From Kocuria turfanensis (GTDB lineage: Bacteria > Actinomycetota > Actinomycetes > Actinomycetales > Micrococcaceae): DNA of 64,000 bases. The notes below the pieces were generated by a model. The model was not told where the DNA came from, made no database searches, and worked only from the letters and a program-made list of their open reading frames with translations. A program made the position numbers and the translations under genes. The stretch covers positions 1,179,008 through 1,243,007 of the forward strand of contig NZ_CP014480.1 of assembly GCF_001580365.1 (NCBI RefSeq), written 5' to 3'. Below, piece by piece: positions 1-64,000 of the stretch (the stretch's first letter is position 1; each line of letters opens with the position of its first letter).

Positions 1-5704
<5,704 letters not shown>

Positions 5705-5803
5705 GGGCATCTCCTGGGAACACCGTGCCGCCGAGGGGCGCGGGCAGTGGTCGGATGGGACCCCCGCACTCTACCGGAGGCGGCCGGGCACGGGCGGCAA
5801 CGG

Positions 5804-5843
5804 CCGACGGACCCGCCCCGCGCGGGCGGGACGGGTCCGTCGG
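5804..5843 (-). terminator. groEL terminator hairpin
   Basis: Perfect 12-bp inverted repeat (CCGACGGACCCG, 5804-5815; complement 5832-5843) with a GC-rich loop, 15 nt after the groEL stop and before the acyltransferase genes. No T-tract follows. Confidence 0.7.
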
Positions 5844-5857
5844 ACGGGCGGCGCGGG

Positions 5858-7578
<1,721 letters not shown>

Positions 7579-7602
7579 AGGACTGCGCGGTCTGCGCGGG
7601 GT

Positions 7603-7899
7603 CTACTTCTCGACGACGGCGAGGACGTCGCGGGCCGGGAGCACCAGGTACTCCTCGCCGTTGTACTTGACCTCGGTCCCGCCGTACTTGGAGAAGATCA
7701 CGACGTCGCCCTCCTTGACGTCGACCGGGATGCGGTTGCCGGAGTCGTCGACACGGCCGGGGCCCACGGCCAGGACCTTGCCCTCCTGGGGCTTCTCCTT
7801 GGCGGTGTCCGGGATGACGAGGCCGGAAGCGGTGGTCTGCTCAGCGGCGAGCGGCTGAACGACGATGCGATCCTCGAGGGGCTTGATGGAGACCGACAC
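7603..7899 (-). CDS. groES: Co-chaperonin GroES
   Basis: 98-residue cap of the GroEL cage. The sequence opens with [14 protein letters not shown] and ends with the typical [12 protein letters not shown]; the mobile loop follows about residue 17. The GTG start at 7897-7899 has AGAAGGAGA just upstream; longer in-frame extensions lack a ribosome site and family similarity. First gene of groES-groEL1, controlled by HrcA through two CIRCE elements and read from the promoter at 8051-8079. Confidence 0.97.
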
Positions 7900-8018
7900 G
7901 ATCTCTCCTTCTCTGTAGGCGTGGAAAGCGGTGGGCGACCGCGGGCAGGGCCCGCCGTCGTGCTTCGGGCCGGTTGGCGCACCAACCGTCGTCGCGGTGC
8001 CGATCGATCGCCTGGCCC

Positions 8019-8045
8019 TTAGCACCCTCACCCGGAGAGTGCCAA
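8019..8045 (-). promoter_or_regulatory. CIRCE operator 1 (HrcA site)
   Basis: TTAGCACCC, 9-nt spacer, GAGTGCCAA: close to the CIRCE consensus TTAGCACTC-N9-GAGTGCTAA. It lies just downstream of the groES -10, in the expected position for repression by HrcA, released on heat shock. Confidence 0.9.
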
Positions 8046-8050
8046 GGCCG

Positions 8051-8079
8051 ACTATAGGAGTCGCCTAGCAGTCGGTCAA
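8051..8079 (-). promoter_or_regulatory. groESL promoter
   Basis: On the minus strand, TTGACC (8074-8079), a 17-nt spacer and TATAGT (8051-8056): a near-consensus housekeeping sigma promoter directed at groES. Confidence 0.85.
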
Positions 8080-8091
8080 GGCGAGTGCCAG
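8065..8091 (-). promoter_or_regulatory. CIRCE-like operator 2, overlapping the -35
   Basis: CTAGCAGTC, 9-nt spacer, GAGTGCCAG. It has the same 9-9-9 layout as CIRCE with a few mismatches and covers the -35 TTGACC. Paired CIRCE elements are known at groESL operons of other actinobacteria. Confidence 0.7.
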
Positions 8092-8152
8092 CGCGGCGGA
8101 GCGGCCGATCCGCGTGCGGCCGAATTAGGGCACGCCGGTATTGCCCAATGAT

Positions 8153-8181
8153 TTGCCTCCCCCGCCCGCGCCCTCTAGGTT
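8153..8181 (+). promoter_or_regulatory. Promoter of the iron-siderophore operon
   Basis: TTGCCT (8153-8158), 17-nt spacer, TAGGTT (8176-8181), followed directly by the iron box. Direction and position fit the operon starting at 8341. Confidence 0.6.
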
Positions 8182-8187
8182 GAGCGG

Positions 8188-8206
8188 TAAGGCAAGCCTT
8201 ACCTCG
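8188..8206 (+). promoter_or_regulatory. Iron box (DtxR/IdeR operator)
   Basis: TAAGGCAAGCCTTACCTCG matches 13 of 19 positions of the classical DtxR consensus, and its core lies in the 18-nt element GGTAAGGC-AA-GCCTTACC (8186-8203). It starts 7 nt after the -10, so iron-loaded DtxR/IdeR would block transcription of the siderophore importer when iron is plentiful. Confidence 0.8.
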
Positions 8207-8340
8207 GCCGAGAACCGGTGCCGCCCCCGACGTCCCGTGCACCCGCACCGGGGCGTCGCCCCGTGCGGAGCCCCGCCGTGCGCCCCGCCGGGGGCGGCGC
8301 GACGGGGCTCCGCAGCCGAATCCGCGCACGAAGGAACACC

Positions 8341-9342
8341 ATGAACCGCACCCAGTACCCGGCCGCCCTCCTGGCCGCCGTCAGCGCCCTCGCCCTCACC
8401 GCCTGCGGTGGAGCACAGGGCAGCGAGACCGCGTCCACGGAGTCCTCCGCCGCCTCCACGGCCACGGCCGCGGTCGAGGTCGAGGACAACCACGGCACGC
8501 AGACCGTCGCCGCCCCGCCGTCCACCGTGGTCGCCACCGACAACCGCACCTTCGAGACGCTGGCCGACTGGGACGTCCGGCTGGCGGCCGCCCCGCGCGC
8601 CCTCATGCCGGACACCATCGCCTACGCCGACGACGAGTCCGTCACCGACATCGGCAACCACCGCGAGCCCGACCTCGAGGCCGTCGTCGCGGCGGACCCC
8701 GACCTCATCGTCAACGGTCAGCGCTTCGCGGACTACCGCGAGGACTTCGCCGACCTCGTGCCGGACGCCACCGTCGTGGAGCTCGACCCGCGGGAGGACC
8801 AGCCCCTCGACGAGGAGCTGAAGCGGCAGACCTCGGTGCTGGGCGAGATCTTCGACCGCACCGCGGAGGCCGAGGAGATCAACGGCGCCTTCGACGAGGC
8901 GATGCAGCGCGTCGTCGAGGGGTACCGGCCCGGCGACACGGTCATGGCGGTCACCGTCTCCGGCGGCGAGATCGGCTACGTCGCCCCGGGTGTGGGCCGG
9001 ACCCTGGGCCCGCTGTTCGAGATCTTCGACTTCGCACCGGCCCTCGAGGTCGAGGGCGCCAGCGACGACCACCAGGGCGACGACATCTCGGTCGAGGCGA
9101 TCGCGGACTCGAACCCCGACTGGATCCTGGTGATGGACCGCGACGCGGCGATCGCCGCCGACGACGCGGAGTTCACCCCGGCGCAGGAGGTCCTCGAGAA
9201 CGCCGAGGCGCTGCAGGACGTCACCGCGGTGCGGGAGGACCACGTGGTCTACATGCCCAAGGACACCTACACCAACGAGGGCATCCAGACCTACACGGAG
9301 TTCTTCAACACCCTCGCCGACGCCATGGGCGAGCAGGACTGA
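8341..9342 (+). CDS. Ferric-siderophore ABC transporter, substrate-binding lipoprotein
   Basis: 333 residues. A lipoprotein signal peptide ends in the lipobox LTAC (about residues 18-21), so it is anchored to the outer face of the membrane. A Ser/Ala/Thr-rich linker leads into a helical-backbone metal-receptor fold that captures Fe(III)-siderophore. Together with the permeases and ATPase it resembles the YclQ/FatB/CeuA group, whose known ligands are petrobactin and other catecholates; the true ligand is not provable from sequence. ATG at 8341 follows AAGGA; the open frame extends upstream without a start site of its own. First gene of a four-gene operon behind an iron box. Confidence 0.9.
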   Translation: MNRTQYPAALLAAVSALALTACGGAQGSETASTESSAASTATAAVEVEDNHGTQTVAAPPSTVVATDNRTFETLADWDVRLAAAPRALMPDTIAYADDESVTDIGNHREPDLEAVVAADPDLIVNGQRFADYREDFADLVPDATVVELDPREDQPLDEELKRQTSVLGEIFDRTAEAEEINGAFDEAMQRVVEGYRPGDTVMAVTVSGGEIGYVAPGVGRTLGPLFEIFDFAPALEVEGASDDHQGDDISVEAIADSNPDWILVMDRDAAIAADDAEFTPAQEVLENAEALQDVTAVREDHVVYMPKDTYTNEGIQTYTEFFNTLADAMGEQD

Positions 9343-9432
9343 CCCGTCGTGCGGACGACGGTGGCGGGGCCTGCGACAGCGGGCACCACCACCGTCCCGC
9401 GCCGGGCACGAGGCCGGAGGAGAGGCTCCCCC

Positions 9433-10425
9433 ATGACGACGACCACACCGCGACCCCGGAGCCGCACGGGCGGCAAGGGCGCACTGTTCGACCGGAAGCT
9501 GCTCGCCGGTGCGCTCGGGGTCCTGGCGCTGCTGGCCGCCTCCCTCCTCACGGGGGTCTACGACGTCTTCGGCGCCGAGGGCGGCGGCGCGATGTTCGCG
9601 ATCACGCGGATCCCCCGCACCGTCGCCCTGGTGCTCGCCGGTGCGGCCATGGCGATGTCCGGGCTGGTGATGCAGCTGCTCACGCAGAACCGGTTCGTGG
9701 AGCCCACCACGACGGGCACCACCGAGTGGGCGGGGCTCGGGCTGCTCGTCGTCACGCTGCTGGTGCCCACCGCGAGCCTCCTCACCCGGATGACCGGGGC
9801 CGTGGCGGCGGCCTTCGTCGGGACCATGATCTTCTTCCTCTTCCTGCGCCGGGTGTCCCTGCGCTCCTCCCTCATCGTCCCCATCGTCGGGATCATGCTG
9901 GGCGCGGTGGTCGGCTCCGCCTCGACGTTCCTGGCGCTGCAGACCGACATGCTGCAGAACCTGGGGGTCTGGTTCGCCGGCAGCTTCACCTCGGTGCTGC
10001 GCGGCCAGTACGAGGTGCTGTGGATCGTGCTGCTGGTCGGCGTCGCGGTCTTCCTCGTGGCGGACCGGCTCACCGTCGCCGGGCTCGGTGAGGACGTCGC
10101 CACCAACGTCGGGCTGAACTACCACCGGACCGTCCTGCTCGGCACCGGGCTGATCGCGGTGGCCACCGGCGTCGTGACCGTCGTCGTCGGCAACCTGCCG
10201 TTCCTGGGCCTCATCGTCCCCAACATCGTCTCGATGGTCCGCGGCGACGACCTGCGCAGCAACCTGCCGTGGGTGTGCCTGCTGGGCATCGCCATCGTGA
10301 CGGTGTGCGACCTGATCGGGAGGATCGTCATCATGCCGTTCGAGATCCCGGTGTCGGTGATCCTCGGGATCGTCGGCGCCGTCGTGTTCGTCCACCTGCT
10401 CCTGAGGCAGCGTCGACGTGTCTGA
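9433..10425 (+). CDS. Ferric-siderophore ABC transporter permease 1 (YclN/FatD-like)
   Basis: 330-residue FecCD-family inner-membrane permease with about nine hydrophobic segments. GLIVPNIVSMVRGDD near the C-terminus is the cytoplasmic coupling segment that contacts the ATPase and resembles that of YclN-type permeases. ATG at 9433 is chosen because GGAGGAGAGG precedes it; an upstream GTG at 9349 would add an Arg-rich tail of 28 residues and has no clear ribosome site. Its end overlaps the next permease gene by 8 nt. Confidence 0.92.
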   Translation: MTTTTPRPRSRTGGKGALFDRKLLAGALGVLALLAASLLTGVYDVFGAEGGGAMFAITRIPRTVALVLAGAAMAMSGLVMQLLTQNRFVEPTTTGTTEWAGLGLLVVTLLVPTASLLTRMTGAVAAAFVGTMIFFLFLRRVSLRSSLIVPIVGIMLGAVVGSASTFLALQTDMLQNLGVWFAGSFTSVLRGQYEVLWIVLLVGVAVFLVADRLTVAGLGEDVATNVGLNYHRTVLLGTGLIAVATGVVTVVVGNLPFLGLIVPNIVSMVRGDDLRSNLPWVCLLGIAIVTVCDLIGRIVIMPFEIPVSVILGIVGAVVFVHLLLRQRRRV

Positions 10426-11479
10426 CGCCGTGCTCGCGACCCCGACCGCCCCGGCGGCACCGCCGGCGCCCGGCGCCCGGCGCGGCACCGGCCCCTTCCC
10501 CACGCCGCGGGCCCGGCGGCGGTACTGGACCGTCGTGGCCGTGCTGGCCCTCGCCTCGGCGGGCTTCGCCTTCGGCCTGCTCGCCTGGGACAACCCGATG
10601 CCGGTGGGCTCGGACGGCTTCTGGCGGATCGCGGAGCGCCGGGCCACCGGCGTCGTCATCATGGCGGTCGTGGCCTTCTGCCAGGCGATGGCCACCGTGA
10701 GCTTCCAGACGGCCACGACCAACCGCATCATCACCCCGTCGATCATGGGCTTCGAGTCCCTCTACGTGGCGATCCAGACCTCCACGGTCTACTTCCTGGG
10801 CGCCGCCGGGATCCTCGTCCTGCAGGGCGTGCCGCAGTTCCTCCTGCAGGTCGCCCTCATGGTGGCCCTGTCCCTCGCCCTCTACGGGTGGCTGCTCTCC
10901 GGCCGGTACGGGAACCTGCACGTCATGCTGCTCGTGGGCATCATCGTCGGCGGAGGGCTCGGCTCGGTCTCGACGTTCATGCAGCGCCTGCTCTCCCCCA
11001 GCGACTTCGACGTGCTCTCCGCCCGGCTGTTCGGCTCCGTGACGAACGCCCACGCCGACTACCTGCCCGTGGCCGTCCCGCTGTGCCTGCTGGCCGGCGG
11101 CCTGCTGTGGTCCGGCTCCCGCCGGCTCGACGTGCTCGCCCTCGGGCGGGAGGCCAGCCTGAACCTCGGGGTGCGGCACCGCGCCGAGGTCATGCGCACG
11201 CTCTTCCTCGTCTCCGTCCTCATGGCGGTCTCCACCGCGCTGGTGGGCCCGATGACGTTCCTGGGCTTCCTGGTGGCGACCCTCGCCTACCAGTTCGCCG
11301 ACACGTACGACCACCGCCGGGTCTTCCCGGTGGCGGTCCTCACCGGCTTCCTCGTCCTCACCGGCGCCTACTTCGTGCTCCACCACGTCTTCTACGCCCA
11401 GGGCGTGGTCTCGATCATCATCGAGCTCGTCGGCGGCTCCGTCTTCCTCTACGTCATCCTCCGAAAGGGCCGGCTGTGA
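10418..11479 (+). CDS. Ferric-siderophore ABC transporter permease 2 (YclO/FatC-like)
   Basis: 353-residue FecCD-family permease, partner of the preceding one in a heterodimeric channel. A Pro/Ala-rich cytoplasmic N-terminus of ~35 residues precedes the membrane segments. The coupling segment FLGFLVATLAYQFADTYDHR is typical of the YclO side. The GTG start lies inside the end of the previous gene (8-nt overlap), and the stop overlaps the ATPase start by 4 nt, so translation is coupled through the operon. Confidence 0.92.
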   Translation: MSDAVLATPTAPAAPPAPGARRGTGPFPTPRARRRYWTVVAVLALASAGFAFGLLAWDNPMPVGSDGFWRIAERRATGVVIMAVVAFCQAMATVSFQTATTNRIITPSIMGFESLYVAIQTSTVYFLGAAGILVLQGVPQFLLQVALMVALSLALYGWLLSGRYGNLHVMLLVGIIVGGGLGSVSTFMQRLLSPSDFDVLSARLFGSVTNAHADYLPVAVPLCLLAGGLLWSGSRRLDVLALGREASLNLGVRHRAEVMRTLFLVSVLMAVSTALVGPMTFLGFLVATLAYQFADTYDHRRVFPVAVLTGFLVLTGAYFVLHHVFYAQGVVSIIIELVGGSVFLYVILRKGRL

Positions 11480-12231
11480 TCACCCTCACCAACGTGCGCA
11501 AGGACTACGGGGGCGAGGTCACCATCGGCCCCGTGGACCTGGAGATCCCCTCGGGCGGGATGACCGCCCTGGTCGGCCCCAACGGCGCGGGCAAGTCCAC
11601 GCTCCTGACCATGATCGGGCGGCTGCTCGGCCTCGACGCCGGCACCATCGACATCGCCGGCTACGACGTGGCCCGCACGAAGTCCAAGGACCTCGCCCGG
11701 ATCGTGTCCGTCCTGCGCCAGGAGAACCACTACGTCACGCGGCTCACGGTGCGGCAGCTGGTCGGCTTCGGACGGTTCCCGCACAGCCACGGCCGGCTGA
11801 CCGCGCTGGACGAGGAGGTCGTCAGCACCTACATCGACTTCCTCGGGCTGCGGCCGCTGGAGCACCGCTACCTCGACCAGCTCTCGGGCGGACAGCGCCA
11901 GCGCGCCTACGTGGCCATGGTCCTGGCCCAGGAGACCGACCACGTGCTGCTGGACGAGCCCCTGAACAACCTGGACATGCGCCACGCCGTGTCGATGATG
12001 CAGCACCTGCGGCGGGCCTGCGACGAGATGGGCCGCACCATCCTCATCGTCCTGCACGACGTCAACTTCGCCAGCCACTACGCCGACCGGATCTGCGCCG
12101 TGAAGGACGGCCGGGTCGCCGAGTTCGGCGAGCCGCGGGAGATCATGGACGACGCCGTCCTCAGCCGCGTCTTCGAGACCCCGGTGACCGTCATCGACGG
12201 CCCGCGGGGCCGGCTCGCCGCGTTCTACTGA
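11476..12231 (+). CDS. Ferric-siderophore ABC transporter ATPase (YclP-like)
   Basis: 251 residues. Walker A GPNGAGKST (34-42), signature LSGGQRQR starting near residue 136 and Walker B HVLLDEP (about 156-162) are all intact, followed by the switch His in VLHDVNF. The segment RQENHYVTRLTVRQLVGFGRFP is characteristic of the YclP/FatE type importers rather than FepC. It powers import of the ferric-siderophore bound by the lipoprotein. GTG at 11476 overlaps the permease stop. No siderophore synthesis gene lies nearby, so the siderophore may be foreign or made elsewhere. Confidence 0.95.
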   Translation: MITLTNVRKDYGGEVTIGPVDLEIPSGGMTALVGPNGAGKSTLLTMIGRLLGLDAGTIDIAGYDVARTKSKDLARIVSVLRQENHYVTRLTVRQLVGFGRFPHSHGRLTALDEEVVSTYIDFLGLRPLEHRYLDQLSGGQRQRAYVAMVLAQETDHVLLDEPLNNLDMRHAVSMMQHLRRACDEMGRTILIVLHDVNFASHYADRICAVKDGRVAEFGEPREIMDDAVLSRVFETPVTVIDGPRGRLAAFY

Positions 12232-12273
12232 CCGCCCGGCGCCCGGGCGCACCGGGCCGGGGCCGGGGCCGGA

Positions 12274-12279
12274 TAGGGT
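12274..12279 (+). promoter_or_regulatory. Leaderless-type -10 of the THUMP-like methyltransferase
   Basis: TAGGGT, then 6 nt, then the ATG at 12286. This spacing puts transcription start at or next to the start codon. No Shine-Dalgarno sequence is present. Confidence 0.6.
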
Positions 12280-12285
12280 GGCCCC

Positions 12286-13557
12286 ATGCGCGACGAGGCC
12301 ACCGACATCGCACCCCTGCTCACGGACGAGGGGCGCCGGCTGCTCGCGGAGACCGGCCCCTACGACGCCGACGACGCGCTCGCGGCGGCGACCCGGCTGC
12401 GGGCCCGGGGGCACGACGCCGAGCTCGTCGCCGCGGTGCTCACCCAGGCGAGGCTGCGCACGCGGGCGCGCGCCAAGTTCGGGGACTTCGCCGAGCAGAT
12501 GCTGTTCACCCGGGCCGGCCTCGAGCAGGCCACCCGGCTGCGCGTGGCCGTCCTGCACGCCCGCCGCTTCGCCGACGCCGGGCTCGCCCACGTGGCCGAC
12601 CTCGGCTGCGGCATCGGCGCCGACGCCCTCGCCCTGGCCTCCCTGGACCGGCGGGTCACCGCGGTGGAGCTGGACGAGACCACGGCGGCCGTGGCCCTGC
12701 TCAACCTCCGCCCCTTCCCCGAGGCCACGGTGCTGCACGGGGACGCCGCCTCCCTGGACCTCGACGCGCTCCCCGGCGGGCCGCCGGACGGGGTGTGGCT
12801 GGACCCGGCCCGGCGCGAGACGTCGTCGTCCGGGACCCGCCGGATCTTCGACCCCGAGGCGTTCTCCCCGCCGCTGTCCTTCGTCGAGGCGCTCGCCGCG
12901 CGGGGGCTGCCCGTGGGCGTGAAGCTGGGCCCCGGCATCCCCCACGAGGCGGTGCCGGCCGGGTGCGAGGCGCAGTGGGTCTCCGACCGCGGGGACGTGG
13001 TCGAGGCCGTGCTGTGGTTTAACGCCGTGGCCCGGCCCGGGGTCCGGCGGGCGGCCCTCGTGCTCTCCGAGCACGGGTCCACGGAGCTCACCAGCCCGGA
13101 GGACCTCGACCCCGCCCACGCGGACGCGGTGGTGGGCCCGGTGGGGTCGTACCTGTACGAGCCGGACGGCGCGGTGATCCGCGCGGGCCTCGTCACCGAC
13201 CTCGCCCGCCGGCTGGGCGCGCGGCTGATCCACCCGCGGATCGCCTACCTGAGCTCCGACGAGCTGGTCCGCACGCCGCTGGCCCGCGCCTACCGGGTGC
13301 GGGAGGTGCTCCCGCACACCGTCAAGGTGCTCAAGCGGTGGGTGCGGGAGCACGAGGTGGGCACCCTCGAGATCAAGAAGCGGGGCACCGACGTCACCCC
13401 CGAGCAGCTGCGCCGCCAGCTCGCGCCGAAGGGACCCGGCCGGGCCACCCTCGTGCTCACCCGCACGGGCCCGGCGTCCGCCCCGGACGGCGGGCCGGGG
13501 ACCGGGGCCGGCGCCGGGGAGCGGCGCGTCGTGCTCGTCGTCGAAACCGTAGACTGA
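12286..13557 (+). CDS. Class I SAM-dependent methyltransferase with C-terminal THUMP-like domain
   Basis: 423 residues. The SAM-binding motif VADLGCGIGADALALA starts near residue 103; WLDPARR near residue 170 is the second family hallmark. The C-terminal ~100 residues (KVLKRWVREHEVGTLEIKKRG...) resemble the THUMP-like domain of this actinobacterial family, so an RNA substrate is likely, but the methylated base is unknown. A Gly/Ala-rich low-complexity stretch near residues 395-412 interrupts the last strand. It seems to be transcribed alone from the -10 at 12274 as a leaderless message. Confidence 0.82.
   Translation: MRDEATDIAPLLTDEGRRLLAETGPYDADDALAAATRLRARGHDAELVAAVLTQARLRTRARAKFGDFAEQMLFTRAGLEQATRLRVAVLHARRFADAGLAHVADLGCGIGADALALASLDRRVTAVELDETTAAVALLNLRPFPEATVLHGDAASLDLDALPGGPPDGVWLDPARRETSSSGTRRIFDPEAFSPPLSFVEALAARGLPVGVKLGPGIPHEAVPAGCEAQWVSDRGDVVEAVLWFNAVARPGVRRAALVLSEHGSTELTSPEDLDPAHADAVVGPVGSYLYEPDGAVIRAGLVTDLARRLGARLIHPRIAYLSSDELVRTPLARAYRVREVLPHTVKVLKRWVREHEVGTLEIKKRGTDVTPEQLRRQLAPKGPGRATLVLTRTGPASAPDGGPGTGAGAGERRVVLVVETVD
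13550..13555 (+). promoter_or_regulatory. Possible -10 of the YbdK-like ligase
   Basis: TAGACT overlaps the last codons of the methyltransferase gene and lies ~95 nt before the GTG at 13651. The same hexamer serves as likely -10 of coaA, ino1 and secY in this window. No -35 is apparent. Confidence 0.35.
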
Positions 13558-13650
13558 GGGCTCCGCGGGCGAAAGGGCCCGCACCCGACCGGGCGATCCG
13601 GCCCGCACCCCGCGGGCCGACGCGCCCGCAGAGCACGGAGGACCTGCCGC

Positions 13651-14796
13651 GTGGAGATCTCGTTCGCCCGCTCCGACCAGTCGACGCTGGGCGTCGAGTG
13701 GGAAATCGCCCTGGTGGACGGCACCACGGGCGATCTCGTGCCCCGCGGCCGGGAGACGTTCGAGGCGGTCCTGGAGGCCCACCCCGAGTGGGGCACCGAC
13801 GGCGACCACCCGCAGCTCACCGGGGAGTTCCTGCTCAACACCGTCGAGATGGTCACCGGGGTGTGCCGTGACGTCGCCCACTCCACCGAGCAGCTGGCGG
13901 CCATGATGGACGAGATCCGCAGGGTCACCGACCCGCAGGGCCTCGAGATCTTCGCCGCCGGCACCCACCCCTTCGCGCGCTGGCAGGACCAGCAGGTCAC
14001 CGACAAGCAGCGCTACCACAAGCTGGTGGAGCGGACCCAGTACTGGGGCCGGCAGATGGTCATCTACGGGGTGCACGTGCACGTGGGCCTGGACGCGCGG
14101 GCCAAGGCCCTGCCGGTGCTCGACGGGCTGCTGACCTACTACCCGCACCTGCTGGCCCTGTCCTCCAACTCTCCCTTCTGGGCCGGGGAGGACACCGGCT
14201 ACGCGTCCCAGCGCTCCATGATCTTCCAGCAGCTCTCCACCGCCGGGCTGCCCTACCACTTCCCCTCCTGGGACGCCTACGAGCAGTGCATCGAGGACAT
14301 GGTCTCCACCGGGATCATCGAGGAGCTCAGCGAGGCGCGCTGGGACGTGCGCCCCGTGCCGCGGCTGGGCACGGACGAGGTGCGGTTCTGCGACGGGCTC
14401 TCGACCCTGTGGGAGGTCGGGGCGCTCACCGCCCTCACCCAGTGCCTCGCCGAGTCCCTGTCCCGCGACGTCGAGGCCGGCCGGGAGCCCGCCCGGCTGC
14501 GGCCGTGGCACATCCAGGAGAACAAGTGGCGGGCCGCCCGCTACGGCCTGGACGCCGAGGTGATCACCGGCCCGCACAACACCGAGCGGGACCTGCGCGA
14601 GGACCTGATCGGCCTGCTCGACCGGCTCGAGCCCGTCGCCGCGCGGCTGGGCTGCGCGCAGGAGCTCTCCGACGTGGAGCGGATCCTGCGGGAGGGCGCC
14701 GGCTACCAGCGCCAGCGGGCCGTGGCCCGCGCCCACGGGGGCGACCTGCGCGCCGTCGCCCTCGACATCGTGCGCCGCACCCGCGAGAACGACTGA
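13651..14796 (+). CDS. ybdK: YbdK-type carboxylate-amine ligase (glutamate-cysteine ligase family 2)
   Basis: 381 residues, the usual length of the GCS2/YbdK family. The family start TLGVEWEIALVD carries the metal-binding Glu residues, and HVHVGL (about residue 145) and NKWRAARYG (about residue 290) are conserved. Members join an amino acid or amine to the gamma-carboxylate of glutamate; glutamate-cysteine ligase activity is annotated but often weak, and in a mycothiol producer glutathione is not expected, so the real substrate is open. GTG at 13651 has GGAGGA 8 nt upstream. Confidence 0.85.
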   Translation: MEISFARSDQSTLGVEWEIALVDGTTGDLVPRGRETFEAVLEAHPEWGTDGDHPQLTGEFLLNTVEMVTGVCRDVAHSTEQLAAMMDEIRRVTDPQGLEIFAAGTHPFARWQDQQVTDKQRYHKLVERTQYWGRQMVIYGVHVHVGLDARAKALPVLDGLLTYYPHLLALSSNSPFWAGEDTGYASQRSMIFQQLSTAGLPYHFPSWDAYEQCIEDMVSTGIIEELSEARWDVRPVPRLGTDEVRFCDGLSTLWEVGALTALTQCLAESLSRDVEAGREPARLRPWHIQENKWRAARYGLDAEVITGPHNTERDLREDLIGLLDRLEPVAARLGCAQELSDVERILREGAGYQRQRAVARAHGGDLRAVALDIVRRTREND

Positions 14797-14849
14797 CCGT
14801 CCCGTCCGGCCGAGCCCGCGCGGGCTCCCGTCCCCCACAGGTGGCAGAC

Positions 14850-15827
14850 ATGACCGAACCGACCCGACCGGGCAGCACCGTGCCGCAGGGCCCCGTCCTG
14901 CAGATCGGCGCCCTGCACCCCCTGGTGGAGGACACCCTCACCACCGAGTTCTCGGCGCTGCGCCTGCCCGCGGCACGCCGGGACCGGGAGGAGTTCCTGG
15001 ACCGGCACGCCGGGGAGGTGCGCGTGGCTGTGTGCTCCGGGCGCACCGGCGTGGACCGGGAGCTCATGGGCCGCCTGCCCCGCCTCGAGGCCGTCGTGCA
15101 CTTCGGCGTCGGCTACGACGGGACGGACGCCGCCGAGGCCGCCGCGCGCGGGATCCGGATGAGCAACACCCCCGACGTGCTCACCGACGCCGTGGCGGAC
15201 ACCGCGCTGGCCCTCTACCTCGACGTGCTGCGCCGGTTCTCCGCCGCCGACCGCTTCGTGCGCCGCGGGGAGTGGGAGACGACCGGCAACTACCCGCTGA
15301 CCGTGCACGCCTCCGGCCGCCGCGTCGGGATCCTCGGCCTCGGCCGGATCGGCCGGGCCGTGGCCCACCGCCTCACCGCGCTCGGCTGCGAGATCCACTA
15401 CCACAACCGGCGGCCGGTCCCCGGCGTCGGGCACCGCTACCACGGCTCCCCCGCGGAGCTCGCCGCGGCCGTCGACGCCCTGGTGGTCGCCGTGCCCGGC
15501 GGCCCGGACTCCGCGGCGCTGGTCGACGCCGCGGTCCTGGACGCCCTCGGCCCCCAGGGCTTCCTGGTCAACGTCGCCCGCGGCGCGGTCGTGGACGAGA
15601 CCGCGCTCGTCGCTGCCCTGGAGGAGGGCCGCCTGGCCGGGGCCGGTCTGGACGTGTACCGCGCCGAGCCGCACGTGCCGGCCGCGCTGCGCCGGCTCGA
15701 GAACGTGGTGCTGCTGCCGCACGTGGGCAGCGCCACGGTGCAGACGCGCCGGGCGATGGCCGAGCTGACCCTGCGCAACCTCCGCAGCTGGCTCGCCGAC
15801 GGCACCCTGGTCACGCCCGTGGCCTGA
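14850..15827 (+). CDS. D-isomer-specific 2-hydroxyacid dehydrogenase
   Basis: 325-residue NAD(P)-dependent oxidoreductase. The Rossmann motif GILGLGRIGRAVAHR starts near residue 154. The catalytic triad is visible as Arg in NVARGAVVDE, a downstream Glu and His in LLPHVGSAT. Such enzymes interconvert 2-oxo- and 2-hydroxyacids (glyoxylate, hydroxypyruvate or similar); the substrate cannot be told. It follows the ybdK-like gene by 53 nt on the same strand and converges on tsaD with only 16 nt between the stops. Confidence 0.88.
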   Translation: MTEPTRPGSTVPQGPVLQIGALHPLVEDTLTTEFSALRLPAARRDREEFLDRHAGEVRVAVCSGRTGVDRELMGRLPRLEAVVHFGVGYDGTDAAEAAARGIRMSNTPDVLTDAVADTALALYLDVLRRFSAADRFVRRGEWETTGNYPLTVHASGRRVGILGLGRIGRAVAHRLTALGCEIHYHNRRPVPGVGHRYHGSPAELAAAVDALVVAVPGGPDSAALVDAAVLDALGPQGFLVNVARGAVVDETALVAALEEGRLAGAGLDVYRAEPHVPAALRRLENVVLLPHVGSATVQTRRAMAELTLRNLRSWLADGTLVTPVA

Positions 15828-15843
15828 CCGGCCGCCGCCCGGC

Positions 15844-16941
15844 TCAGACGGAGACGGTGGTGACGGGCAGGGAGGAGTCGGCGGCGAAGCCCAGGCCCGA
15901 GGGCTCGCGGCCCTCGGCCACGACCCGGGCCGCGAGGGCCGCGACCATCGCCCCGTTGTCGGTGCACAGGGAGAGCTTCGGGACGACCAGCTCGATCCCG
16001 TGCGCGGCGCAGCGCTCGGCGGTGAGTTCCCGCAGCCGCGAGTTGGCGGCCACTCCCCCGCCCAGCAGCAGCGTGCCGAGCCCCTGCTCGGTGCACGCGA
16101 GCACCGCCTTGCGCGTGACGACGTCGGCCACGGCTTCCTGGAAGGACGCGGCGACGTCCGCGACCGGCACCGCCCGGCCCTCGGCCTCGTGCGCCTCGAC
16201 CACGCGGGCCACCGCTGTCTTGAGCCCGGAGAAGGAGAAGTCGTAGCGGTGCGGGCCGGGCCGCTCGGCCGAGCCCAGGTACTTGCCCGCGGTCAGCCCG
16301 CGCGGGAAGCGGAAGGCCGTGGGGTCCCCGGACCGGGCGGCGGCGTCGATGGCCGGACCGCCCGGGTAGGCCAGCCCCAGGACCCGGGCCACCTTGTCGT
16401 AGGCCTCGCCGGCCGCGTCGTCGATCGTGGCCCCGAGCAGCCGCACGTCCCGGGAGAGGTCGTCGACGGCGAGGATCTCGGTGTGCCCGCCGGAGACCAG
16501 CAGCGCGCCCAGGTCCCGGGGCAGGCCGTCGTCGAAGCCGCCCCGGAAGCCCTCGATCCCCGAGTCCTCCAGCACACCCACGCTGACGTGGGCCACCAGG
16601 TGGTTGACGGCGTACAGCGGCTTGCCGGTGGCCACGGCGAGCGCCTTCGCGGCGGCGACGCCCACCATGAGCGCCCCGGCCAGGCCGGGCCCGGAGGTCA
16701 CGGCCAGGGCGTCGAGCTCGGCCAGGCCCACACCGGCCCGGTCCAGGGCCTCGCGCAGGGTGGGCACGAGGGCGTCGAGGTGGGCCCGGGAGGCGATCTC
16801 GGGGATCACGCCCCCGAACCGGGCGTGCTCGTCCATCGAGGAGGACACGACGTTGGCGAGCAGCGTGCGCCCGCGCACGATCCCGACGCCGGTCTCGTCG
16901 CAGGAGGACTCGATGCCCAGCACCAGCGGTCCGTCGGTCAT
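15844..16941 (-). CDS. tsaD: tRNA N6-adenosine threonylcarbamoyltransferase TsaD
   Basis: 365 residues. Transfers the threonylcarbamoyl group to A37 of ANN-decoding tRNAs (t6A), together with TsaB and Tsa[12 protein letters not shown] marks the ASKHA ATPase fold, and the metal-binding His pair is seen in NHLVAH (about residues 112-117). ATG at 16939-16941 overlaps the rimI stop by 4 nt. Last gene of alr-tsaE-tsaB-rimI-tsaD. In many actinobacteria groES follows directly; here about 7.9 kb of other genes intervene. Confidence 0.97.
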
Positions 16942-17453
16942 CGGTCGTCCTCCGTGGGGTGGGTCGGGGCCGGGGTGCTCGGGGGCTCCGGGGCGGTGAG
17001 GTCCAGGCGCATGATCAGCGCGTCGGTGCCGTCCCGGTAGTAGCGGGGCCGGGTGTGGATGTGCTCGTAGCCGAAGCGGCGGTAGAGCCGCTGGGCGCGG
17101 GGGTTGTCGGCGCGGACCTCGAGCAGCACCTCGGTGGCGCCGAGCTCGCGGGCCTGCCCGTGCAGGGTGCGCAGCAGCGCCGAGCCGATCCCGCGGCCCT
17201 CGTGCTCGGGCAGCACCGCGATGGTCTGGACGTCGCCGACCGGGCGGATGCACATCAGTCCCGCGTAGCCGACGATCCGGTCGTCCTGCTCGGCCACCCA
17301 GTACCAGCACACGGGCTGGGCCAGCTCGGCGGAGAACATCTCCAGCGGCCAGGCGTCGGCCGGGAAGAGGTCCTGCTCCAGGGCGTGCACCACGGGGACG
17401 TCCTGGGCGGTCATCCGGCGCAGGGTCCAGGGCGGCTGCGGGGCGGCGCTCAC
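16938..17453 (-). CDS. rimI: Ribosomal-protein-S18-alanine N-acetyltransferase-like GNAT protein
   Basis: 171 residues, GNAT fold. The acetyl-CoA loop [11 protein letters not shown] is near residue 85, and [13 protein letters not shown] is the conserved C-terminal motif. RimI acetylates the N-terminus of S18 in E. coli; in actinobacteria the tsa-linked form can act on several N-termini. The C-terminal Pro/Thr-rich tail is extra. GTG start overlaps the tsaB stop and the stop overlaps the tsaD start, each by 4 nt. Confidence 0.93.
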
Positions 17454-18127
17454 GCGAGGGCCTTCTTCCGGGGGCCGGGGACCTTCGCGTCGGACTCGCG
17501 CAGGTACAGGGGGGTCGTGTCCGGGCCCGGCTCCTCGCCGCGGGCGCGCAGGCGCAGCGCGGCGAGCCCGAGCGACGCCGCCGAGGGCTGGGCCCCGGCG
17601 AACGCCGGCACGGGCAGCGCCAGCCGCTCCGCCCAGATCCCCGCGCCGCGGCCGTAGGCGGGCAGCGCCGGGAGCTGCTCCGCGGCGGCGACCCCCGGCC
17701 CGGCGACCCGCCGCGGGCCGTCGGGGTCGAGGGCGTAGCGGGCCCAGTAGACCTCCTTGCGGCGGGCGTCGGTGAGCACGAGGAACTCCTCGTGGCCGGC
17801 CGCCCGGGCGTGCTCGGCGGCGTCCTGCGCCAGGGCCTCCAGGCTCATCAGGCCGTGCAGCGGCAGGTCCCAGGCGAAGGCGAGGGCCCGGGCGGTCGCG
17901 ATCCCGGCGCGCAGCCCGGTGAAGGGGCCGGGACCGGTGCCCACGAGCACGCCGTCGAGCCCGGCGCCGGTCAGGCCGTGCCCGTCCAGCAGGTCGCGGA
18001 CGGCGGGGGCCAGCACCTCGGCGTGGGAGCGGGTGTCGGGGCTCACGAAGGAGCCGGCGATCTCACCCGCGCCGGTCACGAGCGCGGCGGAGGCGACGGC
18101 GGAGGAGTCCAGGCACAGGAGAAGCAC
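17450..18127 (-). CDS. tsaB: t6A modification scaffold protein TsaB
   Basis: 225-residue inactive paralogue of TsaD that scaffolds the t6A complex. It starts [16 protein letters not shown] and has [13 protein letters not shown], typical of TsaB, and lacks the metal-binding His pair of TsaD. GTG at 18125-18127 lies only 9 nt after the tsaE stop and has no Shine-Dalgarno. A TAGAAT box 6 nt upstream suggests an additional leaderless start inside the operon. Confidence 0.95.
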
Positions 18128-18133
18128 CCGGCC

Positions 18134-18139
18134 ATTCTA
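18134..18139 (-). promoter_or_regulatory. Possible internal leaderless -10 before tsaB
   Basis: TAGAAT overlaps the tsaE stop codon (TAG at 18137-18139) and ends 6 nt before the tsaB GTG. Same spacing as other leaderless-type starts in this window. Confidence 0.45.
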
Positions 18140-18706
18140 GTGCCCGGGCGCGGGGCTCTCCGCGGGCGGCTCCAGGGACGGGGGGCCGCCCGCCCAGCGC
18201 GGGCCGATCCCGGTCAGCGTGATCCGGCGCGGCTCGGCGTCCTCGTCCTCCTGCCCGTGCTCGTCCACGGTGCCGCCGACGGGCGCGGCGCCCACCGCGC
18301 GCTCCAGCACGATCTCCAGGCGGGAGTCGGCGAGGTGCTCGACCTTCCCGGCCCCCCACTCCACCACGGTGACGGCCGAGTCCACGGTGTCCTCGAGGTC
18401 GATGTCGTCGACCTCCGCCGCGCTGCCCAGCCGGTAGGCGTCGACGTGCACGAGGTCCGGGCCGCCGGGGCGGGACCCGTCCGGGACGTTGGGGTGGCGC
18501 CGCACCAGCACGAACGTGGGCGAGATGATGCCGGGGCGCACCCCCAGCCCCCGGCCCAGCCCCTGGGTGAAGGTCGTCTTGCCCGCGCCGAGCTCGCCCG
18601 TGAGGACCAGCAGGTCCCCGGCGCGCAGCCCGGCGCCGAGCCGCTCGGCCAGGGCCTGGGTCCGCTCCGGGCCGTCCACGGTCAGGCTCAGGGTCCACTC
18701 GCTCAT
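18137..18706 (-). CDS. tsaE: t6A ATPase TsaE
   Basis: 189 residues. P-loop GELGAGKTT at residues 37-45; ISPTFVLVRR and HVDAYRLG are conserved TsaE segments. It supplies ATPase activity for turnover of the TsaB-TsaD complex. The C-terminal ~40 residues are an acidic/Pro-rich extension beyond the usual ~150. ATG at 18706 overlaps the alr stop by 4 nt. Confidence 0.95.
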   Translation of the reverse strand: MSEWTLSLTVDGPERTQALAERLGAGLRAGDLLVLTGELGAGKTTFTQGLGRGLGVRPGIISPTFVLVRRHPNVPDGSRPGGPDLVHVDAYRLGSAAEVDDIDLEDTVDSAVTVVEWGAGKVEHLADSRLEIVLERAVGAAPVGGTVDEHGQEDEDAEPRRITLTGIGPRWAGGPPSLEPPAESPAPGH

Positions 18707-20103
18707 GCCCGCTCCTCCCCATCAGCGGCCGAGCCGTCCACGCGCCCCGGGGTCCCGTCCCCCGCGCTGCGGCGTCCTGGGCCGGTGCGCCCCGGGTCCT
18801 CGTGCTCCGGGTCCGCCGGGCGGTCCACGTGCACCCGCGGCACACGGGGCGAGACGCGGGTGACGATCTCGTAGTTGATGGTGCCGGCGGCGTCCGCCCA
18901 GGCCGACGCGGAGGGGTCGTCCCCCGCCCCGAACAGGACGGCCTCCGCGCCCAGCAGCCCGTGCTCGGGCGCGGACAGGCCGGGGGCGCCCAGGTCCACC
19001 ACGAGCTGGTCCATCGCGATCCGCCCGACCTCCGGATAGGTGCGCCCCTGGATGCGCACCGGCCCGCCGGTCCCGGAGCGCGGCACGCCGTCGGCGTAGC
19101 CCAGCGGGATCAGCGCGAGGGTGGTGGGCCGCTCGGTCACGTAGCCCAGCCCGTAGGAGACGCCCTGCCCGGCGGGGACCTCCTTGACCGCGCTGACGGT
19201 GCTGCGCAGGGTCATGGCCGGCACCAGGCCGAGCTGCCGCGGAGTGCGGTCGGGGAACGGGGAGAGCCCGTACAGGCAGACGCCCACGCGGACCATGTCC
19301 AGGAGCATGTCCTCCGGGCGTTCCAGGCCGGCGGCCTGGAACAGGCCCGGGGAGTTCGCGGCGTGCCGCAGCGCGGGCCGCAGCCCGGCGGCGCGCGCCG
19401 TGTCCACGGCCGCGCGGAAGCGCTCGAGCTGCTCCCGGGTCTCGGGCCGGGAGGGCTCGTCGGCCACGGCCAGGTGGGTGAACACGCCGGTGACCCGCAC
19501 GAGACCCTGGGCCTCGGCCTGCGCGGCGCGGCGCACGAGCTCGGGCCACCGTTCGGCCGTCGCGCCGTTGCGGCCCAGCCCGGTGTCGATCTTGAGGTGG
19601 ATCCGCGCCGGCCGGCCGAGCGCCCGCGCGGCCTCGGCGACCGGGCCGAGCTCCCACCCGCTGACGCCGAGCTCGACGTCCTGGGCGAGGGCGGCGCGGA
19701 AGTCCGTGTCCACGGTGTGCAGCCACGCGAGCACCGGGGCGGTGATCCCCGCCGCGCGCAGGGTGAGGGCCTCGGCGACGTGGGCGACGCCCAGGGCGTG
19801 CGCGCCCGCCTCCAGGGCGGCGCGGGCCACGGGCACGGCCCCGTGGCCGTAGGCGTCCGCCTTGACCACGGCCATCAGCCGCGCGGGGCCGGCCAGGTCC
19901 CGGATCCGGCGCACGTTGGCGCGGACCGCGGCGAGATCGACCACGGCGCTGCGCTCGGGCCGGACGCCGCCGGAGAGCTCCCCGGAGACGTGTCCGGAGA
20001 AGGTCCCGGAGAAGGTCCCGGGGAGGTCACCGGAGGGGACGCCGGGGGTGGCGGCGCCGGGCGGAGGGAACGGGACGGGCTCAGCACGGTTCACGGGTCC
20101 CAT
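18703..20103 (-). CDS. alr: Alanine racemase
   Basis: 466 residues; interconverts L- and D-alanine with PLP to feed peptidoglycan. The PLP lysine is in VVKADAYGHG (about residue 84) and the catalytic Tyr in GVSYGLGYVT. The first ~45 residues are a Pro/Ser/Gly-rich extension with repeated FSGTFSG-like units, and the last ~35 are a charged tail; both exceed the usual ~370-residue core. ATG at 20101-20103 is the longest choice; GTG at 20092-20094 is possible. First gene of the alr-tsaE-tsaB-rimI-tsaD operon. Confidence 0.93.
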   Translation of the reverse strand: MGPVNRAEPVPFPPPGAATPGVPSGDLPGTFSGTFSGHVSGELSGGVRPERSAVVDLAAVRANVRRIRDLAGPARLMAVVKADAYGHGAVPVARAALEAGAHALGVAHVAEALTLRAAGITAPVLAWLHTVDTDFRAALAQDVELGVSGWELGPVAEAARALGRPARIHLKIDTGLGRNGATAERWPELVRRAAQAEAQGLVRVTGVFTHLAVADEPSRPETREQLERFRAAVDTARAAGLRPALRHAANSPGLFQAAGLERPEDMLLDMVRVGVCLYGLSPFPDRTPRQLGLVPAMTLRSTVSAVKEVPAGQGVSYGLGYVTERPTTLALIPLGYADGVPRSGTGGPVRIQGRTYPEVGRIAMDQLVVDLGAPGLSAPEHGLLGAEAVLFGAGDDPSASAWADAAGTINYEIVTRVSPRVPRVHVDRPADPEHEDPGRTGPGRRSAGDGTPGRVDGSAADGEERA

Positions 20104-20131
20104 TCTCGCACCCGGCCGACCGCGTCCCGGC

Positions 20132-20398
20132 TCAGAGCCGGGAGGCGTCCACGACGACGTCCACGCTCACCACGTCCCCGTCGTCCTTGTCCCCGCGCAC
20201 GCGCGCCGGCACGGCGAGCAGCCACCCGGCCCGGGAGTCCCGCCAGACGCTGGTGGACCACGTCGTGCCGTCGACCGTGGCCGTCACCGGGACCCGGCCG
20301 AAGGGACCGCGCACGTCGGGGGCGTGCTCCTCCGGCACCGGCGCGAACACCCACGCGCCGGGGCCCGGGTACCGCCGCAGGACCGCTCGGAAGGCCAT
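20132..20398 (-). CDS. Small DUF1905-like protein
   Basis: 88 residues: MAFRAVLRRYPGPGAWVFAPVP followed by a beta-rich segment ending in VVSVDVVVD. The layout (short all-beta protein with G-A-W-x-F near the start) fits DUF1905 proteins of unknown function. Divergent from mshA: the two start codons are 64 bp apart, and both have leaderless-type -10 boxes. It precedes alr by 28 nt, so alr may be read through from the same promoter. Confidence 0.75.
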   Translation of the reverse strand: MAFRAVLRRYPGPGAWVFAPVPEEHAPDVRGPFGRVPVTATVDGTTWSTSVWRDSRAGWLLAVPARVRGDKDDGDVVSVDVVVDASRL

Positions 20399-20404
20399 GG
20401 CCGG

Positions 20405-20410
20405 AGGGTA
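20405..20410 (-). promoter_or_regulatory. Leaderless-type -10 of the DUF1905 gene
   Basis: TACCCT on the minus strand, 6 nt before the ATG at 20398. Confidence 0.55.
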
Positions 20411-20450
20411 CCAGCGGGCGCCGACACGGGGCGGGGTCCGGGCCGGGGAC

Positions 20451-20456
20451 TACAGT
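20451..20456 (+). promoter_or_regulatory. Leaderless-type -10 of mshA
   Basis: TACAGT, 6 nt before the mshA GTG at 20463, with no ribosome-binding site between them. Confidence 0.6.
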
Positions 20457-20462
20457 GGAGCC

Positions 20463-21749
20463 GTGTCCGACGCTCCGCTGCACGTCCTGCTGATCAGCCT
20501 GCACACCAGTCCCCTCGAGCAACCGGGGTCCGGTGACGCGGGCGGGATGAACGTCTACGTGCACCAGCTCGCCGGGGCGCTGGTGGACGCGGGGCACACG
20601 GTGGACATGGCCACCCTGGACCGGGACCCCGGCGCGCCGCGCACCGCGGGGATGCGGGCGTCCCGCATCCGCGAGGGCCTGCGGCTGCTCACGGTCTCGC
20701 TGCCCGGGGCGGCCGGCGCCGCGAAGGAGGACCTCCCGGGACTGACCGGCGCCTTCGCCGAGGTGCTCCGCGCCGAGGCCTCCCGCCCGGACGTGGTGCA
20801 CGCCCACTACTGGCTCTCCGGGGCCGTGGGCCGGGAGCTCGCCGACGACTGGCGCGTGCCCCTGGTGCTCACCCTGCACACCACGGCCCTGGGCAAGAAC
20901 CTGCGGACCCGGGCCGACGAGGGGCTGGAGCCCGCCGCCCGTGCCGAGGCGGAGGCCGAGCTGATCGCACGGGCCGAGGCCACCGTGGTCAACACCCGCA
21001 CCGAGGCCCTGCAGATGGTCGAGCTCTACGACGCCGATCCGGCGCGGCTGACCGTGATCATGCCCGGCGTCGACCTCTCCGCCTTCTCCCCGCCGGAGCC
21101 CGGCGGGAACCGCCGGGCCGGGCCCCGGCCCGGCTCCCCGGGCCGCCCGCTGCGGGTGCTCTTCGCCGGCCGGCTGCAGGCCCTCAAGGGCCCGCACGTG
21201 CTGGTGGACGCGCTCGCCCGGATCCGCGCGGACGCCCCCGGGGTGCCGGTCGAGCTCGAGATCGTGGGCGTGGGCACCCGCCGGTTCACGGCCGGGCTGC
21301 AGCAGCAGGTGCGCGAGCTGGGGCTGGAGGACGCGGTGGGCTTCGGCCCCGCCCTGCCGGCCCCGCAGCTGGCGGAGCGGATGCGCCGCGCCGACGTGGT
21401 GGCCGTGCCCTCCTCCTCCGAGACGTTCGGCCTCGTGGCGCTGGAGGCCCAGGCCTGCGGCACCCCGGTGCTCGCCACGGACGTGGACGGGCTGCGCACC
21501 GCCGTGCTCGACGGGGTCACCGGGCGGCTGGTCGCGGACCGCGACCCCGCGTCGTGGGCGCACGCCCTCCTCGGGCTCGGTCGCGACCCGGAGGCCCTGG
21601 CGCGCATGGGCGCCGCGGCGGCCCGCCGCGCCCGGGAGCACTCCTGGGAGCGCACCGCCCTGGCCACGGCCGAGGTCTACGCCCGGGTCCGGGACCGCGT
21701 GCGGGTACGCCACGGTAGCCGGTGGTGCGTGAATACACTCGAACGGTGA
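20463..21749 (+). CDS. mshA: D-inositol-3-phosphate glycosyltransferase MshA
   Basis: 428-residue GT-B (GT4) enzyme. It transfers GlcNAc from UDP-GlcNAc to inositol phosphate, the first committed step of mycothiol. HTSPLEQPGSGDAGGMNVYV near the N-terminus is the MshA hallmark that binds inositol phosphate; SSSETFGLVALEAQACGTPV holds the nucleotide-sugar Glu residues. GTG at 20463 is chosen by homology of the N-terminus and by the TACAGT box 6 nt upstream. Its stop overlaps the next gene by 4 nt. ino1, which makes the acceptor, is 0.9 kb away, and glmS/glmM for the donor are in the window. Confidence 0.95.
   Translation: MSDAPLHVLLISLHTSPLEQPGSGDAGGMNVYVHQLAGALVDAGHTVDMATLDRDPGAPRTAGMRASRIREGLRLLTVSLPGAAGAAKEDLPGLTGAFAEVLRAEASRPDVVHAHYWLSGAVGRELADDWRVPLVLTLHTTALGKNLRTRADEGLEPAARAEAEAELIARAEATVVNTRTEALQMVELYDADPARLTVIMPGVDLSAFSPPEPGGNRRAGPRPGSPGRPLRVLFAGRLQALKGPHVLVDALARIRADAPGVPVELEIVGVGTRRFTAGLQQQVRELGLEDAVGFGPALPAPQLAERMRRADVVAVPSSSETFGLVALEAQACGTPVLATDVDGLRTAVLDGVTGRLVADRDPASWAHALLGLGRDPEALARMGAAAARRAREHSWERTALATAEVYARVRDRVRVRHGSRWCVNTLER
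21734..21739 (+). promoter_or_regulatory. Leaderless-type -10 inside the 3' end of mshA
   Basis: TACACT, 6 nt before GTG at 21746. It would give the downstream phosphatase-like gene its own leaderless transcript besides read-through from mshA. Confidence 0.5.
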
Positions 21750-22534
21750 CGACTTCGTTCCTTCCCCCCGCCGACCTCGCCCGCCACCTCGACCGCCACC
21801 GTCTCACCGGAGCGGTGGCCACCCCCCGGGAGGCGAACCTGCGCAACATCCAGGGGTTCCTCGACGGCGACCAGCACCAGCACATGGGCGTGGTCCGCAC
21901 CCGGGACTGGACCTACGACGAGGTGTTCGCGCTCATGCGCGACCGGGTCGGCATCTCGCCCGACCGCTCCCACGTGGAGGGCCAGGACACGATCTCCGCC
22001 GAGCTCGCCGTCGCCGCGCTGGAGCGCTACGCGCGCGTGCTCGGGGAGGTGGTCGCCGCCGGCGGGCGCGTGCTCTTCGCCACGGGCCACCCGGCCGGGC
22101 TGTTCCCCGTCTACGCGCAGCTGGCGCGCGTGGCCCGCCGCGCGGGCGCCCACGTCGTCCGGGTCCCGGACGGCTTCGCCTTCGAGGACGGCGACGTGCG
22201 CCAGATCGAGCACGTGGTGATGGTCGAGCAGTACGGGGGCCTGCGGCACACCCACTTCCCCGGGCCGATGTCCCTGGCCCTGGAGAAGCTGCGCCGCGAC
22301 GGGCAGAACCCGCCGGACCTCGTGGTCGCCGACCACGGCCTCGCCGGGGCGGCCGGCTCGCGCGGGCTGCGGACGATCGCGATCGCCGACTGCAACGACC
22401 CCGGGGTGTTCGTCGCCGAGGCGCAGGGCCAGGTGGAGGTCGCCGTCCCGCTCGACGACAATCTGCCGCCGCGTCTCTACGACCCCGTCACCGCGTTCGT
22501 GCTGCGCCGCGCCGGCCTCGAGGACTACGTGTAG
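21746..22534 (+). CDS. Phosphatase-like protein coupled to mshA
   Basis: 262 residues, no signal peptide or membrane segment. It looks like the actinobacterial family usually labelled simply phosphatase; I recognise it by overall pattern, not by a proven motif. Likely active-site patches: FLDGDQHQHMG (about 40-50), ATGHPAGLFPVY (about 112-123), VADHGLAGAAG (about 195-205), IADCNDPGV (about 213-221) and DDNLPPRLY (about 237-245), rich in Asp, His and Asn. GTG at 21746 overlaps the mshA stop by 4 nt, so it is co-translated with MshA. MshA makes a phosphorylated product that must lose phosphate before MshB acts; this gene is well placed for that step. Function is inferred only. Confidence 0.7.
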   Translation: MTTSFLPPADLARHLDRHRLTGAVATPREANLRNIQGFLDGDQHQHMGVVRTRDWTYDEVFALMRDRVGISPDRSHVEGQDTISAELAVAALERYARVLGEVVAAGGRVLFATGHPAGLFPVYAQLARVARRAGAHVVRVPDGFAFEDGDVRQIEHVVMVEQYGGLRHTHFPGPMSLALEKLRRDGQNPPDLVVADHGLAGAAGSRGLRTIAIADCNDPGVFVAEAQGQVEVAVPLDDNLPPRLYDPVTAFVLRRAGLEDYV

Positions 22535-22551
22535 GCCCCGCCGGGCACGGC

Positions 22552-22584
22552 AGGAGCCCCGCACCGGGCCGGTGCGGGGCTCCT
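22552..22584. terminator. Bidirectional terminator between the mshA operon and ino1
   Basis: Long near-perfect GC-rich hairpin (AGGAGCCCCGCACC pairs with GGTGCGGGGCTCCT) between two converging stop codons, serving both strands. Confidence 0.8.
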
Positions 22585-22603
22585 GGGCCCGGAGGGGCGG
22601 CGC

Positions 22604-23689
22604 TCAGCGTTCGAGGTCGCCGCGGATGAAGGCCTCCAGGTTCGCCCGGGCGGTGTCGTCGGCCTGCTGCTCGGGCGGGGACTTCATGAAGTACGCCGCC
22701 GCCGAGGTCAGCGGCCCGCCGATCCCGCGGTCCAGGCCGATCTTCGCCGCCCGGATCGCGTCGATGATCACCCCGGCCGAGTTCGGGGAGTCCCACACCT
22801 CCAGCTTGTACTCCAAGGAGATCGGGGCGTTGCCGAAGCCGTGGCCCTCCAGCCGCACGAAGGCGAACTTGCGGTCATCCAGCCACGGCACGTGGTCGGA
22901 GGGGCCGATGTGCACGTCCTGGGTGCCGAACTCCCGCACCACGTTGGAGGTCACCGCCTGGGTCTTGGAGATCTTCTTGGACTCCAGCCGGGTGCGCTCG
23001 AGCATGTTCATGAAGTCCATGTTCCCGCCCACGTTGAGCTGATAGGTCCGGTCCAGCACGTAGCCGCGGTCCTCGAAGAGCTTGGCCAGCACCCGGTGGG
23101 TGATCGTCGCCCCGATCTGGGACTTGATGTCGTCCCCCACGATCGGCACCCCCGCGGCCGTGAACTTCTCCGCCCACTCCTCGGTGGAGGCGATGAACAC
23201 CGGCAGGGCGTTGACGAAGGCCACCCCCGCGTCCAGGGCGGCCTGGGCGTAGAACCGGTCGGCGGCCTCGGAGCCCACCGGCAGATAGGACACCAGCACG
23301 TCCACCTGCGCCTCCCGCAGCGCCTGCGCGACGTCCACCGGCTCGGCGTCCGACTCCTGGACCATCTCCCGGTAGTAGGCCCCCAGCCCGTCCAGGGTCG
23401 GCCCGCGCTGGACGGTCACCCCGGTGTGCGGGACCGGGGCGAAGACCATGGTGTTGTTCTGCCCGGCGGTGATCGCCTCGCACAGATCGACCCCGACCTT
23501 GGCGGCGTCGACGTCGAAGGCGGCCACGAACTGCACGTCGGAGACGTGGTAGTCGCCGAAGACCACGTGCATCAGCCCGGGCACGGTCTGCCCCGGGTCG
23601 GCGTCGGCGTAGAAGTGCACGCCCTGGATCAGGGACGAGGCGCAGTTGCCGACACCGGCCACGGCCACTCGGATCGGATGGTGGGACAC
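22604..23689 (-). CDS. ino1: Inositol-3-phosphate synthase
   Basis: 361-residue actinobacterial-type myo-inositol-phosphate synthase. It converts glucose-6-phosphate to inositol-3-phosphate with NAD+, for phosphatidylinositol and mycothiol. The NAD-binding [13 protein letters not shown] opens the protein; [15 protein letters not shown] and [13 protein letters not shown] are the conserved active-site segments. GTG at 23687-23689 follows GAAGGAGAA. Its product is the MshA acceptor, and mshA lies nearby in opposite orientation. Confidence 0.96.
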
Positions 23690-23792
23690 GATTCTCCTTC
23701 GTCGTGGAACGTCCGCCCCCCGCCCGGCGGCTCAGGCCGCAGCGACGTCGTCGACGGCGTCCGGGTGCAGCGGGGAGGACTCAAACCCCCCA

Positions 23793-23798
23793 AGTCTA
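23793..23798 (-). promoter_or_regulatory. Possible -10 of ino1
   Basis: TAGACT on the minus strand gives a leader of roughly 95 nt before the ino1 start. No clear -35. Nothing in the leader could be assigned to a known riboswitch. Confidence 0.4.
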
Positions 23799-23810
23799 GA
23801 CCCCGCCACG

Positions 23811-23846
23811 GGGAACGGCCCGCCCCCGGAGGGACGGGCCGTTCCC
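23811..23846 (-). terminator. Hairpin after the 23863 membrane protein gene
   Basis: Perfect 12-bp stem, GGGAACGGCCCG (23811-23822) with its complement at 23835-23846, 16 nt past the stop codon and before the ino1 promoter. Confidence 0.7.
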
Positions 23847-23862
23847 GCGGGCGGGCCGTCGG

Positions 23863-24402
23863 TCAGCGCAGCCAGCCCTGGAGCACGTTGCGCGGCCGCT
23901 GCATCTCGCCGTGCTTGGCCCCGAGGACCACCACGGTCCCCGACAGGGCGGGGATCACCCACTGGAGCACCTTCAGCTGCTTCTGGGCGGAGGCCAGCTC
24001 CGGGGAGGCGTCCGGGCGGGGCTCGGTGGCGCCCTGCGCGCCCTCGTCCGAGAGCTTCTCGATCTTCTTGCCGAGCACGCGGGAGTAGGCCGTGACGCCG
24101 GCGCCCACGACGGTGATCAGGGCCTTGGAGACCGTCGCCCCGCCGACCCCCTCCTGGGTGGTCAGCCGGCCCTTGTTCTGGGCGATGAGGGCCGCGCCGG
24201 CGACGCCGTGGGCGACCAGTGCCGCCGCCTGGAGAGGGGCCCACTTCTTCCACCCCAGGTTGGACAGGCGGGTGCGCTCCCGCGGGTCCTGGGCGGCCGC
24301 GGCCGCCCCGTTGAGCCCGACGGCGCCCATGAGGGAGCCGCCGAACCATGCCGCCGCGGTGAGGTCGTGGATCGAGCGGGTCAGGTACTCGTTGTCGGAC
24401 AT
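23863..24402 (-). CDS. Small membrane protein of unknown function
   Basis: 179 residues with hydrophobic stretches near residues 18-40 (LTAAAWFGGSLMGAVGLNG), 60-78, 93-110 and 145-160, so probably three or four membrane helices. A charged stretch rich in Lys, Glu and Asp lies near 115-140. No family recognised. ATG at 24402 has AGGAAGAG upstream; an in-frame extension of 19 residues is less likely. It stands alone between two hairpins, with an AT-rich imperfect inverted repeat at 24457-24480 upstream. Confidence 0.7.
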   Translation of the reverse strand: MSDNEYLTRSIHDLTAAAWFGGSLMGAVGLNGAAAAAQDPRERTRLSNLGWKKWAPLQAAALVAHGVAGAALIAQNKGRLTTQEGVGGATVSKALITVVGAGVTAYSRVLGKKIEKLSDEGAQGATEPRPDASPELASAQKQLKVLQWVIPALSGTVVVLGAKHGEMQRPRNVLQGWLR

Positions 24403-24501
24403 CGCACTGCTCTTCCTGTTGACGGGCTCAGAGCGACCGCGGAGCGGACGCTCCAGCAATAAGGATGCTTAGTTCCTATCCTCGGCCGGTGCGGGAGGGA
24501 A

Positions 24502-24530
24502 CCCCTGGCGGCGTGTGACCGCCGACGGGG
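24502..24530 (-). terminator. Possible terminator after the LysE-type gene
   Basis: Imperfect hairpin CCCC-T-GGCGG...CCGCC-GAC-GGGG just past the stop at 24538. Mismatches keep confidence low. Confidence 0.35.
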
Positions 24531-24537
24531 GCGATTC

Positions 24538-25242
24538 TCACAGCGCGCTCACCAGCAACGCCAGGGCGAGCACCAGGAACAGGGCTCCGGAGGCCAGCTC
24601 CACGACGGCGCCGTGGCGGCGGAAGGTCGCCGCCAGCCGCTCGACGGAGCCCATCCAGGCCACGGCGGTGAACCAGGCAAGGCCCACCGCCACCAGCAGC
24701 ACGAAGACCAGGGCGGTCTCCCACCAGCGGGCCCCGGCCGGGACCACGTTGGCGAACAGGGCCACGAAGAAGATGATGGCCTTCGCGTTCGAGAGGTTGG
24801 TGACGAGCCCCAGCACGAACGCCCGGGCCGGGCCGAGCGCCCGCCCGCGCGGCACCGCACCGGGCAGCGGCACTGCACCCGGCGGCACCGTGGACGGGGC
24901 GGACCCCGTGGGCGGGGCCGGTCCCGCCGGCACGGCCGCCGGCGCGGTCCGTGCGGCGAGCCCGGCCCGGACCCCGTTCACCCCCAACCAGCCGAGGAAC
25001 AGCGCCCCCGCCACCTGGATGAGCCGCTGCGCGGTGTCGGCCTGGCTGATCAGGACGGTGACGCCCGTGAGGGACAGCGTGATCCACACGAGGTTGCCGG
25101 TCATCACGCCCACGGCGGTGAGCACCCCGGCCGCGCGGGAGCCCAGCGACGAGTTGCGCAGGATCACCAGCACGTCCGGGCCGGGGGCGACGATCCCGGC
25201 GATCCACAGCCCCAGCAGGGCGAGGTACTGCGAGACCTCCAC
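24538..25242 (-). CDS. LysE/RhtB-family amino-acid exporter
   Basis: 234 residues. The N-terminal GIVAPGPDVLVILRNSSLGSR matches the conserved G-x-x-x-P-G-P motif of the family, followed by five to six membrane helices. Proteins of this type export lysine, threonine, homoserine lactone or similar solutes; substrate unknown. A Pro/Ala/Gly-rich insert of ~40 residues lies in the central loop (about 97-140), longer than usual. GTG at 25240-25242, 20 nt after the aldo-keto reductase stop, suggests co-transcription with the trehalose cluster. Confidence 0.88.
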   Translation of the reverse strand: MEVSQYLALLGLWIAGIVAPGPDVLVILRNSSLGSRAAGVLTAVGVMTGNLVWITLSLTGVTVLISQADTAQRLIQVAGALFLGWLGVNGVRAGLAARTAPAAVPAGPAPPTGSAPSTVPPGAVPLPGAVPRGRALGPARAFVLGLVTNLSNAKAIIFFVALFANVVPAGARWWETALVFVLLVAVGLAWFTAVAWMGSVERLAATFRRHGAVVELASGALFLVLALALLVSAL

Positions 25243-25262
25243 GGCCTACCGGGTCCTGCGGC

Positions 25263-26345
25263 TCATGCGTGCTTGGAGTCCTGGGCGCCCGCCCAGATGT
25301 TGATGTCGGAGTCGGTGGCCAGCCGGTCGATGGCCTCCAGCTCCCCGGGGGTGAACGCGAGGTTGCGCACCGCGCCCACGCTGTCCTCGAGCTGCTGCGG
25401 GGAGGAGGCGCCCACGAGGGCCGTGGTCACCTGCCCGTCCTGCTGCTCGCGCAGCACCCACGCGATCGCCATCTGGGCCAGGCTCTGCCCGCGGTCGGCG
25501 GCGATCTCGTGCAGGCCGCGGACCTTCTCCAGGGTCGTGTCCGAGAGCCACTCCGGCTTCAGGGACTTCTCGGCCGCGGCCCGGGAGCCCTCCGGGATCC
25601 CGTCGAGGTAGCGGTCCGTGAGCATGCCCTGGGCCAGCGGGGAGAACACGATCGAGCCCATGCCGGCCTCGGTCAGCGCCCCCAGCAGCGAGGTCCCCGA
25701 GGGGCCCGGGGCCTCGACCCACCGGTTGAGCATCGAGTAGGAGGGCTGGTGGATCAGCAGCGGGGTGCCGAGCTCGCGCATGATCTGCTGGGCGCGCAGG
25801 GTCAGCTCCGCGTTGTAGGAGGAGATCCCCACGTACAGTGCCCGCCCCGAGCGCACGACGTGGTCGAGGGCCCGCATGGTCTCCTCGAGCGGCGTGTCCG
25901 GGTCCGGGCGGTGGTGGTAGAACACGTCCACGTGGTCCAGGCCCATCCGCTGCAGGGACTGGTCCAGGGAGGACACCAGGTACTTGCGCGAGCCGCCGAA
26001 GCCGTAGGGCCCCGGCCACATGTCCCAGCCGGCCTTCGTGGAGATCACCAGCTCGTCCCGGTAGGGCGCGAAGTCCTCCCGCAGGATCCTGCCGAAGTTC
26101 AGCTCGGCGGACCCGGCCGGCGGGCCGTAGTTGTTGGCGAGGTCGAAGTGGGTCACGCCGAGGTCGAAGGCCCGGCGCAGCGTGGCCCGCTGGGTGGCGA
26201 GCGGCTTGTCGTCGCCGAAGTTGTGCCACAGGCCCAGGGAGATCACGGGCAGCTTGAGCCCGGAGTGCCCCACCCGCCGGAAGGGCATGGTCTCGTAGCG
26301 GTCCTCGGCGGCGAGGTAGCGGGCATCGGGTCCGTAGGTGCGCAC
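25263..26345 (-). CDS. Aldo-keto reductase, YghZ-like
   Basis: 360 residues, TIM-barrel NADPH oxidoreductase. FDLANNYGPPAGSAE holds the catalytic Asp and Tyr, ISTKAGW the Lys and FYHHRPD the His of the tetrad. Length and the N-terminal MPFRRVGHSGLKLPVISLGLW match the YghZ/L-glyceraldehyde-3-phosphate reductase group, which detoxifies methylglyoxal-type aldehydes. GTG at 26343-26345 follows GAAAGG; it starts 50 nt after treZ ends, so it may be the tail of the trehalose operon. Confidence 0.88.
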   Translation of the reverse strand: MRTYGPDARYLAAEDRYETMPFRRVGHSGLKLPVISLGLWHNFGDDKPLATQRATLRRAFDLGVTHFDLANNYGPPAGSAELNFGRILREDFAPYRDELVISTKAGWDMWPGPYGFGGSRKYLVSSLDQSLQRMGLDHVDVFYHHRPDPDTPLEETMRALDHVVRSGRALYVGISSYNAELTLRAQQIMRELGTPLLIHQPSYSMLNRWVEAPGPSGTSLLGALTEAGMGSIVFSPLAQGMLTDRYLDGIPEGSRAAAEKSLKPEWLSDTTLEKVRGLHEIAADRGQSLAQMAIAWVLREQQDGQVTTALVGASSPQQLEDSVGAVRNLAFTPGELEAIDRLATDSDINIWAGAQDSKHA

Positions 26346-26395
26346 GGCGGCCTTTCGTGGGTCGGTGGACGATCGGGGAGACGGGTCGCGGCGGC

Positions 26396-28270
26396 TCAGT
26401 ACCGCACCACCGCCGCGCCGTGGGCGGGCAGCGCGGCGACGGCGCCGCCGTCGGCCCCCGCGGTGAGGGACACCTCGCCGGAGCGGAACAGCACCTCGGC
26501 GCCGGCCGCTCCCGGCACGGGCGCCTCGACGGGGCCCGCCCCGAAGTTCAGGACGACGGCGACCCCGTGGTCGGAGCCCGGCGCAGTGGCCCGGCGGAGC
26601 ACGAACCAGCGGGCGTCCTCGTCGTGGTCGGTGCCGATGGTCGCGAAGCGCGGGTCCGTGAGCTCGGGCACCGCGCGCCGCAGCGCGATGAGCTCGCGGT
26701 AGGCGGCCAGCACCCGGGCGTGGTCGCCCCGGCCGGGCTCGTCCCAGTCCAGCTTCGAGTCGGTGAAGGTGCTGGGCGCCTGCGGGTCCGGGACCGTGGA
26801 CTCGTCCCAGCCCATCGCGGCGAACTCCGCCTTGCGGCCCTTCGCCACGGCCTCGCCGAGCTCGGGCTCGGGGTGGGCGGTGAAGAACTGCCAGGGGGTG
26901 GACGCGCCCCACTCCTCCCCCATGAACAGCATGGGGGTGAACGGCTGGGTGAGCAGCACGGTGGCGCCGAGCACCAGCTGGTCGGCCGAGAGGCTCGCGC
27001 TGATCCGGTCCCCGGCGGCCCGGTTGCCCACCTGGTCGTGGTTCTGGATGCAGGTGACGAACTGCCACGGGCGCACCCGCTGCTTGTCGACCGGCCGGCC
27101 GTGGTGGCGGCCGCGGAACACCGACATGGTGCCGTCGTGGTAGAACGCGTCGCGCATGACCTTGTCGAGGGTCCCCAGCGCGGCGAAGTCGGCGTAGTAA
27201 CCCTGGGTCTCCCCGGTCAGCGCCACGTGGGCGGCGTGGTGGAAGTCGTCGAGCCACTGCCCGGTCATGCCCAGGCCGTGGGCCGTGGTCGGCGTGATCA
27301 TCCGGTGGTCGTTGAGGTCGGACTCGGCCACCGTGAACAGCGGCTTGCCCGTCTCCACGCCCACCCGCTCCACGAGCTCGGCGATCTCCTCGAGGATGTG
27401 CACGGCCCGGTGGTCCTGCAGCGCGTGCACGGCGTCGAGGCGGAAGCCGTCCACGTGGTAGTCGCGCAGCCACATCTCCACGTTGTCGAGGATGTAGTCG
27501 CGCACCCCGTCCGAGCCCCAGCCGTCGAGGTTGATGAGGTCGCCCCAGGTGCTGGAGCCGGGCTTGAAGTAGTCGGCGAACAGGGGCAGGTAGTTCCCGG
27601 ACGGGCCCAGGTGGTTGTAGACCACGTCCTGGATCACGCCGATCCCGCGCTGGTGGCACGCGTCCACGAAGCGCTGGTAGGCCGCGGGCCCGCCGTAGGA
27701 CTCGTCCACGGTGTACCAGAGGACGCCGTCGTAGCCCCAGTTGTGCTCGCCGTTGAAGCCGTTGACGGGCAGCAGCTCCACGAAGTCCACGCCGAGCTCC
27801 ACGAGGTGGTCGAGCCGCTCGACCGCCGCGTCGAGCGTGCCCGCGGGGGTGAAGGTGCCGATGTGCAGCTCGTAGATCACCGAGCCCGCGAGGGTCCGGC
27901 CCGTCCACGCGGCGTCGCCCCACCGGTGCGCGGAGGGGTCGAAGGTGCAGGACAGGTCGTGCACGCCCTGCGGCTGGCGGCGCGAGCGGGGGTCGGGCAG
28001 GACCTCGGAGACCTGCGAGCGCTCCTCGGGGGTGCCCTCGTCGAAGGTCTTGCCCAGGACGTAGCCGTAGCGGACGGTGCCCGCGGGGACGTCGGCGTCG
28101 TCGGGCAGGGTCCACCAGCCGTCGCGGCGGGCGGCGGGCCCCTCGGGGGAGTCCGCGGGCAGGGCGGCGGCGGGGACCATGGCGTGGTCCTCGCCCTCGA
28201 TCCGCGCGGTCACGGACCTGGCGTGCGGGGCCCAGACGTCGAAGCGGTTCAGGTGGTCACGGGTTGTCAT
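26396..28270 (-). CDS. treZ: Malto-oligosyltrehalose trehalohydrolase TreZ
   Basis: 624-residue GH13 enzyme that releases trehalose from maltooligosyl-trehalose made by TreY. Catalytic residues are visible: nucleophile Asp279 in FRLDAVH, acid/base Glu316 in VAESD and Asp412 in NHDQ. The N-terminal immunoglobulin-like domain ([11 protein letters not shown]) is typical. ATG at 28268-28270 lies 5 nt after the treY stop with the ribosome site inside treY, so the two are coupled. Together with glgX and treY it turns glycogen into trehalose, a compatible solute. Confidence 0.96.
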
Positions 28271-28275
28271 GGGGT

Positions 28276-30633
28276 TCAGGAGTCCTTCCGGCGCAGCAGC
28301 GCCACGGGGTAGTCGGACAGCAGGGCGGACAGCGCCACGGTGCCCGTGTGCGGGCGGCGGGTGAGCACGTCCTCGAAGTCGCCCCCGGGCAGCTCGAGGG
28401 TCTCGTCGGTGAAGCCGCCCCGGGCCGCCAGGCCCAGGGGAAGCCGGGTGACCACGGTCACGGCGCCGCCGCGGTCGAAGGCGAACACGTGCCCGGCCCG
28501 CGGTCCGGAGGCCTCCAGCGCGGTGTAGCCGTCGAACAGCTCCGGGTGGTCGCGGCGCAGCCGGAGGGCCCGGCTGGTGACGAGCAGCTTGGCCGCGGCG
28601 TCGGGGCCCACGGCCGGGATCCCCTCGGCGGTCCCGCCCACGGGGGTGTCCAGCCGGGCGAGCATCGCGGCCCGCGCCTCGAAGTCCACGGGGCGGCGGT
28701 TGTCCGGGTCCACGAGGGACTCGGCCCACAGCTCGGAGCCCTGGTAGACGTCGGGGACGCCGGGCATCGTGAGCTGGACCAGCTTGGCCGCGAGCCCGTT
28801 GCTCCAGCCGGCCTCGGTGACGTGCTGGGCGAAGCCCTCCACCACGGCCCGGATCTCGGGGTCGTGGAAGACCAGGTCGATGAACCGCACGAGCCGGTCC
28901 TCGAAGTCCGCGTCCCCGTCCACCCAGGCGGTCGAGCTGCCGGCCTCGCGGGCGGCCTTGAGCGCGTAGTCCACGGTGCGCTCCTGGGAGATCGGCCAGG
29001 CGCCCACCACGGCCTGCAGCACGAGGTTGACCAGCGGCCCGTCGCCCACCCGGACGCCGGCCTCCTCGGCAAGCCTCTTCGCGGTGCCCACCACGCCGGC
29101 CCACTGCTCGCCGGCCTCGGACAGGACCGTGATCCGGGCGCGCACGGCCTCCGAGCGCTTGGTGTCGTGCGTGGACAGGGCGGTCATGGCCAGCGGCTCC
29201 TCGGCGGCCCGGCGGCCGAGCTCCGCGTGGGCCTCCCCGGGCGTCACGGCGAAGTGCGAGGGGTCGCCGCCCACCTCGGTCAGGGAGGTCAGGCGGGGGA
29301 AGCGGTAGAACGCGGTGTCCTCTACGCCCTTGGCCATGACCATCCCGGAGGTCTGCTGGAAGCGGCGGGCCAGCTCGCCGAGCTCGGCGTCGTCCGTGGC
29401 GCCGACCCCGAGCAGCTCCCCCAGGGTGCCGATCGGCCCGGCGAGGTCGGGGCGCCGCCCCCCGGCGGCGTCGAGGGCCGCGCGCAGGTGCTCGGCGCCC
29501 TCGGGGAGGTAGCTGCGGTAGACGGGGAAGTTCGCGAGGATCTCCGCGAGGGCGTCCACGGCCTCGTCGTGGCCGAGCCCGGCGTCGGCGGGAACCGCCC
29601 GGGCCAGGCGCAGGACCTCGGCGTGCAGGGCGTTGTCGGCCATGGCGCGCTTGGTGCCGTGGATCATCTCCTCCCAGTGCACCGGCTCCCCGCCGCGCAG
29701 GCGGGCGTCGAGGCTGGTGAGGGCGTACTCCCCCGCCGGGTCGGTGAGCAGCCGGTCGAGCACGCCCAGGGCGTCGTAGCCCGTGGTGCCGGCCGTGGCC
29801 CAGTCCCGGGGCAGCCGCTCGCCGGGCTCCAGGATCTTCTCCACGACGACGTAGGCGCCGCCGGTGAGCTCCTTCAGCCGCTCGAGGTACTGCCGCGGGT
29901 CGCGCAGCCCGTCGGGGTGGTCGATGCGCAGCCCGTCGACGAGGCCCTCGTCGATCCAGCGCTTGATCTCGGCGTGGGACTCGTCGAAGACCTGCGGGTC
30001 CTCCACCCGCACCCCGGCGAGCGTGGCCACGGTGAAGAAGCGGCGGTAGTTCAGCTCGGCGTCCCCGCGGCGCCAGTTGATCAGCTCGTAGTGCTGGCGG
30101 GCGTGGACCTCCCGCGGGTCGTCGCCGGCGGCCCAGGTGCCCTCCGCGAGGGGGTAGACGTTGTCGTAGTAGCGCAGCGTGCCGTCCTCGACGCGCAGCC
30201 GGTCGAGCTCGTCCGCGCCGTCGCCGAGCACGGGGATCAGCACCTTGCCGCCGCCGGCCTCCCACTCGACGTCGAAGGCGTCCGCGTAGGGCGAGTCCTG
30301 CCCCTGCGCGAGCAGGGACCACCACCACGGGTTCTGCTCCGGGACGGCCACGCCCTGGTGGTTGGGGACGATGTCGACCAGCACGCCCATGCCGCGGGCG
30401 TGGGCGGCGTCGGCGAGCGCCCTGAGCCCGGCGGGGCCGCCCCGGACGGGGTCCACCTCGGCCGGGGAGGCGACGTCGTAGCCGTGGTCCGAGCCGTCGA
30501 CGGCCCGCAGGATCGGGGACAGGTAGACCCAGTCCGCGCCGAGGTCGTGGAGGTAGTCCACGAGCCCGGCCGAGCGGTCCAGCGTCAGGTCGGAGGTGAT
30601 CTGCAGTCGGTAGGTCGAGATAGGTGTGCGCAC
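28276..30633 (-). CDS. treY: Malto-oligosyltrehalose synthase TreY
   Basis: 785-residue GH13 enzyme that isomerises the reducing-end maltose unit of a maltodextrin into a trehalosyl unit. TYRLQ near the start and the nucleophile Asp238 in LRIDHPDGL are characteristic, with the acid Glu in VVEKIL and Asp in [12 protein letters not shown] at 30631-30633 has no Shine-Dalgarno, but a CAGACT box 6 nt upstream, so the treYZ message may be leaderless and separate from glgX, which ends in a strong hairpin. Confidence 0.96.
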
Positions 30634-30639
30634 CGCTCC

Positions 30640-30645
30640 AGTCTG
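30640..30645 (-). promoter_or_regulatory. Weak leaderless-type -10 of treY
   Basis: CAGACT, 6 nt before the treY GTG. The first base departs from TANNNT, so this is less certain than the other cases. Confidence 0.35.
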
Positions 30646-30668
30646 TCGGCCCGGCCCCGGAAATGCCA

Positions 30669-30704
30669 GCAGGCTGTCGACCCGTGTCCGGGTCGACAGC
30701 CTGC
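30669..30704 (-). terminator. glgX terminator
   Basis: Perfect 15-bp stem GCAGGCTGTCGACCC (30669-30683) and its complement (30690-30704) with a 6-nt loop, 13 nt past the glgX stop and before treY. Confidence 0.8.
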
Positions 30705-30716
30705 CGGCGCCTCAGG

Positions 30717-32903
<2,187 letters not shown>

Positions 32904-33042
32904 GGAATCTCCTGTCGTACCGCCGGGCAGGGGTCACCGTCAGCGGGCTGGGTTTCGGGGCAAGTGCGCTTAACCTTAGCCGGGTCGGGCGGCGGCCGTG
33001 GCCGCTCGGGCGCCGAGCCGCCCGCCGAGCCGGGTGCGCGGA

Positions 33043-34605
33043 TCAGGGCCGGGAGCGCAGCACCCGCCGGACGTTGCCGGCGAGGACCGTGGGCGGCACG
33101 GGCCCGAGCCCGTCCAGGCGGGAGGCGTACCCGTGGACGGCCACGGCGAGCGCGGCCGCCACCGCGAGGCGGGCGTCCCCTCGGGCCCAGTCCCCGGCGG
33201 CGGCGAACGCGTCCGGGTCCTCGGCGCAGCCGGCGAGCGCGGCGCCCATGATCCCCGCGAGGGTGTCCCCGCTGCCGGCCGTGGCCAGCCAGGGGCTGCC
33301 GTCCGCCTGGGAGAGCAGCGTGCCGTCCGGGGCCGCCACCAGGGTGGTGGCGCCCTTGAGCACGACCACGGCGCCCGTGGCCTCCGCGGCCGCGCGGACC
33401 CACCGGGCGGGCTCGGCCTCGATCGCGGCGCGGTCGGGGGCGTCCGCGTCCCCGCGCAGGGCGGCCAGCCAGGCGAGGACCTGCTCCAGCTCCCCGGCGT
33501 GCGGGGTCAGCACCTTCCCGGGGCCGAGACCGCCCTCGGCCGCGGCGCGCGCCGCGGCCGTGAGCGCGCCGGCGTCCACGACGGCGGGCAGCCCCCCGCC
33601 GAGGACCGCCCCGATCCGCGACTCCTGCGCGGGGTCGCCCACCGCGCCCGGTCCCACGACCCACGCCTGGACGTGCACGTCGGCGGGGTGGTCCTCGGAG
33701 GCGACGACCTCCGGGCTGGTCAGGCAGACGAGCGAGCGGGTCGCGGCGTCGCCGAGGTGGCGGACCATGCCGGCGCCGGCGTCCACGGCGGCCCGGGTGC
33801 ACATGAGGGCGGCACCGGGGTACGTGGGCGAACCGGCCACGACGCCGACCACGCCGCGGGAGTACTTGTGGGAGGCCGCGCCCGGCCGCGGCCACAGCGC
33901 CGCGACGTCGCCGGGCTCGAGGCGGCGCAGCGCCGGGGCGGGCAGGGCGGCCTCGATGCCGATCCGCACGGTGCGCACCTCCCCGCAGGAGCGTTCGCCC
34001 GGGGGCAGGAGGAGCCCGGCCTTCGCGCCGCCGAAGCTCACCGTCACGTCCGCGGGGAGCACCGGCCCGCAGACGGCGCCCGTGTCGGCCGAGACCCCGG
34101 AGGGGACGTCGCAGGCCACGACCAGCGGGGCGTCCCGGTCCGGCCACCGCTCCAGCACCGCCCGGACGAGGTCCGCGGCGGCGCCGCGCAGCCCGCCGCG
34201 GGCACCGGTGCCGAGCACGGCGTCGAGCACGAGGTCGGCGGCGAGCACGCGGGCGGGCCCCTCCCCCTCCGGGGACTCCGCCAGCGGCAGGACGCGCCCG
34301 CCGGCCGCCGCGAGCGCCGCGGCGGCCTCCGGGTGCAGCCGGTCCCCGACCGCCACGGCCAGCACGGACGCTCCGCGCCGGGCGAGCTCGGCCCCGGCCC
34401 ACAGGCCGTCCCCGCCGTTGTTCCCGGTGCCGGCCAGGACGACCACCCGGGCCCCGGCGACCCGGCCGCGGCGGGCGCGCAGGCGCTCGGCGCAGGCCAG
34501 AGCCAGTCCGTGCGCGGCGCGGCGCATCAGGGCGGGACCCTCCCCCCGGGCCAGGAAGGGCGCCTCCGCGTCACGGACCTGCGCGCCCGTGTACGCCGCG
34601 ATCAC
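33043..34605 (-). CDS. nnr: Bifunctional NAD(P)H-hydrate epimerase / dehydratase
   Basis: 520 residues, two domains. The N-terminal ~215 residues are the NnrE epimerase (GTGNNGGDG near residue 51; [12 protein letters not shown]). The C-terminal ~290 are the NnrD ADP-dependent dehydratase ([26 protein letters not shown] and [14 protein letters not shown]). It repairs hydrated NADH and NADPH. GTG at 34603-34605 overlaps the acpS stop by 4 nt, so both are co-translated. Confidence 0.96.
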
Positions 34606-35024
34606 GACGCCGCCCCGTCCCCGCAGGACTCCGCCGCCCGGGCCCCGGCGGCCGCGGCGCCGGCGGGCTCCCCGGTGCGCTCGGCGATGACCATGGCCAT
34701 CGCGATCCCGCCGTCGTGGGTCATGGTCAGGTGCCACCGGTCGATGCCCTGCCGCCGGGCCTCCTCCGCCACGGTCCCCTCGGTGCACAGCACCGGGGCG
34801 CCGGCGGGGTCGTTCTCGATCCAGCAGTGCTGCCAGATCATGCCGGGCGGCGCCTTCAGCGCCTTGGCCGCCGCCTCCTTCGCCGCGAAGCGCGCCGCGA
34901 GCGACCGGACGTGCAGGTCCCGCTCGAGCGGGGTGAACAGCCGGGCCACGAGGCCGGGGGTGCGGGCGATCTGCTCCTCGAAGCGGGCGATGTCCACCAC
35001 GTCGATGCCGGTGCCGATGATCAT
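34602..35024 (-). CDS. acpS: Holo-[acyl-carrier-protein] synthase AcpS
   Basis: 140 residues; transfers 4'-phosphopantetheine from CoA to acyl carrier protein. [14 protein letters not shown] carries the metal Asp and [11 protein letters not shown] the Glu/Lys pair of the family. An Ala-rich tail of ~20 residues follows the normal end. ATG at 35022-35024 is chosen because homology begins there and TAGGGT lies 7 nt upstream. Upstream partner of nnr, a pairing conserved in actinobacteria. Confidence 0.95.
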
Positions 35025-35031
35025 GCCCCCC

Positions 35032-35037
35032 ACCCTA
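35032..35037 (-). promoter_or_regulatory. Leaderless-type -10 of acpS-nnr
   Basis: TAGGGT on the minus strand, 7 nt before the acpS ATG. Confidence 0.6.
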
Positions 35038-35064
35038 GCCACACCCGGCCGGGGCCTCCGACGA

Positions 35065-35106
35065 GCACCGGCCCGCCGCCCCGGGAACGGGACGACGGGC
35101 CGGTGC
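35065..35106 (-). terminator. glmS terminator
   Basis: 11-bp perfect stem GCACCGGCCCG (35065-35075) / CGGGCCGGTGC (35096-35106), immediately after the glmS stop and before the acpS promoter. Confidence 0.75.
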
Positions 35107-35117
35107 CCGGCGGGCGG

Positions 35118-37010
35118 CTACTCGACGGTGACGGACTTCGCGAGGTTGCGCGGCTGGTCCACGTCGTAGCCCTTGGCGGTGGCGAGCTCGCAGGCGAAGA
35201 TCTGCAGCGGCACCGTGGTGAGCAGCGGCTGGAGCAGCACCGGGGACTGCGGAACGCGGAAGATGTGGTTCGCGTAGTCGGCGACGGCCTCGTCCCCCTC
35301 CTCGGCGATGACGATGGTCACCGCGCCGCGGGCGCGGATCTCCTGGATGTTGGAGACCACCTTCGCGTGCAGGGAGTCGCGGCCCCGCGGGGAGGGCACG
35401 ATCACGAAGACGGGCTGCCCCTCCTCGATCAGCGCGATCGGGCCGTGCTTGAGCTCGCCGGCGGCGAAGCCCTCGGCGTGGATGTAGGCGAGCTCCTTGA
35501 GCTTCAGGGCGCCCTCCAGGGCCACCGGGTAGCCGACGTGGCGGCCGAGGAAGAGCACGGAGGCCGCGTCCTTCATCGACTGGGCGAGGTCCTTGACCGC
35601 GGCCTGGGCGTCGATGACCTGCTGGATCTTGGCGGGCATGGCCTCGAGCTCGGCGAGGATCCCGGCGATCTCGTCCTTGTACTTGTTGCCGCGCAGCTGG
35701 GCCAGGTAGAGCCCCAGGAGGTAGGCGGCGGTGATCTGGGCCAGGAACGCCTTGGTGGAGGCCACCGCGATCTCGGGCCCGGCGTGCGTGTACAGCGCGG
35801 CGTCGGCCTCGCGCGGAATGGTGGAGCCGTTGGTGTTGCAGATCGCCACGACCTTGGCCCCCTGCTCCTGGGCGTGCCGGACGGCCATGAGGGTGTCCAT
35901 GGTCTCGCCCGACTGGGACAGGGCCACCACCAGGGTGCGCTCGTTGACGATCGGGTCGCGGTAGCGGAACTCGTGGGCGAGCTCCACCTCGGTGGGGATC
36001 CGGCACCAGTGCTCGATGGCGTAGCGGGCCACCTGCCCGGCGTAGGCGGCGGTGCCGCAGGCCACGACGACGATCTTGTCCACCGCACGGAGCACGGACT
36101 CGTCGATCTTCAGCTCGTCGAGCACGAGGTTGCCGTCCGGGTCCGTGCGGCCCATCAGGGTCTGCTCCACGGCGGCGGGCTGCTCGTTGATCTCCTTCTC
36201 CATGAAGGAGGGGAAGCCGCCCTTCTCGGCCGCGGCGGCGTCCCACAGCACCTCGAAGGGCTTGCCCTGGGCCGGGTTGCCGTGGAAGTCGGTGATCTCG
36301 TAGTCGTCGGCCGTGATGGTCACGACCTGGTCCTGGCCGAGCTCGACGGCGCTGCGGGTGTAGTCGATGAACCCGGAGACGTCGGAGCCCAGGAAGTTCT
36401 CGCCCTCGCCGAGGCCGAGCACCAGCGGGGAGTTGCGGCGGGCCGCGACGACGCGGCCGGGGTGGTCCACGTGCACGGCGAGGAGGGTGAACGCGCCCTC
36501 GAGCCGGCGGCAGGCGACCTGCATGGCGGTGGTGAGGTCCTGGTCGCCGAGGTCGTTGTAGGTGTCGGCCAGCAGCGTGGCGGCCACCTCGGTGTCGGTC
36601 TCCGAGAGGAACTCGTGGCCCTTCTCGACCAGCTCGCGCTTGATCTCGGCGAAGTTCTCGATGATGCCGTTGTGGATCACGGCCAGCCGGCCGCCGTCGA
36701 CGACGTGCGGGTGGGCGTTGGTGTCGGACGGGCCGCCGTGGGTGGCCCAGCGGGTGTGCCCGATGCCCGTGGTGGAGGGCGGCAGGGGGCGCTCGCCCAG
36801 CTCCTGCTCGAGGTTCAGCAGCTTGCCCGCCTTCTTGCGGAAGCCGACGCTGCCGTTCGAGAGCACCGCCACACCCGCGGAGTCGTAGCCGCGGTACTCG
36901 AGGCGCCGGAGGCCTTCCACGAGGACGTCCAGGGCGTCGTGCCCGGAGGAGGTGCCGCGCTCGTCCGCGACCTGGGAGGAGGGGCCCACATATCCAACAA
37001 TTCCACACAT
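35118..37010 (-). CDS. glmS: Glutamine--fructose-6-phosphate aminotransferase GlmS
   Basis: 630 residues. It makes glucosamine-6-phosphate, the entry to UDP-GlcNAc for cell wall and mycothiol. MCGIVGYVG gives the N-terminal nucleophile Cys2 of the glutaminase domain (about 1-240); two SIS isomerase domains follow (GQVARYAIEHW..., SQSGETMDT), and the end DQPRNLAKSVTVE is diagnostic. ATG at 37008-37010 is fixed by Cys2. No glmS ribozyme is visible upstream; instead TAGCCT lies 7 nt before the start, suggesting a leaderless message. Confidence 0.98.
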   Translation of the reverse strand: MCGIVGYVGPSSQVADERGTSSGHDALDVLVEGLRRLEYRGYDSAGVAVLSNGSVGFRKKAGKLLNLEQELGERPLPPSTTGIGHTRWATHGGPSDTNAHPHVVDGGRLAVIHNGIIENFAEIKRELVEKGHEFLSETDTEVAATLLADTYNDLGDQDLTTAMQVACRRLEGAFTLLAVHVDHPGRVVAARRNSPLVLGLGEGENFLGSDVSGFIDYTRSAVELGQDQVVTITADDYEITDFHGNPAQGKPFEVLWDAAAAEKGGFPSFMEKEINEQPAAVEQTLMGRTDPDGNLVLDELKIDESVLRAVDKIVVVACGTAAYAGQVARYAIEHWCRIPTEVELAHEFRYRDPIVNERTLVVALSQSGETMDTLMAVRHAQEQGAKVVAICNTNGSTIPREADAALYTHAGPEIAVASTKAFLAQITAAYLLGLYLAQLRGNKYKDEIAGILAELEAMPAKIQQVIDAQAAVKDLAQSMKDAASVLFLGRHVGYPVALEGALKLKELAYIHAEGFAAGELKHGPIALIEEGQPVFVIVPSPRGRDSLHAKVVSNIQEIRARGAVTIVIAEEGDEAVADYANHIFRVPQSPVLLQPLLTTVPLQIFACELATAKGYDVDQPRNLAKSVTVE

Positions 37011-37017
37011 GCGCTTC

Positions 37018-37023
37018 AGGCTA
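37018..37023 (-). promoter_or_regulatory. Leaderless-type -10 of glmS
   Basis: TAGCCT on the minus strand, 7 nt before the glmS ATG. Confidence 0.55.
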
Positions 37024-37102
37024 CCGCATGGATCCGTGCCGCCCGGGCGCGCCCGACCGGGGGCGCGGACCCCATTTCCGGGGACGTCCGCGACGCCGCG
37101 CC

Positions 37103-37137
37103 CCCGGAGCGGGCCCGGTCCGACGGCCCGCTCCGGG
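37103..37137 (-). terminator. Terminator after the mannitol PTS gene
   Basis: 13-bp perfect stem CCCGGAGCGGGCC (37103-37115) / GGCCCGCTCCGGG (37125-37137) with a 9-nt loop, just past the stop at 37145. Confidence 0.8.
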
Positions 37138-37144
37138 CCCCGCG

Positions 37145-39241
37145 TCAGTCGTTGACCTTCCCGAGCAGCTCGAGCACCTCGTCGGCGGTGCTCGCCTCGT
37201 CCAGCTGCCGGACCTTCTCCTTGTTGCCGAAGATCTTCGCGACCCGCGACAGGATGGCCAGGTGCTCGTTGTCCTTGCCGGCGATGCCGATCACCCAGGT
37301 CACCGGCTTGCCGTTCCAGTCCAGGCCCTCGGGGTACTTCACCACCGACAGGGCCGCGGAGCGGATGCTGTCCTTGGCCTGGTTGGTGCCGTGCGGGATC
37401 GCCAGCCCGTTGCCCATGAACGTGGACACGGAGGCCTCGCGCTCGTGCATGGAGGCCACGTACGCGTCGGTCACCGCCCCGGCCGCGACCAGCAGCCCGC
37501 CGGCCTCGTCGATGGCCTGCGCGGCGTCGCGCGCCCCGCCGTCCATCACGATCCGCTCCCGGGTCAGGATCGCGCCCCCGGACGGGGCGTCCCCGCCGGT
37601 CGCCGGCCCGCCCGTCGCGGCCGCGGCCGCGGGTTCGGACGCGGTGCCGGACGCGGTGCCGGACGCGGTGCCGGACGCGGCGGTGTCCGCTGCCGGGGCG
37701 GCGGGGACGGTGGCGCCGTTGCGCTGCTGGACGGCCTCGACGATCTCGTCGTAGCGGGGGCTGCCCATGAAGTTGTCCACGGTCACCACCGAGGCGCTGG
37801 GCACCTTGGGGCGGGCCCGGGTGGCCAGGTCCTGGTGGGTGACCACGATGTCGAAGTCGTCGGTGAGGTTGGCGATCGCGGCGTTGGTGACCTTCACGTC
37901 CCCGAAGCCGGCGGCCTTGACCTTGTTGCGCAGCACCGAGGCGCCCATCGCGGAGGAGCCCATCCCGGCGTCGCAGGCGAAGACGATGTGGCGCACCGGC
38001 CCGCCGTCGGCCAGCTCCCGGGCGGAGGTCCCGCCGGTGTCGGCGCCGCCGCTGGTGCCGACCACCGCGGAGGAGACGCTCGACCTCTTGCCCTTCATCG
38101 CCTCCATCCGGGAGGTCGCCTCGGTGAGGTCGCCCTCGCCCTTGTCCCGGGAGGCCTTCAGGATCACCGAGGCCACCAGGAAGGACACCGCGGTGGCCGC
38201 GGTCACCGCCAGGATCACCCCGATGTAGGAGTCCGAGGCGGTCTGGGCCAGCACCGCGATGATCGACCCCGGTGCGGCCGGGGCGCGCAGTCCGGCGTCG
38301 AAGATGGTCAGCGTGAAGATCCCGGTCATGCCCCCGGCGATCGCGGCGAGGATCAGCGCCGGCTTCATCAGCACGTAGGGGAAGTAGATCTCGTGGATCC
38401 CGCCCACGAAGTGGATCAGCGCCGCCCCCGGGGCCGAGGCCCGGGCGGCGCCGCGGCCGAAGAACGTGTAGGCCAGCAGGATGCCCAGCCCCGGACCGGG
38501 GTTGGCCTCCAGCAGGAACAGGATCGACTTGCCCTCCTCCAGCGCCTGGGCGGTGCCCAGCGGGGTGAGGATGCCGTGGTTGATCGCGTTGTTCAGGAAC
38601 AGCACCTTGGCCGGCTCGATCAGGATCGAGGTCAGCGGCAGCAGCCCGCGGGTCACGAGGAAGTCCACCGCCGCCGCGGCCGCGGTGGAGAAGGCCAGCA
38701 CCGCCGGGCCGACCACGAAGAACCCCACGATCGCCATCAGCGCCGCGAAGATCCCGGCCGAGAAGTTGTTCACCAGCATCTCGAACCCGGGCTTGATCTT
38801 CCCGTCCCAGATCGCGTCGATCCGCTTCATCAGCCACGCGGTGAGCGGGCCCATCAGCATCGCCCCGATGAACATCGGGATGTCGGTGCCCACGATCACC
38901 CCCATCGTGGCGATCGCCCCGACCACCCCGCCGCGCACGTCGTAGACCATCCGCCCGCCGGTGTAGGCGATCAGCAGCGGCAGCAGGTAGGTGATCATCG
39001 GCCCCACCAGGCCCGTGTACGGCTCCCCCTCGGCGTTCTGCCCGAACCCGCCCAGCGGGCCGAAGGGCGTGAACCCGGCCTCGATGAAGAACGCCGTGAT
39101 CAGCCCCCAGGCGATGAACGCCCCGATGTTGGGCATGATCATCCCCGAGAGGAACGTCCCGAACCGCTGCACGTGCGCGCGGGCGACCTGTGACCGCCCG
39201 CCCGTCGATGTTGTCGTTCCCGTGGTCGTCGCCGTGGCCAT
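37145..39241 (-). CDS. mtlA: PTS mannitol transporter, EIICBA fusion
   Basis: 698 residues. EIIC membrane domain (about 15-345) with [13 protein letters not shown] and [15 protein letters not shown], the latter a mannitol-type signature. EIIB (about 385-480) has the phospho-Cys in [15 protein letters not shown] (about 550-698) has the phospho-His in IPHGTN. A Gly/Ala/Thr/Ser linker encoded by 12-nt repeats joins B to A. It imports and phosphorylates mannitol. ATG at 39239-39241 follows GAGGACAG. No mtlD or mtlR is adjacent, and EI/HPr are not in the window, so it is an isolated transporter. Confidence 0.93.
37637..37680 (-). repeat. 12-nt tandem repeat in the mtlA linker
   Basis: Three complete copies of GGACGCGGTGCC followed by a partial copy. 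It encodes the (Gly-Thr-Ala-Ser)n hinge between the EIIB and EIIA domains; because the unit is a multiple of 3, copy-number change would keep the frame. Confidence 0.85.
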
Positions 39242-39403
39242 GGTGCTGTCCTCGCTCTCGGGAGAGGCGGTGCTCCCTCCGGCGGATCGCACGCGCCCTG
39301 CGGTGTCGCGACCCGTCGGACGTCGACGGGCCGGAACGTGCCCAAATCTACACCCGGGCCGCGGCGCTGTCTGCGGCGCGCGGGGCCGTGACGCGCCGCG
39401 GTC

Positions 39404-39409
39404 TAGACT
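39404..39409 (+). promoter_or_regulatory. Leaderless-type -10 of coaA
   Basis: TAGACT, 7 nt before the coaA ATG at 39417, without Shine-Dalgarno. Confidence 0.6.
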
Positions 39410-39416
39410 GTGCTCG

Positions 39417-40373
39417 ATGACCGCATCTACGCTGAGCGAACGCACCTCGCCCTTCGTGGAGCTCGACCGGCAGACCTGGTCGAGGCTCTCCCACGAGATC
39501 GACGTTCCTCTCACCTCTCAGGAGATCGAGAACCTGCGCGGCCTCGGCGACCGGCTCGACGTCGCGGAGGTCCGCGAGGTGTACCTCCCGCTCTCGCGGC
39601 TGCTCACCCTCTACGACGAGTCCTCCAACCGGCTCAACGCCTCCACCAACGCCTTCCTCGGCGAGGAGCACGCCCGGACGCCCTTCGTGATCGGCATCGC
39701 CGGGTCCGTGGCGGCCGGCAAGTCCACCACCGCCCGCCTGCTGCGGGAGCTGATGTCCCGGTGGCCCTCCACCCCGAACGTCCAGCTGATCACCACGGAC
39801 GGGTTCCTCCACCCCAACGCCGAGCTCCAGCGCCGCGGGCTCATGGACCGCAAGGGCTTCCCGGAGTCCTACGACCGCCGGGCCCTGCTCCGCTTCGTCG
39901 CCAAGATCAAGTCCGGCGCCCCCGAGGTGCGGGCCCCGAAGTACTCGCACCACAGCTACGACATCGTGCCCGGCGAGGAGGTCGTGGTCACCCGGCCCGA
40001 CGTCGTGATCATCGAGGGGCTCAACGTGCTCGCACCGGCCAAGGTGGGCCCCGGGGACCGGGCCGCCCTCGCCCTCAGCGACTTCTTCGACTTCTCCATC
40101 TACGTGGACGCCCGGCCCTCGGACATCGAACGGTGGTACGTGGAGCGGTTCCAGGCGCTGCGCTACTCCGCCTTCGCCGACCCGGGCTCGTACTTCCACC
40201 GCTACGCCGATCTCTCCGACGCCGAGGCCGTCGCGACCGCCACCGGGATCTGGCGGCGGATCAACGAGCCGAACCTCATCGAGAACGTGCAGCCGACCCG
40301 CGGACGCGCCCGGCTGATCCTCTCCAAGGACTCCGACCACTCGATCCGGCGCGTGCTGCTGCGCAAGAACTGA
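39417..40373 (+). CDS. coaA: Type I pantothenate kinase
   Basis: 318 residues; phosphorylates pantothenate, the first and regulated step of coenzyme A synthesis. P-loop GSVAAGKST (about residues 99-107), followed by [10 protein letters not shown] and KGFPESYD, all typical of prokaryotic type I enzymes. ATG at 39417 fits the usual length; the open frame reaches farther upstream but overlaps the mtlA control region. Divergent from mtlA, and its stop shares one base with the start of the following carboxypeptidase gene. Confidence 0.96.
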
Positions 40374-41242
40374 TGCGCGCCCTCCGCAGTGCCGCGCCGG
40401 GCCCGGTGCCCCGCGTGACCGGGCTGCTCGGCACGGGACTGCTCGTGGCCGGGCTGCTCGTGGCCGGGCTGCTCGGCGGGTGCGCTCCGGGCGTCGGGCC
40501 GTCCGCCGGCCGTGAGGACCCCGCGCCGGGGAGCGCTCCCCCGGCGTCGTCGGCCACCGCCCCGTCCGGCACCGGGCCGTCCGGCACCGCGCCGTCCCCG
40601 GGCCCGCCCTCCGGCGACGGGTCCCCCACGGCCCCGGCGGAGCCGCCCCGGCCGCCGGAGCTGGACGACCCGGTCTCCCTGTCGGTCGTGGTCAACAAGC
40701 GCCGTCCCCTCGTCCCGGCGGACTGGGCACCGCCGGTCCTCGAGGACGTCGAGGGCCACCGGCTGCGGCCCGAGGCCGCCGCGGCCGCCCGCGGGATGCT
40801 CGCCGCGGCGCGGGCGGACGGGGTGCGGCTGCGGATCGTCTCCGGCTACCGCTCCTGGGCGGAGCAGCAGGAGACCTACGCCGGCTGGGTGGCGCGGAAG
40901 GGTCCCGCCGCCGCGGACGTCGTCTCCGCCCGGCCGGGCCACTCGGAGCACCAGACCGGTCTGGCCGTGGACGTCGGCGAGGGCGGCGGCTGCGACCTGC
41001 AGGTGTGCTTCGCCGACACGGCCGCCGCCGCGTGGGTGGCCGAGCACGGGCCCGAGCACGGCTTCGTCGTCCGCTACCCGTGGGGCGAGGAGGCCGTCAC
41101 CGGCTACTGGTACGAGCCGTGGCACCTGCGCTATCTCGGGCCCGGGCGCGCGCAGGAGCTCGTGCGCTCGGGCGCCGCCACCCTCGAGGAGTTCGCCGGG
41201 CTGGGCCCGGCCCCGGACTACCCGGCGGCCGCCCCGGGCTGA
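40373..41242 (+). CDS. M15-family D-alanyl-D-alanine carboxypeptidase, lipoprotein
   Basis: 289 residues. A hydrophobic signal rich in GLLVAG repeats ends in the lipobox LGGC (about residues 34-37), giving a membrane-anchored extracellular enzyme. A long Pro/Ser/Gly linker (about 40-95) leads to the VanY/DacY-type domain: SGYRSWAEQ, the zinc motif SEHQTGLAVD and EPWHLRY. It trims the terminal D-Ala of peptidoglycan stem peptides. ATG overlaps the coaA stop (TGATG), so the two are coupled. Confidence 0.92.
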   Translation: MRALRSAAPGPVPRVTGLLGTGLLVAGLLVAGLLGGCAPGVGPSAGREDPAPGSAPPASSATAPSGTGPSGTAPSPGPPSGDGSPTAPAEPPRPPELDDPVSLSVVVNKRRPLVPADWAPPVLEDVEGHRLRPEAAAAARGMLAAARADGVRLRIVSGYRSWAEQQETYAGWVARKGPAAADVVSARPGHSEHQTGLAVDVGEGGGCDLQVCFADTAAAAWVAEHGPEHGFVVRYPWGEEAVTGYWYEPWHLRYLGPGRAQELVRSGAATLEEFAGLGPAPDYPAAAPG

Positions 41243-41356
41243 TCCACCGCCGGGCCCTCCGGGGCGTCGCGCCGGGCGCCGGCGCCGGGCCAGCCGCCGG
41301 GACAGGCCCCGCGACAGGCGCACCGGGGCGGTGGCACCGTGCGGGACGCCGGCGGG

Positions 41357-41362
41357 TAGTCT
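41357..41362 (+). promoter_or_regulatory. Leaderless-type -10 of mscL
   Basis: TAGTCT, 6 nt before the mscL ATG at 41369. Confidence 0.6.
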
Positions 41363-41368
41363 GCGGGG

Positions 41369-41761
41369 ATGCTCAAGGGATTCAAGGACTTCATCATGAA
41401 GGGCAACGTGCTGGACCTGGCCGTGGCCGTGATCGTCGGCGCGGCCTTCGCCCAGGTCGTCAACGCCATGGTCGAGGCGGTGCTCATGCCGGGGATCTCC
41501 GCGCTGGTCGGCTCGCCCGACTTCGACTCGTTCGCCGTGCTCTCCCTCAACGGCAACGACATCAGGTTCGGCGTGCTGCTCACCGCGCTGGTCAACTTCC
41601 TGCTCGTGGCCGCCGCGGTCTACGTCGCCGTCGTCCTGCCCATGAACAAGATGCTCGAGGCCCGCAACCGGCGCCTCGGCATCGCCCCGGACGAGGAGGA
41701 GGCCGACGCCCAGGTGCAGCTGCTCACGGAGATCCGTGACGAGCTGCGCCGGCGCGCCTGA
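41369..41761 (+). CDS. mscL: Large-conductance mechanosensitive channel MscL
   Basis: 130 residues, normal length. The N-terminal FKDFIMKGNVLDLAVAVIVG contains the amphipathic helix and the gate-forming TM1; the periplasmic loop and TM2 (FLLVAAAVYVAVVLPMN) follow, then a charged C-terminal bundle. It opens under membrane tension to release solutes on osmotic downshock, complementing the trehalose genes. It stands alone, converging on glmM. Confidence 0.96.
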   Translation: MLKGFKDFIMKGNVLDLAVAVIVGAAFAQVVNAMVEAVLMPGISALVGSPDFDSFAVLSLNGNDIRFGVLLTALVNFLLVAAAVYVAVVLPMNKMLEARNRRLGIAPDEEEADAQVQLLTEIRDELRRRA

Positions 41762-41769
41762 CCCCGGGG

Positions 41770-41813
41770 ACGCGGCAGGCCCGCACCGAGTTCTCGGTGC
41801 GGGCCTGCCGCGT
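41770..41813. terminator. Bidirectional terminator between mscL and glmM
   Basis: Perfect 21-bp inverted repeat (41770-41790 with 41793-41813) and a 2-nt loop between two converging stops. One of the strongest hairpins in the window. Confidence 0.85.
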
Positions 41814-41826
41814 CGGCGGTGGCGGC

Positions 41827-43182
41827 TCAGACCGTGAGGGCCAGCTCCCGCTCCACCACGGAGGCGAGGTACTCGGTCTCCGCCCGGGCGACCTCCTCGG
41901 AGGCCGCCTCGACCATCACCCGGACCACGGGCTCCGTGCCCGAGGGGCGCAGCAGCACCCGGCCCGTCTCGCCGAGGCGCTGCTCGACCTCCGCGACGGC
42001 CGCCTGCACACCGGGGTTGGAGCCCACCGCGGCGCGATCCACGCCGCGCACGTTCAGCAGCACCTGCGGCAGGCGGGTCATCACCGTGGCCAGCTCCGCG
42101 AGCGGCGCCCGGGTCTGGGCCACGCGCGAGGCCAGCATCAGCCCGGTCAGCAGGCCGTCCCCCGTGGTGGCGAAGTCGGACATGATCACGTGGCCGGACT
42201 GCTCCCCGCCGAGGTTGTAGCCGTGCTCGGTCATGGTCTCGAGGACGTACCGGTCCCCCACGGCGGTCTCGCGCAGCTCGATGCCCGCCTCCCGCAGGGC
42301 GAGCTTGAGCCCGAGGTTGCTCATCACCGTCGCCACCAGGGTGTCGTCGACGAGCCGGCCGGCGTCCTTCATGGCCAGGGCGAGGATCGCCATGATCTGG
42401 TCGCCGTCCACCTCCCGGCCGGAGGCGTCCACGGCGAGGCAGCGGTCCGCGTCGCCGTCGTGGGCGATCCCGAGGTCGGCGCCGAGCTCCACGACGGCCC
42501 GCCGGAGGGGCTCCAGGTGGGTCGAGCCGCAGCCGTCGTTGATGTTCAGGCCGTCGGGCTCCGCGCCGATGACGTGCACGTCGGCGCCCGCGCCGCGGAA
42601 CGCGTCCGGGGAGACGCCGCTGGCGGCGCCGTTGGCGCAGTCCAGGACGACGCTGAGGCCCTCCAGCCGGTGCGGGATCGCCCCGACCAGGTGCAGGACG
42701 TAGCGGTCCTCCGCGTCCGTGAGCAGGTGGATGCGCCCCACCCCGGCGCCCGTGGGGCGCCGGAAGTCACCGGCCTCGAAGGCCGCCTGGATCTCGTCCT
42801 CCACGCGGTCGGGCAGCTTGCGCCCGCCGTGGGCGAGGAACTTGATCCCGTTGTCCGGGGCCGGGTTGTGCGAGGCGGAGATCATCACCCCGAAGTCCGC
42901 GTCCAGGTCCGCGACCAGGTAGGCCAGCGCGGGGGTCGGCAGCACTCCGGCGTCGTGCACGTCCACCCCCGACCCGGCGAGGCCGGCGGAGACGGCGGCG
43001 CTGAGGAACTCGCCGCTGGCGCGCCCGTCCCGGGCGACGACCGCGGTGGGACGCCGCCCCTCGGGGGCGTGGCCGTGGCCCAGCACGATGGCGGCGGCCT
43101 GGGCCAGGTCCAGGGTCATGTTGGCTGTGAGGAGGTCGTTCGCGAGCCCGCGCACGCCGTCCGTTCCGAATAATCTAGACAT
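41827..43182 (-). CDS. glmM: Phosphoglucosamine mutase GlmM
   Basis: 451 residues; converts GlcN-6-phosphate to GlcN-1-phosphate. The phospho-Ser lies in MISASHNP (about residue 102), the metal loop is DGDADR (about 240-245), and [15 protein letters not shown] is the C-terminal phosphate-binding loop. LFGTDGVRG near the start fixes the ATG at 43180-43182; TAGGAT 8 nt upstream suggests a leaderless message. It works directly after GlmS, which is 4 kb away. Confidence 0.97.
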
Positions 43183-43190
43183 CGCCCCCC

Positions 43191-43196
43191 ATCCTA
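43191..43196 (-). promoter_or_regulatory. Leaderless-type -10 of glmM
   Basis: TAGGAT on the minus strand, 8 nt before the glmM ATG. Confidence 0.5.
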
Positions 43197-43237
43197 CGTT
43201 CCCGTCGCCGCGGGGGACGGCAGGCGGCGCACGAACG

Positions 43238-43286
43238 CACGGACCCCGTCCGCGTCCGGTGGGCACCGGGACGGACGGGGTCCGTG
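43238..43286 (-). terminator. rplM-rpsI terminator
   Basis: Perfect 15-bp stem CACGGACCCCGTCCG (43238-43252) with its complement at 43272-43286, 32 nt after the rpsI stop. Confidence 0.8.
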
Positions 43287-43318
43287 GGGCTGGGCGAGCG
43301 GGCCGGGCGGCCCGTCGA

Positions 43319-43825
43319 TCAGCGCTTGGAGTACTGCGGGGCCTTGCGGGCCTTCTTCAGACCGGCCTTCTTGCGCTCGATGACGCGCGGGTCACGGGTG
43401 AGGAAGCCGGCCTTCTTGAGCGTGGGCCGGTTGTTCTCCACGTCGATCTCGTTCAGGGCGCGGGCCACGCCGTGGCGCAGCGCGCCGGCCTGGCCGGAGG
43501 GGCCACCGCCGTGGATGCGGGCGATGACGTCGTAGGCGCCCTCGAGCTCCAGCAGCCGGAAGGGGTCGTTGACCTCCTGCTGGTGCAGCTTGTTCGGGAA
43601 GTAGTTCTCCAGGGCGCGACCGTTGATGGTCCACTGGCCGGAGCCGGGGACGACGCGCACGCGGGCGACGGCCTCCTTGCGGCGGCCCACGGCCTGGCCG
43701 GAGACGGTCAGGGCGGGACGCTCGGCGGCGACGGCGGTCTCCGCGGCGGGGGCCGACTCGGAGGTGTAGCTGCTCAGCTGCTCCTCGACGTCCACGGTGT
43801 TCTGCTCTTCAGTGTTCTGAGCCAC
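43319..43825 (-). CDS. rpsI: 30S ribosomal protein S9
   Basis: 168 residues. The S9 core starts at [13 protein letters not shown] (about residue 46) and ends in the typical [12 protein letters not shown], whose tail reaches the P-site tRNA. The first ~42 residues are an acidic, Ala/Glu-rich extension beyond the usual ~130. GTG at 43823-43825 has GAGGAGAA upstream. Follows rplM by 38 nt. Confidence 0.97.
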
Positions 43826-43863
43826 GATTCTCCTCGATCAGTTCTTGTCTCGTAGGCCCGGAA

Positions 43864-44307
43864 CTACTGGGCGACCTGGGTGAACTCGAAGGTCTGGGGC
43901 TGCTGGGCACCGTGGGGGTGCTCCGGACCGGCGTAGACCTTGAGCTTGGACATCTGCTGGGCGGCCAGCTTGTTCTTCGGGAGCATGCCACGGATGGCCT
44001 TCTCCACGGCGCGGACCGGGTTCTTCTCCAGCAGCTCGGCGTAGGAGGTGGACTTGAGTCCGCCCGGGTAGCCGGAGTGGCGGTAGGCCCGCTTCTTCTC
44101 GAGCTTGGAGCCGGTCAGGGCGACCTTCTCGGCGTTGATGATGATGACGAAATCACCGGCGTCCACGTGGGGAGCAAAGGTCGGCTTGTGCTTTCCGCGC
44201 AGCAGCGTTGCGGTCTGGCTGGCAAGACGACCCAGGACGACGTCGGTGGCATCGATGACGTGCCACTGGCGCTGAATGTCACCGGGCTTCGGGGTGTACG
44301 TACGCAC
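43864..44307 (-). CDS. rplM: 50S ribosomal protein L13
   Basis: 147 residues, normal length; early-assembly 23S rRNA binder. [16 protein letters not shown] and MLPKNKLA are the family hallmarks. GTG at 44305-44307. First gene of rplM-rpsI, preceded by a ~260-nt untranslated region after truA. Confidence 0.97.
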
Positions 44308-44568
44308 GTTAGTTTGCCTTCGTTCGGGTTCTCTCGGTGGCGCTAGTTGGGATCACGCCGTTTCTCGGTGTGCCGTCCGGGGCTCGGGTGAGGACCGAGC
44401 TGCATCCGGTGCCCGAGACCCCGGTGCACCGGAGCGCCATGCGTCCTGCAACTGGACGGCGGATCCGGGTACACGTGAACCGAGGCGGGACACGCACAAC
44501 AGCACCCCACGTTACCGGATCGGGCGGTCAAAGACCACTCCGCGGCATACACCCGGACGGTGAGGCGG
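44308..44568 (-). promoter_or_regulatory. rplM leader and promoter region
   Basis: 261 bp without a gene. A TTGACC (complement of 44526-44531) and a TAACGT (complement of 44509-44514) are the best promoter hexamers but are only 11 nt apart, so the exact promoter is unclear. A small hairpin GCTCGG...CCGAGC lies at 44382-44400. The leader is long enough for ribosomal-protein autoregulation, but no known motif was recognised. Confidence 0.4.
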
Positions 44569-45468
44569 TCAATCCCGGTGCAGCGGGTCCCGGAGCGCCC
44601 GGGTGCGCTCGGCCCGCTCCCCCAGCCCGGCGTCGCCGGGGTAGCGCACCTCCTCGAGGACGAGGGCGTGCGGGGGCGCCAGGAGCACCCGGGCGTCGCG
44701 CACCCGGTCCGCCAGGCGGCGCCCCAGCCAGTCCTGGGCCTCGCGTCCGGCGCCCACCCGGGCCGCGGCGCCGACGACGGAGCGGACCATGTGGTGGCAG
44801 AACGCGTCCGCCTCGATGCCGAGCAGCACGAGGCCGTCCCGGTCCCGTTCGACGGACACGCCGAGGACCTCCCGCACCGTGGTGGCGCCCTCCCGCGGCC
44901 GGCAGAAGGAGAGGAAGTCGTGCAGCCCGACCAGGTCCTGCACGGCGGCGGCCATCGCGTCGGCGTCCAGCACGTCCTTGGTCCACCAGGTCAGGTGGCG
45001 GGTCAGCGGGTCGTGGCCGGCCGCGCCGTCGTCGATCCGGTAGCTGTAGCGGCGCGAGACGGCCGAGAACCGGGCGTCGAAGCCCGCCGGCGCGGCCGCG
45101 GCCCGGCGCACCACGACCGCCCCCGGGCTCTCCGGCAGGCCGCGCTCGCGGCGCCCGCGCCCCAGCACGTGGCCGAGCGCCCCGGTGAGCCGGCGTCCGA
45201 GCGCGGCCCCGGGGTCCTCCCCCCGGCCGCGGGCGAGTCCGCGCCACTCCTCCGGGGTGAGGTCGAGGTGGACCACCTGGCCGCGGGCGTGGACACCGGC
45301 GTCGGTCCGGCCCGCCACCACGACCCGCACCTCGCGGCGCACCAGCACGGCCAGGGCGTCCTCGAGGGAGCCCTGGACGGTGGGCAGCCCCGGCTGGCGG
45401 GCCCACCCGGCGAAGGGCGCTCCGTCGTAGGCCAGGTCGATGCGCACCCGCACGGGGGACTCGGTCAT
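44569..45468 (-). CDS. truA: tRNA pseudouridine(38-40) synthase TruA
   Basis: 299 residues. The catalytic Asp is in GRTDAGVHA (about residues 54-62); FLSFCRPREG and FCHHMVRSVVG are conserved. Makes pseudouridine in the anticodon stem. ATG at 45466-45468 follows GAGAGGAA. It lies between rplQ and rplM as in most actinobacteria, but hairpin 45566-45596 separates it from rplQ. Confidence 0.96.
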   Translation of the reverse strand: MTESPVRVRIDLAYDGAPFAGWARQPGLPTVQGSLEDALAVLVRREVRVVVAGRTDAGVHARGQVVHLDLTPEEWRGLARGRGEDPGAALGRRLTGALGHVLGRGRRERGLPESPGAVVVRRAAAAPAGFDARFSAVSRRYSYRIDDGAAGHDPLTRHLTWWTKDVLDADAMAAAVQDLVGLHDFLSFCRPREGATTVREVLGVSVERDRDGLVLLGIEADAFCHHMVRSVVGAAARVGAGREAQDWLGRRLADRVRDARVLLAPPHALVLEEVRYPGDAGLGERAERTRALRDPLHRD

Positions 45469-45565
45469 GGGCGTTCCTCTCGGTCAGGGGGCGGCGGCAG
45501 GGCTCGCGGTCGGGCGCGAGGGACCGGGACGAGGAGCCGGGCGCGACAGGGGGCCGGGCACGGCA

Positions 45566-45596
45566 ACGCCGCCGGGGACCAGGTCCCCGGCGGCGT
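45566..45596 (-). terminator. rpoA-rplQ terminator
   Basis: Perfect 15-bp inverted repeat ACGCCGCCGGGGACC / GGTCCCCGGCGGCGT separated by one base (so the real loop opens a few pairs), 28 nt after the rplQ stop. Confidence 0.8.
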
Positions 45597-45623
45597 GCGC
45601 GGTGTTCGTCCGGACGGACCCGC

Positions 45624-46385
45624 TCAGCGCAGCTTCTGCGCGGCGGAGCCGCCGGCCGGCTGGAAGCCGGCGGCCTCGGCGTTGGCCGGGGAGTCGAACC
45701 AGATCTCGGCGGTGGTGCCCGCGTACCAGCGCGAACCGGGCACGTGGTACTTCATCGAGTTCCGGTTGCCCTTGATCTCGAAGCCCTCGGGGGCCTCGCC
45801 GGACTCCAGCGGGGCGTGCGAGCCGGGGAACTCCGCCTCGGTGTTCTCGGCGGCGACCTCGGCGGCCTGCTCGGAACCGACCTCGGGGGCCTGCTCCTCG
45901 GCGGGGATCTCCTCGGCGGCGACCTCGGCGGCGGTGCTGTCCGCCGGGGTGTCGACCGGGGCGGCGGGCGCCGGGGCGGCCTTCGCGGTGGCGCGCTCGG
46001 CCTCGGCCACGGTGGCCTTGGTCGCGACGGGCTCCATCACGAGCTCGATGACGGCCATGGGGGCGTTGTCGCCCTTGCGGTTGCCGATCTTGGTGATGCG
46101 GGTGTAGCCGCCGTTGCGGTCCTCCATCGCCGAGGCGATGGTGGTGAACAGCTCGTGCACCACGGACTTGTCGGTCAGCTGGGCGAGCACGCGCCGGCGG
46201 GCGGCCAGGTCACCGCGCTTGGCGAAGGTGATCAGCCGCTCGGCGTAGGGACGCATCCGCTTCGCCTTGGTGACGGTGGTCGTGATGCGCTTGTGCTCGA
46301 ACAGCTGCTGGGACAGGTTCGCCAGCATCAGGCGCTCGTGGGCGGGGCCGCCTCCGAGGCGGGGTCCCTTGGTGGGAGTAGGCAT
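45624..46385 (-). CDS. rplQ: 50S ribosomal protein L17 with C-terminal extension domain
   Basis: 253 residues against ~120 for a plain L17. Residues 1-120 are the L17 core ([21 protein letters not shown]...). Residues ~125-200 form an Ala/Glu/Pro-rich acidic linker. Residues ~201-246 carry a small domain with pattern KGN-x-x-S-x-KYH-x-P-x(4)-Y...AEIWFDS...AEAAGF, seen elsewhere in secreted nucleases and wall proteins and labelled sunset domain in some annotations (from memory). Its role on the ribosome is unknown. ATG at 46383-46385. Follows rpoA as usual. Confidence 0.95.
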
Positions 46386-46452
46386 GGTTGTTGATCTCCT
46401 GGAAGTTCGTCCCGCCCGGGCCGGGCGGCCGGTGGGACTTCAGCGGGAAGGA

Positions 46453-47460
46453 CTAGTGGTCGTCGTCGTCGAACGGGTTCTCGTCGTCGATCGCGGCGGC
46501 GCGAGCGGCGAGGTCGAAGCCGGGAGGCGAGTCCTTGAGGGACAGGCCGAGGTCGACGAGCTTGGCCTTCACCTCGTCGATCGACTTGGCGCCGAAGTTG
46601 CGGATGTCCATCAGGTCCGCCTCGGAGCGGCCCACGAGCTCACCCACGGTGTGGATGCCCTCGCGCTTGAGGCAGTTGTAGGACCGCACGGTGAGCTCGA
46701 GGTCCTCGATGGGCAGCGCCATGTCGGCGGCCATCGCGGCGTCGGTCGGCGAGGGGCCGATCTCGATGCCCTCGGCGGCCGTGTTGAGCTCCCGGGCCAG
46801 GCCGAACAGCTCGACCAGGGTGGTGCCGGCGGAGGCCACGGCGTCACGCGGGGTGATGGCCTCCTTGGTCTCCACGTCGAGCACCAGCTTGTCGAAGTCG
46901 GTGCGCTGCTCCACGCGGGTGGCCTCCACGCGGAAGGTCACCTTGAGCACCGGCGAGTAGATGGAGTCGACCGGGATGCGGCCGATCTCCGCGTCGCCCG
47001 CCTTGTTCTGGGCGGCCGAGACGTAGCCGCGGCCGCGCTCGATGGTCAGCTCGAGCTCGAGCTGGCCCTTCGCGTTGAGCGTGGCGATGTGCAGGTCCGG
47101 GTTGTGGATCTCCACGCCGGCCGGGGCCGTGATGTCCGCGGCGGTCACGACGCCCGGGCCCTGCTTGCGCAGGTAGGCGACGACGGGCTCGTCCTGCTCC
47201 GAGGACACGGCGAGCTTCTTGACGTTGAGGATGATCTCGGTGACGTCCTCCTTCACGCCCTCCACGGTGGAGAACTCGTGGAGCACCCCGTCGAGCCGGA
47301 TGCTGGTCACGGCCGCACCGGGGATGGAGGAGAGCAGCGTGCGGCGGAGGGAGTTGCCGAGGGTGTAGCCGAAGCCGGGCTCGAGCGGTTCGATCACGAA
47401 GCGGGACCGGTTGTCGGCCACGACCTCTTCGGAGAGGGTGGGGCGCTGTGCGATGAGCAC
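46453..47460 (-). CDS. rpoA: RNA polymerase alpha subunit
   Basis: 335 residues. N-terminal dimerisation domain ([23 protein letters not shown]) scaffolds beta and beta'; the C-terminal domain (about 245-310, with [21 protein letters not shown]) contacts UP elements and activators. The tail ends in an acidic [13 protein letters not shown] at 47458-47460 follows GAAAGG. A perfect 19-bp hairpin separates it from rpsK, and it appears to have its own promoter at 47486-47514. Confidence 0.98.
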
Positions 47461-47485
47461 TGATGTTTCCTTTCAGCGGGCATCC

Positions 47486-47514
47486 GCTATATGACGCGCG
47501 CAAATGGTGGAAAA
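47486..47514 (-). promoter_or_regulatory. Possible rpoA promoter
   Basis: Minus strand TTTTCC (47509-47514), 17-nt spacer, TATAGC (47486-47491), in an unusually AT-rich patch 26 nt before the rpoA start. Confidence 0.5.
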
Positions 47515-47553
47515 CAGTTGATGGGTGCGGACCGGTGCCCGGTCCTTCAGTCG

Positions 47554-47594
47554 GCGTGCCCACCGGGACCCCGGCGGGGTCCCGGTGGGCACGC
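47554..47594 (-). terminator. Hairpin between rpsK and rpoA
   Basis: Perfect 19-bp stem (47554-47572 with 47576-47594) and a 3-nt loop, 5 nt past the rpsK stop. It should terminate or strongly attenuate transcription before rpoA. Confidence 0.85.
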
Positions 47595-47599
47595 TCGCA

Positions 47600-48004
47600 T
47601 CAGACGCGGCGGCGCTTCGGCGGGCGGCAACCGTTGTGCGCGCTCGGGGTGACGTCCGAGATGGAGCCGACCTCGAGGCCGGTGGCCTGCAGGGAGCGGA
47701 TGGCGGTCTCGCGCCCGGAGCCCGGGCCCTTGACGAACACGTCGACCTTGCGCACGCCGTGCTCCTGCGCGCGCTTGGCGGCGGCCTCGGCGGCCATCTG
47801 GGCGGCGAACGGGGTGGACTTGCGAGAGCCCTTGAACCCCATCTCCCCGGCGGAGGACCAGGAGAGGACGGCGCCGGTGGGGTCGGTGATGGTGACGATG
47901 GTGTTGTTGAACGTCGACTTGATGTGGGCCTGGCCCTGGGTGACGTTCTTCTTGTCCTTGCGGCGGGGCTTGCGGGCAGCCGCTGCGCGAGTCTTCGGGG
48001 GCAT
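47600..48004 (-). CDS. rpsK: 30S ribosomal protein S11
   Basis: 134 residues, normal length. [15 protein letters not shown] and the C-terminal [12 protein letters not shown] are diagnostic; S11 lines the mRNA exit platform. ATG at 48002-48004. Follows rpsM by 94 nt; no rpsD lies between rpsK and rpoA, as is usual for several actinobacteria. Confidence 0.98.
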
Positions 48005-48098
48005 GGATGTCTCCTACAAAGTTTTCAGGAAGAGCAGTGAAGAGTGGTGGTGGGCCGCTCGGGGGACCGTGCGGTCCCGGCGTGCGAGCGGCAGCCGG

Positions 48099-48467
48099 CT
48101 ACTTCTTCTTGCCGGCGACCGTGCGCTTGGGACCCTTGCGGGTGCGGGCGTTGGTCTTGGTGCGCTGGCCGTGCACCGGCAGGCCGCGGCGGTGCCGGAT
48201 GCCCTGGTAGCTGCCGATCTCGACCTTGCGGCGGATGTCGGCGGCCACCTCGCGGCGGAGGTCACCCTCAACCTTGTAGTTGTCCTCGATGTAGTCGCGC
48301 AGCTCCACGAGCTGGGCATCGGTGAGCTCGCGCACGCGCAGGTCGCCCGAGATGCCGGTGGCGGCGAGGGTTGCCAGCGCGCGGGTGCGGCCCACGCCGT
48401 AGATGTAGGTGAGCGCGACTTCCAGCCGCTTTTCACGGGGAAGGTCGACGCCTGCGAGACGAGCCAT
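48099..48467 (-). CDS. rpsM: 30S ribosomal protein S13
   Basis: 122 residues. [24 protein letters not shown] start and [19 protein letters not shown] near the end are typical; it bridges the subunits and touches P-site tRNA. ATG at 48465-48467 has GGAGAA upstream. Confidence 0.98.
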
Positions 48468-48637
48468 ATCGGCGGTTCTCCTTGTGCTTCTCCAGAGGTC
48501 TGGAGCATCGCTGTCCGGTCGGTGACGTCATGTCCGTCCGCCGGTCCCCGGCCTCTGTACCGGGGGCACCCGCCCGGATCTCTCCGGTCGGGAGCGGTGC
48601 CTTTCGTGGTTCCACTTGCGTGGGTGGTCGGGGCTGG

Positions 48638-48751
48638 TCAGCCCTGACGCTGTTTGTGGCGCGGGTTCTCGCAGATCACCATGACCCGCCCGTTGCGGCG
48701 GATCACCTTGCACTTGTCGCAGATCGGCTTCACGCTCGGTTGGACCTTCAT
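48638..48751 (-). CDS. rpmJ: 50S ribosomal protein L36
   Basis: 37 residues, [20 protein letters not shown] at the N-terminus. Cys11, Cys14, Cys27 and His32 form the zinc site, so this is the zinc-binding (C+) type; a zinc-free paralogue may exist elsewhere. ATG at 48749-48751, 53 nt after infA, in the conserved infA-rpmJ-rpsM order. Confidence 0.97.
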
Positions 48752-48804
48752 CGCATTCCTTCGCGTCGTTCTCTCGAGTGGGTGCGGCCCGGAGGCCGCC
48801 GGTC

Positions 48805-49026
48805 CTACTTGTAGCGGTAGACGATACGACCGCGGGTGAGGTCGTACGGGCTCAGCTCCACCACCACGCGGTCCTCGGGGAGTATCCGGATGTAGTGCTG
48901 GCGCATCTTGCCGGAGATGTGGGCGAGGACCAGGTGACCGTTGTTCAGCTCAACGCGGAACATCGCGTTGGGCAGAGCCTCGACCACAGTGCCTTCGATC
49001 TCGATGACTCCGTCTTTCTTGGCCAT
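48805..49026 (-). CDS. infA: Translation initiation factor IF-1
   Basis: 73-residue OB-fold protein that blocks the A site during initiation. [20 protein letters not shown] and GRIVYRYK mark its ends. ATG at 49024-49026; an in-frame upstream ATG would add 20 residues without homology. Starts a new unit after the rlmN terminator. Confidence 0.98.
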
Positions 49027-49217
49027 ATCCTCCGCTAACTTCAGGTGCCCCCCGCCGGGGCGGCGGGCAGGGTTTCGGGTGTACATCGTCGTTAAACGCC
49101 GCAGCGGACCTGTACGCGCGCACCATCACCGTTCGTGGTGCACGGTGAGGGTCGGCGGGGTCCGATGAGTGCGGAATCGCTGGAGCACAGACAACCAACA
49201 GAACACTCTACGTGATC
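49027..49217 (-). promoter_or_regulatory. infA upstream region
   Basis: About 190 bp between the rlmN terminator and infA. It must hold the promoter of infA-rpmJ-rpsM-rpsK, but no hexamer pair with good spacing stands out. No ORF of note. Confidence 0.3.
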
Positions 49218-49250
49218 GGGGGCGCCTCCCGCAACGCGGGAGGCGCCCCC
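49218..49250 (-). terminator. rlmN terminator
   Basis: Perfect 15-bp stem GGGGGCGCCTCCCGC (49218-49232) / complement (49236-49250), 3-nt loop, 38 nt after the rlmN stop. Confidence 0.85.
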
Positions 49251-49287
49251 GGGACCGGGCCGGCCGGACCCCGGCTCGGCTCGCGGC

Positions 49288-50475
49288 TCAGACCACGGCG
49301 GCGAGCTGCCCGCAGGCCCCGTCGATGTCCGAGCCGCGGGTGTCCCGCACGGTGGTGGGGATGCCGTGGGCGCGCAGGCGCTCCACGAAGTTCTGCTCCA
49401 CGCCGGGCCGGGACGCGGTCCACTTGGAGCCGGGGGTCGGGTTGAGCGGGATGGGGTTGACGTGCACCCAGCCGGCCCCCCGGGCGTTGAGCTTCTCCCC
49501 CAGCAGGTCGGCGCGCCAGCCCTGGTCGTTGATGTCGCGGATCAGGGCGTACTCGATGGACACCCGCCGGCCGGTGACGTCGTAGTACTCGCGGGCGGCG
49601 TCGAGGGCCTCGTCGACCTTCCACCGGGTGTTGATCGGGATCAGGTCGTCGCGCAGCTCGTCGTCCGGGGCGTGCAGGGACAGGGCGAGCGTCACGGGCA
49701 GCTTCTCCCGGGTGAACTTCCGGATCCCGGGGACCAGGCCGACGGTGGACATGGTGATCCCGCGCGCCGAGATGCCCAGGCCCTCGGGCGAGGGGTCGAT
49801 CAGCCGGTGCACGGCGCCCAGCGTGGCCTTGTAGTTGGCCAGGGCCTCCCCCATGCCCATGAACACGATGTTGGAGACGCGCAGCGGCTCCTGCTCGGCC
49901 CGGCCCACCTTGCCGCCGCGCAGCAGGCGCGCCCCCTGGACCACCTGCTCGACCATCTCGGCGGTGGAGAGGTTGCGGGTCAGCCCGGCCTGCCCGGTGG
50001 CGCAGAAGGGGCAGTTCATCCCGCAGCCGGCCTGCGAGGAGATGCACATGGTCACCCGGTTGGTGTAGCGCATCAGCACCGACTCCACCATCGCCCCGTC
50101 GAAGAGCCGGTGCACGCTCTTGAGCGTGGCGCCCTGGTCCGCCTCGAGGGTGCGCACGGAGGTGAGCAGCGTGGGCAGGGCCTGCGCCACCAGCTCCTCC
50201 CGCCCGGCCGCGGGCAGGTCGGTCATGTCCTCGGGGGCCGAGGCGAGCCGGTCGAAGTAGTGCCGGGAGAGCTGCCCCGCGCGGAAGGGCTTGTGCCCGA
50301 GCTGGGCGAGGAACTCGCGGCGGCCCGCGAGGTCGAAGTCGGCGAGGTGCTTCGGCGGCTTGCCCCGGCGCGGCGCGGTGAAGGTCAGCTGGCCGGGTTT
50401 CGGGCGGACGGTCAGCTCGACGGGCGTTGCGGTCGAGCCGCCGGCCGGGCTGCTCTGCTGCGGTGCCTCGGTCAC
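49288..50475 (-). CDS. rlmN: Dual-specificity RNA methyltransferase RlmN
   Basis: 395-residue radical-SAM enzyme that methylates C2 of A2503 in 23S rRNA and A37 of tRNA. The iron-sulfur motif is CGMNCPFC, and the second catalytic Cys lies in DGACGQL at the C-terminus. GTG at 50473-50475 is preferred because GAGGAG precedes it; GTG at 50515-50517, overlapping the map stop by 4 nt, would add 14 residues. Its place between map and infA, inside the ribosomal-protein cluster, is unusual and suggests co-expression with translation genes. Confidence 0.95.
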
Positions 50476-50513
50476 GGTGGTCTCCTCGGGGGGTCGTGGG
50501 TCGGTCTGCCGGT

Positions 50514-51350
50514 TCACGGGCGGTCCTCCGGGATCGGGACGGGGGTGACGCCGAGCGGCTCCAGCTCCGAGGCGCCGCCGTCCTCGGCCGTGAGCACCCA
50601 GATGCCGTCGGCGTGCAGGGCCACGGAGTGCTCCCACTGGCTGGAGCGGGCGCCGTCCGTGGTGACCACGGTCCAGTCGTCGTCGAGCACGCGGGTGCCG
50701 ATCCCCCCGCGCACGAGCATCGGCTCGATGGCGAGGGCCATCCCCGGGCGCAGCCGGGGCCCGCGGTCGGTGCTGCGGAAGTTCAGGACGTCGGGGGCCA
50801 TGTGCATTTTGGAGCCGATCCCGTGCCCCACGTACTCCTCGAGGATCCCGAACCGGTGCCCGGAGACCTGGCGGACGTGGTCCTCCACGGCCGCGCCGAT
50901 GTCGCCGACGTGCGTGCCGGTGGCGGCGGCGGCGATCCCGCGCCACATCGCCTGGCGGGTGACCTCGGACAGCTCCGCGTCGGCGGGGTCGGGGCGGCCG
51001 AGCAGCACGGTGCGCGCCGAGTCCCCGTGCCAGCCGTCGACGATCGCCCCGCCGTCCACGGAGAGGATGTCGCCCTCCTGCAGCACCTGCTCGCCGGGGA
51101 TGCCGTGCACCACGACCTCGTTGACGGACACGCACACCGCGGCCGGGTAGCCGTAGTAGCCGAGGAAGTTGGAGCTCGCGCTGTGCTCCTCCAGGACGGA
51201 GCGGAACACGGCGTCGAGGGACGCGGTGGTCACCCCGGGCACGGCGGCCGCCACGGCGGCGTCGAGGGCGCGCGAGGTCACCGTCCCGGCGCGCTGCATG
51301 GCGCGCAGCTGGGCGTTGGTCTTGTACTCGATCCGGCGGCGGCCGAACAT
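50514..51350 (-). CDS. map: Type I methionine aminopeptidase
   Basis: 278 residues; removes the initiator Met. Metal ligands are seen in [14 protein letters not shown] (two Asp), GHGIGSKMH (His), AIEPML and QWEHSV (two Glu). The N-terminal [14 protein letters not shown] fits the short bacterial class. ATG at 51350. Downstream of adk, coupled to rlmN. Confidence 0.97.
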
Positions 51351-51467
51351 GCGGTGTTCCTTCCGGGCCGCTGCCCCGGGGTCGGGTGCGCGCGGCGGTC
51401 GTGGGTTAAACGTGAGACCCCCGGGGGGTCCGGGGGTGTCACGGAGTCGGCGGTGCGGGGCGTCCGG

Positions 51468-52031
51468 TCAGGACAGCGCCGCCAGGATCCGTGCGGTGAC
51501 GTCCTCGACGCTCCCCAGCCCGTCGACCTCGCGGACGATCCCGCGCCGGTCGTAGAGGTCCACGACCGCGGCGGTCTCCGCGTCGTAGACGTCGAGGCGG
51601 TGCCGGATGACGTCCTCGGTGTCGTCGGTGCGGCCCTCCTTCTGCGCCCGGCCGAGGAGGCGCTGGACGAGCTCGTCGCGGTCGGCGGTCAGCTTGAGCA
51701 CGGCGTCGAGCTCCTGGTCCAGCTCGGCCAGGATCGCGTCGAGCTCCTCCACCTGCGCGGCGTTGCGCGGGTAGCCGTCGAGCAGGAAGCCGTCCGCGGT
51801 GTCCGTCTCGGCCAGGCGGTCGCGCACCATCCGGTTGGTCACCGAGTCCGGGACGAGGTCGCCGGCGTCGATGTAGCTCTTGGCCTCCTGGCCCAGGGCC
51901 GTCCGGCCCTTGATGTTGGCCCGGAAGATGTCACCGGTGGAGATCGCCGGCACGCCGAGCTTCTCCGAGATGCGCACCGCCTGGGTGCCCTTGCCTGCGC
52001 CCGGGGGGCCGATGATGAGCATGCGGGTCAT
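51468..52031 (-). CDS. adk: Adenylate kinase
   Basis: 187 residues, the short-LID form common in actinobacteria with no zinc-binding cysteines. P-loop GPPGAGKGT (about 8-16), STGDIFR and DGYPRN are diagnostic. Interconverts AMP, ADP and ATP. ATG at 52029-52031. Between secY and map in the conserved order; the 117 nt to map include a G/C-rich palindrome near 51415-51440. Confidence 0.97.
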   Translation of the reverse strand: MTRMLIIGPPGAGKGTQAVRISEKLGVPAISTGDIFRANIKGRTALGQEAKSYIDAGDLVPDSVTNRMVRDRLAETDTADGFLLDGYPRNAAQVEELDAILAELDQELDAVLKLTADRDELVQRLLGRAQKEGRTDDTEDVIRHRLDVYDAETAAVVDLYDRRGIVREVDGLGSVEDVTARILAALS

Positions 52032-52118
52032 GAAGTCTCCTTGCGGTCGGGATGGGCTGCGGGCCCAGTCTACCGGGCGCCCTCCCGGGGCCCGGGGGCC
52101 GGGCCCCGGGGGCCGGGC

Positions 52119-53429
52119 TCAGCGCAGCAGGCCCTCGTAGTTGCGCTGCTGCAGCTGCGCCTCGATCTGCTTCACCGTGTCCAGGCCCACGCCCACCATG
52201 ATCAGCAGGGAGGGCCCGCCGAACGGGAAGTTCTGGTTGGCGTCGACCAGCACGAGCGCCACGAGCGGGATCATGGACACGATGCCCAGGTAGAGGGCCC
52301 CGGGGAACGTGATCCGGCTCAGCACGTACTGCAGGTACTTCTCCGTGGGCCGGCCCGCCCGGATGCCCGGGATGAAGCCGCCGTAGCGCTTCATGTTGTT
52401 GGAGACCTCCTCCGGGTTGAACGTGATCGACACGTAGAAGTACGTGAAGAACACGATCATCAGGAAGTACAGCACCATGTACACCGGGTGGTCGCCGGTG
52501 ACGAGGTAGGTGTTGATCCAGTTGACCCAGCCGGGGATGTCCGAGCCGTCGTCCGGCATGCCGAACTGGGAGAGCATGCCGGGCAGCATCAGCATCGAGG
52601 ACGCGAAGATGATGGGGATGACGCCGGCCATGTTGACCTTGAGCGGGATGTAGGTGGTGGTGCCGCCGATCGTGCGCCGGCCCACCATCCGCTTGGCGTA
52701 CTGCACCCGCACCCGGCGCTGGGACTGCTCCACGAACACCACGCAGGTGATCACCACGAGCCCCACGGCCAGCACCGACAGGAACACGCCCCAGCCCCGG
52801 GTGCGCAGGATCTCGCCGAGGGCGGAGGGGAAGGTCGCGGCGATCGAGGTGAAGATCAGCAGGGACATGCCGTTGCCCACGCCCTTCTCCGTGATCCGCT
52901 CCCCCAGCCACATGATGATGGCGGTGCCGGCGGTCATCGTGATGATCATGATGACGACCGTCAGGACCGTGTCGTTGGGGATGACCGGCAGCGGGCAGTC
53001 GCCCAGCAGGGCGCCCGAGCGGGCCAGGGAGACGATCGTGGTGGCGTTGAGCAGCGCCAGCCCGATCGTGAGGTAGCGGGTGTACTGGGTGAGCTGGGTC
53101 TGTCCCTGCGCGCCCTCCTCGTGCAGCTCCTGGAAGCGCGGGATGACCACGCGCAGCAGCTGCACGATGATGCTCGCGGTGATGTAGGGCATCACGCCGA
53201 GGGCGAAGACCGACAGCTGCAGCAGGGCGCCGCCGCTGAAGAGGTTCACCATGTCGTAGACCCCGCCGGTGGTGGTGCCCAGGGCCAGGCACTGCTGCAC
53301 GTTGCCGTAGTCGACGCCCGGCGCCGGGATGAACGTGCCCAGGCGGTAGAGCACGATGAGGGCGAGGGTGAACCCCAGCTTGCGTCGCAGGTCGGGGGTT
53401 CGCAACGCCCGTCCGAAAGCGCTGAGCAC
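52119..53429 (-). CDS. secY: Preprotein translocase subunit SecY
   Basis: 436 residues with ten membrane helices, the central pore of the Sec channel. LGFTLALIVLYRLGTFIPAPGVD (TM1 and plug start) and the cytoplasmic loop GGFIPGIRAGRPTEKYL are conserved. GTG at 53427-53429 follows AGGAGGACAT, an excellent ribosome site. A terminator-like hairpin and a possible TAGACT -10 upstream separate it from rplO, so secY-adk-map-rlmN may form its own unit. Confidence 0.98.
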   Translation of the reverse strand: MLSAFGRALRTPDLRRKLGFTLALIVLYRLGTFIPAPGVDYGNVQQCLALGTTTGGVYDMVNLFSGGALLQLSVFALGVMPYITASIIVQLLRVVIPRFQELHEEGAQGQTQLTQYTRYLTIGLALLNATTIVSLARSGALLGDCPLPVIPNDTVLTVVIMIITMTAGTAIIMWLGERITEKGVGNGMSLLIFTSIAATFPSALGEILRTRGWGVFLSVLAVGLVVITCVVFVEQSQRRVRVQYAKRMVGRRTIGGTTTYIPLKVNMAGVIPIIFASSMLMLPGMLSQFGMPDDGSDIPGWVNWINTYLVTGDHPVYMVLYFLMIVFFTYFYVSITFNPEEVSNNMKRYGGFIPGIRAGRPTEKYLQYVLSRITFPGALYLGIVSMIPLVALVLVDANQNFPFGGPSLLIMVGVGLDTVKQIEAQLQQRNYEGLLR

Positions 53430-53683
53430 ATGTCCTCCTAGAGACTGGGTCCGACCGGCGTCCGGCCGCGGGGTGGGGTGGGGCGGGAGCTCGGTCCTGC
53501 GGTCCGCGCGCGGGCGGGCACGGACGACTCCGGTCAGTCTAACGAACCCGCCGCGCCCGGGGCGGCCCGGCGCGCGCCGGGCCGCGGGGCGGCCAACGGG
53601 TCAGGCCCCGCCCACGCTCGCGTGGACGGGGCCTGCTCCGACGGTGCCGTGGGACCGGGCGTGCCCGGCCCCACGGCGCGCGC
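53430..53683 (-). promoter_or_regulatory. rplO-secY intergenic region
   Basis: 254 bp. Near rplO lies a hairpin (53602-53635). A TAGACT (complement of 53536-53541) could be the secY -10, giving a ~95-nt leader. Several G/C-rich runs, no gene. Confidence 0.45.
53602..53635 (-). terminator. spc-operon terminator after rplO
   Basis: CAGGCCCCG pairs with CGGGGCCTG, then one mismatch and CCACG/CGTGG. It lies about 50 nt past the rplO stop. Confidence 0.65.
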
Positions 53684-54160
53684 TCACAGCGCGGTGGTGC
53701 TGCCGCCGGCGGCGGCGATCTTCTCGGCGGCGGAGCCGGAGAAGGCGTGCGCCTTCACGTCGACCGCGACCGCGATGTCGCCGGAGCCCAGCACCTTGAC
53801 CGGCTGGTTCTTCCGGACCGCGCCGCGGGCCACGAGCGACTCCACGGTCACCTCGCCGCCCTCCGGGTAGAGCTCGGAGAGCTTGTCGAGGTTGACGACC
53901 TGGTACTCCACGCGGAACGGGTTCTTGAACCCGCGCAGCTTCGGCAGGCGCATGTGCAGCGGCAGCTGCCCGCCCGCGAAGCCCGCCTTGACCTGGTACC
54001 GGGCGCTGGTGCCCTTGGTGCCGCGGCCGGCGGTCTTGCCCTTGGAGCCCTCACCGCGACCCACGCGGGTCTTGGCGGTCTTCGCGCCCGGGGCCGGACG
54101 CAGGTGGTGCACCTTGAGGGCGTGCACCTTCTCGTTCTTCTCAGCAGTGTTCTCTGCCAT
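53684..54160 (-). CDS. rplO: 50S ribosomal protein L15
   Basis: 158 residues. [30 protein letters not shown] is the typical basic N-terminal arm (after ~15 extra acidic residues), and [16 protein letters not shown] the core. ATG at 54158-54160, two bases after the rpmD stop. Last gene before the spc hairpin. Confidence 0.97.
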
Positions 54161-54162
54161 GG

Positions 54163-54372
54163 TTACTTGGCCTCCTCGACCTTGACCAGGTGGGCGACGG
54201 TGTTGACCATGCCCGCGGTCACGCCGTCGGCCTTGCGGACCACGACGTTGCCCGGCCGCTTGAGGCCGAGGGACCGCAGGGTGTCGCGCATGTTCTGCTT
54301 CTGGCCGACCACCGAGCGGATCTGCGTGATGCGCAGCTCCGCCCCGTCGGGCTGGATACGCTTGCCGGACAT
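54163..54372 (-). CDS. rpmD: 50S ribosomal protein L30
   Basis: 69 residues; [23 protein letters not shown] is diagnostic. ATG at 54370-54372 shares one base with the rpsE stop (TGATG). Confidence 0.96.
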
Positions 54373-55103
54373 CAGGCACCTGCCTTCTGGATCGAGCGCA
54401 GCAGCGGACCGGGGACGACCTCGTCGATCGGCAGCCCGCGACGGGCCGCGACGGCCGCCGGCTCCTCGAGCTGACGGAGCGCCTCGATCGTTGCGTGCAC
54501 GATGTTGATCTGGTTCGACGAGCCGAGGGACTTCGACAGCACGTCGTGGATGCCGGCGCACTCGAGCACGGCACGGACCGGGCCACCGGCGATCACACCG
54601 GTACCGGGGGTCGCCGGACGGAGCATGACGACGCCGGCAGCGGCCTCGCCCTGCACGCGGTGCGGGATGGTGCGGTCCTCGATGCGCGGAACGCGGAAGA
54701 AGTTCTTCTTCGCCTCCTCGACGCCCTTGGAGATCGCGGCCGGCACCTCCTTGGCCTTGCCGTAGCCGACACCGACCATGCCGTTGCCGTCGCCGACGAC
54801 GACCAGGGCGGTGAAGCTGAAGCGACGACCACCCTTGACGACCTTGGAGACGCGGTTGATGGTCACGACGCGCTCGAGGAACTTGTCCTTCTCCTCCTCG
54901 CGCCCGCCACGGCCGCCGCGGCCGCCGCGCTCGCCACGGCCGCCGCGCTCACCGCGGCCGCCGCGCTCGCCACGGCCCCCGCGGTCGCCGCGGGAGTCCT
55001 GGGAGCGGTTGGCCTCGGTGGTCTGCTGGGCCCCGGTCGCCTCCGTGGAGGCAGTGCTCGCTTCGGTCACCTGGGTTTCCTTCTCGTTGTTCTGCTCGCT
55101 CAC
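54372..55103 (-). CDS. rpsE: 30S ribosomal protein S5 with RGG-rich N-terminus
   Basis: 243 residues. The S5 core starts at [21 protein letters not shown] (about residue 69) and contains [14 protein letters not shown]. The first ~68 residues are extra: an acidic/Thr segment, then a run of Arg-Gly-Gly and Glu-Arg-Gly-Gly units (about residues 38-65). S5 guards decoding accuracy at the mRNA entry. GTG at 55101-55103 overlaps the rplR stop by 4 nt. Confidence 0.97.
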
Positions 55104-55471
55104 AGTGCCAGACCTCCTTCGCGGGCGCCGTCGGCGACAGCCGCCACGCGACCGTGGTACTTGTTGCCGCCGCGGTCGAACACGACGGCCTCGACACCGG
55201 CGGCCTTGGCGCGCTCGGCCACGAGCTCACCCACGCGCTTGGCCTTGGCGGTCTTGTCCGCCTCGGCACCGCGCAGATCGGCCTCCATGGTGGACGCCGA
55301 GGCGACGGTGACACCCTTGGTGTCGTCGACGACCTGGACGAACACGTGGCGGGCCGAGCGGTTGACGACCAGGCGCGGGCGGGCGGCCGTGCCGGCCAGG
55401 TGCTTGCGCACCCGGACGTGGCGGCGGCTGCGCGCGGCGGCCTTGGACTTGCCCTTGATCTTCAGAGCCAT
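55100..55471 (-). CDS. rplR: 50S ribosomal protein L18
   Basis: 123 residues; binds 5S r[26 protein letters not shown] and the C-terminal [26 protein letters not shown] are diagnostic. Two bases after the rplF stop. Confidence 0.97.
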
Positions 55472-55473
55472 GA

Positions 55474-56010
55474 TTACTTACCAGCCTTTCCGGCCTTGCG
55501 GCGGATCTGCTCGCCGGCGTAGCGCACGCCCTTGCCCTTGTAGGGCTCGGGGGCGCGCAGCTTGCGGATCTTCGCGGCGACCTCGCCGACCTGCTGCTTG
55601 TCGATGCCGTTGACCGAGAGCTTGTTGACGCCCTCGACGGTGAACGAGATGCCGTCCGGGGCCTTGAAGGTGATCGGGTGGCTGTAGCCGAGGGCGAACT
55701 CGAGGTCCTGGCCCTTGGCCTGCACGCGGTAACCGGTGCCGACGATCTCGATGCCCTTGGTGTAGCCCTGGGTGACGCCCTGGATCATGTTGGCGATCAG
55801 GGTGCGGGTCAGCCCGTGCAGCGAACGGGACTCGCGCTCGTCGTTGGGTCGGGTGACGGTGAGGGTGCTGTCCTCGAGCGCGACGGTGATCGGGCTGGCA
55901 ACGGTGTGCTGCAGCTCGCCCTTGGCGCCCTTGACGGAGACGACGTTGCCGTCGATCTTGATCTCCACACCGGCCGGCACAGAGATGGGGAGACGTCCGA
56001 TACGTGACAT
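55474..56010 (-). CDS. rplF: 50S ribosomal protein L6
   Basis: 178 residues, normal. [17 protein letters not shown] start and [22 protein letters not shown] end are typical; sits near the factor-binding site. ATG at 56008-56010. Confidence 0.98.
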
Positions 56011-56033
56011 GTTCTCTTCCTTTCTGTTCCGGG

Positions 56034-56432
56034 TTACCAGACGTACGCGAGGACTTCGCCGCCCACGCCCTTCTTCGCGGCCTGCTTGTCGGTCAGCAGC
56101 CCGGAGGAGGTGGACAGGATGGCGATGCCCAGGCCGCCCAGGACCTTGGGGAGGTTGGTGGACTTGGCGTAGACGCGCAGGCCCGGCTTGGAGATGCGAC
56201 GGACGCCCGCGATGGAGCGCTCCCGGTTGGGACCGAACTTCAGGGACAGCGTCAGGGTCTTGCCGACCTCGGCCGCCTCTTCCTTGTAGTCCGCGATGTA
56301 GCCCTCGGTCTTGAGGATGTCCGCAACCCGGGCCTTGAGCTTCGAGTACGGCATGCTCACGGAGTCGTGGTAGGCGGAGTTGGCGTTGCGCAGACGCGTC
56401 AGCATGTCCGCGACAGGATCTGTCATTGTCAT
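56034..56432 (-). CDS. rpsH: 30S ribosomal protein S8
   Basis: 132 residues; [15 protein letters not shown] start and GGEVLAYVW end are typical of this central-domain assembly protein. It follows rplE directly (79-nt gap) with no rpsN gene between them. Confidence 0.98.
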
Positions 56433-56511
56433 TTTGGGGGCACGTGCCCTTCCTCGTCCCGGTTTCCGCCGGCGCCGTGCGGCGCGCGAGCAGACCTGGA
56501 ACGTAGCGAGA

Positions 56512-57081
56512 TTAGTTGGTCTTGAAGGGGAAACCGAGCGCCTTCAGCAGCGCGCGGCCCTCGTCGTCGGTCTTCGCGGTGGTGACCACCGTGATGTCCA
56601 TGCCGCGGACGCGGTCGATGCGGTCCTGGTCGATCTCGTGGAACATCGACTGCTCGGTCAGGCCGAAGGTGTAGTTGCCGTTGCCGTCGAACTGGCGGTC
56701 GGACAGCCCGCGGAAGTCGCGGATGCGCGGCAGCGCCAGGGTGACGAGGCGGTCGAGGAACTCCCACATGCGGTCGCCGCGCAGCGTGGTGTGCGCGCCG
56801 ATCGGCATGCCCTCGCGCAGCTTGAACTGCGCGATGGACTTCTTCGCCCGGGTCACGAGCGGCTTCTGGCCGGTGATCGCGGTGAGGTCGCGGACCGCGC
56901 CGTCGATCAGCTTCGAGTCCTTGGCGGCGTCACCGACGCCCATGTTCACGACGACCTTGACGACGCGCGGGATCTCCATGACGTTGCCGTAGCCGAACTG
57001 CTCCTGCAGCGCGGGGACGACGGTCTCGCGGTACTTGTCCTTGAAGCGCGGGGACACGCTGATCTCGGTGGTTTCGCTCAT
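56512..57081 (-). CDS. rplE: 50S ribosomal protein L5
   Basis: 189 residues; 5S rRNA binder contacting P-site t[24 protein letters not shown] start and [20 protein letters not shown] end are diagnostic. ATG at 57079-57081 overlaps the rplX stop (TGATG); a GTG one codon earlier is possible. Confidence 0.97.
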
Positions 57082-57425
57082 CACAGATCCTTGCCGGTGC
57101 TCTTGGAGACGCGGACACGGACGGTCTTCTGGCGTCCGTCGCGCTCCACGGTCTCGGTGCGGTAGCCGATGCGGGTCGGCTTGTTGGTCTCCGGGTCCAC
57201 GAAGGCCACGTTGGACACGTGGATCGGGGCCTCGACCTTCTCGATGCCGCCGGCTTCGCCCTGCATGGAGGCCTTGCGGTGGCGGGTGACCACGTTGACG
57301 CCCTCGACGAGCACGCGGGAGGTCTCGGGGAACACGCGCAGGACCTTGCCCTGCTTGCCCTTGTTGTCCTTGCTGCCGGAGATGACCTGCACCAGGTCGC
57401 CGGTCTTGATCTTGAACTTCGCCAT
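57081..57425 (-). CDS. rplX: 50S ribosomal protein L24
   Basis: 114 residues with a KOW motif ([24 protein letters not shown]); initiates 50S assembly. ATG at 57423-57425, two bases after the rplN stop. Confidence 0.97.
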
Positions 57426-57427
57426 GG

Positions 57428-57796
57428 TCAGAGCACCTCCGGGGCCAGCGAGATGATCTTCATGAACTTCTTGTCGCGCAGCTCGCGGCCCACGGGGCCG
57501 AAGATGCGAGTACCACGGGGGTCCCCGTCGTTCTTCAGGATCACTGCGGCGTTCTCGTCGAACTTGATGTAGGAACCGTCCGGACGACGGCGCTCCTTCT
57601 TGGTGCGGACGATGACGGCCTTGACGACGTCGCCCTTCTTCACGTTGCCGCCCGGGATCGCGTCCTTGACGGTGGCGACGATGATGTCGCCGATGCCTGC
57701 GTAGCGACGTCCGGATCCACCGAGAACACGGATGGTGAGGATTTCCTTCGCACCCGTGTTGTCGGCGACCTTCAGTCGCGACTCCTGCTGAATCAC
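57428..57796 (-). CDS. rplN: 50S ribosomal protein L14
   Basis: 122 residues; [36 protein letters not shown] is invariant in the family. GTG at 57794-57796. First gene of the spc operon, with a separate leader. Confidence 0.98.
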
Positions 57797-58155
57797 TGAT
57801 TACTCCTGTCGTCACGCCGGTTCCAACACCGATCGAGAGCACGGTGCGGGCCTTGCGGAACAGCTTGTCGGATGATGTGCCCTCCCCCGGCGTCGCACGC
57901 CGGACCGGGCCCAGCCCTCCATGCCAGGAGCATCTGAACCCGCCACCAGGCGGCGCGGAGGCGCCCTGCACGCGGTCATTATGCGCTGGCACGAAGAGCT
58001 GTGGGGTGCACGGGCAGACGAAAACGCCCATACAAGCTCACCAGCTTAGCACAGGCGCCACAGCGCCCGGGCCGCCGGAGGACGGCGACGGCCCGCCCCT
58101 CGCACGGAGGAACGGGCCGTCGCCGCGGTGGCCGGCTCGGCAGAGCCGGTCCGGA
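57797..58155 (-). promoter_or_regulatory. rpsQ-rplN intergenic region: terminator plus spc-operon leader
   Basis: 359 bp without a convincing gene. Next to rpsQ lies a 13-bp hairpin (58083-58125). -10 candidates on the minus strand are TAAGCT (58043-58048) and TAATGA (57976-57981), both without a clear -35. A small hairpin CGGCGT-CGC-ACGCCG lies near 57886-57900. An open frame continues upstream from rplX through this region but shows no protein-like features. Confidence 0.45.
58083..58125 (-). terminator. S10-operon terminator after rpsQ
   Basis: Perfect 13-bp stem CGGCGACGGCCCG (58083-58095) / CGGGCCGTCGCCG (58113-58125), 31 nt past the rpsQ stop. Confidence 0.8.
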
Positions 58156-58446
58156 CTACTTCGCCTTCTCGATGATCTCCACGATCCGCCACCGCTTGGA
58201 GGCGGACAGCGGGCGGGTCTCGGCGATCAGCACGAGGTCGCCGACGCCGGCGGCGTTCTGCTCGTCGTGGGCCTTGACCTTCGACGAACGGCGCATGACC
58301 TTGCCGTACAGGGCGTGCTTGACGTTGTCCTGCAGCTGCACGACGACGGTCTTGTCCATCTTGTCGGAGACCACGTAGCCGCGGCGGCTCTTGCGGTCGC
58401 CGCGCTCGGGGGCCTGCTCGGCCCCGTTGTTGATCTGCTCGGTCAC
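58156..58446 (-). CDS. rpsQ: 30S ribosomal protein S17
   Basis: 96 residues; [28 protein letters not shown] is diagnostic; the first ~20 residues are a variable arm. GTG at 58444-58446 overlaps the rpmC stop by 4 nt. Last gene of the S10 operon. Confidence 0.97.
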
Positions 58447-58724
58447 TTGGCGTCCTCCTCGGAGGTGGTCTCGGCGGTGGTCTCGGCGGAGCCCGCCTGG
58501 GGCCGGATGCCGAGCTCGCGCTCGCGCAGCACCGTGTAGATGCGGGCGATGTCGCGCTTGACCGCCTTCAGGCGGGCGTTGTTCTCGAGCTGACCCGTTG
58601 CGGACTGGAAACGGAGGTTGAACAGCTCCGTCTTGGCCTTGCGCAGCGCCTCACCCAGAGAGTCCTTGTCGAGGGCCGCGAGGTTCTCGATGCTCAGATC
58701 CTTGGATCCAACAGCCATTCTCAT
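58443..58724 (-). CDS. rpmC: 50S ribosomal protein L29
   Basis: 93 residues; core [22 protein letters not shown] with ~20 extra acidic residues at the C-terminus; near the peptide exit. ATG at 58722-58724 overlaps the rplP stop by 4 nt and has AAGG 6 nt upstream; ATG two codons later (58718) is the alternative. Confidence 0.96.
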
Positions 58725-59137
58725 TCACCACCTTCGCGACGCACGATGCGTGCCTTCATCGGGAGCTTGTGGATCGCCAGGCGCAGGGCCTCGCGGGCGA
58801 CCTCTTCGGAGACACCGGAGAGCTCGAACATCACGCGCCCGGGCTTGACGTTCGCGACCCACCACTCGGGCGAGCCCTTGCCGGAGCCCATGCGGGTCTC
58901 GGCGGGCTTCTTGGTCAGGGGACGGTCCGGGTAGATGTTGATCCAGACCTTGCCGCCACGCTTGATGTGGCGGGTCATGGCGATACGGGCGGCCTCGATC
59001 TGACGGTTCGTCACGTAGGCCGGCGTGAGCGCCTGGATGCCCCACTCGCCGAAGGCGACGGTGGTGCCGCCCTTGGCTGCGCCCGTGCGCTTCGGGTGGT
59101 GCTGCTTGCGGAACTTCACACGACGTGGGATGAGCAT
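58721..59137 (-). CDS. rplP: 50S ribosomal protein L16
   Basis: 138 residues; [16 protein letters not shown] start and [18 protein letters not shown] core are invariant; needed for A-site tRNA positioning. ATG at 59137 directly follows the rpsC stop. Confidence 0.98.
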
Positions 59138-59992
59138 TTAGTTACCACCCTCTGCGTTGGTCGCCCCCGCGGCCGGGGCCTGGGAGGCGGGGGCGGAGTC
59201 GCCGCGCTCACGGCGTCCGCCACGGTCGTTACGGTCGGTGCGACGACGGTCGCCGCCGCCGCCGCCACGGCGCTCACCCGGACCGCCGCGGCGGTCACGG
59301 TCGCCACCACGGCCGCGCGACGGAGCGGCGGCCTGCTGGGCCGCCAGTTCCTTGGCGGTGAGGTCGCCCTTGTAGATCCAGACCTTCACGCCGATGCGGC
59401 CGAAGGTGGTCTTGGCCTCGAAGAAGCCGTAGTCGATGTTCGCGCGCAGGGTGTGCAGGGGCACACGGCCTTCGCGGTAGAACTCGGAGCGGCTCATCTC
59501 GGCGCCGCCGAGGCGGCCGGCGCACTGGATCCGGATGCCCTTGGCGCCGGCGCGCTGCGCCGACTGGATGGCCTTCTTCATGGCGCGGCGGAAGGCTACG
59601 CGGGAGGCGAGCTGCTCGGCGACGCCCTGGGCGACCAGCTGGGCGTCCACCTCGGGGTTCTTGACCTCGAGGATGTTCAGCTGGATCTGCTTGCCCGTGA
59701 GCTTCTCGAGCTCGCCGCGGATGCGGTCGGCCTCGGCGCCGCGGCGGCCGATGACGATGCCGGGGCGGGCGGTGTGGATGTCCACGCGCACCCGGTCCCG
59801 GGTCCGCTCGATCTCGACCTTCGAGATGCCGGCGCGCTCCATGCCCGTGGACATGAGCTTGCGGATCTTGATGTCCTCACGGACGTAGTCCTTGTACCGC
59901 TGGCCCTCCTTGGTGGAGTCCGCGTACCAGTGCGACACGTGGTCGGTGGTGATGCCCAGCCGGAACCCGTGCGGGTTGATCTTCTGTCCCAC
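59138..59992 (-). CDS. rpsC: 30S ribosomal protein S3 with RGG-rich C-terminus
   Basis: 284 residues; [23 protein letters not shown] start, KH domain near 60-110 and the core to about residue 215. The last ~60 residues are an Arg/Gly-rich tail with RGG and RDR units, then Ala-rich, longer than most S3 proteins. S3 forms the mRNA entry tunnel. GTG at 59990-59992 follows the rplV stop without a gap. Confidence 0.97.
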
Positions 59993-60358
59993 TTAGCGGA
60001 CCTCCTCGCTGTCAGGGCTCGCCACGATCACGGTGATGTGGCTCGTGCGCTTGTTGATGCGGTAGGCGCGGCCCTGGGCGCGCGGCTGGAACCGCTTCAT
60101 GGTCGGACCCTCGTCGACGAAGGCCTCGCTCACCACGAGCTCGTCCTCCTTGAACGGCAGGCCGTCGCGGTCGGCCAGCTGGCGCGCGTTGGCGACCGCC
60201 GACTGGAGGACCTTGAACACCGGCTCCGAAGCGCCCTGGGGGGCGAACTTCAGAATCGCCAGAGCCTCATTCGCCTGTTGGCCACGAATCAGGTTGACGA
60301 CGCGCCGGGCCTTCATAGGCGTCACGCGGATGTAGCGCGCAGATGCCTTGGCTTCCAT
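59993..60358 (-). CDS. rplV: 50S ribosomal protein L22
   Basis: 121 residues; [24 protein letters not shown] start; its beta-hairpin ([22 protein letters not shown]) lines the exit tunnel where macrolide resistance changes occur. ATG at 60356-60358. Confidence 0.98.
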
Positions 60359-60411
60359 TGCTTTCCTTCTCTCGTCTTCTCGAAGTGCTCACGCTGCGGG
60401 ATCCCGGAGGA

Positions 60412-60693
60412 TCAGCGGCGCTTGCCCTTCTTGTCGTCCTTCACATGGCCGCGGAAGGTCCGCGTGGGAGCGAACTCGCCGAGCTTGTGCCCGACCATCG
60501 ACTCGGTGATGAACACGGGGATGTGCTTGCGTCCGTCGTGCACGGCGATCGTGTGCCCCAGCATGTCGGGGATGATCATCGAGCGGCGGGACCACGTCTT
60601 GATGACGTTCTTGGTGCCCTTGTCGTTCTCCTTGGCGACCTTCAGGAAAAGGTGCTGATCGACGAAAGGGCCCTTCTTCAGGCTGCGTGGCAT
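60412..60693 (-). CDS. rpsS: 30S ribosomal protein S19
   Basis: 93 residues; [15 protein letters not shown] start, [29 protein letters not shown] core. Head protein contacting 23S rRNA. ATG at 60691-60693. Confidence 0.98.
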
Positions 60694-60705
60694 GTGTCAG
60701 GCTCC

Positions 60706-61545
<840 letters not shown>

Positions 61546-61575
61546 GTGTCAGTTCCTCGTTAAAGTGGTCTCCGC

Positions 61576-61881
61576 TCAGGCGAGCGGACCGCCGAAGATG
61601 TCGATGGTGCCTTCCTTCAGGGTCACAACGGCACGCTTGGTGCCCTTGCGCTGACCCCAGCCGAAGCGCGTGCGCTTCCGCTTCCCGGCACGGTTGATGG
61701 TGTTCACGGTCTCGACCTTGACGCCGAAGATCTGCTCCACGGCGTACTTGATCTCCGTCTTGTTCGAGTCGGGCGCCACGAAGAACGTGTAGCGGCCCTC
61801 GTCGATGAGACCGTAGGACTTCTCCGAGACGACGGGTGCAATGATGACGTCGCGGGGATCCTTGATGGTGGTCGCGCTCAC
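61576..61881 (-). CDS. rplW: 50S ribosomal protein L23
   Basis: 101 residues; [20 protein letters not shown] and the arm [16 protein letters not shown]; docking site for trigger factor and SRP at the tunnel exit. GTG at 61879-61881 overlaps the rplD stop by 4 nt. Confidence 0.97.
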
Positions 61882-62501
61882 TTGGCGTCCTCCTGCTTCT
61901 TCTTGCCGGCGGCCGCCACGAAGGACTCGAAGGCGTCCTTGGTGAAGACCACGTCGTCGGAGACCAGCACGTCGTAGGTGTTGAGCTGGTCGGCGTAGAC
62001 GGTGTGGACGTCGTCGAGGTTGCGCACCGAGAGCGCGGCCACGTCGTCGTTGCGGTGCAGCACGACCAGCAGGTTCTTCCGGTCGGTGAGCCCGCGCAGG
62101 GTCGCCATGGCGCCCTTCGTGCTGGGGACGGAGCCCTCGACGACGGCCTCCACGACGTGGATGCGGCCGTTGCGCGCCCGGTCCGAGAGGGCTCCGCGCA
62201 GCGCGGCGGCCTTCATCTTCTTGGGCGTGCGCTGGCTGTAGTCGCGCGGGGTCGGCCCGTGCACCACGCCGCCGCCGGTCATGTGCGGGGCGCGGATCGA
62301 GCCCTGGCGGGCGCGGCCGGTGCCCTTCTGCTTGAAGGGCTTGCGGCCGGCGCCGGAGACCTCGGCGCGGTTCTTGGTCTTGTGCGTGCCCTGGCGGGCG
62401 GCCGCCAGCTGGGCGACGACGACCTGGTGCAGCAGCGGCACGTTGGTCTGGACGTCGAAGATCTCAGCGGGCAGGTCGACGTTGACGGTCTGAGTTGCCA
62501 T
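61878..62501 (-). CDS. rplD: 50S ribosomal protein L4
   Basis: 207 residues; the extended loop [30 protein letters not shown] reaches the exit tunnel. ATG at 62499-62501. Confidence 0.98.
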
Positions 62502-62507
62502 GGCCTA

Positions 62508-63164
62508 TCAGGCTCCCTTCACTGCGGTGCGGACGAGGACGACCGAACCCTTGGGGCCCGGCAGGGCGCCCTTGATGAGCAGCAGGGAGTTCTCGACGTC
62601 CACGGCGTGAACCGTGAGGTTCTGCGTCGTGTGACGGACGGCGCCCATGCGGCCCGCCATGCGCATGCCCTTGAACACGCGAGCGGGGTAGGACGCGCCG
62701 CCGATGGATCCCGGCTTGCGGTGGTTCTTGTGGGCGCCGTGGGACGCGCCGACGCCGGAGAAGCCGTGACGCTTCATCACACCGGCCGTGCCCTTGCCCT
62801 TGGTCTTGCCGATGACGTCGACCTTCTGGCCGGCCTCGAAGAGCTCGACGGAGAGCTCCTGGCCCAGCTCGTAGGTGTCGGCGTCCGCGGTGCGGAGCTC
62901 GACGACGTGGCGGCGGGGGGTGACGCCGGCCTTCTCGAAGTGGCCGGCCAGCGGCTGGGTCACCTTGCGGGGGTCGATCGCACCGAACCCGATCTGCACG
63001 GCCGAGTAGCCGTCCCGGTCCTGGTTGCGCAGCTGGGTCACGACGTTGGAGTCCGCCTTGACGACGGTCACCGGCACGAACTTCCCGTTCTCGTCCCAGA
63101 CCTGGGTCATGCCGAGCTTGGTGCCCAGCAGGCCCTTCACCTGGCGTTCGAAAGTGGTAGTCAT
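62508..63164 (-). CDS. rplC: 50S ribosomal protein L3
   Basis: 218 residues; [25 protein letters not shown] start and [28 protein letters not shown] loop, which reaches the peptidyl-transferase centre. ATG at 63162-63164. Confidence 0.98.
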
Positions 63165-63180
63165 TGGGATGCGATCCTCT

Positions 63181-63489
63181 TTACAGCTTGATTTCGATGT
63201 TCACGTCAGCCGGCAGGTCGAGGCGCATGAGCGAGTCGACGGCCTTCGGCGTGGGGTCGATGATGTCGATCAGCCGCTTGTGGGTGCGCATCTCGAAGTG
63301 CTCACGGCTGTCCTTGTACTTGTGCGGCGAGCGGATGACGCAGTACACGTTCTTCTCCGTGGGCAGCGGCACGGGGCCGACCACCGTGGCGCCTGCGCGC
63401 GTCACCGTCTCAACGATCTTCCGGGCCGAGACGTCGATGACCTCGTGGTCGTACGACTTCAGCCGGATGCGGATTTTCTGTCCCGCCAT
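63181..63489 (-). CDS. rpsJ: 30S ribosomal protein S10
   Basis: 102 residues; [27 protein letters not shown] and [35 protein letters not shown] are invariant; also partners NusB in antitermination. ATG at 63487-63489. First gene of the S10 operon, with a promoter ~340 nt upstream. Confidence 0.98.
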
Positions 63490-63826
63490 GGCGTCGTGAC
63501 TCTCTTTCTTCAAGTACTTCCCTGTGACGGAGCATGTGCTCCTTGTGCATGGCGCCGCCTGCTGGGCGCCCCTCCACGCAGACTGAATCCGGAATCCTCC
63601 GGGTTCCTCACCCTGCTGGAGCTCCGACCCCCGAACTCGGGCGTGTCGCCGCGTGCAGCACACGCGGGCGCACCGAATCCGCTGAACGGGGTGGGCTGTA
63701 TGTGGTCCGTACGTGGCAGCGTCTCGGGCAGCTGGCCCTCGGTTCTGCTTCGGGTCCCGACGACTTCTCGGGTGGTGCCGGTTCGAACCGCTGAGAGCAC
63801 ACGTCGGCGCTTGAACAACGTCGTCC

Positions 63827-63855
63827 ATCCTGCCAGAGATGGGCACCCGGTGCAA
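63827..63855 (-). promoter_or_regulatory. rpsJ (S10 operon) promoter
   Basis: Minus strand TTGCAC (63850-63855), 17-nt spacer, CAGGAT (63827-63832). Confidence 0.65.
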
Positions 63856-63996
63856 ACGCACGCGGGCCCGCACCGCCCCGCCGGCGCCCGGGCGTACCCG
63901 ACCGTGCCGCAACCGTGAGGGTTCCGCGACCCGCGCCGGCGGGGGCGGCCGTATCCTGGCCGTGTCCGCGCACCGACGTCCGGGGAGATGGTTCCC

Positions 63997-64000
63997 ATGC
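63997..64000 (+). CDS. Possible start of a divergent gene (cut by window edge)
   Basis: ATG at 63997-63999 is preceded by GGGGAGA 8 nt upstream and by a -10-like TATCCT at 63952-63957. Only the first codon is inside the window, so this is a guess from start signals alone; an in-frame-independent GTG at 63962 is an alternative. Confidence 0.25.

Follow-up and report, generated by a model that had tools for sequence, protein, structure and literature searches.

The locus examined here raises the question of which enzyme removes the phosphate from GlcNAc-inositol-phosphate (GlcNAc-Ins-P) in mycothiol biosynthesis. This dephosphorylation step is described in the pathway passages of PMC2834668 and PMC4360819. 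The former, published in 2010, states that the predicted phosphatase is missing from the pathway, in agreement with the original prediction that the step after MshA lacks an assigned gene; it suggests ImpC for the step and gives normal mycothiol for impA, suhB and cysQ mutants. The name MshA2 is used in the corresponding passages of PMC4360819, PMC10893638, PMC2628429, PMC9736012 and PMC10826361, which leave its gene unspecified. A candidate was proposed directly behind mshA of Kocuria turfanensis, in a window of 64,000 nucleotides that represents the whole stretch of DNA analysed. We compared this gene, its product and its neighbours with those of other Micrococcaceae and of the class at large. 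The family names given to the compared genomes (Micrococcaceae and the labels ending in "-like") are presumed assignments, based in part on named records.

The mshA–PF15698 locus

The candidate gene belongs to the Pfam family PF15698, and its coordinates are given together with those of its neighbours in Table 1. Recomputation confirmed the four-nucleotide overlap with mshA and the 262-residue product that had been read at this locus. The original prediction had also placed ino1 beside the candidate; it is indeed the next gene, but it lies on the minus strand, converges on the PF15698 gene and falls outside the likely operon. The 72-nt gap between the PF15698 gene and ino1 holds a hairpin whose inner stem has 16 bp; the gap folds with −63.1 kcal/mol (z −5.88), a stability equalled by none of 200 shuffled sequences. 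Because ino1 is convergent and sits behind this strong hairpin, it was ruled out as an operon member, and the transcription unit that we infer likely comprises mshA and the PF15698 gene alone. An Rfam search near the locus gave no match. A mobile origin of the PF15698 gene was considered and rejected: the phage collection yielded no match, and the two matches in the plasmid collection, with less than 60% identity, both sit in very large actinobacterial records.

Table 1. Features of the mshA–PF15698 locus and of the PF15698 protein (positions in the window)
Feature	Coordinates	Strand	Remarks
mshA, D-inositol-3-phosphate glycosyltransferase	20463..21749	+	GTG start, TGA stop at 21747–21749; divergent, below the NCBIfam cut-off; presumed ligand-binding residues kept
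PF15698 "Phosphatase" gene, candidate GlcNAc-inositol-phosphate phosphatase	21746..22534	+	262 codons, GTG start at 21746; predicted uS2-like fold
Overlap GTGA, PF15698 gene start and mshA stop	21746..21749	+	4 nt; read in the sequence and recomputed
Codons 168–170, His-Thr-His	22247..22255	+	H168 and H170 invariant in 101/101 aligned sequences
Codons 195–198, Ala-Asp-His-Gly	22328..22339	+	D196, H197 and G198 invariant (alignment); strand end (model)
Codons 215–218, Asp-Cys-Asn-Asp	22388..22399	+	D215, N217 and D218 invariant; aligns with D.N.DP of ribosomal protein S2
Codons 237–238, Asp-Asp	22454..22459	+	invariant (alignment); just after a strand (model)
Hairpin between the convergent genes	22551..22585		probable bidirectional terminator
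ino1, inositol-3-phosphate synthase	22604..23689	-	convergent; outside the operon

Sequence and predicted structure of the PF15698 protein

The product matches the PF15698 profile over its full length (protein residues 11–258 against profile positions 1–256 of 256) and scores 315.3 bits, far over the cut-off of 28.4. "Phosphatase" is the Pfam name of the family, and the corresponding activity is putative. The InterPro name presumably refers to SCO2771, which we take to be the second PF15698 copy of the Streptomyces-like family. The open-licence PMC literature yielded neither a paper on PF15698 or SCO2771 nor a report of phosphatase activity for any member.

Alignment of 101 sequences revealed ten His, Asp and Asn residues that are invariant in all of them (H115, H168, H170, D196, H197, D215, N217, D218, D237 and D238). 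The structure was predicted with high confidence (pLDDT of 96.8), and in the model these residues are located at or just after the ends of strands. Its matches among solved structures are the ribosomal protein uS2, an unexpected result; no solved structure related to PF15698 by sequence was found. To our knowledge, the uS2 fold is not known as a phosphatase fold, and a search of open-licence PMC titles and abstracts gave no relevant report of enzymes on a uS2-like fold. The protein labelled "phosphatase-like" earlier does look like an enzyme and carries a phosphatase name, but that name comes from Pfam alone and the predicted fold is that of uS2.

Even with E values up to 10 allowed, the S2 profile PF00318 missed the window protein; it matched six of the 101 relatives weakly, at a best E of 0.012 that is not significant. 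As these matches are outnumbered among the same relatives by those to NAD_binding_10 (14), TP_methylase (10) and Radical_SAM (8), it is the fold rather than the sequence that carries the relation to uS2. Comparison of the PF15698 and uS2 profiles in local mode gave P values of 0.0016 and 0.0015, with 0.35 for the reversed control and 0.0036 (93 columns) for the MshA profile; in global mode the value was 0.93. Judged from the model, the two proteins would share a common fold, whereas PF15698 differs from uS2 in its invariant His/Asp residues, which are taken as an active site, in its greater length and in its own gene neighbours. Pfam detected no resemblance of PF15698 to MshA or MshB.

MshA and the mycothiol pathway in the same genome

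The best NCBIfam match of the upstream gene product is TIGR03449 (MshA), with 357.9 bits, below the cut-off of 462.5, which is reached in merely 69 of 197 Micrococcaceae genomes; a profile search of the K. turfanensis genome revealed no better MshA. The genome further encodes MshC (596.1 bits) and MshD (326.6 bits), both over their cut-offs, in addition to an MshB-like protein (TIGR03445) with 185.1 bits, below the cut-off of 224.35. Ino1 scores 649.1 bits against an NCBIfam cut-off of 638.

The positions compared in MshA are those that we presume to bind UDP-GlcNAc and inositol phosphate in C. glutamicum MshA, the latter ligand being assigned to K78, Y110, T134 and R154 (C. glutamicum numbering). 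The window MshA keeps these ligand positions, except for S21 (replaced by Ala) and two substitutions at less certain positions. K78, Y110, T134 and R154 are kept in all 52 Micrococcaceae MshAs compared, and 13 positions are kept throughout the 32 PF15698-linked and 20 unlinked proteins with a single exception, at D20. Since the presumed inositol-phosphate residues are retained, the product of MshA should be phosphorylated, and need dephosphorylation, in linked and unlinked genomes alike, as far as sequence conservation can tell.

Conservation of the gene pair within Micrococcaceae

PF15698 was found in 41 of 197 Micrococcaceae genomes, distributed over 7 of 32 genera. In 40 of these genomes the gene immediately 5' of it, in the same orientation, is mshA, and in the 41st (G374) only 184 nt of contig precede the gene; in this family, PF15698 is therefore either behind mshA or absent, an adjacency that is more than chance. 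Altogether 58 loci were examined, including named records, some from the same species, and the window's own copy, and three of them are cut short upstream. The pair is present in all 55 loci with upstream sequence, ten of which have a start codon that gives the 4-nt overlap, the remainder having small gaps or overlaps. ino1 is the convergent neighbour at many of the PF15698 loci.

MshA itself is matched at E 1e-82 in 186 of the 197 genomes, including 150 of the 156 that lack PF15698. On an MshA tree of 52 Micrococcaceae rows, the presence of PF15698 requires at least five gains or losses, and the Micrococcaceae PF15698 proteins group as a single clade in a quick tree (support 95). Among 20 Micrococcaceae genomes without PF15698, the 3' neighbour of mshA is a formate-THF ligase-type gene in four; mshA directly faces a MaoC-type gene in six and ino1 in two, and the neighbours vary in the rest. 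One member each of the formate-THF ligase-type and MaoC-type groups was checked by Pfam.

Distribution and neighbours of PF15698 outside Micrococcaceae

In a survey of 296 genomes of the class, PF15698 was present in 89 and MshA (E 1e-85) in 278, with both in 87; 191 MshA-bearing genomes are thus devoid of PF15698. The 18 genomes without MshA include two with PF15698, both drafts (91% and 86% complete), but MshA is so common that the occurrence of PF15698 almost solely with MshA says little. PF15698 was not found in the C. glutamicum control either, and together with the 87 of 278 this rules it out as a universal MshA2. In the survey that covered the Brevibacterium-like family of the same order (see below), matches below the cut-off in four genomes were taken as chance; at the two loci whose frames were listed, the match is antisense to, or overlaps, a likelier gene.

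Outside Micrococcaceae, mshA was seen as a neighbour of PF15698 in none of the loci examined. In 18 class genomes besides the window's that list both genes on one contig, at least about 250 kb separate mshA from PF15698, and in a Brevibacterium-like family of the same order (PF15698 in 34 sampled genomes) mshA was within ~1.5 kb at 0 of 19 loci. In the Streptomyces-like family, at least two PF15698 copies occur in 25 of the 27 genomes with a match. Instead of mshA, one gene cluster adjoins PF15698 in 15 of 20 loci read outside Micrococcaceae; its tested member belongs to the histone-deacetylase family PF00850 and is presumably acuC. By our own gene calls, acuC and PF15698 overlap by 4 nt in five of these 15 loci, and tight coupling is hence not special to mshA. 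In 19 of 20 loci of other class families, and in 4/4 loci of the Brevibacterium-like family, the product of the gene after mshA falls into a single cluster of small proteins, and a phosphoglycerate-mutase-like gene often comes next. We take the small proteins to be YbjN; this name, phosphoglycerate mutase and DUF1905 are our presumed assignments.

The proposal that PF15698 supplies the missing mycothiol phosphatase consequently gains within one family, where it has a coupled and conserved gene pair, but loses as a universal answer. The association with mshA holds in the part of Micrococcaceae that carries PF15698 but gives way to acuC elsewhere, and in other actinobacteria the family was found to be common and unlinked to mshA.

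IMPase-family genes

The PF00459 family, which includes the ImpC suggested in the pathway passage of PMC2834668, is a rival supplier of the same reaction. PF15698 is unlike it in its predicted fold, and PF00459 did not match the window protein at any E up to 1. In Micrococcaceae the counts of the two families run opposite: exactly one PF00459 gene is found in 19 of the 41 PF15698-bearing genomes versus 1 of the 156 lacking PF15698, this last genome being 71% complete. Matches are weak in two of the 19 (G297 and G394). Four of the 19 single genes were read, all of which group with HisN, and the one that was scored (L213) exceeds the HisN cut-off. Exceptions are g119, g131 and one g144 genome, which have three or four IMPase genes despite PF15698, and the K. 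turfanensis genome itself encodes two PF00459 proteins, so that another phosphatase could perform the step there.

At the genus level, a median of at most two IMPase genes was observed in 5 of 7 genera with PF15698 versus 2 of 25 without (Fisher p of 0.0019, a value that ignores kinship); one genus without PF15698 was entered with an extra row (157 versus 156), which leaves its median unaffected. A kinship-aware tree test of the contrast was not significant, with two well-supported independent pairs, too few for displacement to be tested on the tree or for significance to be reached. The opposite counts are suggestive of displacement, while not being independent of kinship.

We further read 70 IMPase-family sequences, 49 from genomes without PF15698 and 21 from genomes with it. 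One clade of 16 came solely from PF15698-less genomes, and its absence is certain only for the seven PF15698 genomes in which all matches were listed and read (G442, G392, G486, G352, G319, G346 and G330). Relatives of this clade with ~50% identity occur in Microbacterium, Mesorhizobium and Devosia, indicating that it is not tied to mycothiol; displacement of this particular IMPase by PF15698 was accordingly rejected.

Proposed role of PF15698 and alternatives

We tentatively favour a lineage-restricted recruitment of a uS2-fold hydrolase, PF15698, as GlcNAc-Ins-P phosphatase, an explanation that is quite possible though short of probable. mshA and the PF15698 gene would form a two-gene operon and probably be translationally coupled. 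MshA would make GlcNAc-Ins-P, which the co-translated PF15698 protein may bind in a pocket at the strand ends, where a metal, most likely held by the invariant Asp/His residues, would activate water onto the phosphate; the dephosphorylated GlcNAc-Ins would then pass to MshB. Recruitment might have taken place in Kocuria, Rothia-like and some Arthrobacter-like genera, from an older actinobacterial family usually partnered with acuC.

The PF15698 protein may alternatively act as a hydrolase or phosphatase on another metabolite, in the job linked to acuC that it would have in most actinobacteria, and merely ride in the mshA transcript, with IMPase-family or unspecific phosphatases dephosphorylating GlcNAc-Ins-P in this family and in other organisms that make mycothiol. 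This is a serious possibility, given a lower probability by us: the acuC neighbour prevails in the outside loci, including 4-nt overlaps, 191 of 278 MshA-bearing genomes manage without PF15698, two PF00459 genes are available in K. turfanensis, and ImpC is proposed for the step in the passage of PMC2834668. It fits poorly with the Micrococcaceae, where PF15698 stays behind mshA in 40/41 genomes and was found nowhere else, across at least five changes on the MshA tree, and where some genomes with PF15698 keep HisN as their sole IMPase-family gene (4/4 singles read). Were PF15698 a non-catalytic, uS2-derived partner of MshA, with a ligand-binding, structural or regulatory role, the S2 matches of the predicted model would be readily explained, and the lack of a solved relative by sequence and of papers on PF15698 or SCO2771 in the open-licence PMC literature would sit well with it. 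We consider this rather improbable, as at least ten invariant His/Asp/Asn residues at or after strand ends are what one expects of a metal-binding or catalytic site, and elsewhere the family is found away from MshA. Another reading, in which PF15698 replaces IMPase as an inositol-1-phosphate phosphatase that provides free inositol or adjusts how much Ins-P reaches MshA, rather than acting on GlcNAc-Ins-P, draws on the convergent ino1 at many loci and on the few or absent non-HisN IMPases in many PF15698 genomes; it is improbable, because MshA would lose its acceptor if Ins-P were removed and the coupling is to mshA, not to ino1, with the hairpin in between.

A bolder form of the favoured recruitment, somewhat unlikely as it stands, would make PF15698 a new enzyme class on the uS2 fold: a metal-dependent phosphomonoesterase with its active site at the position of the uS2 D.N.DP loop, replacing IMPase-type enzymes as the dedicated GlcNAc-Ins-P phosphatase in part of Micrococcaceae. 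A family that resembles enzymes yet shares its fold with a universal ribosomal protein would strikingly illustrate how folds are reused. With a phosphatase-named gene kept behind mshA in seven genera, the question of the missing step can be tested directly in harmless laboratory strains of actinobacteria. The patchy distribution of PF15698 suggests that the enzyme for this step may differ between lineages; the failure of any single MshA2 gene to emerge would then be explained.

Coupling of pathway genes at mshA has a precedent in a neighbouring family of the same order (f7). At locus L142 of this family, mshA shares 4 nt with a gene of the MshB family (PIG-L), and at L144, as read by eye, mshA and a PIG-L-like part make up one reading frame of 679 residues.

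Genes following mshA in related genomes

Most of the genomes read in the window's class carry, directly 3' of mshA, a gene of one and the same small-protein cluster (23 loci, drawn from L120-L140, L143, L146 and L147), which we take to be YbjN-type, and the two genes often share a 4-nt overlap. Family f7, which belongs to the window's order, has mshA joined to a gene of the PIG-L (MshB) family, with a 4-nt overlap at locus L142 and within a single 679-aa reading frame at L144. The PIG-L part of the latter was recognised by eye, and the frame is a natural MshA-MshB fusion. In the window, the 88-codon ORF upstream of mshA presumably resembles DUF1905.

The profile search revealed no MshA match at an E-value of 1e-85 in twelve complete genomes of the putatively Microbacteriaceae-like family f4, and a looser retest at 1e-50 gave none in six of the seven f4 genomes retested (genomes concerned: G094, G106, G117, G138, G148, G187 and G204). 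The seventh yielded a match at 1e-50 (L145), located upstream of genes that read like heptose biosynthesis.

Neighbourhood and fold of PF15698

Outside the window's family, the usual neighbour of PF15698 (Pfam 'Phosphatase') is an acuC-like gene; proC lies near this pair, as do a small HTH gene and the genes of an epimerase and an acyltransferase, and these surroundings are a conserved actinobacterial neighbourhood (L061-L080). The confident predicted model of the window's PF15698 protein matches ribosomal protein uS2, and PF15698 would, on this model, be an enzyme-like family with the uS2 fold.

Coordinates of the features discussed
Feature	Locus	Coordinates	Strand	Position
88-codon ORF	window	20132-20398	-	between alr and mshA
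PF15698 gene	window	21746-22534	+	
mshA and PIG-L genes	L142	1465-3473		
mshA/PIG-L frame	L144	1474-3513		
PF15698 match, Kocuria atrinae	L094	198-973		

Individual records

Locus L093, whose contig bears the title Vibrio cholerae strain 35D, holds an Arthrobacter-like mshA-PF15698-ino1 region; the record is probably mislabelled or contaminated. The PF15698 match in Kocuria atrinae falls into two overlapping pieces, and the gene may therefore be frameshifted in this draft.
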